Assembly: GCF_900109525.1 (NCBI RefSeq)
Contig: NZ_FOAN01000004.1
Coordinates: forward strand, 496,001 to 560,000
Origin: Allobosea lupini
Lineage (GTDB): Bacteria > Pseudomonadota > Alphaproteobacteria > Rhizobiales > Beijerinckiaceae
Direction: 5' to 3'
Length of the DNA: 64,000 nt
The notes under the pieces were generated by a model. The model made no database searches. It was given only the letters and a program-made list of their open reading frames with translations, and was not told the DNA's origin. Shown piece by piece: positions 1-64,000 of this stretch. The translations under genes were made by a program, and so were the position numbers. Position 1 is the stretch's first letter; each line of letters begins with the position of its first letter.

Positions 1-823
1 CGAGGTCGAGATCGCCTCGGCGGCCTCTAGCGCGCCGATGTTCGAGGTGCCTGGCATGCCCGGCGCTTCGATCGGCGCGATCAACCTCTCCGACATGCTC
101 GGCAAGGCCTTCGGGCAGCGCGGCAAGCCCAAGCGCGTGCTGGTCAAGGAAGCCTACGCACCGCTGCTCGCCGAGGAGAGCGACAAGCTGATCGATCAGG
201 ACGCGATCGTCCAGGCGGCGATCCGCGAGGTCGAGAACAACGGCATCGTCTTCCTCGACGAGATCGACAAGATCTGCGCCCGCGAGGGCCGCGGCGGCGC
301 CGATGTCTCGCGCGAAGGCGTGCAGCGCGACCTGCTGCCGCTGATCGAGGGCACCACGGTGGCGACCAAGCACGGGCCGGTGAAGAGCGACCACATCCTG
401 TTCATCGCGTCGGGTGCCTTCCACGTCTCGAAGCCATCGGACCTCTTGCCGGAGTTGCAGGGCCGCCTGCCGATCCGGGTCGAGCTCTCGTCGCTCGACG
501 TCGAGGATTTCAAGCGCATCCTGACCGAGACCGAGGCCAGCCTGATCAAGCAGTCGGTGGCGATGCTGACGACCGAGCAGGTCACGATCGACTTCACGCC
601 GGACGCGGTCGCGGCGATCGCCCGCATCGCGGTCGAGGTCAATTCGAGCGTCGAGAACATCGGCGCGCGCCGGCTCCAGACCGTGATCGAGCGCATCCTC
701 GACGAGATCTCCTTCACGGCGACGGATCGCGGCGGCGAGAGCATCACCATCGATGCGGCCTATGTCGAAGCGCGGATCGGCGACCTCGCCAGAAACGCCG
801 ATCTCAGCCGGTTCATTCTGTGA
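1..823 (+). CDS. hslU: ATP-dependent protease ATPase subunit HslU (5' partial)
   Basis: AAA+ unfoldase of the HslUV (ClpYQ) cytoplasmic protease, which feeds substrates to the HslV peptidase. Only the C-terminal ~273 residues are here; the reading frame is open from base 2, so the Walker A part lies left of the window. Visible are the end of the I domain with the [11 protein letters not shown] stretch, a Walker [11 protein letters not shown] about 70 residues after the first in-window Met, the [13 protein letters not shown] and [11 protein letters not shown] blocks, sensor [14 protein letters not shown], and the classic terminal DLSRFIL tail that inserts into HslV. The stop overlaps the murJ GTG start. 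Identity is certain; only the length is unknown. Confidence 0.97.
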
Positions 824-2424
824 GCTCTTCGGGCGAGGCAGAGCCCCCATCCTCCCGCCTCGCCCGCGATTCGCTGATCGTCGGCGCTGCGACGATCCTG
901 TCGCGCCTGCTCGGCTTTGCCCGGGACGTGCTGATCGCGCGCCTGCTCGGCGCCGGTCCCGTGGCGGACGCCTTCCTGGCAGCCTTGCGCCTGCCGAATC
1001 TCGTCCGGCGCGTGCTCGGCGAGGGCGGGCTGAACGCGCCCTTCGTGCCGCTCTACCTCGCGATCAAGGCCGAGCGAGGTGAAGAAGCCGCCAAGCGCTT
1101 TGCAGGCGCTGCCGCGAGCCAGCTCGGCCTGCTGCTGCTCGGCTTCGTCGTTCTGGCGGAAATCTTCGCGCCCTGGGTCGTGCTCGGCCTGGCCGGCGGC
1201 TTCGCCGACGAACCGCAGACGCTGGCGCTCGCCGCCTACTACACGCGGCTGATGCTGCCCTTCGTGCTGTTGACCACGCTTGCCGCACTGCTCGCGGCGC
1301 TGCTCAATGCCGAGGGGCGCTTCACCGTGGCGGCGTTGGCGCCGGCACTGATGAACGCGATCCTGCTCGCGGCCTTGCTGTTCGCACTGTTCCGCGGCGG
1401 TGACGCCCATGGCAGCGCGACATTGCTAGCCGCCTGCCTCAGCCTCACCGGCCTGGCGCATCTCGCCATGATCCTATGGCGGCTGCTTGGCATCGGCCTG
1501 CCGCGCCCCGGCCTGCGCTGGTCAACGGATATGAGCCGGCTGGTCAGGACCGGCGGGGCGACATTGCTCGCTGCCTCCGCCGCGCAACTCGTCCTCCTGA
1601 TCTCGACGCAAATCGCCTCGACCGGGCCCGGCTCGGTCTCGGCGCTGTATTATGCCGACCGCGTCTTCCAGTTGCCGCTCTCCTTCTTCGGCGTCGCGAT
1701 GGGCACGGTCGTGCTCTCGGCCATGGCTGGCGAACGCTCGCAGGCGGACCACGACGCCCTGCTCGGCCGGGCGCTGGCACTTGGCCTGGCACTGGCGATC
1801 CCAGCCGCGACGGCCCTGTTCGTGCTGGCCGAACCGATCGTCTCGGTTCTGTTCGAGAACGGGCAGTTCACCGCTGCCGACCGCGAGCGTACCGCCGCCG
1901 CGCTCGCAGCCTTCGCCTGCGGCCTGCCCTTCGCACTCGCCGCCAAGGTGTTCGGACAGGTCTATTTCGTGCGACGGCAGCCGCGCCTGCCATTGATCGC
2001 CGGCTTTGCCGCTGTCGCCGTCGCCGCGCTAGCCGGTTTCGCTTTGCTGGGCTGGCGCGATGCGGCGATGATCGGTGCACTGGCGGCAAGCCTCGCCTTC
2101 ATCGTCCAGGCGGGCCTGCTCGCGATCCATCTGCTGCGGGCAGGGCTGTGGCGACCGCGCTGGACGGATGGCCGGACGATCCTCGCGATCATCATGGCCG
2201 CCTTGCTCATGATCGCGGTGCTCGAGGCCATGCTCAGGCCGCTGCTCTCCGCGCTCGACCTGGGCCAGCCGGCCCTGTGGCGGGCCGGCGCGCTGGCAGT
2301 GCTGTGCTGCGCGGGTGCTGCGGTCTACGCCGTTGCCGGCTTCCTGCTCGGCGCCTTCGACGCTGTCCTGCCTTCGCGGCTCTTGCGCCTTCGCGGCGCA
2401 TCCGTCAGAACGCCGCGTTCCTGA
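820..2424 (+). CDS. murJ: lipid II flippase MurJ
   Basis: Polytopic inner-membrane protein of the MATE/MOP superfamily that flips lipid II for peptidoglycan synthesis. 534 residues, the usual length, with about 14 hydrophobic segments. The N-terminal run [20 protein letters not shown] and the [16 protein letters not shown] block are typical of MviN/MurJ. The GTG start at 820 overlaps the hslU stop by four bases (GTGA), which suggests translational coupling; this fixes the start better than any Shine-Dalgarno. trpS follows after a 53-bp gap. Confidence 0.95.
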
Positions 2425-2477
2425 GCGGATCGACCCCCGACTCGAAGGATTTCTTCGCCCTGACGACGGAGCGCCCC

Positions 2478-3539
2478 ATGGCCGCTTTCTCTCCCCGCGT
2501 CTTCTCCGGCATGCAGCCGACCTCGACGCTCCATCTCGGCAATTATCTCGGCGCGCTGGTGAACTGGGTCGCGATGCAGAAGACCCATGACTGCATCTAT
2601 TGCGTCGTCGACATGCACGCGATCACGCAAGGGCTCGACGTCTGGGGCGGGCCGGCCGAGCTGACCCGCGCCACACGCGAGGTCGCGGCCGCCTACATCG
2701 CTGCCGGCGTCGACCCGAAGAAGAGCATCATCTTCAACCAGAGCCAGGTCTCCGGCCATGCCGAGCTCGCCTGGGTGTTCAACACCGTCGCCCGCCTCGG
2801 CTGGCTCAACCGCATGACCCAGTTCAAGGAGAAGGCCGGTAAGGACCGCGAGAACGCCTCGGTCGGGCTCTACGACTATCCCGTGCTGATGGCGGCCGAC
2901 ATCCTGCTCTACAAGGCGACCCATGTGCCGGTCGGCGAGGACCAGAAGCAGCATCTCGAGCTGACCCGCGACATCGCCCAGAAGTTCAACAACGACTTCG
3001 CCGAGCGCATCGCCGAGCTTGACCTCGGCACCGGCGAGCTCGGCTATTTCCCGCTGCCCGAGCCGATGATCCAGGGCCCGGCCCCACGGGTGATGAGCCT
3101 GCGCGACGGCACCAAGAAGATGTCGAAATCGGACCCGTCGGACTATTCGCGCATCAACCTGACCGACGATGCCGACATGATCGCCCAGAAGATCCGCAAG
3201 GCGAAGACCGATCCGGAGGCGCTGCCCTCCGAGGAGAAGGGGCTGGAGGGCCGACCGGAGGCCGAGAACCTGGTCGGGATCTATGCCGGGCTCTCCGGCG
3301 AGAGCAAGGCGCAGGTGCTCGGCCAGTTCGGCGGCAGCCAGTTCTCCGGCTTCAAGGCGGCGCTGGTCGAGCTGGCGGTCGGCAAGCTCGCGCCGATCGC
3401 CGACGAGATGCGCCGCCTGCTGGCCGATCCCAGCCATATCGACGCCATCCTCAGCGACGGCGCCGACCGCGCCGCCGCGATCGCCGCGCCGATCATGCTC
3501 GACGTCAAGGACATCACCGGCTTCGTGCGCAGGCGCTGA
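2478..3539 (+). CDS. trpS: tryptophan--tRNA ligase
   Basis: Class I aminoacyl-tRNA synthetase charging tRNA-Trp, 353 aa. The HIGH-type signature is seen as TLHLGNY at residues 17-23 and the KMSKS loop as KMSKS at residues 214-218. The start at 2478 gives the family N-terminus ([14 protein letters not shown]); the reading frame stays open upstream because it runs through murJ in another frame, but that extension has no trpS similarity. It lies in the murJ-trpS-usp-nfu order common in Rhizobiales. Confidence 0.97.
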
Positions 3540-3561
3540 TCCGGCGGGCGCCCAGTGTCGT

Positions 3562-3614
3562 GATTTCGATGTTCGCTCTCGGTCGATATCAGGTGCGGCG
3601 CGAACTTCGAAATC
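3562..3614. repeat. large inverted repeat between trpS and usp
   Basis: Two 15-base arms, 3562-3576 (GATTTCGATGTTCGC) and 3600-3614 (GCGAACTTCGAAATC), are inverted copies with one mismatch, separated by 23 bases; one further flanking pair also matches. No T-run follows on the plus strand, so it is not a textbook terminator for trpS. It could be a structured 3' UTR, a small RNA or a palindromic repeat element. The rest of the 3540-3788 gap shows no gene. Confidence 0.6.
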
Positions 3615-3788
3615 AAAGAAAGGCACTAGGAATCAAGGGCTTACGAGTGTCCCTGACGATTCTGGAATTCGCTCCACACTCGATATCGGGCAGTGGCTAA
3701 TTTCGGAATCGGGACAATTGGGAGGCTTGCACTGACGTTGCGACGCCTGTCACCATGACATGTCCTGAAACGGCGGCAGGCAACGGCA

Positions 3789-4283
3789 ATGGTCAAGAGA
3801 CGGCGGTCCTATGAGACGGGCCATCGCCCGAAATTCCTCGCTGTCGTCGACGACAGCCCGGAATGCGCGAAGGCGGTGCGCTTCGCGGCGCGCCGCTGCG
3901 CGCGCCTGGGTGCGTCGATCGTGCTGCTCGGCGTGGTCACCCCGCCACCGGACGAGACCTGGCTCGGCGTCGGCGACATGGTCCAGGCCGACGCCGAGGC
4001 CGAGGCGCAGGAGCTGATCGACGCGGCCGCCGCGGCCGTGCGCTCGCTGGCCGGACTCGAGCCGGAGAAGGTCGTGCGCACCGGCGTCAAGGCCGACGAG
4101 ATGGTCAAGCTGATCGATGCCGACGAGGACATCTCGCTGCTGGTGCTCGCCGCAGGCACCGGTCGCGACGGGCCGGGCCCATTGGTCGCCGCGCTCGCCG
4201 GCAAGGGCGCCGGCAGCTTCCCGATCCCGGTCGCGATCGTGCCCGGACACCTCGCCGACGAGGAAATCGACGCGCTGGCCTGA
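3789..4283 (+). CDS. universal stress protein (UspA family)
   Basis: 164-aa cytoplasmic protein with a single Usp fold. The N-terminal strand KFLAVVDDSPECAKAVRFAARRCA and the C-terminal strand FPIPVAIVPG flank a nucleotide-site-like AAGTGRDGPGPLVAALAG glycine-rich stretch. Usp proteins bind ATP or remain apo and act in stress survival; the specific role is unknown. It sits between trpS and nfu, a conserved Rhizobiales arrangement. The ATG at 3789 is preceded by GGCAGGCAACGGCA, a weak ribosome site. Confidence 0.88.
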   Translation: MVKRRRSYETGHRPKFLAVVDDSPECAKAVRFAARRCARLGASIVLLGVVTPPPDETWLGVGDMVQADAEAEAQELIDAAAAAVRSLAGLEPEKVVRTGVKADEMVKLIDADEDISLLVLAAGTGRDGPGPLVAALAGKGAGSFPIPVAIVPGHLADEEIDALA

Positions 4284-4376
4284 TCAGCGCTTGCAGCTGC
4301 TGGAATGATTCCAGCGTCCGGCCTATATCGGGACCAGGAACGGCGGCCTTGACCCGCCGGCGCCGGAGACAAAGCC

Positions 4377-4943
4377 ATGTTCATCCAGACCGAAGCCACG
4401 CCCAATCCCGCCACCCTGAAGTTCCTGCCCGGCCGCAGCGTCTCGCCGCAGGGGCCGATCGAATTGCGCGACCCAGCCCTGGCCGAGCGCTCGCCGCTCG
4501 CGACGCGCCTGTTCGGCGTCAAGGGCGTCTCGGCCGTGTTCTTCGGCTCGGACTTCATCACCGTGACCAAGGCCGAGGGCGAGTGGCCGCATCTCAAGCC
4601 CGCCATCCTCGGCGCGATCATGGAACATTACATGTCGGGCGCGCCGCTGATGAGCGACGGCGCCCCGGTCGATGAACTCGCCGAAAGCGAGGACGAGTTC
4701 TTCGCCGAGGAAGACGCCGCGACCGTCGACACGATCAAGGAGCTGCTGGAGACCCGCATCCGCCCGGCGGTGGCCGGCGATGGCGGCGACATCACCTTCC
4801 GCGGCTACAAGGACGGCACCGTCTACCTCGTGATGAAGGGCTCCTGCTCGGGCTGCCCCTCCTCGACGGCCACGCTGAAACACGGCATCCAGAACCTGCT
4901 GCGGCATTTCCTGCCGCAGGTGCGCGAGGTCGAGGCGGTTTGA
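4377..4943 (+). CDS. NifU family Fe-S cluster scaffold/carrier protein
   Basis: 188 aa with an N-terminal Nfu_N domain (MFIQTEATPNPATLKFLPG, the hallmark opening) and a C-terminal NifU domain carrying the CxxC cluster-binding pair in GSCSGCPSS. It assembles or delivers [4Fe-4S] clusters in the cytoplasm and resembles mitochondrial NFU1. The downstream miaB product, a multi-cluster radical SAM enzyme, is a plausible client, but that link is inferred from position only. Confidence 0.93.
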   Translation: MFIQTEATPNPATLKFLPGRSVSPQGPIELRDPALAERSPLATRLFGVKGVSAVFFGSDFITVTKAEGEWPHLKPAILGAIMEHYMSGAPLMSDGAPVDELAESEDEFFAEEDAATVDTIKELLETRIRPAVAGDGGDITFRGYKDGTVYLVMKGSCSGCPSSTATLKHGIQNLLRHFLPQVREVEAV

Positions 4944-4978
4944 TCTCCGTCCGCATCGCAGACCGGACCTAAGCCCCG

Positions 4979-5662
4979 ATGCGCATCCTCGCGATAGACA
5001 CCGCGCTCGGCGCCTGCTCGGCCTGCGTGCTCGACGCCGGCGATCCCGCCCCGCTCGCGATCGAACAGACCGCGATGGAACGCGGCCATGCCGAGGCGCT
5101 GATGCCGATGATCGAGCGCGTGATGGCCAAGGTGGAAGGCGGCTTTTCGTCGCTCGACCGGGTCGCCGTGACCATCGGCCCCGGCAGCTATACCGGCCTG
5201 CGCGTCGGCATCAGTGCGGCGAGAGCGATCGCGTTCGCCGCCGGCATCCCCGCCATCGGGATCTCGACGCTGGCCGCCAGCGCCGCGCCCTTCATCGGCC
5301 GCGAGGGCGGACGCGTCGTCGCCGCCGCAGTCGATGCCAAGCACGGCCAGGTCTGGTTCCAGGCGATGAACGCGCAGGGCAAGCAGCTGGTCTCGGTCCG
5401 CCAGGTCAACCATCGCGACGCTGCCCGCGCCATCGGCGCCGGCCCGGTCTCGCTGGTCGGTTCGGCCGCGCTCGCCGTCGCCAATGAGGCCTGGGCGATC
5501 GGCCTCGACGCGCTCGTCGTCGACGACGCTAAGGCTCCGGACGTGATCTGGGTGGCGCGCCTCGGCATGATCGCCGAACCGGAAAGCGCCCCGCCGCGCC
5601 CGCTCTATCTCAAGGCGCCGGAAACGACGCCGCAGGACCGCGCCCGGCTGCCGCGGCGCTAG
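4979..5662 (+). CDS. tsaB: tRNA t6A37 biosynthesis protein TsaB
   Basis: 227-aa ASKHA-fold partner of TsaD and TsaE in making N6-threonylcarbamoyladenosine at tRNA position 37. Seen are the N-terminal ILAIDTALGACSACVLD, ERGHAEALMPMIERVM, and the diagnostic GPGSYTGLRVGISAARAIAF. The TAG stop at 5660-5662 is formed by the first bases of the palindromic element that fills the gap to rimI. Pairing with rimI is normal for Rhizobiales. Confidence 0.95.
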   Translation: MRILAIDTALGACSACVLDAGDPAPLAIEQTAMERGHAEALMPMIERVMAKVEGGFSSLDRVAVTIGPGSYTGLRVGISAARAIAFAAGIPAIGISTLAASAAPFIGREGGRVVAAAVDAKHGQVWFQAMNAQGKQLVSVRQVNHRDAARAIGAGPVSLVGSAALAVANEAWAIGLDALVVDDAKAPDVIWVARLGMIAEPESAPPRPLYLKAPETTPQDRARLPRR

Positions 5663-5775
5663 AGCAGGATGCGAAAAGTGGGAACCGGTTTTTCGCAGGA
5701 TTCCTGCTCTGAACTGTTAGAATCGATCACGTTTTTTGATTCTAGAACGATTCGATCCGAATCATCGTGATCTAG
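5659..5775. repeat. intergenic palindromic repeat element (tsaB-rimI)
   Basis: The whole tsaB-rimI gap is a string of inverted repeats. AGAGCAGGA at 5661-5669 pairs with TCCTGCTCT at 5702-5710 and inner GCGAAAA pairs with TTTTCGC; a second pair TTAGAATC / GATTCTAGAA follows, then a GATTCG/CGAATC pair. The AGAGCAGGATGCGAAAAGTG-type core is a recurrent intergenic palindrome in Rhizobiales genomes as I recall them. It starts exactly at the tsaB stop codon and ends just before rimI. Confidence 0.75.
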
Positions 5776-5779
5776 CGCG

Positions 5780-6277
5780 ATGGACTGGTTCCAATCCCTG
5801 TTCCAGCGCCGGCCGAAGACGGGCCGCGCCGGCCCGCTCGACGTCCGCCATGCCCGCCAGGTCGCGGCCCTGCATCACCAGGGCGGCTTCGCGCGGCTGT
5901 GGGAACCCGGCGAGTGCGCGGCCCTGCTCGCCGACCGGGCGGTCGTGGCCGAGGGTGTGTTCATCGGCAGCGCCAACGAGCCTTGCGGCTTCGTGATGTC
6001 GCGGCTGGCCGCCGACGAGGCGGAAATCCTGAGCATCGTCGTCGCCGGCGGGAAGCGCCGGTCAGGGCTCGGGCAGACGCTGCTGTCAGCCCATCTCGCG
6101 CAATTGGCGGCGCGCGGCACGGCACGGCTCTTCCTCGAGGTCGAGGAGGGCAACGCGCCGGCAATCGCGCTTTACCGGCGTCTCGGGTTCGAGACCGTCG
6201 GGCGGCGCGAGGGATACTACCCGAAGCCGGACGGCAGCCGCGCCGCCGCGCTGGTGATGCGGCGCGATCTCGGTTGA
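5780..6277 (+). CDS. rimI: ribosomal-protein-alanine N-acetyltransferase RimI-like
   Basis: 165-aa GNAT acetyltransferase. Motif A is seen as GGKRRSGLGQTLLSAHL (acetyl-CoA pyrophosphate loop) and motif B as EEGNAPAIALYRRLGFETVGRREGYY, which is the RimI-type ending. RimI acetylates the N-terminal Ala of ribosomal protein S18. Position directly after tsaB supports the RimI call over a generic GNAT. The ATG at 5780 directly follows the palindromic repeat, so any Shine-Dalgarno must lie within it; none is obvious. Confidence 0.85.
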   Translation: MDWFQSLFQRRPKTGRAGPLDVRHARQVAALHHQGGFARLWEPGECAALLADRAVVAEGVFIGSANEPCGFVMSRLAADEAEILSIVVAGGKRRSGLGQTLLSAHLAQLAARGTARLFLEVEEGNAPAIALYRRLGFETVGRREGYYPKPDGSRAAALVMRRDLG

Positions 6278-6373
6278 GCTTCGTGCCGTTGGCGGCATGG
6301 ACGGCCGCAGGAGGTCCGATTATAGCCGGGCTCGCAGAAGCGGGGCGCCAACGCAGAGAATGAGCGGCTCAGC

Positions 6374-7171
6374 ATGAAAGGCATCCGTCCCGGCGCCATG
6401 GTGCGGCTTGCGCTGCTCGTCTTCGGCACGCTCGTCCTGATTCCGCCGCAGCTTGTCGCCATGCGCCTCGGGCGGCCGTTCTATTTCACTCGGCTGTTCC
6501 AGAAACTGGGCTGCCGCTGCTTCGGGGTGCGCATCACCACGCGCGGCGCGCCTCCGCCGGCAGGCCAAGGCGGGCTGATCGTCGCCAACCACACTTCCTG
6601 GCTCGACATCCCCGTCATCGGCACCACCGGGCCGCTCTCCTTCGTCGCCAAGGCCGAGGTCGCGACCTGGCCGGTGATCGGCTGGCTCTCGACACTGCAG
6701 CGCACCGTCTTCATCGACCGGATGCGCCGCGGCGCCACGGCCGGCGTCGCCAGCGAGATGGGCAGGCGGCTGCAGAACGGACAGTCGGTGGTTCTGTTCG
6801 CCGAGGGCACCACCGGCGACGGCACACGCGTCCTGCCGCTGCGCTCCTCGCTGCTCGGGGCCGCTCACGAAGCCGTGCGCGGGGCGGACGAGGCCGAGAC
6901 AACGATCTACCCGCTCTGCGTCACCTATACCGGCTTCCACGGCCTGCGCGGCGGGCGGGCCGAGCGCTCGGCGCTGTCCTGGTATGGCGACACCGAACTC
7001 GCGCCGCATTTCCAGGCGATGATCAATTCCGGCGCCATCGATGTGGAGCTCGCCTGGGGCGAGCCGATCCGGATGGGCCGCAAGCTCTCGCGCAAGGAGG
7101 CGACGCGCCTCGCCGAGATAGCGATCCGGCGGGCGCGGCAGGAAGCCGTCACCGGCCGGTCACGCGGCTGA
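6374..7171 (+). CDS. lysophospholipid acyltransferase (PlsC/OlsA family)
   Basis: 265-aa membrane-associated acyltransferase. An N-terminal hydrophobic segment (residues ~9-30) precedes the HX4D catalytic motif NHTSWLD and the FAEGTTGDGTRVLPLRSSLL block that binds glycerol-phosphate in PlsC enzymes. It acylates a lyso-lipid: 1-acylglycerol-3-phosphate if PlsC, lyso-ornithine lipid if OlsA. In Sinorhizobium meliloti the olsA gene sits, as I recall, in the same tsaB-rimI...miaB neighbourhood, so OlsA is a real alternative. The ATG at 6374 follows an in-frame stop shortly upstream. Confidence 0.85.
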   Translation: MKGIRPGAMVRLALLVFGTLVLIPPQLVAMRLGRPFYFTRLFQKLGCRCFGVRITTRGAPPPAGQGGLIVANHTSWLDIPVIGTTGPLSFVAKAEVATWPVIGWLSTLQRTVFIDRMRRGATAGVASEMGRRLQNGQSVVLFAEGTTGDGTRVLPLRSSLLGAAHEAVRGADEAETTIYPLCVTYTGFHGLRGGRAERSALSWYGDTELAPHFQAMINSGAIDVELAWGEPIRMGRKLSRKEATRLAEIAIRRARQEAVTGRSRG

Positions 7172-7295
7172 GCCAGATACGAACAGCTTGGACTGTTGCG
7201 GCCCGGATATTGCGTGTCGACCAGCGAGAGCGATATGATTCCCAAGCTAGCGGCGATTGGGATAAGGAGACGCGGTTGAGGCCGGATCAGCGTTG

Positions 7296-8651
7296 ATGAA
7301 GAAAGTCCATATCAAGTCCTATGGCTGCCAGATGAATGTCTATGACGGCCAGCGGATGGCCGACGTCCTGGGCCAGGAGGGCTATGTCGAGACTGCTACG
7401 CCCGACGATGCCGACCTCATCCTGCTGAACACCTGCCATATCCGCGAGCGCGCGGCGCACAAGGTCTATACCGAGCTCGGCAAGCTGCGTGACCTGAAGC
7501 GCGAGCGTAAGGCGCAGGGGCGCGAGACCACGCTCGTCGTCGCCGGCTGCGTCGCCCAGGCCGAAGGCGCCGAGATCCAGCGCCGCCAACCGGCCGTCGA
7601 TCTCGTCATCGGCCCACAGACCTATCACCGCCTGCCGGAATTGCTGGCGCAGGCGAAAAGCGGCCGCGTCGTCGATACGGACCTGCCGCCGGAGGACAAG
7701 TTCGATCACCTGCCGGCGCCGAAGCTGGCGGCGATCGTGGCCCGCGGCGTCTCGGCCTTCGTTACCGTGCAGGAAGGCTGCGACAAGTTCTGCGCCTTCT
7801 GCGTCGTGCCCTATACGCGCGGCGCCGAGTTCTCGCGCCCGGTCGCGCAGGTGATCGCCGAGGTCGAGCGCTTGGCGCAGGCGGGCGTGCAGGACGTCTC
7901 GCTGCTCGGCCAGAACGTCAACGCCTATCATGGCGACGGCCCCGATGGCCGGGTCTGGACGCTGGCGCGATTGATGCGGCGCATCGCCGAAGTGCCCGGC
8001 ATCGCCCGCATCCGCTACACGACCAGCCACCCTCGTGACATGGACGAGGACTTGATCGCCCTCCATCGCGACCTGCCGCAGGCGATGCCGTTCCTGCATC
8101 TGCCGGTGCAAGCCGGTTCCGACCGGATCCTTGCAGCGATGAACCGCAAGCATACCGGCGACGAGTACCGCCGGCTGATCGACAAGATCCGCGCGGCGCG
8201 GCCCGATATCGCCTTGTCCTCGGACTTCATCGTCGGCTTCCCCGGCGAGAGCGATGCCGATTTCGAGGAGACGCTGCGGCTGATCGCCGATGTCAGATTC
8301 GCCTCGGCCTATTCGTTCAAGTACTCGCCGCGCCCCGGCACGCCCGCAGCCGAGCTGTCCGAACAGGTGCCGCCCACCGTGATGGACGAGCGGCTCTACC
8401 GGCTGCAGGCTCTGGTCGAACAGCATCGGCAGGAGTTCAACCACGCCATGGTCGGGCGCACCGTCGAGATTCTGATCGAGCGCAACGGGCGGCATTCCGG
8501 CCAGCTCGCCGGCAAGACGCCCTATATGCAGGCGGTCCAGATCGAGAGCGCAGCGCACCGGATCGGCGATCGCGTCATGGTCCAGATCGAGCGCGCCGGG
8601 TCGAACTCGCTGTTCGGCCGTGCGGTCGAACAGCCGGGGTTGGCTGCCTGA
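7296..8651 (+). CDS. miaB: tRNA-2-methylthio-N6-dimethylallyladenosine synthase MiaB
   Basis: Radical SAM methylthiotransferase, 451 aa, that modifies i6A37 to ms2i6A37 in tRNA. The N-terminal UPF0004 domain has cysteines 11 (SYGCQMN), 47 (NTCHIRE) and 85 (AGCVAQAEG) for the auxiliary [4Fe-4S] cluster; the radical SAM CxxxCxxC is at 162, 166 and 169; a TRAM domain ends the protein. ATG at 7296 gives the standard [14 protein letters not shown] start; a TTG one codon earlier is possible. It works on the same anticodon-loop position as TsaB. Confidence 0.96.
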
Positions 8652-8755
8652 GACGATCCGAGTGCGTAGCGTGCGATGGCGTCTGCGTTGCGGTGAACGT
8701 TATTTGGCGGTGATGGTTTTGACTGCGCCTGTCCGACTCATTCCCACTGGAGACA

Positions 8756-9913
8756 ATGGCATTGGCCCAGGCCGATCAATTCAATCCGAAAGCCGAGCGC
8801 GGCGGTCGCCGCGACGAGGCGCTGACGCGCGACGGCCTGCCCGGCGCGGAGGTCGAACTCACCTTCGACAACAACCAGACCGCCGGCCTGGTCTTCGGTC
8901 ACTATGACCAGAACCTGGCGCATCTGGAGCGGCGCCTCGGTGTCGTCGTCAGTCCGAACGGCAACCACGTCACCATCAAGGGCCCGCGCGAGACCGCCGA
9001 GCAGGCGAGCCGCGTGCTGCGCACGCTCTATGCCCGCGCCAAGACCGGCGCGGCCGTCAATCTCGGCGAGGTCGACGGCGCGATCGAGGAGAGCAATGTG
9101 CAGCGCTCGCTCTTCCCCTCCGACAATGCCGGCAAGGCCGCCTTCGACGCGGTCGTGACGCGCAAGCGCGGCCCGGTCCGGGCCCGCAACGCCGCGCAGG
9201 ACGCTTATCTGCGCCAGCTCAAGCGCCATGAGCTCGTCCTCGCCGAAGGCCCGGCCGGCACCGGCAAGACCTGGCTCGCCGTCGGCCACGCGGTCTCGCT
9301 GATCGAGCAGGGCGTGGTCGAGCGCATGGTGCTGTCGCGCCCGGCGGTCGAGGCGGGCGAGCGCCTCGGCTTCCTGCCCGGCGACATGCGCGAGAAGGTC
9401 GATCCGTATCTGCGGCCGATCTACGACGCGCTCAACGACTTCATGGAGGCGCGCCATGTCGAGCGCGCCCTGCAGACCGGCATGATCGAGATCGCGCCGC
9501 TCGCCTTCATGCGGGGGCGCACGCTGAGCAATGCCGTCGTGCTGCTCGACGAGGCGCAGAACGCGACCTCGGTGCAGATGAAGATGTTCCTCACCCGCCT
9601 GGGCGAGGGCTCGCGCATGATCATCACCGGCGACCCCTCGCAGGTCGACCTGCCGCCGGGCCAGCGCTCCGGCCTGGTCGAAGCGGTCAGGCTGCTCTCG
9701 GGCGTCGAGGGCGTCGGCCACGCCCGCTTCGAGGAAGGCGACGTCGTCCGCCACGCGCTCGTGCGCCGGATCGTCATGGCCTATGAGGACGCCGCAAGGG
9801 CGGAGCGCGACGAGCGCGAGGCGCGGCTAGCCGCCCTGCCAGCGCCGGAGGCTCCCGCCGAGGGCGATGCCGACGGGCTGAAGCGGATGCTGTCGCGGGA
9901 GCGGCCGCGATGA
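8756..9913 (+). CDS. PhoH family ATPase (YbeZ)
   Basis: 385-aa cytoplasmic P-loop NTPase. An N-terminal KH-like part (residues ~30-95) precedes the PhoH domain with Walker A GPAGTGKT at 165-172 and the Walker B VVLLDEAQNAT. The protein is the YbeZ type, known to partner YbeY in ribosome and RNA quality control, and its stop overlaps the ybeY ATG by four bases. CTGGAGA before ATG 8756 serves as ribosome site. The C-terminal ~50 residues are charged and variable. Confidence 0.93.
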   Translation: MALAQADQFNPKAERGGRRDEALTRDGLPGAEVELTFDNNQTAGLVFGHYDQNLAHLERRLGVVVSPNGNHVTIKGPRETAEQASRVLRTLYARAKTGAAVNLGEVDGAIEESNVQRSLFPSDNAGKAAFDAVVTRKRGPVRARNAAQDAYLRQLKRHELVLAEGPAGTGKTWLAVGHAVSLIEQGVVERMVLSRPAVEAGERLGFLPGDMREKVDPYLRPIYDALNDFMEARHVERALQTGMIEIAPLAFMRGRTLSNAVVLLDEAQNATSVQMKMFLTRLGEGSRMIITGDPSQVDLPPGQRSGLVEAVRLLSGVEGVGHARFEEGDVVRHALVRRIVMAYEDAARAERDEREARLAALPAPEAPAEGDADGLKRMLSRERPR

Positions 9914-10509
9914 CCGACCGACCTCGTTCGCGGCGCGCTGCGCCGCGAACCACAGCAGCGGAGCCTGCCATAAGCGGACCCTCGCTGGATATCCGCATGC
10001 AGTCCCGGAAATGGCGCGAGATCGGCGATTTGCGACCGCGGATCCTCGCCGCGGTCGATGCCGGTCTGGCGCTGGCTCCGGTCAAGCCGCTGCCCGGCGC
10101 CGAGCTCAGCCTACTGCTCACCGACGACAAGCGCATCCGCATCGTCAACCGCGACTGGCGCGGCTTCGACAAGGCGACCAATGTCCTCTCCTTCCCGGCC
10201 GCGCCGCCCGAGCGGATCGCATCGAGCCCGGTGATCGGCGACATCGTGATCGCTCTGGAGACCGTCGCCCGCGAGGCCGAGGCCGAGGAGAAACCCTTCG
10301 GCGACCATCTCAGCCATCTCGTGATCCACGGGCTGCTGCACCTGCTCGGCGAAGACCACGAGACGGAAGCCGAGGCCCAGCGAATGGAAGCGCTGGAGAC
10401 CGCAGCGCTTGCCCGCCTCGGCATCGCCGACCCCTATGCCGGCTCCGAGCCGGAACCCATGCAGCCCCGCCCAGCGTCCAAGACCAAGAAGCCCCAGCCA
10501 GCGTCATGA
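9910..10509 (+). CDS. ybeY: endoribonuclease/rRNA maturation factor YbeY
   Basis: 199-aa UPF0054 metalloprotein acting in 16S rRNA 3' maturation and 70S quality control. The zinc motif HxxxHxxxxxH is seen with His140, His144 and His150 in the block LVIHGLLHLLGEDHE. The N-terminal ~25 residues and C-terminal ~30 residues are low-complexity extensions beyond the family core. ATGA overlaps join it to phoH upstream and to the CorC gene downstream, indicating a tightly coupled operon. Confidence 0.95.
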   Translation: MTDRPRSRRAAPRTTAAEPAISGPSLDIRMQSRKWREIGDLRPRILAAVDAGLALAPVKPLPGAELSLLLTDDKRIRIVNRDWRGFDKATNVLSFPAAPPERIASSPVIGDIVIALETVAREAEAEEKPFGDHLSHLVIHGLLHLLGEDHETEAEAQRMEALETAALARLGIADPYAGSEPEPMQPRPASKTKKPQPAS

Positions 10510-11498
10510 GCGACGACACCCGATCTTCCTCCTCGTCTGAACCGACGGGCCGTGGCCTGGCGCACTGGCTCGGCCACTTCCTCGACCGGCTCGGCCTGCG
10601 CCAGGGCGGTTCGATCCGCGAGGACATCACCGAGGCGCTGGCGCAGGACGGCGGCGGAGTGACCGATCTCTCGCCTCAGGAACGGGCGATGCTCTCGAAC
10701 GTGCTGAGCCTGCGCGAGCGCCGCGTCGCCGACGTGATGGTGCCGCGCGCCGACGTCATCGCGGTCTCCTCGGAGGCGACGCTCGGCGACCTCCTGGCGC
10801 TGTTCCGGACCGCCGGCCATTCGCGCCTACCCGTCTATGGCGAGTCGCTCGACGACCCCCGGGGGATGATCCACATCCGGGACTTCCTCGACTTCATCGC
10901 AGCCCGGGCCAAGCCGGGCCGGAAGCTGCGCGGCGAGGCGGAGCCGCCGGCTGGCCCGAGTCTGGGCGCCATCGACCTCTCGATGACGCTGGCCCAGGCC
11001 AAGATCCTGCGGCCGGTGCTCTACGTGCCGCCCTCGATGCCGGCGGTCGACCTTCTCGTCCGGATGCAGGCGACGCGCACCCATATCGCCCTGGTGATCG
11101 ACGAATATGGCGGCACCGACGGGCTGATCTCGATCGAGGACCTGGTCGAGATCGTCGTCGGCGACATCGAAGACGAGCACGATCTCGACGAAGCTCCCGC
11201 GATCGCGCCGGCCGGCGAGAACCGCTTCATCGCCGATGCCCGCGCCACCCTCGACGAGCTGAAGCAGGCGACCGGAATCGACCTGTCGAGCGCCGAGGTT
11301 GCCGAGGAGGTCGATACGCTCGGCGGGCTGATCGTGACCCTGGCCGGCCGCGTGCCGGTGCGCGGCGAACTGATCAAGGGGCCGGAGGACCTCGAATTCG
11401 AGGTGCTCGACGCCGATCCGCGCCGGGTCAAGCGCTTGCGCATCCATCGCCGCGATGCGATCGCGACCGAGGCACCAGCCGCGCCGGACGCCGCATGA
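10506..11498 (+). CDS. hemolysin C / CorC family CBS-domain protein
   Basis: 330 aa. Two CBS motifs (residues ~75-200, with VADVMVPRADVIAVS opening the first) are followed by a CorC_HlyC transporter-associated domain (~245-325). There is no membrane DUF21 region, so this is the soluble CorC/YbeX type, linked to Mg/Co handling and in ybeZ-ybeY-ybeX-lnt operons to ribosome function. The start at 10506 is set by its ATGA overlap with ybeY; the frame remains open upstream only because it shadows ybeY. Confidence 0.92.
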   Translation: MSDDTRSSSSSEPTGRGLAHWLGHFLDRLGLRQGGSIREDITEALAQDGGGVTDLSPQERAMLSNVLSLRERRVADVMVPRADVIAVSSEATLGDLLALFRTAGHSRLPVYGESLDDPRGMIHIRDFLDFIAARAKPGRKLRGEAEPPAGPSLGAIDLSMTLAQAKILRPVLYVPPSMPAVDLLVRMQATRTHIALVIDEYGGTDGLISIEDLVEIVVGDIEDEHDLDEAPAIAPAGENRFIADARATLDELKQATGIDLSSAEVAEEVDTLGGLIVTLAGRVPVRGELIKGPEDLEFEVLDADPRRVKRLRIHRRDAIATEAPAAPDAA

Positions 11499-13093
11499 CG
11501 CTGCTTTCGGCGCTGGCCGACCGCGTCATCCTCGCCTGGGGCTGGCCGCGCCGGTTGATCGCGCTCATTTGCGGCGCCTGCGGCGCGCTGGCGCTGGCCC
11601 CGCTCGATCTCTGGCCGCTGATGGTCGTGCCGATGACCGCGGCGGTCTGGCTGATCGACGGCTCCGTCGCGGCAAACCGGCGCGGGCGTCTCTGGGCGGC
11701 CGCGAGCGCCGGCTGGTGGTGGGGCTTCGGCTATCATCTCGCCGGTTTGTGGTGGCTCGGCGCCGCCTTCCTGGTCGAGGCCGACAAGTTCGCCTGGGCG
11801 ATGCCGCTCGGCGTCGTGGCGCTGCCAGCCTTCCTCGCCGTCTTCCCGGCTGCCGGTTTCGCCCTGGCGCGGGCGCTCTGGCCGACCGGCGCCGGGCGCA
11901 TCCTGGTGCTGGCGGCCGTGCTGGCGCTTAGCGAGTGGCTGCGCGGCCATGTCCTCACCGGCTTTCCCTGGAACGTCTACGGCATGATGCTGGCCGGCCC
12001 GGCTTGGCTGGCCCAGAGCGCCAGCCTGATCGGGCTCTATGGGCTGACGGCGCTGGCCGTCGCGATCGGGGCCGCGCCGGCCGTTCTCGGAACGGGCGAA
12101 AAGGGCGAAGGGCGCTGGCGCGCGCCTGCGCTGGCGGGGCTCGCGCTGGCAGCCATGGCCGGATTCGGCGCCTGGCGGATTCCGGCAGAGCCTGTTCCGG
12201 CGCTGAGCGGGGTCAAACTCCGGCTGATGCAGCCGAACCTGCCGCAGGATGCCAAGTTCAGCGCGCGCAACAGCGAGATGATCCTGTCGCACTACCTCGC
12301 GCTCAGCGACCGGGCGACCGGCCCGGCGACCTCGGGCGTGCAGGACGTGACGCATCTGATCTGGCCGGAGTCGGCCTTCCCCTTCCTGCTCGGGCGCACG
12401 CCGCAGGCACTGGCGCGGATCGCCGCGCTGCTGCCGCCGAGCACGACGCTGATCACCGGCGCGGCCCGCGCCGGCGAAACCTTGCCTGGTGAAAGCCGGC
12501 CGCCGATCTACAACGCGATCCAGGTGGTGAACGACGAGGGCACGATCACCGGCAGCTACGACAAGGTCCATCTCGTCCCTTTCGGCGAGTATCTGCCTGC
12601 TGTCTTCGAGCGGCTGATCCGGGCGGTCGGCCTGTCCGAATTCGTCTCGGTTCCGGGCGGCTTCGCGTCGGGCAGCCGACGCACGCCGCTGTCGATCCGC
12701 GGCCTGCCGCCGGCGGCGAGCCTGATCTGCTACGAGGTGATCTTCCCCGGCGAGGCGATGCCGAGCGGGCCGCGGCCGGGCTTCATCCTCAACCTGACCA
12801 ATGACGGCTGGTTCGGGCAGACCAGCGGCCCCTACCAGCATCTCGCCCAGGCCCGCCTGCGCGCCATCGAGGAAGGCCTGCCGCTCGTGCGCGTCGCCAA
12901 CACCGGGATCTCGGCGGTGACCGACCATTACGGGCGCATCCGCGCCGCGTTGCCGCTCGGCGAAGCCGGCGTCATCGACACCTCGCTGCCCCGCGCTGGT
13001 CCGGCGACGCCCTATTCCCGCTTCGGCGACCTTTTCTTTGCAGGTGTAGTTGCCAGCCTAATGCTCGCTGGAGTAATAATGCGGCGACGGTAA
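11495..13093 (+). CDS. lnt: apolipoprotein N-acyltransferase
   Basis: Inner-membrane enzyme adding the third acyl chain to lipoproteins, 532 aa. About six hydrophobic segments lead into a periplasmic nitrilase domain with the catalytic triad Glu292 (IWPESAFPF), Lys357 (YDKVHLVPFGEY) and Cys412 (LICYEVIFPG). ATGA overlap with the CorC gene gives the start. Completes the phoH-ybeY-corC-lnt run. Confidence 0.96.
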   Translation: MTLLSALADRVILAWGWPRRLIALICGACGALALAPLDLWPLMVVPMTAAVWLIDGSVAANRRGRLWAAASAGWWWGFGYHLAGLWWLGAAFLVEADKFAWAMPLGVVALPAFLAVFPAAGFALARALWPTGAGRILVLAAVLALSEWLRGHVLTGFPWNVYGMMLAGPAWLAQSASLIGLYGLTALAVAIGAAPAVLGTGEKGEGRWRAPALAGLALAAMAGFGAWRIPAEPVPALSGVKLRLMQPNLPQDAKFSARNSEMILSHYLALSDRATGPATSGVQDVTHLIWPESAFPFLLGRTPQALARIAALLPPSTTLITGAARAGETLPGESRPPIYNAIQVVNDEGTITGSYDKVHLVPFGEYLPAVFERLIRAVGLSEFVSVPGGFASGSRRTPLSIRGLPPAASLICYEVIFPGEAMPSGPRPGFILNLTNDGWFGQTSGPYQHLAQARLRAIEEGLPLVRVANTGISAVTDHYGRIRAALPLGEAGVIDTSLPRAGPATPYSRFGDLFFAGVVASLMLAGVIMRRR

Positions 13094-13200
13094 TCCCATT
13101 TGGAACTTTCTTTCGGGACCGCCGCCGAATGGCCAACCGGGCCAGGCCTTCAACGGGCCACCGGCTGGCTGACCGGATAAAAAAAAGGGGACCGGCTGCC

Positions 13201-13620
13201 ATGTTGAAGAAAGTACCGAATCCGATCGACCGCCATGTCGGCAGCCGCGTCCGGATGCGCCGCATGCTCGCCGGCGTCAGCCAGGAACGGCTCGGCGAGG
13301 CGCTGGGCCTGACCTTCCAGCAGGTTCAGAAATACGAGAAGGGCACCAACCGGATCAGCGCCAGCCGGTTGCAGCAGATTTCCAAGATGCTGGGCGTGCC
13401 CGTCGCCTTCTTCTTCGACGGGGCGCCCGCCGACGATAGCGTCGGGGAAGGCTTCGCCGATGCGTCGGCCACAACCTATGTCGCCGATTTCCTCGCGACC
13501 AGCGAGGGTGTGCAGCTGACCAAGGCCTTCGTGCGGATCAAGAGCCCGCGCGTGCGCCGGCGTATCGTCGATCTCGTCGAATCGCTCGGCGAAGCGCCGA
13601 TCGACACCATCGAGCAGTGA
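13201..13620 (+). CDS. XRE family transcriptional regulator (copy 1)
   Basis: 139-aa Cro/CI-type regulator. Helix-turn-helix at residues ~12-65 (SRVRMRRMLAGVSQERLGEA and FQQVQKYEKGTNRISASRL), then a ~75-residue C-terminal region with FADASATTYVADFLATSEGVQ. The start at 13201 is chosen over ATG 13129 because copy 2 (15672-16085) begins with the same MLKK.PNPIDRHVGSR and because AGGGGA lies at a good distance. Rhizobiales usually carry one such gene between lnt and metK; here there are two, with a quorum-sensing cassette between. Target genes unknown. Confidence 0.9.
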   Translation: MLKKVPNPIDRHVGSRVRMRRMLAGVSQERLGEALGLTFQQVQKYEKGTNRISASRLQQISKMLGVPVAFFFDGAPADDSVGEGFADASATTYVADFLATSEGVQLTKAFVRIKSPRVRRRIVDLVESLGEAPIDTIEQ

Positions 13621-13654
13621 CGCACTGAACCGCTGGATTTCCTGCCGAGGCGTG

Positions 13655-13697
13655 CTGTCTTTCCGGAACTTCGCAGAGCGAAAGGCCGGAAAGACAG
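13655..13697. terminator. stem-loop between convergent xre1 and the luxI operon
   Basis: Perfect 12-base arms, CTGTCTTTCCGG at 13655-13666 and CCGGAAAGACAG at 13686-13697, with further near-pairing inside (CTTCGC / GCGAAAG), make a long hairpin between two converging genes. No strong T-run on either side; it probably acts as a bidirectional terminator or transcript stabiliser. Confidence 0.6.
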
Positions 13698-13723
13698 TGC
13701 AATTCCCTTGATGGGACGTTGGC

Positions 13724-14011
13724 TCAGTGCAGGGCCGGGGGCGTATCCTGAGTCAGGACGAGCGTGTTCTGATTGAGCCGCTGCAGTTGCGGGCTGGGAT
13801 TCACCAGCAGGAAATCCCTGAGCTTCACCTGGTCCGGCTCAGACATGGACAGGATCTGCACTGCGAGCCAGAGCTCGTCCGGCAAGTCCATCCGGTGAGC
13901 CACATCCACCAGTTCCTGATGCACCGGCTGGTTGCGCAGCAGGGTAGTGAGCAGGCCGAGGGCGTATTCGATCTTGTCGCGGCTGCTGCCGGTGTCATGC
14001 TGATTAGCCAT
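13724..14011 (-). CDS. hypothetical 95-aa protein, coupled to luxI
   Basis: I do not recognise this family. 95 residues, predicted largely alpha-helical and acidic-to-neutral, opening MANQHDTGSSRDKIEYALGL and containing PVHQELVDVAHRMDLPDELW and VKLRDFLLVNPSPQLQRLNQ. No signal peptide, no membrane segment, no obvious helix-turn-helix. The ATG at 14011 overlaps the last eight bases of luxI in another frame and has GGAGGA upstream, so it is very likely translated with luxI. Context suggests a modulator of signal synthesis or of LuxR activity (an RsaL- or TraM-like role by position only), but that is speculation. Confidence 0.72.
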   Translation of the reverse strand: MANQHDTGSSRDKIEYALGLLTTLLRNQPVHQELVDVAHRMDLPDELWLAVQILSMSEPDQVKLRDFLLVNPSPQLQRLNQNTLVLTQDTPPALH

Positions 14012-14648
14012 GCGAGATCCTCCGCTCGCCCGGGGTCCGCTTCGCGTCGCGACGCGACAGGATGACCGGCGCTTCGATGTCCTTGAAGGCAAGGGTACGG
14101 CGATAGGCGTCCTCGCTCACCGTGATGATCGTGCCGACGCAGTTCATGCCCTCGATCACGGTCGGCAGGCCAAGCGGCCGGACCTCCCAGCCCAGTTCCA
14201 GGAAACGCGGCATCCACCACGTCTCCATCACCACGGTGATCGCCGTGATGTCGTTGGCGAGGCAATACTCGAACATCCCGGCCAGAACGGTATGCAGCAC
14301 CTTGCTGTCGGGGCCGCGCCGCTCCGGCACGACGAAGATGCGCGTCCATTCGACGATGTCGGTGCCGCGCTGGAGCCCACGCACATCGGCCAGGAACGGG
14401 AAGACATCAGCCATCAGATGCGGGCAGGTCGTAGGGACGAGCCGCGTGCCGCCGATGACGCGCCCGTTCTCGATCGCCAGCAGATAGGTCGCATCCGCGT
14501 TGTCGAACTGGTCGACCTCACGCCCGTCGGGCCGCTCGAGCGCCATCCATTTGCGCTCGCCGACATAAATCTGGTGCCGAATCTGGTAGTGCTGCTCGAG
14601 CTCGGCCCGGTAGAGGTGCCGGTTCCCGGCATCGATAACGTGGATCAT
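14004..14648 (-). CDS. acyl-homoserine-lactone synthase (LuxI family)
   Basis: 214-aa autoinducer synthase making N-acyl-homoserine lactone from SAM and acyl-ACP or acyl-CoA. The invariant LuxI residues are all there at near-canonical positions: Arg24, Tyr28 (usually Phe), Trp34, Glu44, Asp46, Asp49 and Arg69, then the IVEWTRIFV block with Glu and Arg. ATG 14648 follows GGGAGGGAAG. Acyl-chain length cannot be read from the sequence. It lies 144 bp downstream of the luxR stop, and a perfect 16-bp palindrome at 14704-14719 is 55 bp before its start. The neighbouring metK makes its substrate SAM. Confidence 0.95.
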   Translation of the reverse strand: MIHVIDAGNRHLYRAELEQHYQIRHQIYVGERKWMALERPDGREVDQFDNADATYLLAIENGRVIGGTRLVPTTCPHLMADVFPFLADVRGLQRGTDIVEWTRIFVVPERRGPDSKVLHTVLAGMFEYCLANDITAITVVMETWWMPRFLELGWEVRPLGLPTVIEGMNCVGTIITVSEDAYRRTLAFKDIEAPVILSRRDAKRTPGERRISHG

Positions 14649-14703
14649 CGCCGCTTCCCTCCCTAGAGGGACGCAAGCTGGCTCCATTCAGGTTTCACGG
14701 GTA

Positions 14704-14719
14704 TTCCGGAATTCCGGAA
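14704..14719. promoter_or_regulatory. 16-bp perfect palindrome upstream of luxI (candidate lux box)
   Basis: TTCCGGAATTCCGGAA is a perfect palindrome, built from two TTCCGGAA half sites, located 55 bp before the luxI start codon in the luxR-luxI gap. Size, symmetry and position fit a LuxR-family operator that overlaps or adjoins the -35 element; the sequence does not match the classic CTG-N10-CAG lux box, so binding by the neighbouring LuxR is inferred. Confidence 0.6.
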
Positions 14720-14792
14720 GATGCGGGCGAAATCGACCGGATTCGAGCAGCTGTTCCTAACGCATAAGTAGTCCCGCCTCGACGGAACACGC

Positions 14793-15524
14793 CTAGATGC
14801 TGATCTCGCCGCGGCGATAGGCCTCGATCACCGTGCGCGTGCGGCCCCTGACGCCGAGCTTCCTGGCGGCGTTCTCGAAATGGGCCTCCGCCGTGCCGGC
14901 GGAAACGCCGAGGCGCTCCGCTACGCCTTCCGTCGTCTTGCCGATCGCGAACCAGGTCAGGACCTCGCGCTCGCGAACGGTCAGGACATGCTCAAGCCGT
15001 GCCGGCCGCAGGCAATCTGCGGCCTTGCCATGGGCGTAAATCGACATCAGGTGAATCGCGGAACGAGCCTGGCGCGACAGGTCCGGCCGATCGCCGGCCA
15101 TGGTGACCACGGCCTGAAAGCCCGCTTCGCCATGGATCGGCACGCAGAAGCCCTCGATCATGTTGAAGTCGCGAGCCCGGTGCATCACCTCGCGCTGGCG
15201 CGGCAGCGCCGCGCCCTCCTGATAGACATCGTTCCAGGCGAACGGGTCGATCGTCGTCTTGCAATGGGCCGCGATCGGGTCCCAATCCGAGAACGACTTC
15301 TCCAGATAGAGCTCGAACCAGCCCGGCGGCCAGCCGTTGAGGAGAACGAGCGGATCGATCCGGTCGCCGATTTCCGGCAGGCCGGTGATCAGGAAGGCGT
15401 GGAAGCCATAGCTGGCGAGCTTATCGCGCAAAGCGGCGACGACCGTCGTCGGATCGGTGAGAGTGCTCAGCCGATCGATGAAGTCGAGCGCGTCTCGTCC
15501 CGCGTTGAAATGTCGTCCCGACAT
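14793..15524 (-). CDS. LuxR family quorum-sensing regulator
   Basis: 243 aa. N-terminal autoinducer-binding domain with the ligand-contacting set Trp69, Tyr73, Asp82-Pro83 and Trp97, spaced exactly as Trp57, Tyr61, Asp70-Pro71 and Trp85 of TraR. C-terminal GerE-type HTH (residues ~180-240) with LTVREREVLTWFAIGKTTEG and the GTAEAHFENAARKLGV recognition region. ATG 15524 gives the normal family length; longer in-frame starts would run into the region before xre copy 2. Transcribed toward luxI, so the pair is a complete AHL circuit. Confidence 0.93.
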   Translation of the reverse strand: MSGRHFNAGRDALDFIDRLSTLTDPTTVVAALRDKLASYGFHAFLITGLPEIGDRIDPLVLLNGWPPGWFELYLEKSFSDWDPIAAHCKTTIDPFAWNDVYQEGAALPRQREVMHRARDFNMIEGFCVPIHGEAGFQAVVTMAGDRPDLSRQARSAIHLMSIYAHGKAADCLRPARLEHVLTVREREVLTWFAIGKTTEGVAERLGVSAGTAEAHFENAARKLGVRGRTRTVIEAYRRGEISI

Positions 15525-15671
15525 GTCCCGTCTTTTTCCGATCTTAGCAGCTTCAACGCAGATCGGCCAAGAATCAACGCATACCAATGCATACCAGCTC
15601 ATGGCCTGCCAGAGCCGGCGGTAGACGCGCGGCCGGAAGTGCGATTGAGTGAGACCCGAGGTGAACGGCCC

Positions 15672-16085
15672 ATGCTGAAGAAACTTCCGAATCCGATCGA
15701 CCGTCATGTCGGCAGCCGGGTACGCATGCAGCGCATGCTGGCCGGAATCAGCCAGGAAAAGCTGGGCGAGGCGTTGGGCCTGACCTTTCAGCAGGTGCAG
15801 AAATACGAGAAGGGCACAAATCGGATCAGTGCCAGCCGCCTGCAGCAGATCGCCAAGATGCTAGGCGTACCCGTCTCCTTCTTCTTCGAGGGCGCCCCGG
15901 CCGGCGACGTGGCCACCGGCGGCTTCGCCGACGCCTCGGCGACGGCCTATGTCGCCGACTTCCTCTCCACCAGCGAGGGCGTACAACTTTCCAAGGCGTT
16001 CGTACGCATCAAGAACCCGCGTGTCCGCCGACGCGTCATCGACCTTGTGGAGGCTCTGGCGGATGAAACCGGAGAAACGGCCTGA
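15672..16085 (+). CDS. XRE family transcriptional regulator (copy 2)
   Basis: 137 aa, a close paralogue of the regulator at 13201-13620: same opening MLKKLPNPIDRHVGSRVRMQ, same HTH, same C-terminal FADASATAYVADFLSTSEGV. The DNA is also very similar, with at least one exact 20-base run in the HTH. The in-frame region upstream of 15672 is antisense to luxR and is not coding. Together the copies form a direct repeat around the luxR-luxI cassette. Probable operator targets unknown; copy 2 is nearer metK. Confidence 0.9.
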   Translation: MLKKLPNPIDRHVGSRVRMQRMLAGISQEKLGEALGLTFQQVQKYEKGTNRISASRLQQIAKMLGVPVSFFFEGAPAGDVATGGFADASATAYVADFLSTSEGVQLSKAFVRIKNPRVRRRVIDLVEALADETGETA

Positions 16086-16097
16086 TTCCACATCCTA

Positions 16098-16115
16098 TTC
16101 GTTCGACTTAACGAA
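16098..16115. repeat. short inverted repeat upstream of metK
   Basis: TTCGTT at 16098-16103 and AACGAA at 16110-16115 with a 6-base spacer, 13 bases after the xre2 stop. Could be an operator or a weak transcript end. The rest of 16116-16244 is the metK leader; I could not recognise a SAM riboswitch consensus in it. Confidence 0.35.
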
Positions 16116-16244
16116 CAAAATATCTGTCAAAAGAATTTCCTGCCTTGACGGCGAACCTTTCCGCTGCAAAAGACGCTGCGCATTTTTCATTCGTGCGCAG
16201 GTTTCCACCGGCGCCCGCCCCGCAGCTTGGGAAGGATCCCGACC

Positions 16245-17450
<1,206 letters not shown>

Positions 17451-17473
17451 TCCACGCCGCCTGCAGGATCATG

Positions 17474-17503
17474 AAGGCCGGGGCTTGTGCTCCGGCCTTT
17501 TTC
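17474..17503 (+). terminator. rho-independent terminator after metK
   Basis: AAGGCCGG and CCGGCCTT arms with a 10-base loop region, followed by TTTTTTC, 24 bases past the metK stop. Confidence 0.8.
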
Positions 17504-17532
17504 TTTCGGCTGAACACGTTTAGAGCGCGGCC

Positions 17533-18225
17533 ATGACCGACCAGCACGATCCAGACCGGGCCTTCTTCGGCCGCCGCAAGGGCAAGGGACTGCGCCAGGG
17601 CCAAGCAGAACGCATCGCCGACACGCTGCCGGCGCTTCGTCTGCCGGAAGGGCCGATCCCCGATCTGAAGGCGCTCTTTCCGATTCCCGTCGAGGCCGTC
17701 AGGCTCGAGATCGGCTTCGGCGGCGGCGAGCATCTGCTGGCGCGCATGCGCGAGAGCCCGCAGATCGGCTTCATCGGGGTCGAGCCCTTCATCAACGGCA
17801 TGGCCAAGTTTCTGGCCGTGATCGAGCAGGAAGGCCTGCGCAACATCCGGCTCTGGGACGGCGATGCCGCGCTGCTCCTGCCGCAGCTACCCGCAGGAAG
17901 CATCGACGCGGCCGACCTGCTCTATCCGGATCCGTGGCCGAAGCGCCGTCAGCGCAAGCGCCGCTTCGTCTCGGAGCGGACGCTCTCCCTGCTCGCCAGG
18001 GTGCTGCGGCCGGGCGGTCGCTTCCGCTTCGCCAGCGACATCGACGACTATGTCGGCTGGACCCTGGCGCGGCTCGCCGCCTCGCCTGATTTCGACTGGA
18101 CCGACGAGAGCGCGGACGATTGGCGCCAGCCCTATCCCGGCTGGGTCCGCACCCGCTACGAGGCCAAAGCGGTCAAGGCCGGGCGGGTGCCGAGCTATCT
18201 GACTGCGCACCGTCGCGCATCCTGA
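17533..18225 (+). CDS. trmB: tRNA (guanine-N7-)-methyltransferase
   Basis: 230 aa, SAM-dependent enzyme forming m7G46 in tRNA. SAM-site RLEIGFGGGEHLLARM, and the signature LLYPDPWPKRRQRKRRFVSE near the middle. The ATG follows the metK terminator by 30 bases. Its last 53 bases overlap the 3' end of the DUF2336 gene on the other strand. Confidence 0.95.
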   Translation: MTDQHDPDRAFFGRRKGKGLRQGQAERIADTLPALRLPEGPIPDLKALFPIPVEAVRLEIGFGGGEHLLARMRESPQIGFIGVEPFINGMAKFLAVIEQEGLRNIRLWDGDAALLLPQLPAGSIDAADLLYPDPWPKRRQRKRRFVSERTLSLLARVLRPGGRFRFASDIDDYVGWTLARLAASPDFDWTDESADDWRQPYPGWVRTRYEAKAVKAGRVPSYLTAHRRAS

Positions 18226-19288
18226 GGAAGCCGAGCACGCGCTGCGCCGTCACCGGCGTCAGGTTGCGGAAGCTCTGCTTGGCCCGCTCCAGCACCGGAG
18301 CGGACTTGCCGTCGCCCTTGCGCAAACCGATCAGCGCCCTCGTCGTCTCCCAGGACCAGCCCATGCCGCGCGCCACCAGGAGCACTGCGTCGCGATCGGG
18401 GCCGAAGACGATCTGCTCAGTCGCCGGCAGGGTCAGGCGGGCCAGAGTGGCGACGCCGCAGATCGCATGTTCGATCGCGCCGGAGGTCGCGTATTGCGCC
18501 ACCACGGCTTCGTCGAGCTTGCTGGCTTCGTCGAGGGCCTTGACGTCCGCCAGCGCCTTGCCGAAGCGACCGAGCTCGTCGCCGATGGTCGCCTGGGCCG
18601 AGACGGCTTCGGCGCCGCGCTCGACGGCGCCGGCGACGGAGCCGAGCAGGGATGGTTCGAGCGAGGCTTCGAGGCGGCGGCGGGCCGAGCTCTTAGCAGC
18701 AGCCAGCAACTGCTCGGCGAGATCGCCGGGGATGTCGGCGCGGGTGCCGAGCGTCGCCTGGAGGGCATCGTCCTGGGCGGCGCGCATGACCAGCACGCCC
18801 ATGCCGTGGCGCGAGAAACGGGCGCTCTGATTGGCGGCGACGGCGTGGGTCACGACGCGCCCGCCGCGCAGGATCAGGAAATCGGTGACCGGCTCGCCGA
18901 GGTCCGGACGCTCGGTGATGGCGAGCATGTGATCGCGGCCCTTGGCGGCGGCGATGGCGACGAGATCATGGTCGCTGAGACGCGGCGAGGCGACGAGGAC
19001 CGGGCGCGCCACCGCGATCTCGTCGAGCGCGAGCTGGCGCACGACGCCGCTCGGCGCATTGGGGACCGGAGCGAGCCGCTCCGCCAGTTCGATGCGCGCC
19101 CTCATCTCGATCGCGCGGGCAAGGCGACCGATGACCACGTCGAAGACGCCGACCTGGTCCTCGCCCATCTCGTTGGCCGTGGCCAGGAAGAGGTCGGTCA
19201 GGCGTGACAGGATGACGGCGCGCTCGTCGGTCGAGCCGCGAGCCATCGTCGTCTCGAGATCGCGCAGCAACGCGCCGACAGGACTCAT
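18173..19288 (-). CDS. DUF2336 domain-containing protein
   Basis: 371-aa protein of a family confined mostly to Alphaproteobacteria, function unknown. Helical repeats throughout; characteristic text LARAIEMRARIELAERLAPVP, SPRLSDHDLVAIAAAKGRDH and AVAANQSARFSRHGMGVLVM. No signal peptide or membrane segment. The start MSPVGALLRDLETTM at 19288 is chosen over an upstream ATG at 19303. The 3' end runs 53 bases into trmB; both C-termini look family-like, so the overlap seems real. Confidence 0.85.
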   Translation of the reverse strand: MSPVGALLRDLETTMARGSTDERAVILSRLTDLFLATANEMGEDQVGVFDVVIGRLARAIEMRARIELAERLAPVPNAPSGVVRQLALDEIAVARPVLVASPRLSDHDLVAIAAAKGRDHMLAITERPDLGEPVTDFLILRGGRVVTHAVAANQSARFSRHGMGVLVMRAAQDDALQATLGTRADIPGDLAEQLLAAAKSSARRRLEASLEPSLLGSVAGAVERGAEAVSAQATIGDELGRFGKALADVKALDEASKLDEAVVAQYATSGAIEHAICGVATLARLTLPATEQIVFGPDRDAVLLVARGMGWSWETTRALIGLRKGDGKSAPVLERAKQSFRNLTPVTAQRVLGFLRMRDGAQSDSSAPARP

Positions 19289-19374
19289 CACGCAACCCCA
19301 CACACAACCATCCCCTCTCCTAGCAATGAAGAATGACCAGCCGGTTAGCAGGATCGTCGAAATCGAGGACAGGC

Positions 19375-19402
19375 TTGCAAGATCGCGGAAACGGGACTAG
19401 AT
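19375..19402 (+). promoter_or_regulatory. candidate sigma-70 promoter of the rimP-nusA-infB operon
   Basis: TTGCAA at 19375-19380 and CTAGAT at 19397-19402 with a 16-bp spacer resemble the alphaproteobacterial CTTGAC / CTATAT elements. Transcription would start near 19409, giving a ~60-nt leader that ends in a terminator-like hairpin before rimP. Confidence 0.45.
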
Positions 19403-19439
19403 AGCGCCCAACAGCTCTGGTTTCGGTGTAAGCCGGCGA

Positions 19440-19470
19440 TCAAGAGCGGGCCCACCGGCCCGCTCTTTTT
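19440..19470 (+). terminator. terminator/attenuator hairpin in the rimP leader
   Basis: AAGAGCGGG and CCCGCTCTT arms around an 8-base loop, followed by a TTTTTT tract. It lies between the candidate promoter and rimP, so it would act as an attenuator on the operon, or as the end of a short leader RNA. nusA, encoded downstream, controls termination and is a natural candidate for feedback. Confidence 0.75.
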
Positions 19471-19531
19471 TATTGGCCGAACCGCCCATGAGTGTTTTTT
19501 GGAGCCGGCGGGAGACGGGCGAGCCATACGG

Positions 19532-20230
19532 ATGGTCGAGCAGAACAGCCAGGATCAGGAAGAGCGCATCGTCGTGGAGAGCGGCATCGCCGCGCGCGTC
19601 GCGGCGATCATCGAGCCGGCGATCGTGGATCTCGGCTATCGGCTGGTGCGCGTGCGCATCAGCGCCCAGAACGGCTGCACCGTCCAGATCATGGCCGAGT
19701 TGCCCGACGGCACGATGACTGTCGAAGGCTGCGAGGCCGTGAGCCAGGCGGTTTCGCCGGCGCTGGACGTCGACGATCCCGTTCAGACGGCCTATCATCT
19801 GGAAGTATCGTCGCCGGGCATCGACCGGCCGCTGGTGAGGCCGAGCGATTTCGAGCGCTGGGCCGGTCACCTGACCAAGATCGAGACCAGCGAGCCCTTT
19901 GCCGGGCGCAAGCGCTTCCGCGGCATCCTGCGGGGCGCCAGCGGGACCGACGCCCTGCTGAGCCGCGACGACGCCAAGGCCGACGAGGAGCGCGATGTCG
20001 CGATTCCGATGCGCCTGATCGCCGAGGCGCGGCTGGTGCTGACCGACGCGCTGGTCACCGAATCGCTCCGGCGCGGCAAATCGGGCCTGGCGCCGGAAAT
20101 GCCGCCCGCCGACGAGATCGCCCAGCCCGTACCCGGGCGCGGCAAGTCGCTCGGCCCCCGTGATCCCAAGGCCCGCAAGCCGGGCAAGGGCGCCAAGGGG
20201 CCGGTGAAGAACACACAGAAAGAGGAGTGA
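19532..20230 (+). CDS. rimP: ribosome maturation factor RimP
   Basis: 232 aa; assists 30S subunit assembly. Conserved [40 protein letters not shown] and the [16 protein letters not shown] signature. The C-terminal ~60 residues are a basic low-complexity tail. ATG 19532 is taken as start; a TTG at 19499 is possible but gives an unfamiliar N-terminus. First gene of rimP-nusA-ylxR-infB-rbfA-truB. Confidence 0.93.
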
Positions 20231-20235
20231 GCGCC

Positions 20236-21831
20236 ATGGCCGTCAGCGCCAACCGGCTCGAGCTGTTGCAGATCGCCGACGCCGTCGCCCGCGAGAAGTC
20301 GATCGACCGGCAGATCGTGATCGACGCGATGCAGGACGCGATCGCCAAGGCGGCGCGCTCGCGCTACGGCGCCGAGACAGACGTGCACGCCGAGATCAAC
20401 ACCAAGTCGGGCGAGCTGCGCCTGGCGCGGCATCTCCAGGTCGTCGACCTCGTCGAGAACGGCGCCGTCGAGATCACTGTCGACGAGGCCAAGCGGCACA
20501 ATCCGGCCGCCCAGGTCGGCGACGTGATCGCCGATCCGCTGCCGCCCTTCGATTTCGGCCGCATCGCCGCCCAGTCGGCCAAGCAGGTCATCGTGCAGAA
20601 GGTGCGCGAGGCCGAGCGCGACCGGCAGTATGACGAGTACAAGGACCGCATCGGCGAGATCGTCAACGGCGCGGTCAAGCGCGTCGAATACGGCAATGTC
20701 TTCGTCGATCTCGGCCGTGGCGAGGCGATCATCCGCCGCGACGAGATGATCCCGCGCGAGACCTTCAAGGTCGGCGACCGCGCCCGCGCCTATGTCTACG
20801 ACGTGCGCCGCGAGCCGCGTGGGCCGCAGATCTTCCTGTCCCGCACCCATCCGCAGTTCATGGCCAAGCTGTTCGGCCAGGAAGTGCCGGAGATCTATGA
20901 CGGGATCGTCGAGGTCAAGGCCGTCGCCCGCGATCCGGGCTCGCGCGCCAAGATCGCGGTGATCTCGCGCGATTCCTCGATCGACCCGGTCGGCGCCTGC
21001 GTCGGCATGCGCGGCTCGCGCGTGCAGGCCGTGGTCGGCGAGCTCCAGGGCGAGAAGATCGACATCATCCCGTGGTCGCCCGATGTCGCGACGTTCGTCG
21101 TCAACGCACTGCAGCCGGCGGAAGTCGCCAAGGTCGTGCTGGACGAGGAAGCCGACAAGATCGAGGTCGTGGTGCCGGACGAGCAGCTCTCGCTCGCCAT
21201 CGGCCGCCGCGGCCAGAATGTCCGCCTGGCGTCGCAGCTCACCGGCTGGGATATCGACATCCTGACCGAGGCCGAGGAGTCCGAGCGCCGCCAGAAGGAG
21301 TTCGTGCAGCGCACCGAGCTGTTCATGAACGCCCTCAATGTCGACGAGACCGTCGGCCAGCTGCTCGCTTCGGAAGGCTTCCGCTCGGTCGAGGAAGTGG
21401 CCTATGTCGAGCCGAGCGAGTTGTCCTCGATCGAGGGCTTCGACGAAGACACCGCCGCCGAGATCCAGAATCGCGCCCAGGAATATCTGGCCACGATCGA
21501 GGCCGAGCTCGACGACAAGCGCAAGGCGCTGGGGGTCGAGGACGCGCTGCGCGAGGTCGAGGGCGTCACCACCGCGATGATGGTCGCGCTCGGCGAGAAC
21601 GACGTGAAGAGCGTCGAGGACCTTGCGGGCTGCGCAACCGACGATCTGGTCGGCTGGACCGAGCGCAAGGATGGCGAGAGCACCCGCCATTCCGGCTATC
21701 TCGACGGCTTCGACCTGTCGCGGCAGGATGCCGAGGCGATCGTGATGGCCGCCCGCGTCAAGGCGGGCTGGATCGAGGCGCCGGAGCCGGAAGCCGAGGC
21801 GGAGGCTGAGACCGAGGAGTCGCAGGCCTGA
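20236..21831 (+). CDS. nusA: transcription termination/antitermination factor NusA
   Basis: 531 aa. N-terminal RNAP-binding domain (to ~125), S1 domain (~130-200, VKRVEYGNVFVDLGRGEAII), two KH domains (~230-345, VGACVGMRGSRVQAVVGELQ), and C-terminal helix-hairpin-helix repeats (~360-520). ATG 20236 is preferred to GTG 20227 because AGGAG lies at a proper distance. Modulates pausing, Rho-dependent and intrinsic termination. Confidence 0.96.
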   Translation: MAVSANRLELLQIADAVAREKSIDRQIVIDAMQDAIAKAARSRYGAETDVHAEINTKSGELRLARHLQVVDLVENGAVEITVDEAKRHNPAAQVGDVIADPLPPFDFGRIAAQSAKQVIVQKVREAERDRQYDEYKDRIGEIVNGAVKRVEYGNVFVDLGRGEAIIRRDEMIPRETFKVGDRARAYVYDVRREPRGPQIFLSRTHPQFMAKLFGQEVPEIYDGIVEVKAVARDPGSRAKIAVISRDSSIDPVGACVGMRGSRVQAVVGELQGEKIDIIPWSPDVATFVVNALQPAEVAKVVLDEEADKIEVVVPDEQLSLAIGRRGQNVRLASQLTGWDIDILTEAEESERRQKEFVQRTELFMNALNVDETVGQLLASEGFRSVEEVAYVEPSELSSIEGFDEDTAAEIQNRAQEYLATIEAELDDKRKALGVEDALREVEGVTTAMMVALGENDVKSVEDLAGCATDDLVGWTERKDGESTRHSGYLDGFDLSRQDAEAIVMAARVKAGWIEAPEPEAEAEAETEESQA

Positions 21832-21847
21832 GCCGGGGCAGCGCAAG

Positions 21848-22537
21848 ATGAACCGGCGCGCCGAACGCGAGGGTCCGGAGCGGACCTGCGTGGTGACGCG
21901 CCAGGGCCGGGCGCCGGATGACCTGATCCGCTTCGTGGTCGGTCCCGGCGAGGTCTTGGTGCCGGACATCAGGCGCAAGCTGCCGGGACGCGGCGTCTGG
22001 GTCTCGCTCAGCGCTGCCGCAGTCCGCGAAGCGGTCAAGCGACGCGCGTTCGAGCGCTCGCTGAAGATGAAGGTCACGGTTTCGCCCGAGCTGGCGGCCG
22101 AGGTCGATGCGCTGCTGGTCCGGGACGCGATCCAGGCGCTGGCGATGGCGAACAAGGCGGGACTGGTCTCGACCGGCTTCGCCAAGGTCGAGGCCCAGGC
22201 GGAAGCAGGGCGCCCTGCCGCGGTGATCGCCGCGAGCGACGGCGCCGAGGACGGAAAGCGCAAGATCGGCCAGGCGCTGCGGCGTGCACCGGGGCCGAAA
22301 GAGATACCGGTCGTGGCGATTTTCGCCGCGGCTGAACTGGAACTGGCGCTGGGGCGTGAGCATGTGATACATGCAGCGCTTGCTCCGGGTCCGGCGACTG
22401 AGGGTTTCCTCGCGCGCTGGCGTCGGCTCATCCGTTTTCGGATGAACGATGCTGGCGAAACGGCGTTCATCGACCCGGCTGAATCCGACGTACGCGACCA
22501 GACGAAGACCGAACCGGCAGGACCGACAGCGGAATGA
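21848..22537 (+). CDS. DUF448/YlxR RNA-binding protein
   Basis: 229 aa. N-terminal YlxR domain with [19 protein letters not shown] and [13 protein letters not shown]-terminal ribosomal L7Ae-like region (~110-200). This fused form is common between nusA and infB in Alphaproteobacteria. YlxR homologues bind RNA and have been linked to RNase P in some bacteria; its role here is not known. Its stop overlaps the infB ATG by four bases. Confidence 0.9.
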
Positions 22538-25374
22538 GTGATACCAAGACCCCCGGCGACAAGACCTTGAGCGTGACGCCTCCCAAGACGTTGTCGCTGA
22601 AGCGACCTGTCGAGCAGAGCACGGTTCGGCAGAGCTTCTCGCATGGGCGCACGAAGCAGGTCGTCGTCGAGGTCAAGCGCCGCGTCAGCGGCCACGAACC
22701 CGTGGCAGCTCCGGTTGCCCGTGCCCCGCAGCCACAGCAGCAGGCTCCGACGCCGCCGCGGCCACAGGCACCGCAGCCCGCGCCACAAGCCAGCCGCCCG
22801 GCCGGCAGCATGCTGCTGCGCACGCTCTCGGACGATGAGAAGGACGCGCGCCAGCGCGCCCTCTCCGACGCCCGCGCCACCGAGGCGGAGGCCCGCGCCC
22901 GCGCCGAGGAGGAAGCGCGCCAGCGCGCCGCCCGTGAGCAGCGTGAACGCGCCGAGCGCGAGGCCGCCCAGGCGCGCCAGCGCGAGGAAGAAGACCGCAG
23001 GCGTCAGGAAGACGAGCATAAGCGCCGGGCCGAGAGTGCGGCCCGCCAGCGCATGAGCGAGGAGGCTGCCCCGCCGCGGCCCGCGCCGCCGCGCGATGCT
23101 GCGCCTTCGGCTGCTCCCTCTGCTCCGTCCTACACCCAGACGCCGCGTCCTGCTCCGTCCGGCCCCCGGGAGACGCGCGAATTCGGCGGACCGCGTCCGC
23201 CGGCGCGCGATGTCGGTGCCCGCCCGCCGCGCCTGGATTTCCGGCCGCCCCGTTCGGACTCGCCGCGCCCGCCGCGCCCCGATGCCAATGCGACCGCCGA
23301 GCCGCTCGTCGCCCGGCCCGCGCGCCAAGCGCCCTCTTCGGCAGGCGCGCCGCGCAGCCGTCCCGATGATGGCGAGGCGCGTCCCGCCTTCCGTCGCCCC
23401 GGCGGCAGCCCCGGCGGTGCACCCCGCGGCGCCCCGGCTCCGGCTCCGAAGACCCCGAAAGTCGGCGAGAAGCCGCGCGGCCGCCTGACGCTGTCGACCG
23501 CCACGGGCGGGGACGACGAGCGGACACGCTCGCTCGCCTCGTTCCGTCGCCGCGTGCAGCGCATGACCGGCCATCGTGCCTCGGATGTCGCCAAGGAGCG
23601 CGTGATGCGCGAGGTGATCATCCCGGAGACGATCACCATCCAGGAACTCGCCAACCGCATGACCGAGCGGGGCGTCGACGTCATCCGCCTGCTGATGAAG
23701 CAGGGCGCGATGCACAAGATCACCGACGTGATCGACGCCGACACCGCCCAGCTCGTGGCCGAGGAAATGGGCCACACCGTCAAGCGCGTCGCCGAATCCG
23801 ACGTCGAGGAAGGCCTGTTCGACACGCCGGACACCGACGAGACCCTGGTCTCGCGCCCGGCGGTCGTGACGATCATGGGCCATGTCGACCACGGCAAGAC
23901 CTCGCTGCTCGACGCGATCCGCAAGACCCATGTCGTCTCCGGCGAAGCCGGCGGCATCACCCAGCATATCGGCGCCTATCAGGTGACGACGCCGAACGGT
24001 GCCAAGGTGACCTTCATCGACACGCCCGGCCACGCCGCCTTCACGGCGATGCGCGCCCGCGGCGCCAAGGTGACGGACGTGGTCGTGCTCGTGGTCGCGG
24101 CCGATGACGGCGTGATGCCGCAGACGGTCGAGGCCATCAACCATGCCAAGGCGGCGAAGGTGCCGCTGATCGTGGCGATCAACAAGATCGACAAGTCCGA
24201 CGCCAACCCTGACCGGGTCCGGTCCGAGCTGCTGCAATACGAGATCCAGGTCGAGTCGCTCGGCGGCGAGACGCTGGAGATCGAGGTCTCGGCCAAGACC
24301 GGCCAGGGGCTCGACGCGCTGCTCGAAGCGATCGCGCTGCAGGCCGAGGTGCTCGACATCAAGGCCAACCCCGAGCGCGCCGCAGAAGGCACGGTGATCG
24401 AGGCCAAGCTCGACCGCGGCCGCGGCCCGGTCGCGACCGTCCTTGTCCAGCGCGGCACCCTGCGCACCGGGGACATCGTCGTCGCCGGCGCAGAATGGGG
24501 CCGCGTCCGCGCGCTGATCTCCGATACCGGCGCCCAGATCAAGGAAGCGGGGCCGTCGCTTCCGGTCGAGGTGCTCGGCTTCAACGGCACGCCGGAAGCC
24601 GGCGATCGCGTCGCGGTCGTCGAGTCGGAAGCCCGTGCCCGCGAGATCACCGACTACCGCGAGCGTCAGAAGCGCGATCGGCTGGCCGCCCGCGGCGCCG
24701 GCTCGGGTGCCGGCCGCTCGTTGGCCGAGATGATGCGCGAGCTCAAGGAAGGTGCCGGCCGCAAGGAGTTCCCGCTCGTCGTCAAGGGCGACGTGCAGGG
24801 CTCGGTCGAGGCCATCGTCGGCTCGCTCGAGAAGGTCGGCAATGACGAGGTTCGCGCCCGCGTACTCTCGTCCGGCGTCGGCGCGATCACCGAATCCGAC
24901 GTCACGCTGGCCCAGGCTTCGGGTGCGGTGGTGATCGGCTTCAACGTCCGCGCCCACAAGGAAGCGCGCGAAGCGGCCGAGCGGGCCGGGGTCGAGATCC
25001 GTTACTACAGCATCATCTACAACCTGATGGACGATGTGAAGGACGCGATGTCGGGCCTGCTGGCACCGACCCTGCGCGAGACCATGCTCGGCAATGCGCA
25101 GATCCTCGAGATCTTCAACGTCTCGAAGGTCGGCAAGATCGCCGGCTGCCGCGTCACCGACGGCACGATCGAGCGCGGCGCCAATGTCCGCCTGATCCGC
25201 GATGGCGTCGTGGTTCACGAAGGCAAGCTCGCCCAGCTCAAGCGCTTCAAGGACGACGCCAAGGAAGTGGTCGCCGGCCAGGAATGCGGCATGTCCTTCG
25301 AGAACTACCAGGACATGCGCGCTGGCGACGTGATCGAGTGCTTCCGCGTCGAGGAGATCAAGCGCAGCCTCTGA
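22534..25374 (+). CDS. infB: translation initiation factor IF-2
   Basis: 946 aa GTPase that delivers fMet-tRNA to the 30S subunit. Long N-terminal Ala/Arg/Glu/Pro-rich low-complexity region (~50-310), IF-2 N domain (~350-420), then the G domain with Walker A GHVDHGKT at 449-456, G3 DTPGHAAF, G4 NKIDKSD, and domains II-IV. The low-complexity stretch creates long spurious open frames on both strands. Confidence 0.97.
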
Positions 25375-25403
25375 CAGGCACGCTTGCTCCCGGATGTTTT
25401 GAG

Positions 25404-25427
25404 ATGGCCGGGCTTTCGCCCGGCCAT
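25404..25427 (+). other. stem-loop between infB and rbfA
   Basis: Perfect 10-base arms ATGGCCGGGC / GCCCGGCCAT with a TTTC loop, 30 bases past the infB stop. No T-run; probably an mRNA processing or stability hairpin inside the operon. Confidence 0.6.
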
Positions 25428-25474
25428 GACGTTTCAAACCCGTCCATCCGGTCCGATCCCGGAGAACGAGAACC

Positions 25475-25933
25475 ATGGCAAAGAAACCAAACACTCAGGG
25501 CTCCGGGCCCTCGCAGCGGCAATTGCGTGTCGGCGAACTGATCCGGCATGCGCTGGCGGAGATGCTGGCGCGCGGCGACATCCATGACGATGTGCTGGCG
25601 AAGCACGTCATCACCGTGCCCGAGGTCCGGCTCTCGCCCGATCTCAAGCTCGCGACCTGCTACATCATGCCTCTCGGCGGCCAGGACGTCGCGGCGGTGC
25701 TGAAGGCCCTCGACGGGCACAAGCGCCATATCCGCGGCGAGATCGCCCATCGGGTGAACCTGAAATATGCGCCGAACGTCCGCTTCCTGCAGGATGAGAG
25801 CTTCGCCGAGGCCGAGCGCATCGATGCGCTGCTCTATTCGGACAAGGTGCGCCAGGACATCCTGAAGCAGCCGCTGCGCATCGACCAGGGCACGGACCAC
25901 GACCAGCAAGACAAGCACCATGACGACGACTGA
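25475..25933 (+). CDS. rbfA: 30S ribosome-binding factor RbfA
   Basis: 152 aa with the KH-type RbfA fold; needed for 16S 5' end processing and late 30S assembly. Conserved [37 protein letters not shown] and [20 protein letters not shown]. The acidic His-rich tail overlaps the truB start by 14 bases. Confidence 0.95.
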
Positions 25934-26867
25934 CGAGAACCGCCCGGCAGAGGCGGATGGCGGCCGGCCGCCGCGGCCCAAGAAGCGCGACGTGCATGGC
26001 TGGGTCGTGCTCGACAAGCCGATCGGGATGACCTCGACCCATGCGGTCGCCGTGGTGAAGCGCGCCTACAACGCCAAGAAGGCCGGCCATGCCGGCACGC
26101 TCGATCCCCTCGCCTCGGGCCTTCTGCCGATCGCGCTGGGCGAAGCGACCAAGACCGTCCCCTTCGTGATGGACGGGCGCAAGGCCTATGAGTTCACCGT
26201 CGCCTGGGGCTCGCAGACCGATACGGACGACACTGAGGGCAAGGTCGTCGCGACCTCCGAGCTCCGGCCGGACGAGCCGGCGATCGCGGCCTTGCTGCCG
26301 CGCTTCACCGGCACGATCCAGCAGGTGCCGCCGAAGTTCTCGGCGATCAAGATCGCCGGCGAGCGCGCCTACGACCTTGCCCGTGACGGCGAGGAGGTGA
26401 CGCTGGAGGCCCGCCCCGTCGAGATCACCGCGCTGCGCATCGTCCGCCATGACGGCCCGACCACGACCTTCGAGGCCGAGTGCGGCAAGGGCACCTATGT
26501 CCGCGCCATCGCCAGGGATCTCGGCCTGGCGCTCGGCTGTCTCGGCCATGTCGCGCATCTGCGCCGCACCCGAGTCGGCCCGTTCGCGGTGACGGATGCG
26601 GCGACGGTCGAGGCGCTGCGCGACTGCGACGGCGACAGCGCCGCAGAAGCGCTGCTGCCGGTCTCGGCGGCCCTGCAGCTGATCCCGGAGATCGTGGTGC
26701 ATCGCGACGCCGCGCTCCGGCTCAAGCGCGGCCAGAGCGTGCTGCTGCGCGGCCGCGACGCCCCGCTGGAGGCCGATGCCGTCTACGCGGTGAGCGGCGG
26801 CGTGCTGATCGCCACGGGCTCGATTACCCAGGGCGAGTTCGTCCCGCATCGTGTGTTCAACCTGTAG
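25920..26867 (+). CDS. truB: tRNA pseudouridine(55) synthase TruB
   Basis: 315 aa. Catalytic Asp62 lies in the motif [34 protein letters not shown] near residue 30 and [13 protein letters not shown] are also typical; a C-terminal PUA-like part ends the protein. In other Rhizobiales rpsO and pnp follow truB; here about 9 kb of other genes intervene. Confidence 0.96.
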
Positions 26868-27039
26868 AGGAGCACTCTCAAAAACACACGCATTCCGCGG
26901 TCAATTTTGTACTGAATGGAACGAACTCTTTGAAAATCGGCGCCTTTAGGGTCGATTTCGAGCCCTTTTAAAGCGAAATTTACCTGTTTCGACGGGTTCT
27001 TGAGTGCTGGCCCATATCGGCCGCCTCAAGGAGCCGTTC

Positions 27040-29115
27040 GTGAAGAAGCTCGCCTCGCTCTGGCTACCCATTTCCAACCGGCTCGCGATCGTCGGCCTCG
27101 CCATCTTCGCTGCCGCGATTGCGGCATCGGTGATCGTCTCGATCCGCGCCGCCGACAACGCCATGCGCGAGCGGGCTCAGGCCAGCCTGACCGTCAACAT
27201 CAACCTGCTGCGGGATATCCTCAGCGCCAAGGGCGAGCCACGGCTGGAGGGCGACAAGCTCTATTTCGGCTCGGAGCCGGTCAACGGCAACTTTGCTGCT
27301 GTCGACAAGGTCAAGGCGCTCTCCGGCGGCACCGCGACCGTGTTCATGGGCGATACGCGCGTCTCGACCAACGTCCAGAAGCCGGATGGCGGGCGTGCGG
27401 TCGGAACCAAGCTGGCGCAAGGCGCAGCCAATGACGCCGTCTTCAAGGAGCGCCGTACCTATTCCGGGGCCGCCGACATCCTCGGTGTCCCCTATTTCAC
27501 CATCTACGAGCCGATCGTCCAGAAGTCGAACAATGCAGTGATCGGCATTCTCTATGTCGGCATCAAGCAGTCGGATTTCCTCACCGTCATCGACGAGATG
27601 ATCCGCAACAACGTCATCGCCGGCCTCGTCATCGCCGCGATCGGCGGCGCGCTGCTGTTCTGGCTGACGCGTCGGACATTGAGGCCTCTCGGCCAGCTCA
27701 AGGATTCGATGCTGAAGCTGGCAGCCGGTGATCTCGCCAGCGAGCCGCCGAAGCTGCGCAGCGGCGACGAGGTCGCGGCCATGGCCGACGCGGTGGCCGT
27801 GCTGCGGAAGGCAGCAATCGAGAAGGCGCGGCTGGAAACCGAAGCGAGGGAGCAGTCGGAGCGCAGCGACGCCGAACGCCGCAGCAACCAGGCCGAGCGC
27901 GAGCGCACGGCTGAGCAGCAACGCGACCACGCACGGCAACAGGAGGCGATCGTCCGCGCCCTCGCCGCCGGGCTGGAGCGCCTCGCCCACGCCGACCTGA
28001 CCTGCCGGATCGAGGATGCCTTCCCGGCGGAGTACGAGCAGTTGCGGGCCGATTTCAACGAAGCCGTCGATCGCCTCTCTGCCACGGTGTCGACGATCCA
28101 GGTGACGGCGTCGGATGTCGGGATCGCGGCGCGCGAGATCAACACGGGCGCCGACGATCTGTCGAAGCGCACCGAGGAGCAGGCCTCCTCGCTCGAGGAG
28201 ACCGCGGCGACGACCGAAGAGCTGGCGGCCTCGGTGAAGGCGTCGGCCCAGGGCGCGCGCCAGGCGGCGGCGGTCGCCGAGGAGGCGATGAAGGCGGCTC
28301 AGGACGGCGGCGCCATCGCCGGCGAAGCGGTCAGCGCCATGGCGCGGATCGAGGACGCCTCGCGCAAGATCTCCGACATCATCCGCGTCATCGACGACAT
28401 CGCCTTCCAGACCAACCTGCTGGCGCTCAACGCCGCGGTCGAGGCGGCAAGGGCCGGCGATGCCGGCAAGGGCTTTGCCGTGGTCGCGAGCGAAGTGCGC
28501 ACGCTCGCCCAGCGCTCCGGCGAGGCGGCCAAGGACATCTCCGGGCTGATCTCATCGTCCAATGCCGAGGTCGAGGCGGGGGTGAAGCTGGTGCGCCGGG
28601 CCGGCGAGTCGCTGGAGACGATCCTGGCGGCGTCGCGGAAGGTCACCGGCACGATCCAGGAGATCTCGGCGGCGGCGGGCGAGCAGGCCAACGGCATCGA
28701 GGAGATGAGCCAGGCGGTCGCCCATCTCGACGAGATGACGCAGGCCAATGCGGCGCTGGCCGAACAGAGCGCCGCCTCGGCGGGAGCGCTGTCGGGCCGG
28801 ATCGGCGAGCTCAATACGCTGGTGGCGAGCTTCCGCACCGGGAACGCCGCCCACGGCGCCATGGCGCCTGCACCGGCCTTCGCCGGCCCGGGAACGCGTC
28901 CGGCTGCCCGGCCGGCGATGCGCGCCCCCGCCCGCCCTGCCGGCACCATGCCGCATGCCGCCGGCCCGGCGGATCGGGGGAGCGGCCAGGCGCCCGAGCC
29001 GGAGCGTTTGCGCCAGCTCGCCGAAGCCGCCTTCGCCCAGAGCAAGGCCACTGCTCCCCAGCCCCGCAAGGCCGCGAACGGACGCGCCAGCGATGCGGGA
29101 TGGGAGGAGTTCTAG
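27040..29115 (+). CDS. methyl-accepting chemotaxis protein with Cache sensor
   Basis: 691 aa. First membrane helix (residues ~10-32), a periplasmic single-Cache domain (~35-185, with [14 protein letters not shown]-like text near its end), second helix (~190-212), HAMP (~213-265), a linker, and the MCP signalling domain with the hairpin tip [20 protein letters not shown]. The C-terminus ends in GWEEF, a CheR/CheB-docking pentapeptide (compare NWETF). GTG 27040 is chosen because AAGGAG lies six bases upstream. No che genes are nearby. Ligand unknown. Confidence 0.92.
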
Positions 29116-29217
29116 AGCATTCTCGAGCGAGGCGGATACCGGTTCGCGTGAAGAAAATGCGATAAAACAAAGACCTGGAGCATTTCCGCGATTCGGAGAA
29201 ACACGGGAATGCTCTAG
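29112..29217. repeat. palindromic intergenic repeat element (MCP-araC)
   Basis: CTAGAGCATTC at 29112-29122 is repeated inverted as GAATGCTCTAG at 29207-29217; inner sequences partly pair. The element fills the whole gap between the two convergent genes and its ends supply both stop codons: TAG at 29113-29115 for the chemoreceptor and, on the other strand, TAG at 29214-29216 for the AraC regulator. The CTAGAGCA end matches the element after tsaB. Confidence 0.75.
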
Positions 29218-30113
29218 GCGGCGTCAGCCGCCGAGGCACCGCGCAGGCGCGCGACATCACGCAGCGGCGGAGCGCCGAACAGGCGGCTATATTCCCGGCT
29301 GAACTGCGAGGGGCTCTCATAGCCTACCTGGAATCCGGCCGAGGCAGCGTCATGCGCCCTGGCCAGGATCAGCCGGCGGGCTTCCTGCAATCTGAGCTGC
29401 TTCTGGTACTGCAGCGGGCTCATTGCCGTTACCGCCTTGAAATGCTGGTGCAGCGCCGAAGGGCTCATCCGCGCCTCCGCCGCGACGATCTCGACGCTGA
29501 AGGGGCTGCGGTAATTGCGCTTGATCCAGGCGATGGCGCGGTTGACCTGCTGCAGCTTGCTCTCCGCCACCGCGACCTGGCGCAGGCGCGCCGCCTGCTC
29601 TCCGGTGAGCAGGCGATAGAGGATTTCGCGCTCGACCAGCGGCGCCAGCACCGCAATGTCTGCGGGAGCCTCCAGCAGGCTGGTCAGCCTGATCACGGCG
29701 TCGCGCAAGGCTGGAGTCATCGGTCCGACTGTCAGGCCCGGACCGGATGACAATTCCCGCTCGGTCAGCGGCGGCGCTTCCAGCATCAGAGCGCCGATGG
29801 CGGCCGGATCCAGCTCGAGCTTGACGCAGAGATAGGGCTCTTCCGGCGTCGCCTCGATCACCTGGCCGATGACCGGCAGGTCGAGCGAGACGACGAGGCA
29901 ATGGGCGGCGTCGTAGCGATAGATCTGGTCGCCCAGAATCACCTGCTTGGCGCCCTGGGCGATGATGCAGAGCGCCGGCTCGTGCAGGCCATGCATCGGC
30001 TCGCTGGGTTGCGAGAGACGAACAACCTTCAAGCGCGGGATCGCGGTCTGGTGGACGCCGTCGCTCGGCGCAAAGCGCGCGATCAACCTGGCGAGTTCCT
30101 CGACCTGGGACAT
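29214..30113 (-). CDS. AraC family transcriptional regulator
   Basis: 299 aa. N-terminal AraC_N arabinose-binding-like domain (~20-175, HGLHEPALCIIAQGAKQVIL), C-terminal double HTH (~195-290) with IVAAEARMSPSALHQHFKAV and VGYESPSQFSREYSRLFGAP. ATG 30113 has AGGAGG upstream. Divergent from the Atu4866-domain gene, which is its most likely target; inducer unknown. Confidence 0.92.
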   Translation of the reverse strand: MSQVEELARLIARFAPSDGVHQTAIPRLKVVRLSQPSEPMHGLHEPALCIIAQGAKQVILGDQIYRYDAAHCLVVSLDLPVIGQVIEATPEEPYLCVKLELDPAAIGALMLEAPPLTERELSSGPGLTVGPMTPALRDAVIRLTSLLEAPADIAVLAPLVEREILYRLLTGEQAARLRQVAVAESKLQQVNRAIAWIKRNYRSPFSVEIVAAEARMSPSALHQHFKAVTAMSPLQYQKQLRLQEARRLILARAHDAASAGFQVGYESPSQFSREYSRLFGAPPLRDVARLRGASAADAA

Positions 30114-30413
30114 GTGCCGACCTCCTGGCAGGTCGCTGGAAGACGGCCCAGCTGCCTGGAGTTCCATATAAGGAATTGGTTGTGCTTTGCCATGGGTGGG
30201 CTGCAGCGCTGGAGGATCAGGCAATGATCGCGGCGGATCGGTCTACCGCTCCAGCCTCGCTCCGGTGCATTGTCCCGCCATACCGGCAGCGTCGTCGACC
30301 AACGGACCCAGGAGCGGAGCGCCCTGGCGCCCCGAGCCGGCCGCTACTGACATAATCCTGTCAAAGGCGGCGCTATCCGCACCGCCCAACAACCTGAACG
30401 AAAGGAGATCATC
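30114..30413. other. divergent intergenic region araC / Atu4866 gene
   Basis: 300 bp without a gene. It must hold both promoters; I see no clear -35/-10 pair. A short TTCC-N6-GGAA inverted repeat (30167-30180) lies about 55 bp before the AraC start. AAAGGAG precedes the downstream ATG at 30414. Confidence 0.4.
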
Positions 30414-30800
30414 ATGCCCTTCAACCAGGTCTTCCAGTCGCTCGGCGCGATCGCGTCGATCATCGTGCCGGCCAAGCCGTCGGTCCGTCCGCTCGAGATC
30501 GATCTCGAGCTTCCGGAGCCGCTGACCAAGGCCGAACTCGCCGTGCTCGGCCGCTGGGTCAGCGAGGATGGCGCCATCCGGCTCGATCTTCGTCCCAATG
30601 GCCGCTTCGGCAAGCAGCGCGACCAGGCACCGGGTCATGGCGGCCGCTACGAGGTCGATGCGTCGCAGCTATATTTCGAGAGCGACGCCGGCCATGTCTG
30701 GAGCGGCGAACTGCGCCGCGGCCAGCTCGCCTTTGGCGAGAAGCGTTTCCGCCGGATTTTGCAGCTGGATCCGGCCAGACTGATGCAATCTGGCCGGTAA
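30414..30800 (+). CDS. Atu4866 domain-containing protein
   Basis: 128 aa. The C-terminal ~80 residues match what I recall of the Atu4866 family of small beta-barrel proteins: LGRWVSEDGAIRLDLRPNGR, then GGRYEVDASQLYFESDAGHV. The N-terminal ~45 residues include a short hydrophobic stretch (GAIASIIVPA) that is not a convincing signal peptide. Function unknown. Divergent from the AraC gene and likely controlled by it. Confidence 0.78.
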   Translation: MPFNQVFQSLGAIASIIVPAKPSVRPLEIDLELPEPLTKAELAVLGRWVSEDGAIRLDLRPNGRFGKQRDQAPGHGGRYEVDASQLYFESDAGHVWSGELRRGQLAFGEKRFRRILQLDPARLMQSGR

Positions 30801-30839
30801 CCGCGCCCATGCTGAGAGGGGACGCTAGCAGGTCCCGTC

Positions 30840-31451
30840 TCAGTAGCCGACGGTAAAGCGCCGGCGCGAATGCGCCGGCTTTTCCAGCTCGTCGACCAAG
30901 GCAATGGCATAGTCCTCGGCCGAGATTCGGCTCTGGCCGTTATCGTCGACCAGGAGCTCGTCCTTGCCGAGGCGGAACTTGCCGGTGCGCTCGCCCGGCT
31001 CGATCAGGGCGGAGGGCGACAGGAAGGTCCAGTCGAGATCGCTCTCGCCCTTCAGCTGATCGAGATAGGCGCCGCCCTTCCTGGCCTCGTCGAGATAGAG
31101 TGCCGGGAATTCCTTGGTGTCGAACAGCTTGACGCCCGGCGCGACCTCGAGGCTGCCGGCGCCGCCGACGACGAGATAGCGCTTCACGCCGGACTGCTTG
31201 ACCGCCGCGAGCAGAACCGCCGGATCGCTGGCGGTGTAGTGCACCGAGCTGATCACCGCGTCATGGCCAGCGAGCAGCGCAGCGAGCCCGTCCTTGTCGT
31301 AGACATCGCCCTTCTCCGCCACGATGCCCGCGCCTTGCGGCACCTTTTCGGGATTGCGGACGATGGCGGTGACCTCGTGGCCGCGGCTGGTCAGCTCGGC
31401 GAGCAGGCGCGAGCCGATGAAGCCGGTGGCGCCGATGAGAGCAATCTTCAT
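30840..31451 (-). CDS. NAD(P)-binding oxidoreductase (NmrA/SDR-like)
   Basis: 203 aa atypical short-chain dehydrogenase. Rossmann motif GATGFIG at residues 7-13, NAD(P)-contacting AIVRNPEKV, and DWTFLSPSALIEPGERTG as in YwnB/NmrA-like proteins. No Tyr-x3-Lys catalytic pair is evident, so redox activity is uncertain. Divergent from an HxlR regulator, a very common pairing in which HxlR senses electrophiles or oxidants and controls the reductase. Confidence 0.88.
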   Translation of the reverse strand: MKIALIGATGFIGSRLLAELTSRGHEVTAIVRNPEKVPQGAGIVAEKGDVYDKDGLAALLAGHDAVISSVHYTASDPAVLLAAVKQSGVKRYLVVGGAGSLEVAPGVKLFDTKEFPALYLDEARKGGAYLDQLKGESDLDWTFLSPSALIEPGERTGKFRLGKDELLVDDNGQSRISAEDYAIALVDELEKPAHSRRRFTVGY

Positions 31452-31569
31452 GGTGATCTTCCCTGGTATCCGTTGGGAACCTACATCCCGATGGACACCA
31501 GATGGCAGCCATGCGACTTTCTCTCAAGAAGGCACTTTCACGCCACAAGGTCACCTACCGGAAACCGCC

Positions 31570-31941
31570 ATGCTTCATCGCCCCGACGCCTTCAACGCCC
31601 GCTGCCCGACGCGGCAGGTGCTCGACCGCATCGGCGACAAATGGGCGGTTCTGGTGTTGATCCTGCTCGAGCAGGAGACGTTGCGCTTCAACGAATTGCG
31701 CCGGCGGATCGACTCGATCTCACAGAAGATGCTGTCGCAGACGCTGAAGAGCCTGGAGCGCGACGGGCTGATCTCACGCCGGGCCTTCCCGACCGTGCCG
31801 GTCACAGTCGAATACTCGCTGACACCGCTCGGGCGCACCCTTGCCGGTACGGTCGCGGCGCTGACGCAATGGGCCGAGGCCCATATCGGCGAGGTCGAGG
31901 AAGCGCAGCGCCGCTACGATCGCGGCGACATCGCCGCCTGA
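31570..31941 (+). CDS. HxlR family transcriptional regulator
   Basis: 123-aa winged-helix regulator. CPTRQVLDRIGDKWAVLVLI with the conserved Cys12 near the N-terminus, then LRFNELRRRIDSISQKMLSQ and LKSLERDGLISRRAFPTVPV. ATG 31570 gives the family length; the longer in-frame extension is antisense to the reductase. Probably autoregulated and regulator of the divergent gene through the 118-bp gap. Confidence 0.92.
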   Translation: MLHRPDAFNARCPTRQVLDRIGDKWAVLVLILLEQETLRFNELRRRIDSISQKMLSQTLKSLERDGLISRRAFPTVPVTVEYSLTPLGRTLAGTVAALTQWAEAHIGEVEEAQRRYDRGDIAA

Positions 31942-34488
31942 TCAGCGCTTCAGTGCTCGCTTCGGCTTGAAGAAAGCGGCCCAGGCGTCGTCAGGCGGTC
32001 CCTTCTTCGTGACCTCTGGAGCCTTGTAGGCATCGGGCGCCAGATCCTTCTCCAGCAGCTCCCAGGCGACCGGCACGGCCACCGCGGCGCCGGGCCGCGC
32101 CCTTGTCGAGAACGGCGCGATCGCGGTCGAGCCGCGGCCATTCCTGAGATAGTCGATGAAGATGCGGCCCTTGCGCGCCTTTTTCGAGAGCGTGGCGGTG
32201 TAGAGCTTCGGCTCGGCCTGCTCCATCGCTTTGGCGAAGTCGCGGGCGAAGCCCTTGACCGCGTCCCAATCCGCTTTTGGCTTCAGCGGCAGGACGACAT
32301 GGAAGCCCTTGCCGCCGGAGGTCTTGAGAAAGCTCTCGAAACCGAGCTCGTCGAGGCGCTCGCGTACGGTGAGCGCCGCCTCGCGCACACGCTCCATCGG
32401 CACGCCCTTGTCGGGATCGAGATCGAAGATGATCTGGTCCGGCATCTCGACCGCATCGATTTTTGCGCCCCAGACGTGCACTTCGACGGTGCCGAGCTGG
32501 ACGAGCGCCGCGAGCCCGTCGAAATAGCGGATGAACAGAAGCTCCTCGCCATCCTTGTCCTTAATGCGCGCCACCGCCTTATGCAGGCCGGCGCCAGCGT
32601 GCTTCTGGAAGAAGACCGGCCCGCCGACGCCATCGGGCGCCCGCAACAGGCTGAGGGGGCGGTCCACCACGAAAGGTGCCATGCGCTCCCAGACGCGGGC
32701 GTAGTAGTCGAGCAGATCCTGCTTGCTGAAACCGATGTCGGGCCAGAGCAGCTTGTCGGGATTGCTCAGCGTCACGGTCGTCTCCGGGCCGGCCTTGCGG
32801 CTGGTCTTCGTCGCACGCTGGGCCTTCTTCGCTTCGGCCTTGACCGGCTTCTCCGCGACGACTTCATCGGCCGGCTTGTCCTCGCGCAGGCCGAGAAAAG
32901 CCGAGTGCCGGAGCGTCTTCGAGGCCGTCCAGGAACCGAAAGCGATCTCTGCCACGAGTTCGGGCTTCACCCAGACGATACCACGCTCACGTCCGGCTTC
33001 GCCGCGGAATGGCGAGGCTTTTGCGGCGACGGCGTCGAGCGTCTTCTTCAACGCGGCTGCGGAGTTGCGGGTAAAGCCGGTGCCGACGCGGCCCGCAGGC
33101 TTCAGCTCGCCATCCTCGTGATAGCCGAGAACGAGGGAGCCGAGCTGATTGCGCGAGGCTTTCGACGGCACATAGCCGGCGATGACGAATTCCTGGCGCT
33201 GCGTACATTTCGACTTGATCCAGTCGCGCCCGCGGCCGCTGCGATAGGGCGCTTCGGCGCGCTTGGAGATCACGCCCTCAAGTCCCATGCGGCAGGCGTG
33301 GCGCAGCATGGTCTGGCCCGGCTCGAGGAAATGCTCGGAATAACGCAGCGGCGAGTCCACGTCGGCGACCTTGAGCAGCTCTTCCAGCTGCTCCTTGCGG
33401 GCGAGCAGCGGCTCGGTTTGCAGGTTTGCGCCATCGAGATGGAGCAAGTCGAAGGCGAAGAAGACGAGGTTCGCAGTCTTCCCCTCCGACAGCGCGGCCT
33501 GAAGCGCGGAAAAGGAGGAGATGCCGTTCTCGCCCAACGCCACGACCTCGCCGTCGATCAACGCGGTCTCGCAAGGCAGCGCAGCCAGTGCATCGGCGAT
33601 CCGCTCGCCGAAGCGCTCGGTCCAGTCGAGCCCGGAGCGGGTGAGCAGCTTGACCTTGCCGGCGGAGATGCGCGCCTGCAGGCGATAGCCGTCGAACTTG
33701 ACCTCATGCAGCCAGGCGTCGCCGGCCGGGGGCTTGTCCTGCAAGGTCGCGAGACAGGGCTCGACGAAACGCGGTAGCGACTCACCATCGGCTTTTTGTG
33801 AACGGCGGGCCGCCTTGGCCTTCGCTGGTTTTGCCGTGGCGGTCCTGGCCTTTGCGCCCTTGGGCTTGCGCCCCTTCGCGGGCTTCTCATCGGTCGACCA
33901 GACGTCGCCTACGGGATCCTCGCCGACTTCCTCGACGCTGCGGCCGGATTTCACCGAATCAGGCGCGGTCTCGAGAATGTCCTCGTCGTCGCGGGCAAAA
34001 TCGTCGTCGACCTTGATCAGTAGCCAGTTGTCGCGCTTCTCGCCACGCCGTGGCTTCAACCTGACCAGATGCCAGTGGCCGCCGAGCTTGTGGCCTTCGA
34101 GCGCAAAGGCGAGATGGCCCTTCTCCATGCCGCGGACAGGGTCGCCTTCCGGGATCCATTTGCCCTCGTCCCAGATGACGACCGAGCCGGCACCGTACTC
34201 GCCTTCCGGAATCGTGCCCTCAAAAGCGCCGTATTCGAGCGGGTGGTCCTCGACATGGACGGCGAGGCGCTTCTCGGCCGGATCGAGGCTCGGCCCGCGC
34301 GTCACCGCCCAGGACCAGAGCACGCCGTCATGCTCGAGCCTGAGATCGTAGTGGAGACGGCGCGCGGCGTGCTTGTGTATGACGAAGGCGCCGCCGCTCC
34401 GGGCTGCCTTGCGGCGGCTGGCAGCCCCTTTAGGCTCACGTGTGCGGGAGAAATCACGCTTCGAGCGGTAGAGGTCGAGATTGGCCAT
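31942..34488 (-). CDS. ligD: ATP-dependent DNA ligase LigD (PE-LIG-POL)
   Basis: 848-aa multidomain enzyme of bacterial non-homologous end joining. 3'-phosphoesterase domain at ~35-150 (HKHAARRLHYDLRLEHDG), a basic Ala/Lys linker (~200-235), ATP-dependent ligase domain at ~240-540 with nucleotidyl Lys264 in EVKFDGYRL, a second linker, and an archaeo-eukaryotic primase-type polymerase domain at ~560-840 (FDLDPDKGVPMERV carries metal-binding Asp residues). The order PE-LIG-POL is the Agrobacterium/Pseudomonas arrangement. Downstream of ku on the same strand with an 18-bp gap. Confidence 0.96.
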   Translation of the reverse strand: MANLDLYRSKRDFSRTREPKGAASRRKAARSGGAFVIHKHAARRLHYDLRLEHDGVLWSWAVTRGPSLDPAEKRLAVHVEDHPLEYGAFEGTIPEGEYGAGSVVIWDEGKWIPEGDPVRGMEKGHLAFALEGHKLGGHWHLVRLKPRRGEKRDNWLLIKVDDDFARDDEDILETAPDSVKSGRSVEEVGEDPVGDVWSTDEKPAKGRKPKGAKARTATAKPAKAKAARRSQKADGESLPRFVEPCLATLQDKPPAGDAWLHEVKFDGYRLQARISAGKVKLLTRSGLDWTERFGERIADALAALPCETALIDGEVVALGENGISSFSALQAALSEGKTANLVFFAFDLLHLDGANLQTEPLLARKEQLEELLKVADVDSPLRYSEHFLEPGQTMLRHACRMGLEGVISKRAEAPYRSGRGRDWIKSKCTQRQEFVIAGYVPSKASRNQLGSLVLGYHEDGELKPAGRVGTGFTRNSAAALKKTLDAVAAKASPFRGEAGRERGIVWVKPELVAEIAFGSWTASKTLRHSAFLGLREDKPADEVVAEKPVKAEAKKAQRATKTSRKAGPETTVTLSNPDKLLWPDIGFSKQDLLDYYARVWERMAPFVVDRPLSLLRAPDGVGGPVFFQKHAGAGLHKAVARIKDKDGEELLFIRYFDGLAALVQLGTVEVHVWGAKIDAVEMPDQIIFDLDPDKGVPMERVREAALTVRERLDELGFESFLKTSGGKGFHVVLPLKPKADWDAVKGFARDFAKAMEQAEPKLYTATLSKKARKGRIFIDYLRNGRGSTAIAPFSTRARPGAAVAVPVAWELLEKDLAPDAYKAPEVTKKGPPDDAWAAFFKPKRALKR

Positions 34489-34506
34489 GGCGCCCTCCGA
34501 CGCGCG

Positions 34507-35385
34507 TCAGGCGCTCTTTTTGGCCTTGCCGGCAGCGGTCTTCTTCGTCGGCTTGCGCGCGCTCGCCGGTTTCCTTTCGCGAGCCGCCGACTTGCCGGGC
34601 GAACCGCTTTCCTCGCCAAGGCTCTTCTTCAGCGCCTCGAACAGATTGACGACGTTGGAGGGGCGCTCGGCCGGCTTCGCCACCGGCGGCTTCTTGCCCT
34701 TGCGCTTGGCCGCGATCAGCTCGAGCAGCGCCTCCTCGTACCGGTCCTCGAAGCCGCTCGGATCGAACTTCGCCTGCTTCTTCTCGATGATGTGCGTGGC
34801 GAGCTCGACCAGTTCCTCGTCGAGCTTGCCCTTCTCCAGGCCGTCGAAGATCTCGTCCGGCTGGCGCACGGTCTTGTCGTAGCGCAGCGTGGTCAGCAGC
34901 AGTCCATTGTCGAAGGGCTCGATCATCACCGGACGCTCGCGGCGATAGAGCACGATGCGCGCGATGCCGGCCTTCTTCTGCTTCGCCATGGCCTCGCGGA
35001 TCACGGCGAAGGCTTCCTCCGAAACCTCGTCGGAGGGGCTGAGATAATAGGGCTGGTCGAAATAGATCTGCGGGATCGCGGCGCGGTCGACGAATTGCTC
35101 GATCGAGAGTGTGTGCGAGCTCTCGATCTGGACCGCATCGATCTCGTCTTCCTCGATCAGCAGGTATTCGTCGCCGCCGATCTCGTAGCCCTTGACCTCG
35201 TCGTCGGTATCGACCGGCTTGCCGCTGACGCTATCGATATATTGGCGCCTGACCGTGTTGCCGGTCTTGCGGTTGATGACGCGGAAGGACACCTTCTCGC
35301 TATGGTCAGTCGCCGAGGTCAATTCGACGGCGCAGGAGACCAGCGAGAGCTTGAGATAGCCCTTCCAGGCCGGCCGGGGCGCCAT
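34507..35385 (-). CDS. ku: non-homologous end joining protein Ku
   Basis: 292-aa homodimeric DNA end-binding ring protein that recruits Lig[21 protein letters not shown] opens the beta-barrel core; [20 protein letters not shown] and [21 protein letters not shown] are typical; the C-terminal ~50 residues are a Lys/Ala-rich DNA-binding tail. ATG 35385 is the family start and shares its A with the stop codon of the 80-aa ORF upstream (TGATG), implying coupling. Confidence 0.96.
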
Positions 35386-35627
35386 CAGGCCGCCCTCAGC
35401 TTGGGCGGGGCGGGCAAGGCCGGCGGCAGGCCGCGCAGCCAGGCTTCGGCCCTGACAATCTCGTCGCGGGTCACGATCGGCACCGGATCCGAGAGGATTG
35501 CGAGCAGGACCTCGCGGTCGAGCTGACCATTGGCGATCACGTCGCGGAGCGCATCGCGTGTCTCGCGCTCTGCCCGAAGCTGGGCTCCGAGCGCGGCGAT
35601 GAGGCGGTCCTTCGGCATGGCGGGCAT
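35385..35627 (-). CDS. hypothetical 80-aa protein upstream of ku
   Basis: Not recognised. 80 residues, likely helical: [20 protein letters not shown], then a [20 protein letters not shown] segment and a Pro-rich end. Stop and the ku start form a TGATG junction, and GGAGCAG lies seven bases before ATG 35627, so it is probably a genuine gene in the ku-ligD operon. Could be an NHEJ accessory factor or simply a co-transcribed small protein. Confidence 0.55.
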
Positions 35628-35882
35628 GATACGCTGCTCCCGGGTTTGGAAACCTGCGGCAAGTCAACCTGCGGAACCAACAGAGGTTCCGAGAGCTGCG
35701 CTTTCCCCGTGCTGCGCTGCAGCACCCTAGCGTTTCCCTGGATTTCGTGTATATGCCCGGGCAACCGGCCCGACAGCCGGCTGCGCATTCCTTCCGCGAT
35801 GAAGCGGATGCGGGCTTCGGACCTTGCTGGACGACATCCCGGCCTGGCCCGCCAGATCAACACCGAACCAAAGGACATCACG

Positions 35883-36152
35883 ATGTCGATCACTGCCGAG
35901 CGCAAGACCGCGCTCATCAAGGAACATGCCACCAAGCCGAACGATACCGGCTCGCCGGAAGTCCAGGTCGCGATCCTCACCGAGCGCATCAACAACCTGA
36001 CCGGCCACTTCAAGTCCCACACCAAGGACAACCATTCGCGTCGCGGCCTGCTCAAGCTGGTCTCGCAGCGCCGCTCCCTGCTCGACTACCTCAAGGGCAA
36101 GGAAGAGGCGCGCTACAAGACGCTGATCGAGAAGCTCGGCATCCGCCGCTGA
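35883..36152 (+). CDS. rpsO: 30S ribosomal protein S15
   Basis: 89 aa. [40 protein letters not shown], and the [19 protein letters not shown] block that binds the 16S three-way junction. ATG 35883 is the family start; the longer frame upstream is non-coding. 255 bp upstream to the divergent ORF. Followed by pnp, the usual pair. Confidence 0.97.
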
Positions 36153-36165
36153 TCGAGACGGAATT

Positions 36166-36193
36166 CCGCCCGGTGCCTCGCTGCTCCGGGCGG
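36166..36193 (+). terminator. hairpin after rpsO
   Basis: CCGCCCGG / CCGGGCGG arms with a 12-base loop followed by TTCTGCT, 13 bases past the rpsO stop. Partial terminator or processing site in the 282-bp rpsO-pnp spacer. The rest of the spacer (36194-36434) has GC-rich inverted repeats but no gene. Confidence 0.6.
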
Positions 36194-36434
36194 TTCTGCT
36201 AGGGGCCAATTGATCGGCCTCAATCCGGGAGCGCCGCAATGACGCGACCTCCCATTCCAGTGCGGCAACCGCATGGGGCGGCTTCCCGCATGATCCGCCG
36301 GCGTCAGCGACGCTCATGGCAGGATCGCCGAGCGCCCGGGCGCGCTTCCTGCAAGCACCTCCCGGACGTTTAGCCGTCTTGCCCATGGGCACGATCGACG
36401 CCGGACGGATCGCATCCGACCGAAAGAAAACTCT

Positions 36435-38606
<2,172 letters not shown>

Positions 38607-38617
38607 TCGGCGATCGG

Positions 38618-38633
38618 CGTTTCACGTGAATCA
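38618..38633. promoter_or_regulatory. parS-like site (14/16)
   Basis: CGTTTCACGTGAATCA agrees with the consensus TGTTTCACGTGAAACA at 14 of 16 positions. It lies between the pnp stop and its terminator, 14 kb from the putative origin. Weaker than the sites at 52043 and 59287. Confidence 0.5.
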
Positions 38634-38635
38634 GA

Positions 38636-38670
38636 CGCCCCGCACCTGATGGTGCGGGGCGTTTTCTTTT
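38636..38670 (+). terminator. rho-independent terminator after pnp
   Basis: Perfect 11-base arms CGCCCCGCACC / GGTGCGGGGCG with a TGAT loop followed by TTTTCTTTT. Confidence 0.93.
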
Positions 38671-38704
38671 GGGGTCCCTCTGGTGCGCCGCAGCGAAGTC
38701 AAAT

Positions 38705-38714
38705 AGTCTAGACT
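38705..38714. promoter_or_regulatory. palindrome before the PPOX-type gene
   Basis: AGTCTAGACT, extended by an imperfect AAT/TATT flank, lies 21 bp before ATG 38735. Candidate operator or part of the -10 region. Confidence 0.35.
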
Positions 38715-38734
38715 TATTGTCTTCGGAGGCTGGC

Positions 38735-39364
38735 ATGACCCCCCATCGCATAACGTCGCTTGATCAGCTCGCCGTGGTTTATCCAAATCCGGTCGCACCG
38801 GCCTCGGTCATCAAGGAGATCGATCACGTCGACGCCAACTACGGCGCGCTGATCGCGGCGTCGCCGTTTTTCGTGCTTGCGACCAATGGTCCGGAGGGGC
38901 TGGATTGCTCACCGCGTGGGGATCAGCCGGGCTTTGTCACCGTCAGCGACGCCAAAACGCTGCTGATTCCGGACAGAAGAGGCAATAACCGCATAGATTC
39001 ATTGAAGAATCTTCTGTCCGACAATCGAATCGGAATGCTCTTTCTGATCCCCGGTTACGGCGAAACCCTGCGTGTGAACGGCACCGCGGTGCTCTCGACC
39101 GATCCGGGGCTGTGTGCGCGCTTCGAGATGGCGGGGAAGCTGCCGGCCTGCGTGATGGTGGTCACGGTCGAGGCCGCCTATTTCCAGTGCTCGCGAGCGG
39201 TGGTGCGGGCCGATCTCTGGAACCCCGCGGTGCAAGTCGACAAGCGCTCGCTGCCGAGCGCCGGCACGATCCTGCGCGACATCTCGGCGCGAGCGACGGA
39301 AGCGTTCGATGGCGACGCTTATGACAAGGCGCTGCCGGAGCGGGTCAAGGCGACGCTGTATTGA
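38735..39364 (+). CDS. pyridoxamine 5'-phosphate oxidase family FMN protein
   Basis: 209 aa split-barrel flavin-binding protein. VDANYGALIAASPFFVLATN and GLDCSPRGDQPGFVTVSDAK form the FMN-site strands; DRRGNNRIDSLKNLLSDNRI and IPGYGETLRVNGTAVLSTDP follow, as in the MSMEG_1061-type subfamily. Substrate unknown; the subfamily is not PdxH. ATG 38735 follows CGGAGG, which beats the upstream ATG at 38669 lying in the terminator. Confidence 0.87.
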   Translation: MTPHRITSLDQLAVVYPNPVAPASVIKEIDHVDANYGALIAASPFFVLATNGPEGLDCSPRGDQPGFVTVSDAKTLLIPDRRGNNRIDSLKNLLSDNRIGMLFLIPGYGETLRVNGTAVLSTDPGLCARFEMAGKLPACVMVVTVEAAYFQCSRAVVRADLWNPAVQVDKRSLPSAGTILRDISARATEAFDGDAYDKALPERVKATLY

Positions 39365-39399
39365 GCGGGATTGCTCGACCGCGACTATCAGAGCGCGGG

Positions 39400-39542
39400 A
39401 ACCCTCTCCTGTAAGGCGAGGGTAGGGTGAGGTGTAGGCCCTTTGACCAGTTCCGTAAGCGCTGAGCGCACGGCCGGGTTCAAGCTCACGTTTCCAGTCC
39501 GAACACCTCACCCCTGCCCCTCTCCTTTCAGGAGAGGGGTTC
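39400..39542. repeat. inverted pair of intergenic repeats
   Basis: A ~36-base unit at 39400-39435 (AACCCTCTCCTGTAAGGCGA start, GGGTGAGGTGT end) recurs inverted at 39503-39542. Each unit also holds its own CCCTCTCCT / AGGAGAGGG hairpin. The pair occupies the gap between two convergent genes and could terminate transcription both ways. It resembles a dispersed REP-type element. Confidence 0.7.
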
Positions 39543-39551
39543 TCCAGAGCC

Positions 39552-41183
39552 TTACTCTAACCCGCCCACAGCCGCCTCGACCGCCTCGACGATCGCGCCG
39601 GAGCGCACCAGAGCCGTCGCCTGGTTCATCTCGGCAGCGTACCAGCGGTCACCGTCGAGCGCCGGCGGGATCGTCTCGCGCAGCGCGTCGAGCGCCGCCT
39701 GCGTGCCCTTGCCGAGCGGATGGGCCTTGGCGGTCTCGGCGATCAGCGAGAGCGCCTGGCAGGCCATCAGGATCTCGGCCGCGATGATCATTTCGACATT
39801 CTCGACGACGGTGCGTGCCTTGCGTCCGCACCAGGTCGAGTTCGAGACATGGTCCTCGGCATTGGACTTGCCGGGGATCGAATCGACCGAGCCGGGCGAG
39901 GACAGCGTGCGGTTCTCCATCACCAGCGCCGACATCGAGCACTGCACGGTGGCAAAACCGGTATTGAGGCCGCGCTTGCCGGCGAGCAGGTTGCGCGGCA
40001 GGCCGTAGCTCAGGGTCGGGTCGACCAGCCGAGCGAGGCGGCGCTCGCAGATCGAGCCCAGGTCGGTCATGGCGATGGCGAGCAGGTCCATCGCCTGCGC
40101 GACATACTGGCCGTGGAAATGGCCGCCGGAGATGACGCGGTAGCCGTCATCCTCGGGGAAGATCAGCGGGTTGTCGGTCGCCGAATTGGTCTCGGTCGCG
40201 ATGATCCTGCTGACATAGTCGAGCGCCTCGCGGGCTGGGCCATGCACCTGCGGGGCGCAGCGCAGCGAATAGACATCCTGCACGCGCGGGGCCGGCGGCT
40301 TGCCTGGCGTGCGGCCGATTTCGTCGGGATAGATCGTCTCGCGGGCCGAGGCCGAGCAGCGCTTCGAACCCTGCGTGATCTTGAGCAGGTTGCGCGCGAC
40401 CAGGGCCTGGCCAGGATGCGGGCGGGCGGCATGGACGCGCGGATCGAAGGCGGCAAGCTCCCCGCGCATCGCTTCGAGCGAGAGGGCAAGACCGATATCG
40501 GCGGCCTTGATCAGCCGCTTGGCGTCCTCGGTCGCGAGCACGCCGAGCGCCAGCGATACCGTCGACCCGTTGATCAGGGCCGAGGCATCCTTGGCGCCAA
40601 GCTTGAAGTCTGGCTCCAGCCCGGCCTTGGCCAGCGCGTCGCGGGCCTTCATCCGCTTGCCCTTGTAGACCGCCTCCGCCTCCTCGAAGCCGCAGACCGC
40701 GGCCGACATATGGGCGAGCGGAGCGAGGTCGCCGGACGCTCCGACCGAGCCCTTCTGCGGGATCACCGGGTGGATGCCGGCATTGAGGCAGTCGAGCAGG
40801 CGCTCGACCAGGGCGACCTGCGGGCCGGAATAGTTCGAGGCGAAGGCATTGGCGCGCAGCAGCATGGTGGCGCGCGTGACATCCTCCGCGAAGGGCTCGC
40901 CGATGCCGGTGGCGTGGGCGTAGACGCTCTTGCGCTGATACTCGGTCATCTCCGACATCAGCACGCGCTGGTCCTTGAACAGGCCGACGCCGGTGTTGAA
41001 GGAGTACATGAACGGGGCTTCGTCGTTCATGAAATTGGCGTCGATATGGGCGCGCGTCGCCGCGATCGCCTCGCGGGCCGATTTGGCCAAGGTCGCCTTC
41101 TCATAGCGGCCGGCGGCGCCGGGCCGGGCCACGCGCAGCACCTGCCTGCCCTTCAGGGTTCGTCCGTCGATCGTTACCGCCAT
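39552..41183 (-). CDS. histidine/aromatic amino acid ammonia-lyase
   Basis: 543-aa MIO-dependent lyase that removes ammonia from histidine or an aromatic amino acid. The self-cyclising Ala149-Ser150-Gly151 lies in [29 protein letters not shown], the [20 protein letters not shown]-like end block and His90 at the selectivity loop are visible. His90 favours HAL or TAL over PAL activity, but this is not decisive. No other hut genes (hutU, hutI) are nearby, so a urocanate pathway is not supported by context. Confidence 0.88.
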
Positions 41184-41392
41184 GGCCTGGTCCTCGTCAG
41201 CTTTGCCGACGATCTAAAGGCCCGGCGCGCCAAAGGGAAAGGCCCATTCCCTGCCGGAAACGAAAAGCACCTTGCACGATGCGGCGCGGCCGGCCCCGGG
41301 ATCGATCCGCTGCGACCTTGCCGCGGCGCGACATCGGCGCGCCTTTACCCTGTGCCTGGAATCCCTCAAAGGTGGCGCCAGGAGGCTCCCCA

Positions 41393-42604
41393 ATGGATTT
41401 CGAGGCCTTTTTCCGCAGCGAACTCGACGCCCTCAAGGCCGAGGGGCGCTACCGCGTCTTCGCCGATCTCGAGCGGCGCGCCGGCCGCTTTCCGCGCGCC
41501 GCCTTCCACGGCCCGAACGGGGCGCGCGAGGTCACGGTGTGGTGCTCGAACGATTATCTCGGCATGGGCCAGCACCCCGCCGTGCTCGCCGCGATGCGCG
41601 AAGCGCTCGATGCCTGCGGCGCAGGCGCAGGCGGCACGCGCAACATCGCCGGCACAAACCACTACCATGTCCTGCTGGAGCGCGAGCTTGCCGATCTGCA
41701 CGGCAAGGAGGCGGCACTGCTGTTCAACTCCGGTTATATGTCGAACTGGGCCTCGCTCTCGACGCTGGCCGCGCGCATTCCCGGCTGCGTCGTGCTGACC
41801 GACGCCGCCAACCATGCCTCGATGATCGAGGGCATCCGGCATTCGCGCGCCGAGAAGCTGATCTTCGCCCATAACGACGCGCAGGATCTGCGCCGCAAGC
41901 TGCAGGCGATCGATCCGGCACGGCCGAAGCTGATCGCTTTCGAATCGGTCTACTCGATGGATGGCGACATCGCGCCGGTCGCCGAATTCTGCGATCTCGC
42001 CGAGGAATTCGGCGCGCTGACCTATATCGACGAGGTCCATGCCGTCGGGCTCTACGGCGCCCGCGGCGGCGGCGTCAGCGAGCGCGACGGGCTGACCCAC
42101 CGGCTCGACTTGATCGAGGGCACGCTGGCGAAATCCTTCGGCGTGATGGGCGGCTATGTCACCGGCTCTGCAGCGCTGTGCGACTTCATCCGCAGCTTCG
42201 CCTCGGGCTTCATCTTCTCGAGCTCGCTGCCGCCGGCACTCGCCGCGGGCGCGCTGGCCGCGATCCGGCATCTCAAGACGAGCTCGGCCGAGCGCGAGGG
42301 CCAGCAGGACCGGGTCCGCAAGCTGCGCGGGCAGCTCGACCGGGCCGGCATCCCGCATCTCAGCAATCCCAGTCATATCGTGCCGGTGATGGTCGGCGAT
42401 GCCGCCCTGTGCAAGCGGATCAGCGACGAGTTGCTGGAGCGCTTCGCGATCTACGTCCAGCCGATCAACTACCCGACCGTGGCGCGTGGCACCGAGCGCC
42501 TGCGGATCACGCCGACGCCGCTGCATTCGGACGAGGACATCGCCACTCTGGTCGGCGCGCTCAGCGAGATCTGGAGCGCGACGGGGCTGCAGCGGGCGGC
42601 CTGA
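41393..42604 (+). CDS. hemA: 5-aminolevulinate synthase
   Basis: 403-aa PLP enzyme condensing glycine and succinyl-CoA, the C4 entry to heme that is characteristic of Alphaproteobacteria. PLP Lys247 lies in [27 protein letters not shown] and [17 protein letters not shown] are typical. ATG 41393 has AGGAGG upstream; the frame runs further but the extension is not family-like. hemE and hemJ of the same pathway lie 10 kb away. Confidence 0.96.
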
Positions 42605-42622
42605 GCCGCCCGCCCTCACATC

Positions 42623-43621
42623 TCAGAGCAAACCGTTATTGCCGGCGAGCGTCTTCAGGTTGACGTCCGGGCGCGCGCCGACATGGCTGATGACCTCGGC
42701 GGCGGCAAGCGCACCGAGCCGCAGGCAGTCGCGCGCTTCGCGGCCCGAGGTCAGGCCATGCAGGAAGCCCGCGGCGAAGAGATCGCCGGCGCCGGTCGCA
42801 TCGACGACGCGCTCGATCGGGAAGACCGGCTCGGCCACGACGCCGTCCGGCGTCAGCGCCAGCGCGCCGTTCTCCGAGCGGGTGATGACAGCAAGCACGT
42901 TCTCGGCCCGAAGAGCCGCCAGCGCCGTGTCGAAATCCGCGCTTTGATACAGGCTCTTGAGCTCGTGCTCGTTGGCGAAGACGAGGTCGACCATGCGGTT
43001 GCGGATCAGGCCGAGGAATTCGTCGCGGTAGCGATCGACGCAGAAAGAGTCGGACAAGGTGATGGCGACGCGGCCGCCGGCCTTGTGGGCGATCTCGGAA
43101 GCCTTGCGGAAGGCATCCTTGGCCGCCGGCGGATCCCAGAGATAGCCTTCGAGATAGACGATGTCGGCGTTCTCGACAGTGGCCGGGTCGACATCGGCCG
43201 GCGACAGGCCCTGGCAGGCGCCGAGATAGGTGTTCATCGTGCGCTCGCCATCGGGGGTGACGATGATGAAGGAGCGTGCCGTCGCCGGGCCGTCGGTCGC
43301 CGCGGCGGTGTCGAAGGCAACCCCGAGCGAGGTGAGGTCGTGACGGTAGAGCTTGCCGAGCTCGTCGGCCTTGACCTTGCCGATGAAGGCACCCTTGCCG
43401 CCGAAGGAGGCGAGGCCGGCGATGGTGTTGGCGGCCGAGCCACCGGAGACCACCTTGCCCGGGCCCATCGCGCCATAGAGCAGCTCGGCCCGCGGCTCGT
43501 CGATCAGCGCCATCGAGCCTTTGACCAGCTCGTACTTCATCAGGAAGTCTTCCTCCGCCGAAGCGAAGACGTCGACGATGGCGTTGCCCAAGGCGAGCAC
43601 GTCGTAGCGCTTGGAGGTCAT
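42623..43621 (-). CDS. adenosine kinase / PfkB family sugar kinase
   Basis: 332 aa ribokinase-fold enzyme. Substrate-lid GSAANTIAGLASFGGKGAFIG near residue 60 and the anion hole with catalytic Asp in DATGAGDLFAAGFLHGL. The alphaproteobacterial branch is usually called adenosine kinase; phosphorylation of another nucleoside cannot be excluded. Stands alone between hemA (convergent) and the xre-smr operon. Confidence 0.87.
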   Translation of the reverse strand: MTSKRYDVLALGNAIVDVFASAEEDFLMKYELVKGSMALIDEPRAELLYGAMGPGKVVSGGSAANTIAGLASFGGKGAFIGKVKADELGKLYRHDLTSLGVAFDTAAATDGPATARSFIIVTPDGERTMNTYLGACQGLSPADVDPATVENADIVYLEGYLWDPPAAKDAFRKASEIAHKAGGRVAITLSDSFCVDRYRDEFLGLIRNRMVDLVFANEHELKSLYQSADFDTALAALRAENVLAVITRSENGALALTPDGVVAEPVFPIERVVDATGAGDLFAAGFLHGLTSGREARDCLRLGALAAAEVISHVGARPDVNLKTLAGNNGLL

Positions 43622-43677
43622 TGAACGATCCGTGATGGCGGGAGGATGGCGGCGTGTTGCATTGCCGGCAGGTCAGG

Positions 43678-44052
43678 TCAAGCGCTTCCGCGCCTGCGCG
43701 CTGCACTGTCGAGGATCGAGGTCAGCGCCGCCAGGTCCGACGGGCCGAGCCATTGTACCTCATGGGCGAGGCGGTTGGCGAACAGGGTCGCTTCCGGTTC
43801 GAGGCCGGCGGTGTCGATGACGATGCGCGGGTGAGAGAGCTCGGCGAGGCGGATCAATTCGTCGGCCTCGTCCCAGATCACGCCGAGATGATGGATTGCG
43901 CTCTGGATCAGGGTGAAGGTGGGCTGGCCGCGCTTGCCGTGCTCCAGCGCCGACAGATAGGCCGGGGTGACGCCGAGCGCCTGCGCCATCTGCGCCAGCG
44001 TGACGCCGCGGGCGGCCCGCAGTTCACGGACGCGGCGGCCGAACGGCGTCAT
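43678..44052 (-). CDS. XRE family regulator (smr operon)
   Basis: 124 aa. HTH at residues ~5-60 (RRVRELRAARGVTLAQMAQA, TPAYLSALEHGKRGQPTF) and a helical tail with LGVIWDEADELIRLAELSHP. Its start shares an A with the smr stop (TGATG). Unlike the two xre copies near metK it has no related C-terminus. Conserved at this place in Rhizobiales; target unknown. Confidence 0.9.
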   Translation of the reverse strand: MTPFGRRVRELRAARGVTLAQMAQALGVTPAYLSALEHGKRGQPTFTLIQSAIHHLGVIWDEADELIRLAELSHPRIVIDTAGLEPEATLFANRLAHEVQWLGPSDLAALTSILDSAARRRGSA

Positions 44053-44609
44053 CAGTCGACCTCCCGGCTGCGACGCAGGCGGATATAGAGCGCGCCTGCG
44101 CCGCCATGGCGCTGCTCGGCCTCGTCGAAGCCGAGCACCAGCGGGCGCAGGTCAGGAAGGCGCAGCCAATGCGGCACGTTGCGGCGCAGGATGCCCCTCT
44201 CCCCGCCATAAGGCACCTCGCCGGCTATGCCCTTGCCGGTCACCACCAGCACAAGCCTGGCGCCGCGCTGCTGCTGCAGGCGCAGGAAGCCGCGCAAGGC
44301 CGAATGCGCCTCGTCCTGGCGCAGGCCGTGAAGGTCGATGACAGCCTCGACGCCCTGCTGGCCGCGGCGCAATTGCGTGCGCAGGCGCCGGTCCAGCGGA
44401 ACCAGGGGCGGCGGTGCCGGCTTGGCGGGCCGGGCTGGTGTCAACATGGCTGGAGGCGAGACGTTGTCCGCAATCGGAGCGGGTTCGGGCCGTGCTGCTT
44501 CCGGTTCAGGCTCGACGGGTGCACGGCCGGCCAGCGGCTTCACCGTGCGCGCAACCTGGCGCCAGAGCGCGAGTTCCGCCTCGGAAAGAAGCTTGCCGCG
44601 CCGGCGCAT
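44052..44609 (-). CDS. Smr/MutS2-C domain protein
   Basis: 185 aa. Pro/Ala-rich N-terminal half, then a Smr domain (~95-175) with VIDLHGLRQDEAHSALRGFL and RLVLVVTGKG, the LDLHG and TGxG motifs of the family. Smr domains are nucleases or nucleic-acid binders; partner unknown. Lies between mltA (3-bp gap) and xre. Confidence 0.9.
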   Translation of the reverse strand: MRRRGKLLSEAELALWRQVARTVKPLAGRAPVEPEPEAARPEPAPIADNVSPPAMLTPARPAKPAPPPLVPLDRRLRTQLRRGQQGVEAVIDLHGLRQDEAHSALRGFLRLQQQRGARLVLVVTGKGIAGEVPYGGERGILRRNVPHWLRLPDLRPLVLGFDEAEQRHGGAGALYIRLRRSREVD

Positions 44610-44612
44610 GGC

Positions 44613-45776
44613 TCAGCGCGGCCAAAGCACGATGAAATCGACAGGATGCCGGATCAGACCGGCGCGATGTCCCGCTTGCGGTCCGGAGCCGACGAAGAGA
44701 TCGATCCGCGCCGGCCCGACGATCGCGGTGCCCGTATCCTGCGCCAGCATGAGCCGGGAGAGTTTCTCGCTGCCACCCTTGCCGTCGGGGATCTCGGTCT
44801 CGATCCAGGCCGGCATGCCATAAGGCCAGAGCGAGCGGTCGACCGCGATGCTGCGCAGCGGGGTCAGCGGCAGGCCGGCCCCGCCGATCGGGCCGGACTC
44901 GGGGAGGAGATCGTCGTTGCGGGCATAGAAGACGAAGGAGCGGTTGAGCCGGATGAGGTCGCGGGCAAAGCCGGCATCGGCCTTCAGCCGGGCGATGAGC
45001 TTGTCCATCGTCATCTGCTCGGGCGGGATGTTCTCGCGCCGGCTCAGCTCGCGCCCGAGAGAGGTGTAGGGGTGGCCGTTGCGCCCGGCATAGACCAGGC
45101 GTGTCACCTTGCCGTCCGGCAGGCGGATCCGGCCCGAGCCTTGGACCTGCAGCACGAAGCGATCGACAGGATCGCGCATGAAGAGGATCTCGAGCCCCTG
45201 GCCGGCGAGTGCGCCTTCCTCGATCGCGGCACGGTCCGGGAAGGGCTCCAGGCCGCTCGCCGTCCGGCGCGCCGAGGTCAGGGCCGGGTCGAGGCCGGGC
45301 CAATCATCGCCCGGCATCTTGGTGACGAGATCGGCCGGGCGGCCATAGAGCGGCGTCGGGAAGGCGTCGGAACGTGTCAGCGAGCCCTCGAATTCCGGCT
45401 CGAAATAGCCGGTCATGAAGCCGTGTTCGGCACCGGCCGGCCGGATGCGCCAGAAGGCGAAATTATCGGCGAAGAAGTTGCGGGCCGAGTCCGCACTCAC
45501 GGGGCCGGCGGCCAGCAGGGCCGCCGCCTTGGCGCACAGCGCTGGAAGGACTGGCGGCGGGGGAGCGCCCTGCCGCAACGGCGGATCGGTCTCGCAACCC
45601 TGCGCGAACAGCCGCAGCACAGCAAGCTGATCGTCGGCGCTCCAGCCGGCAAGCGAAGCGGGCGCCACGGGTTCGGCCCGGGCGCCCTGCGGCAGAGATG
45701 GGGGAGAGGCGTTTGCGCCGGTCATCGACGGGCCTGCGACCAGAAGCCCCAGAACGAGACCGACGACACGGATCAC
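44613..45776 (-). CDS. mltA: membrane-bound lytic murein transglycosylase A
   Basis: 387 aa. Sec signal peptide at residues 1-~24 (VVGLVLGLLVAGPSMTGANA), no clear lipobox, then the MltA barrel (GYFEPEFEGSLTRSDAFPTP) and the 3D domain with catalytic Asp region (AQDTGTAIVGPARIDLFVG). Cleaves peptidoglycan to 1,6-anhydro-muropeptides in the periplasm. ATG 45776 overlaps the Tim44-like stop (ATGA). Confidence 0.93.
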   Translation of the reverse strand: MIRVVGLVLGLLVAGPSMTGANASPPSLPQGARAEPVAPASLAGWSADDQLAVLRLFAQGCETDPPLRQGAPPPPVLPALCAKAAALLAAGPVSADSARNFFADNFAFWRIRPAGAEHGFMTGYFEPEFEGSLTRSDAFPTPLYGRPADLVTKMPGDDWPGLDPALTSARRTASGLEPFPDRAAIEEGALAGQGLEILFMRDPVDRFVLQVQGSGRIRLPDGKVTRLVYAGRNGHPYTSLGRELSRRENIPPEQMTMDKLIARLKADAGFARDLIRLNRSFVFYARNDDLLPESGPIGGAGLPLTPLRSIAVDRSLWPYGMPAWIETEIPDGKGGSEKLSRLMLAQDTGTAIVGPARIDLFVGSGPQAGHRAGLIRHPVDFIVLWPR

Positions 45777-46498
45777 GCGGCCGATTCGGTGGCGACCAGC
45801 AGCCAGTTCGGATCGCGGCTGCCGAGCTGGCGCGCAAAGGTCCAGACGTCGTTGACCTCGGAGACCGCCTCGGCGCTGCCGTCGACGACGTTGCCCTGCG
45901 CATCGCGGACCGCGCTGATCAATTGCGAGACGAAGGCGATGGTGACCTGGGCGGCCTTGCCCTTGACGTCGACGCCAACGATCTGCGCCTTGTCGATCGA
46001 GACGAAGTTGGACTCGGCCTTCTCGCCGCGCTTCTCGCGCTCAGCGATCGCCTGCTCGAAGCCGTCATAAACTTCCTTGGCGAGCAGGCCCTTCAAGGTC
46101 TTGCGGTCGCCGCGGGCGAAGGCGGTGACGATGGTCTCATAGGCCGATTTCGCGCCGATGAGGAAGCCCGGCGCGTCGAAGCGCGGTTCCTGGCGGAGGA
46201 TGGCGTCGAGGCCGACAGCGATGGCCGAGCCCGGCTCGGCAATGTCCTTCCAGCGCTCGGCATCGGCCACGGGGGCAGCCGCTGCGTCGTTGGCGGCGCC
46301 CGGCAAGCGGACGACATTGTCGCGTCTGTCGCCATTGCCGGGCTGATCCGGGCGCAGCGGCGGCGTCTCGCGCCGCGCGAACGGATCGGCCGGCGGCTTC
46401 TCGTGCCCGGTCTTCTGGCCCAGAACCGAGCGCAGTTTCCAGGCGACGAAAACGGCCAGGGCCAGGAAGACCAGGGTCGTCATATCGAAATTCTGCAT
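45773..46498 (-). CDS. Tim44/TimA-family protein
   Basis: 241 aa. One N-terminal membrane helix (residues ~5-22), a Pro/Arg-rich linker, and a C-terminal Tim44-like domain (~95-240) with FLIGAKSAYETIVTAFARGD and LLAKEVYDGFEQAI. Bacterial members are inner-membrane proteins facing the cytoplasm or periplasm; function unproven. Divergent from secB, intriguing given Tim44's role in mitochondrial import. Confidence 0.88.
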   Translation of the reverse strand: MQNFDMTTLVFLALAVFVAWKLRSVLGQKTGHEKPPADPFARRETPPLRPDQPGNGDRRDNVVRLPGAANDAAAAPVADAERWKDIAEPGSAIAVGLDAILRQEPRFDAPGFLIGAKSAYETIVTAFARGDRKTLKGLLAKEVYDGFEQAIAEREKRGEKAESNFVSIDKAQIVGVDVKGKAAQVTIAFVSQLISAVRDAQGNVVDGSAEAVSEVNDVWTFARQLGSRDPNWLLVATESAA

Positions 46499-46700
46499 CG
46501 CCGGCTGATCCGAACCTCGAAAACTCGTTCCCACACAGGCATACGTCGTCGCCCGTCATCGAACGGATATGGTGAGGGAGGCTCGTAACATCCACCCCCG
46601 GAGGCGACAAGGGCGCGAAAGCGTGGGTCGCTTGTGCCGGCCCCGCCGCCATGATAGCCGACGCGAGCCCGGCGCCGCCGCTTGCCGGGCAATTCCGGCC

Positions 46701-46728
46701 CTGGCACGGAATTTCCCGATGGTATTAT
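46701..46728 (+). promoter_or_regulatory. candidate secB promoter
   Basis: CTGGCA at 46701-46706 and TATTAT at 46723-46728 with a 16-bp spacer. Predicted transcription start near 46735, which would exclude the ATGs at 46734 and 46737 and favour ATG 46749 for secB. Confidence 0.45.
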
Positions 46729-46748
46729 AGACAATGATGATGGGACCC

Positions 46749-47240
46749 ATGGCCAACGAAAACGGCAACGGCGCCGCCGCCGACCAGCAGGGGCCCAGCC
46801 TCAACACGCTGGTCCAGTACATCAAGGATCTCTCCTTCGAGAACCCCAATGCTCCGCGCTCGCTGACCCAGCAGCAACAGCAGGGTGGGCCGCAGATCGG
46901 CCTGCAGGTCAACGTCCACGCCAACGCGCTGGGCGAGAACGACGTCGAGACGATCCTGACGCTCGAAGGCAAGGCGACACTTAACGACGAGACGCTGTTC
47001 GCCTTCGAGCTCAGCTATGCCGGCGTCTTCCGCATCCTCGGCGTGCCGCAGGAACAGCTGCACGCGGTCGTGATGATCGACTGCCCGCGCCTGCTTTTCC
47101 CGTTCGCCCGGGCGATCGTCGCCGAAGCCGTCCGCAATGGCGGCTTCCCGCCGCTCTATATCGACCCGATCGACTTCGCCCAGCTCTACCGCCAGCGCCT
47201 CGAAGAATTGCAGGCGCAGCAGGGCGCACCGAACGCCTGA
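46749..47240 (+). CDS. secB: protein-export chaperone SecB
   Basis: 163 aa cytoplasmic tetrameric chaperone for Sec substrates. [37 protein letters not shown] and [20 protein letters not shown] are the family core. In-frame ATGs exist at 46734, 46737, 46740 and 46749; 46749 (MANENGNG) is chosen because of the promoter position, though 46734 is possible. Confidence 0.95.
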
Positions 47241-47269
47241 ATAGCATCCGACATCACGAATTCGACAGG

Positions 47270-47296
47270 AAAGAGCCCTCAGGGGCTCTTTTTTGT
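47270..47296 (+). terminator. rho-independent terminator after secB
   Basis: AGAGCCC / GGGCTCT arms with a short loop followed by TTTTTTG, 31 bases past the secB stop. Confidence 0.88.
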
Positions 47297-47392
47297 TGGG
47301 TCGGCCGTTGAAAATCGCCCGGGCGTTTCCATGTCCCGCGGGCCAGAGGCGCGCCATCCCCGCGCGCCGGTCCCGCGAGGTACACGACTTCC

Positions 47393-48136
47393 ATGGATTC
47401 CCTTATGACGCTCGCCGCCGATCCAGCAGTCTGGGTGGCGCTCGGCGCCCTGATCGCCATGGAGGTCGTCCTCGGTATCGACAACCTCATCTTCATCTCG
47501 ATCCTGACCAACAAGCTGCCGGAGCATCAGCGCTCGCGCGGCCGGCGGATCGGCATCGGCCTGGCGCTGATCCTGCGCCTCGGCCTGCTCTCGACCGTCG
47601 CCTTCATCGTGCAGCTGACCGCCCCGGTGTTCTCGGTCTTCGGCAAGGCCTTTTCCTGGCGCGACATCATCCTGATCGCCGGCGGCCTGTTCCTGGTCTG
47701 GAAGGCGACCAAGGAGATCCATCACAAGGTCGATCCCGATCACGGGCCCGACATGTTCGACGGCAGTGCGGCCGCGGCCGTGACCTTCGGCGGCGTGATC
47801 TTCCAGATCCTGCTGCTCGACCTCGTCTTCTCGATCGACAGCATCATCACTGCAGTCGGCATGACCGAGCATATCCCGGTGATGGTGATCGCCGTCGTGG
47901 TCGCCGTCGCGGTGATGCTGCTCGCCGCCGACCCGCTGGCTCGCTTCATCGACAAGAACCCGACGATCGTGATGCTGGCGCTCGGCTTCCTCTTGATGAT
48001 CGGCGGCACGCTGATCGGCGAGGGCTTCGGCGCCCATATCCCCAAGGGCTACATCTACGCTGCCATGGCCTTCTCGGCCCTGATCGAGGGCCTCAACATG
48101 ATGTCGCGCCGGGCGAGCCGGAAACAGGGGCAGTAG
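47393..48136 (+). CDS. TerC family integral membrane protein
   Basis: 247 aa with about seven membrane helices. [20 protein letters not shown] and the [20 protein letters not shown] repeat carry the paired acidic residues (GIDN and SIDS) of TerC/YjbE metal transporters. Members export manganese or assist metal loading of secreted proteins; the tellurite link is historical. Converges with dnaQ. Confidence 0.9.
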
Positions 48137-48145
48137 CGAGAACGT

Positions 48146-48170
48146 CGTCAGGCTCGGCCCGAGCCTGACG
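48146..48170. terminator. bidirectional terminator between terC and dnaQ
   Basis: Arms CGTCAGGCTCGG and CCGAGCCTGACG around one base, a 25-bp perfect palindrome between convergent genes, only 9 bp from the terC stop and 7 bp from the dnaQ stop. No T-run. Confidence 0.65.
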
Positions 48171-48177
48171 CTCGGCC

Positions 48178-48885
48178 TCAGGCCTCCTCGGGCACGCCGA
48201 GATAATTGCGCCAAAGCGGCCCCTTGAGCTTCATCACGAAGGCCTCATGGGCCGCTCTTTCCTCAGGGGTCAGCCGCGGAGCGAGCGTCCGCTGGCGCAC
48301 CGGGCGCTCGATCGCGACCGCAAGCCCGGCACCCGCCTTGCCGGCAACGGCACCGCCGAAACCGAGGCTGGTCTGCTTGCCGCCGATCAGCTCGATATAG
48401 ACCTCGGCCAGGATCTCGGAATCGAGCAGCGCGCCGTGCTTGGTGCGGCGGCTGTTGTCGATGCCGTAGCGCGAGCAGAGCGCGTCCAGGCTGTTGCTGG
48501 CGCCGGGATGCTTGCGGCGGGCCATGGCGAGCGTGTCGACGACGAGCGCCGGAGCGATCGCAGGCAGGCCGAGCCGGCCGAACTCCATGTTGATGAAGCC
48601 GACGTCGAAGGCGGCGTTGTGGATGACCAGCTTGGCATCCGCGATGAAGGCCACGAACTCGCCGGCGATCGCAGCAAAGACCGGCTTGTCGGACAGGAAG
48701 GCCGCGGACAGCCCGTGCACCCGGAAGGCGCCATCCGGCATGTCGCGCTCGGGGTTGATGTAGACATGGTAGTTGCGGCCGGTCGGACAATGATTGAGCA
48801 GCTCGACACAGCCGATCTCGACGATGCGATCGCCTTTCAGCGGTTCGACGCCGGTCGTTTCCGTGTCGAGAACGATCTCGCGCAT
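48178..48885 (-). CDS. dnaQ: DNA polymerase III subunit epsilon
   Basis: 235-aa 3'-5' proofreading exonuclease. ExoI with Asp and Glu in VLDTETTGVEPL near residue 8, ExoII HNAAFDVGFINMEF, ExoIII-epsilon HGALLDSEILAEVY; the C-terminal ~50 residues are the alpha-binding region. ATG 48885 starts one base after the coaE stop. Last gene of a PPSR-maf-aroE-coaE-dnaQ operon. Confidence 0.96.
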   Translation of the reverse strand: MREIVLDTETTGVEPLKGDRIVEIGCVELLNHCPTGRNYHVYINPERDMPDGAFRVHGLSAAFLSDKPVFAAIAGEFVAFIADAKLVIHNAAFDVGFINMEFGRLGLPAIAPALVVDTLAMARRKHPGASNSLDALCSRYGIDNSRRTKHGALLDSEILAEVYIELIGGKQTSLGFGGAVAGKAGAGLAVAIERPVRQRTLAPRLTPEERAAHEAFVMKLKGPLWRNYLGVPEEA

Positions 48886-48886
48886 A

Positions 48887-49498
48887 TCAGCCCGCCCTTT
48901 GCGTCCGACCGAAGCGGCCGGCGACGGCATTCAGGATAGAGCGGACCTGGTGCTCGGCGGCCACGAGCCCGCGCGAGGTGTCCACAAGGAAGTGGGCGCG
49001 GCGGCGCTTCTCCGCATCCGGCATCTGGCGGGCGAGGATCGCGTTGAGCTTCTCCTCGCTCATGCCGGGGCGGGAAAGGACGCGCTTGCGCTGAACCTCG
49101 GCCGGAGCGGTGACGACGACGACTGCGTCGCAACGCGCCTCTCCGCCGGTCTCCAGCAGCAGCGGCACGTCCAGCACGGCGACGCCAGCGCCGCTCTTGC
49201 GAGCCTTCTCCAGGAAGGCCTGCTCCTCGGCGCGGACCAGCGGATGGACGATCGCCTCGAGTTTCGCCAGCGCCTCGGGACGGCCGAGCACGGCGGCGGA
49301 AAGCCTGGCCCGATCGACGACACCCTTCGTTGTGGTCCCCGGGAAAGCCGCCTCGATCTGCGGCGCTGCCGCGCCGGCATAGAGATCGTGCACTGCCTGG
49401 TCGGCGTCGTGGACGGGTACGCCGGCGGCACGGAACATCGCCGAGGTCGTCGACTTGCCCATGCCGATCGAGCCGGTGAGGCCGAGCAGGAAGGTCAT
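48887..49498 (-). CDS. coaE: dephospho-CoA kinase
   Basis: 203 aa. Final step of CoA synthesis. P-loop GSIGMGKST near residue 9, [14 protein letters not shown] lid and [20 protein letters not shown]. Gap of 22 bp after aroE. Confidence 0.96.
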
Positions 49499-49520
49499 CG
49501 CAGCGCCTCCGCCATCGCGC

Positions 49521-50378
49521 TCACACGCGGGGAATGTCGACTTCGAGCTTCGCCCGCAGCTCCGGCGTCACCTGCGGGCGGACGCCGAACCAGCGCTCGA
49601 AGCCCGGGACTGCCTGGTGCAGCAGCATGCCGAGGCCGTCGACCGGGATGCCCCCGCGACGCCGGGCTTCGGCAAGCAGCGGCGTTTCCAGCGGGACATA
49701 GACGATGTCGTCGACGATCGTGCCCGGGCGCAAAGCCGAGAGATCGATCTCGAGCGGCGGCTGGCCATGCATGCCGAGCGAGGTGGTGTTGACGATCAGG
49801 TCGCTCTCGCCGACGAGTTCAGCGACATCCTGCCAAGGCCGGGCTTCGACCGTTCGCGGGAACGAAGCTGCCAGCTCGACTGCACGCTCCGGGCTGCGAT
49901 TGACCAGCAGGATGCGGCCGACGCTGCGTTCGACGAGACCATGGATGACGGCGCGCGCCGCGCCGCCGGCGCCGAGAATAAGCGCCGTGCCGGTCCGCCG
50001 GGCCCAATCGGGCACGCAGGCGTCGAGGTGGGCCAGGAAGCCATAGGCGTCAGTATTGTCGCCGCGGAGCGTGCTGCCTTCCATCCACAGCGTGTTGGCC
50101 GCGCCCATCGCCCGCGCTGTCTCGCTGGCCACGTCGAGCAGAGGCAGCACGACTTCCTTGTTCGGCACGGTGACATTGCCGCCGACGAACTCACCGGCCC
50201 GCAGCCTGGCGATGAAGCCCCGCACCTCGGCGGGTGGGACATCGACGCGCTCATAGCTACCGGCAAGGCCATGCTCGGCGAGCCAGTGACCATGGATCAG
50301 CGGTGAGCGGGAATGCGCGACGGGATGTCCGATGATGAAGCAGCGTCTGGTCATGGCAGTCGTGGAGCTAATGATCAT
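49521..50378 (-). CDS. aroE: shikimate dehydrogenase
   Basis: 285 aa, NADP-dependent reduction of 3-dehydroshikimate. [16 protein letters not shown] substrate site, [16 protein letters not shown] with the catalytic Lys, and the [13 protein letters not shown] dinucleotide loop. ATG 50378 overlaps the maf stop (ATGA); [11 protein letters not shown] at 50354 is an alternative start nearer the usual N-terminus. Confidence 0.94.
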
Positions 50379-50998
50379 GCGACGAGGTCAAGCTCGCGCA
50401 GCGTGGCGAGCAGGCTCAGCATCGGCAGGCCGAGGATGGTCGAATGATCGCCCTCGATCGTCTCGAACAGGTGGATTCCAAGACCTTCGAGCTGATAGCC
50501 ACCGACGCTGGTGGTCGCTGCCTCGCCAGCCAGTGCGACGTAATCGCTGATGAAGTCCGAGGTCAGCGGGCGCATGACGAGCACCGCGCTGCTGGTGCCG
50601 CGGCCGATGATCTCGCCATCGCGAGCCAGGGTGAAAGCCGAGGTGAGTTCGTGCTTGCGACCGGCGAGCATGGCGATCTGCCGCTCCGCCGCTACCGTGC
50701 CCTCGGGCTTGTGGAACGGACGGCCTTCGCAGACCAGCATCTGGTCCGCCGCAAGGATGATCCGGCCAGGATGCTGCGGCGAGACCGACTGGGCTTTGGC
50801 ATCCGCCAGCGCGGCTGCCACGCCGGCGGGTAGACGGCCCATGGCAAGGAAATCGGCTTCGATCGTACGCTCGTCGACATCCGGCCTGATCGCCTCGACC
50901 GGGAGCCCTGCCGCTTCGAGCAGCTGCCGCCGCGTCGCGCTGCCGGACGCGAGGATGAGCGGCGCATCGCCGCGCCAGAATATCGCCTGCCCGGTCAC
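50375..50998 (-). CDS. maf: Maf family nucleotide pyrophosphatase
   Basis: 207 aa. [20 protein letters not shown] signature, [16 protein letters not shown] and [20 protein letters not shown]. Hydrolyses modified NTPs (7-methyl-GTP, dTTP or UTP by subfamily; not assigned here). GTG 50998 overlaps the PPSR stop (GTGA), which settles the start over an ATG at 51109. Confidence 0.93.
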
Positions 50999-51825
50999 GT
51001 CGCGATGAATTTCATGCGGTGGTCGCGCAGCAGGTCGAGGATGGCGGCTGCCGTCTCCTCGATCGAGCGGCGCGTGACATCGATCACGGGCCAGCCCCGG
51101 CGGGCGCAAAGCCGGCGCGACTGGGTGATCTCGTCCGCGACCGCATCGGGGTCGACATAGGGCGTCTCGTCATCGGCCTTCAGAGACAACAGGCGGTTCT
51201 GGCGGATCTGGATAATGCGCTCTGCGCTGGCGACGAGGCCGACGATCAGCGGTTTCTTCAGGCCGTCGAGCTCGGCCGGGAGCGGCACGTTCGGCACAAG
51301 CGGGATGTTGGCGGTCTTGATCCCACGATTGGCCAGATAGATGCTGGTCGGCGTCTTCGAGGTCCGGCTGATGCCGATGAGGACGACATCGGCATTTTCG
51401 ATATCGCCGCCGAGCTGGCCGTCATCGTGCATCAGCGTATAATTCATCGCGTCGATGCGGCGGAAATACTCGGCATTGAGCATATGCTGCGCGCCCGGCC
51501 GGGGTGCCGAAGCCTGGCCGAGATAGGACTGGAACAGCGACAGGACCGGCTGCAGCACCGACAGGCAGGGGCAGCCGATATCGCGGCAGAAGCTCTCCAG
51601 CCGCTCGGCCCATTCCGGCTCGACCAACGTATAAAGAACTACGCCGGGAGAGGTTTCGATCTCGGCGAGCACGCGCGACAGCTGGTTCTCCGATCGAACC
51701 AGCGGGTAGACATGCTCGATCGCGGATACCGCTTCGTACTGTGCTGCAGCGGCGCGGCTGACCGCGATCAGGGTCTCGCCGGTCGCGTCGGAGACCAGAT
51801 GCAGGTGAAAATAGTTGCGCGCCAC
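50995..51825 (-). CDS. pyruvate, water dikinase regulatory protein (PPSR, DUF299)
   Basis: 276-aa bifunctional kinase/phosphorylase of the DUF299 family. [20 protein letters not shown] opening and the P-loop-like [18 protein letters not shown]. Known members regulate PEP synthetase or pyruvate phosphate dikinase. The frame is open further upstream, but GTG 51825 gives the family N-terminus; longer starts would run through the origin region. The Caulobacter homologue borders the chromosome origin. Confidence 0.92.
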
Positions 51826-52042
51826 GGTTTCCGTCGCCCCTGCCGGCCTCTTGTCCGGCTCAGCTCTAGAGCTGTTCCGCCGGCCTGGGAATCCCTTTTC
51901 GATGCTTCGGTCGCCGGCGGACCGCTGATTCACAAGGCTGGGACAAGTGGGGATAACCCGGCGCTTCCAGGAATCCGTCTCGACGGCTCGGGATAACCCG
52001 GCCAAAGCCTCAACAGGCATTGGCCTGTGGGCGGAATCCGGA

Positions 52043-52058
52043 TGTTTCACGTGAATCA
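52043..52058. promoter_or_regulatory. parS-like site in the origin (15/16)
   Basis: TGTTTCACGTGAATCA, one mismatch to TGTTTCACGTGAAACA. ParB-binding site candidate inside the hemE-PPSR region. Confidence 0.75.
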
Positions 52059-52105
52059 TTTTTGAACGCGGCGCCAGGCCGCGCCCGGGAACGAAATCCA
52101 ATTCG

Positions 52106-52120
52106 TTAAGAAAGTCTTAA
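52106..52120. promoter_or_regulatory. CtrA binding box
   Basis: TTAAGAAAGTCTTAA is an exact TTAA-N7-TTAA, the CtrA consensus. In Caulobacter such boxes repress initiation at the origin; here it may also act on hemE. Confidence 0.75.
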
Positions 52121-52216
52121 GGGTCGGCCAGCCCAGAATCGGTCAGCCCACTGACTTGCGGGCGCCCTGTGGACCGGTTGTGGACAATCTTGGGGCGGGC
52201 TATGTGCCCACATCCA

Positions 52217-52258
52217 AGAGTCTAAACAGAAGACTCTCTTAGAAAAGAATCTTTTAGG
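52217..52258. repeat. AT-rich stem-loops between oriC and hemE
   Basis: AGAGTCT (52217-52223) and AGACTCT (52231-52237) form a 7-bp stem with loop AAACAGA; AAAAGA / TCTTTT around one base follows a few bases later. The most AT-rich stretch of the gap, a candidate unwinding element or leader for hemE. Confidence 0.5.
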
Positions 52259-52286
52259 AAGATGGGCTCAAGGCCCGGTGCGCTTC

Positions 52287-53312
52287 ATGACCCAAAGCCT
52301 TTACCTCCGCGCTCTCTCCGGCGAGACGCTGCCGAAGCCACCGCTCTGGCTGATGCGTCAGGCTGGCCGATATCTGCCGGAGTATCGCGAGCTTCGTGCC
52401 AAGGCCGGCGGCTTCCTCGATCTCTGCTACAATCCGGAATGGGCAGCAGAGGTCACGCTGCAGCCGATCCGGCGTTTCGGCTTCGATGCGGCGATCCTGT
52501 TTTCCGATATCCTGGTGATCCCCCACGCGCTCGGCCAGAAGCTCTGGTTCGCGCAAGGTGAAGGACCGAGGCTGGAGCCAGTGGCCGATGCGGTCCGCTT
52601 CGGCGAGATCCGCGACGAGATCGACCCCGACGTGCTGGCGCCGGTCTACGAGACTGTCCGGCGCGTCAAGGCAGCGCTTCCCAAGGAAACTGCGCTGATC
52701 GGCTTCTGCGGCGCGCCCTGGACTGTCGCGACCTATATGGTCGCCGGTCGCGGCACACCCGATCAGGGCCCGGCCAAGGCCCTGTTCCAGCGCGACCCTG
52801 CCCTCTTTGCGCGGCTGATCGATCGGCTCGTCGTCAATTCGGCGGCCTATCTGAACGCCCAGATCGATGCCGGTGTCGATGCCGTGCAGATTTTCGACAG
52901 CTGGGCGGGCTCGCTTGGCCCCGAGGATTTCAAGCGCTGGTGCATCGAGCCGACCAGGCGGATCGTCGATCTCGTTCGGGGGCGCCATCCCCAGGCGAAG
53001 ATCATCGGCTTTCCGCGCGGAGCCGGAGCCGGCATTCCGGCTTACGTCCGGGATACCGGCATCGACGCGGTCGGGCTCGAGACCGAGATCGAACGCAGTT
53101 TCGTGCGCGAGGCGATTCAGCCACTCGTGCCGGTGCAGGGTCATCTCGATCCGCAGCTGTTGCGGGCGGGCGGACCCGAGCTTGATCGCGAGATCGAGGC
53201 GATCCGTGCGGCATTCGGCGGAGGTCCCTTCGTCTTCAATCTGGGGCATGGCATCCTGCCGGACACGCCGATCGCTCATGTCGAGCGGCTGGTCGAACTG
53301 GTTCGCGCCTGA
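52287..53312 (+). CDS. hemE: uroporphyrinogen decarboxylase
   Basis: 341 aa. [20 protein letters not shown] signature with active-site Arg residues, the [12 protein letters not shown] block carrying the catalytic Asp, and [19 protein letters not shown] at the end. ATG 52287 is taken; GTG 52278 in frame is closer to the AAGG and could be used. Borders the putative oriC; forms a heme-linked run with hemJ. Confidence 0.96.
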
Positions 53313-53331
53313 AGCCTAGAGGACTACCGCC

Positions 53332-53757
53332 ATGGCCTACGAATGGATCAAGGCTTTCCACGTGATGGCGGTGATCGCCTGGATGGCCGGGATGCTCTAT
53401 CTGCCGCGGCTGATGGTCTATCACGCCGAGGCGCAGGTCGGCTCGATCCAGTCCGAGACCTTCAAGATCATGGAGCGCCGGCTACTCAAGGGGATCATCA
53501 ACCCCGCGATGATCGTCACCTGGGTGCTCGGGCTCTACCTCGCCTGGAGCGCCTTCGGCTTCAAGGGCGGCTGGCTGCACGGCAAGATCGCGCTGGTCCT
53601 TGTCCTCTCGGGCATCCATGGCTATCTCAGCGGCCGGGTCAGGGCCTTCGCCGAAGACCGCAACGACAAGCCGGCGCGTTTCTATCGCATCCTCAACGAG
53701 GTACCGGCGCTGCTGATGGCGGCTATCGTCATCCTGGTGGTCGTCAAGCCCTTCTGA
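53332..53757 (+). CDS. hemJ: protoporphyrinogen IX oxidase HemJ
   Basis: 141-aa inner-membrane protein with four hydrophobic segments. WIKAFHVMAVIAWMAGMLYLP with the conserved His10, VYHAEAQ and IINPAMIVTWVLGLYLA are family features. Oxidises protoporphyrinogen IX in bacteria lacking HemG/HemY. 19 bp after hemE. Confidence 0.93.
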   Translation: MAYEWIKAFHVMAVIAWMAGMLYLPRLMVYHAEAQVGSIQSETFKIMERRLLKGIINPAMIVTWVLGLYLAWSAFGFKGGWLHGKIALVLVLSGIHGYLSGRVRAFAEDRNDKPARFYRILNEVPALLMAAIVILVVVKPF

Positions 53758-53975
53758 GATCGCCGCGGTTTCCCGCTTGAGCGATTCGGGGAAAGCGGTT
53801 ATCAAGCCTCTGCGCTTTTCGTATGCGTCCTTCCTTATCGTCGACGGCTCGTGCCGCGGCTGCTTTCTCGGCCGACACGACGTCCTGACAAGTGGGCCTT
53901 CAGGCCTTTCGTCCCGTCGATCCCTCCACTGCCGTCCGGCCTGCCTGATCGCGGGCCTGTTACTCCGGGTACCCC

Positions 53976-55241
<1,266 letters not shown>

Positions 55242-55267
55242 CGGCGACCACCTCCGTAGCGATATCG

Positions 55268-55299
55268 AAAGGCCCCGGAATCGCGCCGGGGCCTTTTTC
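55268..55299 (+). terminator. rho-independent terminator after rho
   Basis: AAAGGCCCCGG / CCGGGGCCTTT arms with a 7-base loop followed by TT and CA, 26 bases past the rho stop. Confidence 0.92.
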
Positions 55300-55979
55300 A
55301 TTGTCGATAGCAACTGTGGCCAAGTGGGCGCTCGCGGTCACCTAGCCAACCGATTCGGATCCGTGACGGGTTGCGGTCCCTCCGGATCGGGCAGCCGACC
55401 AGGATCGCCGTCAGATGCGGTCGTGCCAGGCGGTCCGCCTGAAGGATTCTTGAGTCGGACCAGCGGGCACAATTTCCATGCCTTTAGGGTCGCGGTCACG
55501 GGCGTTGAGGATCGAGCCATGAGCCATCGGGGCATGCGCTGCCGGAGCGAGTATGGCCACACGGAAATCGAATCCTTCTCACGATCTTCGGCGCCTCGCT
55601 GAGCCTACGGCACCGCCGGAGTCGATCCGAATTGTCTCCAGCAGTCCCGACTTGGCGCCGCGGTAGTACCAATCATTTTGCGCGATTTGCCTGCTGGGGA
55701 TCTGTCGCGCGGCTCGCCTGCGCGGGCGGACTGGCGAACCACAACAGGTGCTGCCCTAGATTCGGATACGAAACAAAACGCCTGGTAAGCGCGATCCGGC
55801 GCTGTTGCGAAGGGCGCATGGGCGGAAGGAAAACCCAATGCCGCGCCTCGTGCTCGATCTTGATGTTCGCGCAGGCCTCGTTCATCACCCTATCGATAGC
55901 GGGGGTGAGTTCTCATGTGCGATAGCACGGCACCGATGGTTGTCCGCTCGGGGTGTTCAAGCGCCCATGGGACGGAAAC
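55300..55979. other. 680-bp gap between rho and mnmE, no gene recognised
   Basis: No convincing gene on either strand. Short open frames exist, including one on the minus strand at 55605-55838 and one on the plus strand at 55632-55925, but their translations are Cys/Arg/Ser-rich and match nothing I know. Base use looks less GC-rich and less codon-biased than the neighbours. It could be a decayed insertion or gene, or hold a non-coding RNA and the mnmE promoter. Confidence 0.5.
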
Positions 55980-57284
55980 GTGAAAGCCCATCCGACGATC
56001 GTAGCGTTGTCCTCCGGCGCCGGACGCGCTGGCGTCGCGGTGGTTCGTGTTTCAGGACCAAGCGTCCGATTCGTTATCGAAACGATCGCGGGATCCGTGC
56101 CTGAGGCGCGCAGAGCTGCCTATCGGGCGTTGCGCGATGGCGATGGCGCGATCATCGACCACGGTCTCGTGCTGTTCTTTCCAGCGCCAGCAAGCTTCAC
56201 CGGCGAGGATGTCGCCGAGTTCCATATTCATGGTTCGCGCGCGGTGCTGTCGCGGCTGCTCTCGGTGCTCGCGGCCCTGCCCGGCCTGCGCCTGGCGGAA
56301 GCGGGCGAGTTCACCCGCCGCGCTTTCGAGGCGGGCAAACTCGACCTTGCGGCCGTGGAGGGGCTCGCAGACCTGATCGATTCGGAGACGGAATGGCAGC
56401 GCAGACAGGCACTGCGGCAGATGGAAGGCGCGCTCGGCCAGGCCGCCGCTGAATGGCGCAGCGCGTTGATCAAAGCCATGACGCTGATCGAGGCCGAGAT
56501 CGATTTTTCCGATGAAGGCGATGTTGCCGGGCCGCTGATCGCCGAAGCTGTCGCCGGCTGCCAGGGCGTTCTTGGTAGTCTGCGGGTAGCACTCGGTAGT
56601 TTTGCCGCCGGCGAGCGGGTGCGTGAGGGCTTTGTCGTGGTGCTCGCTGGGCCGCCGAATGCGGGCAAGTCGAGCCTACTCAATGCGATCGCCCGGAGGG
56701 ACGTCGCGATCGTCTCGCCGATCGCCGGTACGACCCGGGATGCCATCGAAGTCAGGCTGGATCTGGGCGGCATTCCCGTCGTTCTTGTCGATACCGCCGG
56801 CCTGCGCGAGAGTTCCGACGAGATCGAGGCGGAAGGCGTGCGGCGCGCGCGCCAGCGGGCCGACAATGCCGACCTCGTGCTGCGATTGCGGCCGCCTGAT
56901 TCGGAAACGGACCGAAAAGACAGTGGCACTACCGAGATCGTTGTCGCGACGAAGCTCGATCTTGGCGGTAGTGCTCGGCCCGGCGAGGTCGGTGTGTCCG
57001 CCATCACCGGGTCAGGACTACCGGAGTTGATGGCGCTCATCGCCTCTCGCCTGGGTAAGCTCGGTCAGGCTGAGCCCGCTCTCGTCACCCGTGAACGCCA
57101 GCGCGTCGCGGTGGCGGATGCCGCCGCCGCGATCGAACGGGCAGCCCAGCTTCCGCATGAACAGCCCGAGCTGATCGCGGAAGAGCTGCGCCTCGCTGTC
57201 CGGGCACTGGAGCGGCTGATCGGCAAGGTCGATGTCGAAGACGTGCTCGACAGCCTGTTTTCCGGCTTCTGCATCGGCAAATAG
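55980..57284 (+). CDS. mnmE: tRNA uridine-5-carboxymethylaminomethyl GTPase MnmE
   Basis: 434 aa. N-terminal folate-binding domain ([20 protein letters not shown]), helical domain, G domain with [20 protein letters not shown] and GTTRD, and the C-terminal CIGK motif ending FSGFCIGK. With MnmG it makes cmnm5U34 in tRNA. GTG 55980 gives the family start with GGGACGGA upstream; GTG 55953 is less likely. Confidence 0.95.
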
Positions 57285-57330
57285 GCGGTTTTCATTGACC
57301 GCGCCGCGAGGCTTGGCTAGCGATCTCATC

Positions 57331-59223
57331 ATGTCGAATGCACAGGCGAACGAGCGCTACGATGTCGTCGTGGTGGGCGGCGGCCATGCCGGGGCGGAAG
57401 CCGCGGCCGCGGCCGCACGTGCCGGCGCGAGGACGGCGCTCATCACCCAGCAGATTGCGACCGTTGGCGCGATGTCATGCAACCCGGCGATCGGTGGGCT
57501 CGGCAAGGGCCATCTCGTGCGCGAGATCGATGCGCTCGATGGGATCATGGCCCGCTGCGCCGATCAGGGCGGCATCCAGTTCCGCATGCTCAACCGGCGC
57601 AAGGGGCCGGCGGTGCGCGGGCCGCGCGCCCAGGCTGACCGCAAGCTCTACCGCGAGGCGGTGCAGGGAGCTCTCGCCGCCCAGTCCGGCCTGACCGTTA
57701 TCGAGGGCGAGGCATTCGATCTCGAGATCGTCTCCGAGCGGGTCGCCGGTGTCGTGCTTGCGGATGGCCGTCGATTCGCCTGTGGAACGGTCGTGCTGAC
57801 GACTGGAACCTTCCTGCGTGGCCTGATCCATATCGGAGAGAGACAGATTCCCGCAGGGCGCGTTGGAGAGGCGCCCTCGCTTGGCCTCTCCGCTACGCTT
57901 GAACGGCACGGATTCCCGCTCGGACGCTTGAAGACCGGAACGCCGCCACGCTTGGACGGCCGGACGATCGACTGGGCCAGCCTCGAGATGCAGCCGGGCG
58001 ACGATCCACCGGAGCCGTTCTCGGTGATGACCGAGGCGATCACCACGCCGCAGATCAGCTGCGGCGTGACGCGGACGACGCTGGCGACGCATGAACTGAT
58101 CCGCGCCAACCTTCATCGGGCGCCCATGTTCTCCGGCCAGATCGAAGGGCGCGGACCGCGCTATTGCCCGTCCATCGAGGACAAGGTCGGCCGCTTCGGC
58201 GATCGTGACGGCCATCAGATCTTCCTCGAACCCGAAGGCCTCGAGGATCCCACAGTCTATCCGAACGGAATCTCGACCTCGCTGCCGGAAGACGTACAGC
58301 TGGGCCTTCTCAAGACGATCCCGGGTCTTGAGCGCGCCGTCATGCTGCGGCCTGGCTATGCGATCGAGTACGATTATGTCGATCCGCGTGCGCTGAAGCC
58401 GACATTGGAGACACGGGCGGTCTCAGGGCTGTTCCTCGCCGGCCAGATCAACGGGACCACCGGCTATGAAGAAGCGGCGGCCCAGGGCTTGCTCGCGGGC
58501 CTCAATGCCGTGCGCCGTTCCTGCGGCAGCGAGCCTGTCCGCCTCGACCGGACGCAATCCTATATCGGTGTGATGGTCGACGATCTCGTGACACGCGGCG
58601 TTACGGAACCGTATCGGATGTTCACCTCGCGCGCCGAGTTCCGGCTGTCGCTACGGGTCGACAATGCCGATGAGCGCCTGACACCTTTGGGCATCGGGCT
58701 TGGTGTCGTCGCCCACGCTCGTCAGAAGCGCTTCGCGAGCCGCCAGTCAGAAATCGTTAAGCTTACCGAACTCTTACGCGAACGATCTCTCTCGCCGAAT
58801 GAAGCGGCGGCGGCCGGGCTGGAGCTCAATCGCGACGGGATCAGGCGCTCGGGTTTCCAGATCCTGTCCTATCCGGCCGTCGATTTCGAGGCCCTGCTCC
58901 GTGTCTGGCCCGATCTCGCGAGCTTTTCCGAGGCGGTGCGGGCGCGTGTCGCCGCAGACGCGACCTATGCGGTTTATCTCGACCGGCAGGCGGCCGAGAT
59001 CGAATCCTATCAGCGCGACCAGGCGCTGGCGCTGCCTGCCGATCTTGATCTCGATGGCATCTCCGGGCTGTCGAACGAGGTGCGGATGAAGCTGCGTGCG
59101 GCCTGGCCTAGCAATCTGGCGCAGGCCGGCCGGATCGAAGGCATGACGCCAGCGGCCTTGACCTTGCTGGCCGCGCATGCGCGTAAGCATCAAACCGCCC
59201 GCATGGCGGATGCCGAGGCATGA
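57331..59223 (+). CDS. mnmG: tRNA uridine-5-carboxymethylaminomethyl synthase MnmG
   Basis: 630 aa FAD enzyme, partner of Mnm[21 protein letters not shown] Rossmann motif at residues ~10-25, [20 protein letters not shown], the [21 protein letters not shown] block and the helical C-terminus binding MnmE. ATG 57331 is preferred; the frame is open upstream through the end of mnmE in another frame. Confidence 0.97.
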
Positions 59224-59227
59224 TCCT

Positions 59228-59881
59228 GTGAGTTCTGTTGATAAGGCGGATAACTCCGATAGGCAGCACGCTTTTCGCTTGACGCCTGTTTCACGTGAAA
59301 CACAGGAGCGCCTCGCCATTCTGGTGGCGGAGCTCAAGCGTTGGCAGCAGGCGAAGAACCTCGTCTCGGGCGCGACGCTGGACGAGGTTTGGACCCGTCA
59401 CGTCGCCGATTCCCTGCAATTGCTCGGCCATGCGCCGCAGGCACGACGCTGGCTCGATCTCGGCTCGGGCGGCGGCTTCCCAGGTCTCGTATTGGGCATC
59501 CGGCTGGCCGAGCTCGGCGGGCATATCGATCTCGTCGAAAGCAATGCCCGCAAATGCGCTTTCCTGCGACATGCCGCGCGCCTGACAGGCTCGCCTGTCA
59601 CAGTGCACAATGCCCGGATCGAGGATGTCGTCGACGGCTTTGTCGGCAAGGTCGAAGCCGTGACGGCGCGGGCGCTTGCGCCGCTGCCGCTGCTGCTCGA
59701 CTGGTGCAATGAGCTGTTGAGAACCGGGGTGACGGGAGTCTTTCCCAAGGGACAACATCTAGATGCGGAATTGACCGCCGCTGCTAAATATTGGAAGATT
59801 CAGGCCACAACGTTTCCATCCTTGACGGATTCGGCGGCCGCTATCCTGGTGATAGGCGGCGTCGAGAAACGGGCCGATTGA
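59228..59881 (+). CDS. rsmG: 16S rRNA (guanine(527)-N(7))-methyltransferase
   Basis: 217 aa SAM enzyme forming m7G527. WQQAKNLVSGATLDEVWTRH, LDLGSGGGFPGLVLGI (SAM site) and VTARALAPLPLLLDW. GTG 59228 follows the mnmG stop by four bases. A perfect parS lies inside the coding sequence near residues 20-26 (PVSRETQ). Stop overlaps parA (TGATG). Confidence 0.94.
   Translation: MSSVDKADNSDRQHAFRLTPVSRETQERLAILVAELKRWQQAKNLVSGATLDEVWTRHVADSLQLLGHAPQARRWLDLGSGGGFPGLVLGIRLAELGGHIDLVESNARKCAFLRHAARLTGSPVTVHNARIEDVVDGFVGKVEAVTARALAPLPLLLDWCNELLRTGVTGVFPKGQHLDAELTAAAKYWKIQATTFPSLTDSAAAILVIGGVEKRAD
59287..59302. promoter_or_regulatory. parS site (16/16), inside rsmG
   Basis: TGTTTCACGTGAAACA, an exact match to the universal parS consensus, 580 bp before parA. 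Centromere for ParB loading near the origin. Confidence 0.92.
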
Positions 59882-60708
59882 TGACCGATTGTCAGCCTAT
59901 CTCCATTCCGACGCGCCCGCGCGTGCTGGCGCTCGCCAATCAGAAGGGCGGGGTCGGCAAGACCACGACCGCGATCAATCTCGGCACTGCCCTCGCCGCG
60001 ATCGGCGAGAAGGTGCTGATCATCGATCTCGATCCGCAGGGCAATGCCTCGACCGGCCTCGGTGTTGACCGGAAGAGCCGCAAGGCGTCGACCTATGACG
60101 TGCTCTGCGGCGATATCGGCCTGGGCATGGCGATGCAGGCTACCGCTGTTCCCAATTTGTTCCTGGCGCCGTCGACGCTCGACCTTCTGGGTGTCGAACT
60201 TGAGATCGCCGGAGCCAAGGACCGTGCGCTGCGTCTGAAGAAGGCGATCGACGAGCTGGTTCACGATCAGCGCTGCAGCGATCTGACCTATATCCTGATC
60301 GATTGCCCACCCTCGCTCAGCCTCATCACCATCAACGCGATGACGGCGGCGGACGCGGTCCTGGTACCGTTGCAATGCGAGTTCTTCGCACTGGAAGGCC
60401 TCAGCCAGTTGCTCAAGACGGTCGAGCAGGTGCGGGCCGGCCTTAATCCGCGCCTGATCATCCAGGGCGTGGTGCTGACCATGTACGACCCGCGCAACAA
60501 CCTCTCCGGGCAGGTCATGGCCGATGTCCGCCATTTTCTCGGCGACAAGGTCTATGAGACCGTGATCCCGCGGAATGTAAGGATCTCGGAGGCGCCCTCC
60601 TATGGCAAGCCGGCGCTGCTCTATGACCTGCGCTGTGCAGGTTCGCAGGCCTATCTGAAGCTGGCCTCGGAGGTGATCAAGCGCGAGCGCACGCTGCGCG
60701 CCGCCTGA
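59881..60708 (+). CDS. parA: chromosome partitioning ATPase ParA
   Basis: 275 aa. Deviant Walker A KGGVGKTTT near residue 25, LIIDLDPQGNAST, and DCPPSLSLITINAMTAAD. Positions ParB-parS complexes by ATP-dependent DNA binding. ATG 59881 shares an A with the rsmG stop. Followed by parB after 23 bp. Confidence 0.96.
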   Translation: MTDCQPISIPTRPRVLALANQKGGVGKTTTAINLGTALAAIGEKVLIIDLDPQGNASTGLGVDRKSRKASTYDVLCGDIGLGMAMQATAVPNLFLAPSTLDLLGVELEIAGAKDRALRLKKAIDELVHDQRCSDLTYILIDCPPSLSLITINAMTAADAVLVPLQCEFFALEGLSQLLKTVEQVRAGLNPRLIIQGVVLTMYDPRNNLSGQVMADVRHFLGDKVYETVIPRNVRISEAPSYGKPALLYDLRCAGSQAYLKLASEVIKRERTLRAA

Positions 60709-60731
60709 TCGGTAAGAAAGGTTCAAGAGGA

Positions 60732-61619
60732 ATGGCAATGGTCGAGGAACAGGGGCGTTCGCGTCTTGGCCGGGGTCTGGCCGCGTTGATCGGCGATGTC
60801 GGCGAGGAGATCGGTGCGATCGAACGGGCGCGCGGACAGCGCAAGGTCCCCGTCGAGTTCCTGCGCCCGAATGCGCGCAATCCGCGCAAGGCCTTCGCTG
60901 AAGCCGAACTCGAGGACCTTGCAGCCTCGGTACGCGAGCGCGGCATCCTGCAACCGATCATCGTGCGCTCCATCCCGGGCATGATCGACGCCTATGAGAT
61001 CATTGCCGGCGAGCGACGCTGGCGGGCGGCGCAGCGAGCCGAACTGCATGACGTCCCCGTCATCCTGGTCGAAGCCAATGATCGCGAGGCGCTCGAAATC
61101 GCCATCGTCGAGAATGTCCAGCGTGCCGATCTCAACGCAATGGAAGAAGCGGCCGGCTATGAGCGGCTGATCGCCGAATTCGACTATACGCAGAACGACC
61201 TCGCCAAGGTGATCGGCAAGAGCCGCTCGCATGTGGCGAACACGCTGCGCCTGAGCAAGTTGCCGGAGCCGGTCAAGCGCATGGTCGGCGAAGGCGCGGT
61301 CTCGGCCGGCCATGCCCGCGCGCTGCTCGCCGTTTCGGAGCCGGAACAGGTTGCGAAGCGCATTGTCGAGGAAGGGCTCACGGTCCGCGACATCGAGCGG
61401 CTAGGCCAAGACGAGGCGCGTAGCGAAAACAAGCCCGTCAGGGCGGCAGTGCCGAAGCCGGAGAAGGATCCGGATACGCGCGCGGTCGAGAAGGCGCTGG
61501 AGGAAGCGCTCGGTCTCGGCGTCTCGATCCAGCATCGTGCCAGCGGCGGCGGCGAGATGAGGATCAGCTACAAGACGCTGGAGCAGCTCGACGCGCTCTG
61601 TCGGCGGCTGAAGGCCTGA
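60732..61619 (+). CDS. parB: chromosome partitioning protein ParB
   Basis: 295 aa. N-terminal MVEEQGRSRLGRGLAALIGD (ParA-stimulating Arg), CTP-binding domain with GERRWRAAQRA and ENVQRADLNAMEEAAGY, HTH (~150-185, LAKVIGKSRSHVANTLRL), and C-terminal dimer region. CTP-dependent clamp on parS. AAGAGGA precedes ATG 60732. Confidence 0.96.
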   Translation: MAMVEEQGRSRLGRGLAALIGDVGEEIGAIERARGQRKVPVEFLRPNARNPRKAFAEAELEDLAASVRERGILQPIIVRSIPGMIDAYEIIAGERRWRAAQRAELHDVPVILVEANDREALEIAIVENVQRADLNAMEEAAGYERLIAEFDYTQNDLAKVIGKSRSHVANTLRLSKLPEPVKRMVGEGAVSAGHARALLAVSEPEQVAKRIVEEGLTVRDIERLGQDEARSENKPVRAAVPKPEKDPDTRAVEKALEEALGLGVSIQHRASGGGEMRISYKTLEQLDALCRRLKA

Positions 61620-62642
61620 TCAGCGGCCTCTGCCGCCCATCCGGCTGAGGGTCCAGAGTGTCCGGGCGGCGATCGGCTTGGCCATGTCGCCGTCGCGGCG
61701 CACCGCCAGCATCGCCGTTCCCAGGATCGTCACGGCCTCGCGCAATCTCGCTGCCGGCCAGGCGTTGAGCGCCGCTTCCGCCGTGGCAATGCGGGGATAG
61801 GGCAGGCGCATGGCGCCGACCGCCTCGCGCGCCGGCTTGCCGCCTTCGATGGCGAGTTTTGCCTTCAGCAGGGCGAGCGTATGGCGCAGGACCGCGCCGA
61901 GCAGCACGCCCTGATCGAGCCCTTCGCCGGTGAGCTTGGCGAGTGCGAGATCGAGACTCGGCAGGCGGCCGGCGAAGACCGCGTCGACCACGCCCGCCTG
62001 CTCGCGCTGGGCGGTATCGCCGACGACGGCCTCGACATGGGCGGCCGTCAGAGCGGCGTCGTCGCCAGCATAGAGGATCAGCTTGTCGATTTCCTGGCGC
62101 GATGTCTGGCGATCGCCACCGAGCAGGCTGGTCAAAAGGTCGCGCGTGCTGCGATCGATGCTCTTGCCGGCTGCCCTCGCCATCTCGTCGACGATCGTGC
62201 CGAGATCGCGTGCGGCATCGCCATAGCAAGGTACGGCAAGCGCGGATCTGGCGCGCTCGCAGGCGGTGCGCAGCGGATTGGACTTCTGCAGGTCGCCGGC
62301 TTCGATGATGACGACCGCATCCTGCGACGGCGTTGCCAGCAAGGGCTCGACGGCTGCGACGAGCGGGCGCGAGGTCGGCGACACCCGGATGGCGCGGCGA
62401 CCGCCGAACAGGCCGATGGTGTTGGCTTCGTCGACCAACTTGAGAGGGTCCGAAGCGATGTCGTCGCCATCCATGCGAATCAGCTGGAAGGCGTCCTGCG
62501 GGTCGTCGACGCTGCCGCGTGCAAGCGCGGCAGCCCGTTCGGAGATCAGGCCGGCGTCAGGGCCATAGAACAGGAAGAGGCGCCAGGCAGGATCGGGGCG
62601 CGCAAGCGCGCGATCCGCCTCATGCGCCTTGATCATGGCCAT
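61620..62642 (-). CDS. holA: DNA polymerase III subunit delta
   Basis: 340 aa clamp-loader subunit. AWRLFLFYGPDAGLISERAA opening, IRVSPTSRPLVAAVEPLLAT and the collar region LTSLLGGDRQTSRQEIDKLI. Weakly conserved family, so the call rests on these and on the lptE-holA-parB order typical of Alphaproteobacteria. Converges with parB with no gap. Confidence 0.9.
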   Translation of the reverse strand: MAMIKAHEADRALARPDPAWRLFLFYGPDAGLISERAAALARGSVDDPQDAFQLIRMDGDDIASDPLKLVDEANTIGLFGGRRAIRVSPTSRPLVAAVEPLLATPSQDAVVIIEAGDLQKSNPLRTACERARSALAVPCYGDAARDLGTIVDEMARAAGKSIDRSTRDLLTSLLGGDRQTSRQEIDKLILYAGDDAALTAAHVEAVVGDTAQREQAGVVDAVFAGRLPSLDLALAKLTGEGLDQGVLLGAVLRHTLALLKAKLAIEGGKPAREAVGAMRLPYPRIATAEAALNAWPAARLREAVTILGTAMLAVRRDGDMAKPIAARTLWTLSRMGGRGR

Positions 62643-62646
62643 CGGC

Positions 62647-63192
62647 TCAGCCGGCGACGAGCGCAGCGGCGACGCGGGCCTTGATCAGCTGGGCCAGGTT
62701 CTTGGCGGCGCGAATCTGCGCGTCGCGTGCTGCGCGCAGCGAGGCAAAACGTTGCTGCGAGCGCTCATAGGGTGCCCGGACGACACTCTGACCGGAGGCG
62801 ACGATCTCGTTCGAGCCGACACGGAGGAGCTGCCAATCGACCGTGGCGACCAGGGTCGCGGAATCTGCGCGGCCATTGGCGTAGTCGACCGTGATGACCT
62901 CGAGCGATTCCTTGGTCGTCGCTTCGAGCTTCAGGATCTTCTGCCGGTCGGGCGCACCGCCGCCGTCGAACTCGAAGACGAGCTCGTTGCGCAGATAGTG
63001 GCCGACCAGGCCCTTGATCTCCGGCACGTCGATGCCGAGCATGGCGTTGCGGACATTGCCGCCGACCTTGCTCACCGTGCCTTCGCCATAGAGCGGCTGA
63101 AAGCAGCCGCCGACGAGCGCGGCAAAGCCGAGAGCAGCTGCAAGCGCCAATGGTCGGCGGCGCGTCATGGTGCCGGTCTCAGACGACGACAT
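62647..63192 (-). CDS. lptE: LPS-assembly lipoprotein LptE
   Basis: 181 aa. Lipoprotein signal with lipobox ALVGGC followed by FQPLYG, the LptE opening; the rest matches the family only loosely. Plug of the LptDE outer-membrane LPS translocon. ATG 63192 is favoured by GGGGAGGA seven bases upstream and overlaps leuS by 14 bp; MTRRRPLAL at 63168 is an alternative. Confidence 0.85.
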
Positions 63193-64000
63193 TCACGATC
63201 CTCCCCGGCACCACGATCACCTTGCGGATCGGCCGGTTCTCCAGAGCCCTGGCGACAGCTTCGGAGGCGCGTACGATCGCCTCGACCGCCACCGTATCGG
63301 CATCGGCGGGCACCGTCACCTCCGCCCGCTTCTTGCCGTTGACCTGCACCGGCAGGATCTTGCTGTCATCCTGTAACAAATCCGTTTCGGTCTGCGGCCA
63401 GGACGCCTCGCCGGCGAGGCCCGGAAGCGTCAGCGCCTGCCAGCACTCCTCGGCCAGATGCGGCATCATCGGCGCGACAAGCTGCGTGGCGATCATGGCG
63501 GATTCATGCAAGGCGAACGCCAAGTCCGCCGGGACGTCTGCCGATTCGGCGGCGCCATCGAGCGCTTTGCCGATGGCGTTGGTCAGCGTGTAGACATGGG
63601 CGATGCAACGGTTGAAGGCGAGCCGCTCGATATCGGCGCCGACGGCGTGCAAAGCGCGGTGGCTCGCCTTGCGCAGGGCAAGCGCCGGCTCCGAGAACGT
63701 GGCCGGGCGTGAAGGCTGACCGCCGACGCGCTCGCCGATCTCGGCGACCAGGCGCCAGAGCCGCTGCACGAAGCGGGCCGCGCCCTGGACGCCTTCATCA
63801 CTCCAGATCACGTCGCGATCCGGCGGTGAATCGGAGAGCATGAACCAGCGGGCGGTGTCGGCGCCGTAGGAGGCGATGATGTCGTCGGGGTCGACGACAT
63901 TCTTCTTCGACTTCGACATCTTCTCGATCGAGCCGATCTCGATCGGGGCCCCGGTCTCGACGTCGAAGCCGCGGCGCTCATTGCCGACCGTCTCGATCCG
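63179..64000 (-). CDS. leuS: leucine--tRNA ligase (partial, 3' part)
   Basis: C-terminal 273 residues of a class I synthetase; the N-terminal part lies right of the window. The KMSKS loop (EKMSKSKKN) is at about 63,907-63,925, followed by [36 protein letters not shown] and the anticodon-binding domain. The frame stays open to the window edge. Confidence 0.96.

Follow-up and report, generated by a model that had tools for sequence, protein, structure and literature searches.

A luxRI cassette between two praR copies in one Bosea clade encodes a candidate anti-PraR small protein

The window, a 64,000-nucleotide stretch of Allobosea lupini DNA (NZ_FOAN01000004.1, positions 496,001 to 560,000), carries luxR, luxI and a 95-aa ORF (ORF95) on the minus strand between two similar plus-strand XRE genes. 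This arrangement, already seen in a preliminary description of the locus, was confirmed by domain matches and alignment. We propose that LuxR and LuxI form an autoinducing circuit with ORF95 as its principal output, and that ORF95 would bind and inhibit PraR1 and PraR2, the regulators encoded on its two flanks. We give this reading a probability of roughly 0.57. ORF95 would then perhaps be a new type of small protein, linking a sensor and its probable target. The signal, receptor, candidate-antagonist and target genes are together in a single locus of about 3 kb, laid out as follows:

11495..13093, plus strand: lnt, conserved left flank (TIGR00546, 5.4e-92)
13201..13620, plus strand: praR1, the lnt-side copy, XRE/Cro-CI regulator of 139 aa (HTH_3, 5.9e-13)
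13621..13723, no strand: praR1/ORF95 convergent spacer, with an imperfect 20-nt inverted repeat at 13655-13697
13724..14011, minus strand: ORF95, candidate anti-PraR small protein of 95 aa, its start overlapping the luxI end by 8 nt
14004..14648, minus strand: luxI-type AHL synthase of 214 aa (Autoind_synth, 4.2e-23)
14704..14719, no strand: candidate lux box, the perfect dyad TTCCGGAATTCCGGAA, upstream of luxI
14793..15524, minus strand: luxR-type AHL-responsive regulator of 243 aa (Autoind_bind, 1.7e-30; GerE, 1e-14), with the start codon (15524 end) chosen by us by conservation
15525..15671, no strand: luxR/praR2 divergent spacer; the block around GAATCAACGCAT (15571-15582) is conserved and a possible operator
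15672..16085, plus strand: praR2, the metK-side copy, XRE regulator of 137 aa (HTH_3, 3.4e-14)
16227..17450, plus strand: metK, conserved right flank (TIGR01034, 5.9e-140)

The XRE genes occupy the conserved alphaproteobacterial PraR/PhrR/CdxA site between lnt and metK, with a tRNA methyltransferase gene next in line. Here the flanks include a trmB-like gene in the syntenic order lnt-praR-metK-trmB, and the synteny of the praR/cdxA site is stated in the available parts of PMC10688885 and PMC10790750. Both products, of about 140 aa, have the N-terminal Cro/CI-type helix-turn-helix (HTH_3) at residues 18-70. The AlphaFold model of PraR1, built from 9 sequences, had a pLDDT of 54 and was too poor to interpret. 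LuxI scored 82.3 bits against Autoind_synth (curated cut-off 24), and LuxR has both the autoinducer-binding domain and the GerE helix-turn-helix. The GC content of the cassette (62-66%) is lower than that of the upstream flank (69-73%) yet like that of the metK side (60-67%), and is thus not diagnostic. The PraR identity of the XRE genes and the candidate anti-PraR role of ORF95 were absent from the preliminary description.

Distribution and origin of the paired praR genes

Two praR copies with the cassette between lnt and metK were found in 11 of the 67 genomes of the genus (Bosea), one praR in the other 56, and two copies without the cassette in none. The results support a cassette allele derived from a locus that normally has one XRE gene. 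The 11 carriers, Bosea sp. Root483D1 among them, form one clade, and all of them retain both copies and the entire cassette, split in one case (G003) across two contigs. PraR-type regulators were near universal in the order, with a match at E 1e-25 in 350 of 397 genomes. Among the 30 order-wide loci listed, 27 had the arrangement lnt-praR-metK with one copy, 2 were carriers, and 1 (L170) had a praR copy with neither lnt nor metK alongside. One genome (G040) is counted both among these 27 loci and among the 56 single-praR genomes. The expectation of a single XRE gene elsewhere therefore holds in the genus and among the listed loci.

The two praR genes are 79% identical in nucleotides and 81% in amino acids over the aligned codons, and share no exact run longer than 20 nt. 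The expected direct repeats are present as two pairs in register at an offset of 2,471 nt, one of 238 nt (13199-13436/15670-15907; 86% identity) and one of 131 nt (13450-13580/15921-16051; 80%). It had been supposed that recombination between them could remove or amplify the cassette. This finds no echo in the genomes: all 11 carriers are intact, no excised or amplified allele was found in the carrier clade or across the 67 genus genomes, and the two copies in the window are only about 79% identical. Within the 11 carriers, each copy is under purifying selection (mean dN/dS of 0.10). Two of the lineages, G058 (p = 0.013) and G047 (p = 0.026), gave weak hints that the copies had undergone gene conversion, neither value being corrected for the 11 tests.

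The sequence comparisons favour, but do not prove, a single in-place duplication of praR in the ancestor of the carriers; the earlier suggestion of entry by a duplication is to this extent upheld by the trees, short of proof. The praR tree has 87 rows and takes in 9 extra paralogues, not every paralogue listed. The two copies were sisters in the best full-length tree (100/98) and also in the tree without the extra paralogues (96/84). With these paralogues, the pair branched beside the single praR of G017/G050 (99/87), a placement that was 0.66 log units below the best tree when they were left out. Three residues are common to both copies and absent from all 48 singles. In half-gene trees, made to find a crossover point, a branch separated the 48 singles, including those of G017 and G050, from both copies (88/92 in the 5' half and 100/98 in the 3' half). 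The 5' half tree intermixed the copies, and AU tests decided nothing. The half-gene trees and AU tests together leave the in-place duplication less than certain.

The separation of the singles in the half-gene trees would also suit another origin, silent on function, in which a module that already had a praR recombined into the native gene, so that one of the present copies would be native and the other would have come in with the module. L116 (Bosea sp. BK604) has a four-gene module of this kind, in which luxR-luxI-ORF faces praR, and one crossover into praR would produce the layout of the window. Full-gene trees pairing one copy with the sister lineage and leaving the other outside were 19 and 26 log units worse and were not rejected (AU p = 0.12 and 0.15). 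We nevertheless regard this origin as unlikely, given the sister position of the copies in the best full-length trees, the three residues shared by both and found in none of the 48 singles, and the clustering of the L116 praR with the praR of its own genome (98/84, on a long branch). A plasmid origin of the cassette was also considered and rejected, with no match of ORF95 in the plasmid collection and a best plasmid LuxI of 48% identity.

The candidate circuit and competing readings

ORF95 is under strong purifying selection (mean dN/dS of 0.079 over 55 pairs), and luxR has a mean dN/dS of 0.073. ORF95 overlaps the luxI stop codon in all 11 carriers, with the start ATGGCTA(A/G), and divergent relatives encoded behind luxI in L113, L114 and L116 retain the 8-nt overlap. 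ORF95 had no sequence match in Pfam, NCBIfam or PDB, and its moderately confident structure model (pLDDT of 70) gave no clear fold match. A resemblance to SinI, suggested by a sequence motif, was not borne out by Pfam, by the PDB sequence search or by the fold search with this model. Nor was mimicry of PraR supported (profile comparison with the PraR alignment not significant, probability of 1.7%).

Spacers were aligned for 10 of the 11 carriers, G003 being left out for its split over two contigs. The TTCCGGAATTCCGGAA dyad was exact in 7 of these and had one change in 3. In the 6.1-Mb genome it is the single site at ≤1 mismatch; at ≤3 mismatches there were 28 sites versus 20 for the reversed control. 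According to these counts, the luxI-ORF95 pair is the only strong target seen; LuxR may also act via degenerate sites that the dyad search misses. A sigma-70 scan of the locus returned no promoter-like sites. The praR1/ORF95 spacer is conserved neither in length (about 100-350 nt) nor in sequence among the 10 carriers, and its inverted repeat is not listed as terminator-like. AHLs were reported in Bosea massiliensis isolates, with no gene named in the available text (PMC4732077).

In the circuit that we propose, LuxR with its AHL would activate the luxI-ORF95 operon through the dyad at high cell density; for this step we infer co-transcription of luxI and ORF95, AHL production and binding of LuxR to the dyad. 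Accumulated ORF95 would sequester PraR1 and PraR2, a predicted binding with a predicted consequence, and the regulon of PraR, which in relatives comprises attachment, swarming or R-body genes, would then shift. Since PraR is inferred to be an activator in Methylobacterium and a repressor in Rhizobium, the effect here could be of either sign. The cassette itself would have lodged between the praR copies, which a single duplication in the common ancestor of these 11 Bosea genomes would have produced.

The preliminary description suggested that the XRE proteins may regulate the cassette, an arrow that we think probably points the other way, as the precedents mainly do, from small protein to PraR, in the available parts of PMC4149787 and PMC10790750. 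If the arrow were as first drawn, PraR1 and PraR2 would bind the luxR/praR2 spacer or the luxI promoter and gate quorum firing, ORF95 being otherwise employed. The conserved GAATCAACGCAT block in the divergent spacer could serve such binding, and in R. leguminosarum PraR acts as a repressor of its own gene and of raiR and rhiR, both of luxR type, as described in part of PMC4149787. However, TTGCAA, the motif reported for Rhizobium PraR, is missing from every spacer of the locus, and by eye we saw neither a counterpart of the GAATCAACGCAT block upstream of praR1 nor an operator common to both praR genes. Regulation in this direction would also leave the conserved ORF95 unexplained; as a replacement for inhibition of PraR by ORF95 we consider it rather unlikely, and it could coexist with that inhibition as a feedback loop.

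The association with praR might instead be coincidental, the lnt-metK interval being a tolerated insertion site, LuxRI controlling unrelated genes and praR having been duplicated by chance at cassette entry. The LuxI family (E 1e-60) occurs in 17 of the 67 genus genomes, 11 times at this site and 6 times at others (in L114 beside what we take, from its sequence, to be a uvrB-like gene), so the module has moved. The LuxI tree was built with 12 order-wide loci, and the outgroup in it does not fall on one side of a branch. Against coincidence, praR-like genes or fragments adjoin luxRI elsewhere too: besides L116, a praR-like gene is divergent from luxR-luxI in G453 (L134/L179), and in L117 the ORF behind luxI is MmaP-like and has a C-terminal fragment of praR facing it. 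The maintenance of both copies and the cassette in all 11 carriers under purifying selection, and the lack of a second strong dyad in the genome, argue in the same direction, and we find coincidence quite improbable. Of the 44 non-carrier genomes in which LuxI was matched, 1 has a praR-like neighbour within the flanks read; across the order, luxI is thus mostly not beside praR, and such a system does not require the linkage. Two g44 genomes (G183 and G380) that lack a praR match at E 1e-25 still encode a small ORF of similar kind behind luxI, so ORFs of this sort may have partners other than PraR.

Inhibition of PraR by ORF95 could be taken further. ORF95 might be the founder of a third class of PraR antagonists induced by quorum sensing, unrelated to the others, within a closed switch: an operon between diverging copies of its target, a promoter region common to praR2 and luxR, mutual regulation of PraR, LuxR and ORF95, and density-gated bistability. 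This fuller version is tentative, and we hold it as doubtful.

Relation to known systems and significance

ORF95 fits the positional trait of the CinS/MmaP class, a small protein with no known domain encoded right behind luxI. In R. leguminosarum, the quorum genes cinR-cinI-cinS are located elsewhere in the genome than praR. The likeness to CinR-CinI-CinS lies in the proposed target of the small protein, a PraR-type XRE protein, which CinS inhibits in Rhizobium; the available part of that work (PMC4149787) mentions a praR paralogue, RL0149, and does not describe it as a neighbour of quorum genes. MmaR-MmaI-MmaP of Methylobacterium fujisawaense likewise comprises LuxR, LuxI and a small protein right behind luxI, and its praR ortholog is followed by genes for S-adenosylmethionine synthetase and a tRNA methyltransferase; MmaP, it seems, inhibits PraR. 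There, unlike here, the locus tags of praR (957) and mmaR (3344) are far from each other in number, and the available text describes one praR (PMC10790750). ORF95 also differs in having no detectable homology to MmaP-like proteins, a set picked by position and resemblance, not by name (hhalign probability of 0.2%; the MmaP-like profile search does not reach ORF95). The role proposed for ORF95 resembles that of SinI, the small anti-repressor of the XRE regulator SinR in Bacillus subtilis (PMC4149787 and PMC10688885, in part), whereas ORF95 has no SinI Pfam match. Caulobacter has the orthologous XRE locus (CdxA) with retained paralogues, and the available text on it mentions no luxRI cassette (PMC10688885).

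Where PraR-type regulators have been studied, the genes under their control serve attachment or swarming or are symbiosis-related (PMC4149787, PMC10688885 and PMC10790750, in their available parts). The literature found, itself available in part, describes only two systems in which cell density is relayed to PraR. In one Bosea branch, the sensor system and its probable target are neighbours, and the locus of about 3 kb could be tested as one unit in a laboratory strain. Should ORF95 prove to bind PraR despite its lack of likeness to MmaP, antagonists of PraR under quorum control have probably evolved more than once, and the praR-luxRI linkage would offer a way of finding further ones.

praR1, the quorum cassette and praR2 between lnt and metK

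An XRE gene flanked by lnt and metK corresponds to the conserved praR/phrR/cdxA locus, whose neighbourhood is described as conserved in the available parts of two reports (PMC10688885, PMC10790750). A praR match was found in 350 of 397 genomes of the order (E 1e-25). In the window, the locus is organized as follows.

lnt: conserved left flank, before XRE gene 1
13201-13620: XRE gene 1 (praR1)
13724-14011, minus strand: ORF95 (95 aa)
14004-14648, minus strand: luxI
14704-14719: dyad TTCCGGAATTCCGGAA upstream of luxI, candidate LuxR site
14793-15524, minus strand: luxR
15672-16085: XRE gene 2 (praR2)
metK, then a trmB-like gene: right flank, after XRE gene 2

The preliminary description of a minus-strand quorum cassette between two similar XRE genes was confirmed: over the aligned codons these genes share 79% nucleotide and 81% amino acid identity (longest perfect match, 20 nt), and they form in-register direct repeats of 238 nt (86% identity) and 131 nt (80%). 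The order lnt-praR1-ORF95-luxI-luxR-praR2-metK was present in 11 of the 67 genomes of the genus, taken from named relatives to be Bosea (hereafter carriers; the copy of G003 is split across two contigs), while 56 had lnt-praR-metK with a single praR, and none of the 67 had two praR genes at the site without the cassette. Among the 30 loci returned across the order, 27 were single-copy lnt-praR-metK (including G040, of the same genus as the window), 2 were carriers, and 1 (L170) had no adjoining lnt or metK, in agreement with the earlier expectation of a single XRE gene elsewhere. Cassette loss by recombination between the repeats, also proposed there, was seen in none of the 11 carriers. The latter form one clade (support 100), adjoining the single-copy genomes G017 and G050, in a tree of lnt plus metK. 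In sum, this is a genuine, derived arrangement that is stable within a single Bosea clade.

In the same-family genus g44, the praR match (E 1e-25) was absent from seven of the eight sampled genomes (G183, G240, G262, G338, G380, G407, and G442), in contrast with the near-universal presence of praR across the order.

Origin of the two praR copies

The 87-row praR tree places praR1 and praR2 in one clade each (96/90 and 100/94, respectively); the two clades are sisters (100/98) and lie next to G017/G050 (99/87). After removal of extra paralogues the two copies still grouped together (96/84), and the placement next to G017/G050 fell short of the best tree by 0.66 log units. In this reduced data set, trees separating praR1 from praR2 were 19 and 26 log units worse and were not rejected (AU p 0.12 and 0.15). 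The half-gene trees are partly discordant: praR1 and praR2 are intermixed in the 5' tree, and both trees place the 48 single-copy genes, including those of G017 and G050, on one side of a branch (5' 88/92, 3' 100/98), apart from both copies. Three residues are common to all 22 praR copies and occur in none of these 48. Taken together, these results favour an in-place praR duplication without proving it. Long runs of third-position agreement between the two copies of G058 and of G047 (p 0.013 and 0.026, without correction for the 11 tests) hint at gene conversion in these genomes.

Cassette genes and the putative LuxR site

Across the 11 carriers (55 pairs each), pairwise dN/dS averaged 0.079 for ORF95, 0.132 for luxI, and 0.073 for luxR; the flanking genes lnt and metK averaged 0.110 and 0.092, respectively, and each praR copy had a mean of 0.10. 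As judged from these substitution ratios, all cassette genes, ORF95 included, are maintained as proteins.

The LuxI family was found in 17 of the 67 Bosea genomes, with one match each (E 1e-60), 11 at the praR site and 6 elsewhere; G017 and G050 had no match at this threshold. In the LuxI protein tree, which has several long branches outside the Bosea group, the carriers form one clade (95/93) within the 17 Bosea rows (98/96). The 12 named loci with LuxI relatives comprise 8 from Bosea (including Root483D1, CRIB-10, Tri-44, and CS1GBMeth4), 1 from a MAG labelled Methylobacterium, and 3 with only a family or order name. Bosea massiliensis isolates produce C6-HSL, 3-oxo-C6-HSL, and 3-oxo-C8-HSL, according to the available part of PMC4732077.

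The window's own genome carries a third praR-like gene (L102, contig C8:180500-199500; 2273-2671), 66 to 71% identical, on a 240-kb contig, with a luxR-luxI pair (38%; luxI-like gene at 13899-14489) about 11 kb away. The similarity of this luxI to the query is about that of luxI on two Bosea plasmids.

The dyad TTCCGGAATTCCGGAA is exact in 7 of 10 aligned carriers and has one change in the other 3. At up to one mismatch it is the sole site in the 6.1-Mb genome; at up to three, there are 28 sites, versus 20 for the reversed control. One of the 28, with 3 mismatches, lies immediately before the luxI-like gene of contig C8. Related dyads were seen by eye before luxI in L113 to L116. The dyad is thus a putative LuxR site and luxI-ORF95 would be its main target, in which case the circuit output beyond the signal itself would be ORF95. 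A conserved block, which in the window contains a repeated GCATACCA, lies in the luxR/praR2 divergent spacer (15566-15591).

ORF95 as a candidate anti-PraR protein

The available parts of two reports describe PraR-binding small proteins encoded in a position matching that of ORF95: CinS of Rhizobium (PMC4149787) and MmaP of Methylobacterium (PMC10790750). Moreover, a praR-like sequence adjoins luxRI in three loci besides the carriers. In Bosea sp. BK604 (L116), praR is convergent with the ORF behind luxI, like praR1 in the window; in G453, of the same family (L134/L179), a praR-like gene is divergent from luxR, like praR2; and in a MAG (L117), a 51-aa C-terminal praR fragment faces an MmaP-like ORF. 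Because of these precedents and neighbours, ORF95 may be read as an anti-PraR protein. However, such a neighbour was found in only 1 of the 44 non-carrier genomes of the order sample with a LuxI match (flanks of about 1.5 or 3 kb), and in g44 two genomes with no praR match carry a similar small ORF after luxI. Four luxI-bearing genomes of family f6 (G288, G325, G384, and G422) are not among the 350 praR-matched genomes; by eye, no small ORF behind luxI was common to these four, too few for a test, and in three of them the next ORF was long (227 to 638 aa).

The L117 fragment (6836-6991, minus strand) aligns only to the C-terminal region of PraR (49%); it may be a remnant, or a C-terminal domain encoded on its own. 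A profile of MmaP-like ORFs located behind luxI matched 12 loci (L117:6507-6827, L185, L188, L190, L125-L127, L129, L130, L132, L133, and L135), spanning at least two families plus a MAG, which may represent a broader family of small proteins coupled to luxI. In Bosea sp. TND4EK4, the ORF behind the luxI relative (L115:6001-6639; 75%) overlaps that gene by 8 nt, as ORF95 overlaps luxI in the window; it encodes 174 aa and bears no visible resemblance to ORF95. Behind luxI in G033 (L101), the relative of ORF95 is divided between two reading frames, which is not the case for those of G001, G008, and G020.

No description of the praR1-cassette-praR2 locus was found among the listed literature matches on Bosea quorum sensing and PraR (titles and abstract openings, mainly open-access). 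By analogy, the locus most likely works like Cin-CinS-PraR and Mma-MmaP-PraR, from which it differs by a new candidate antagonist, ORF95, and by the doubling of the target gene around the quorum cassette.
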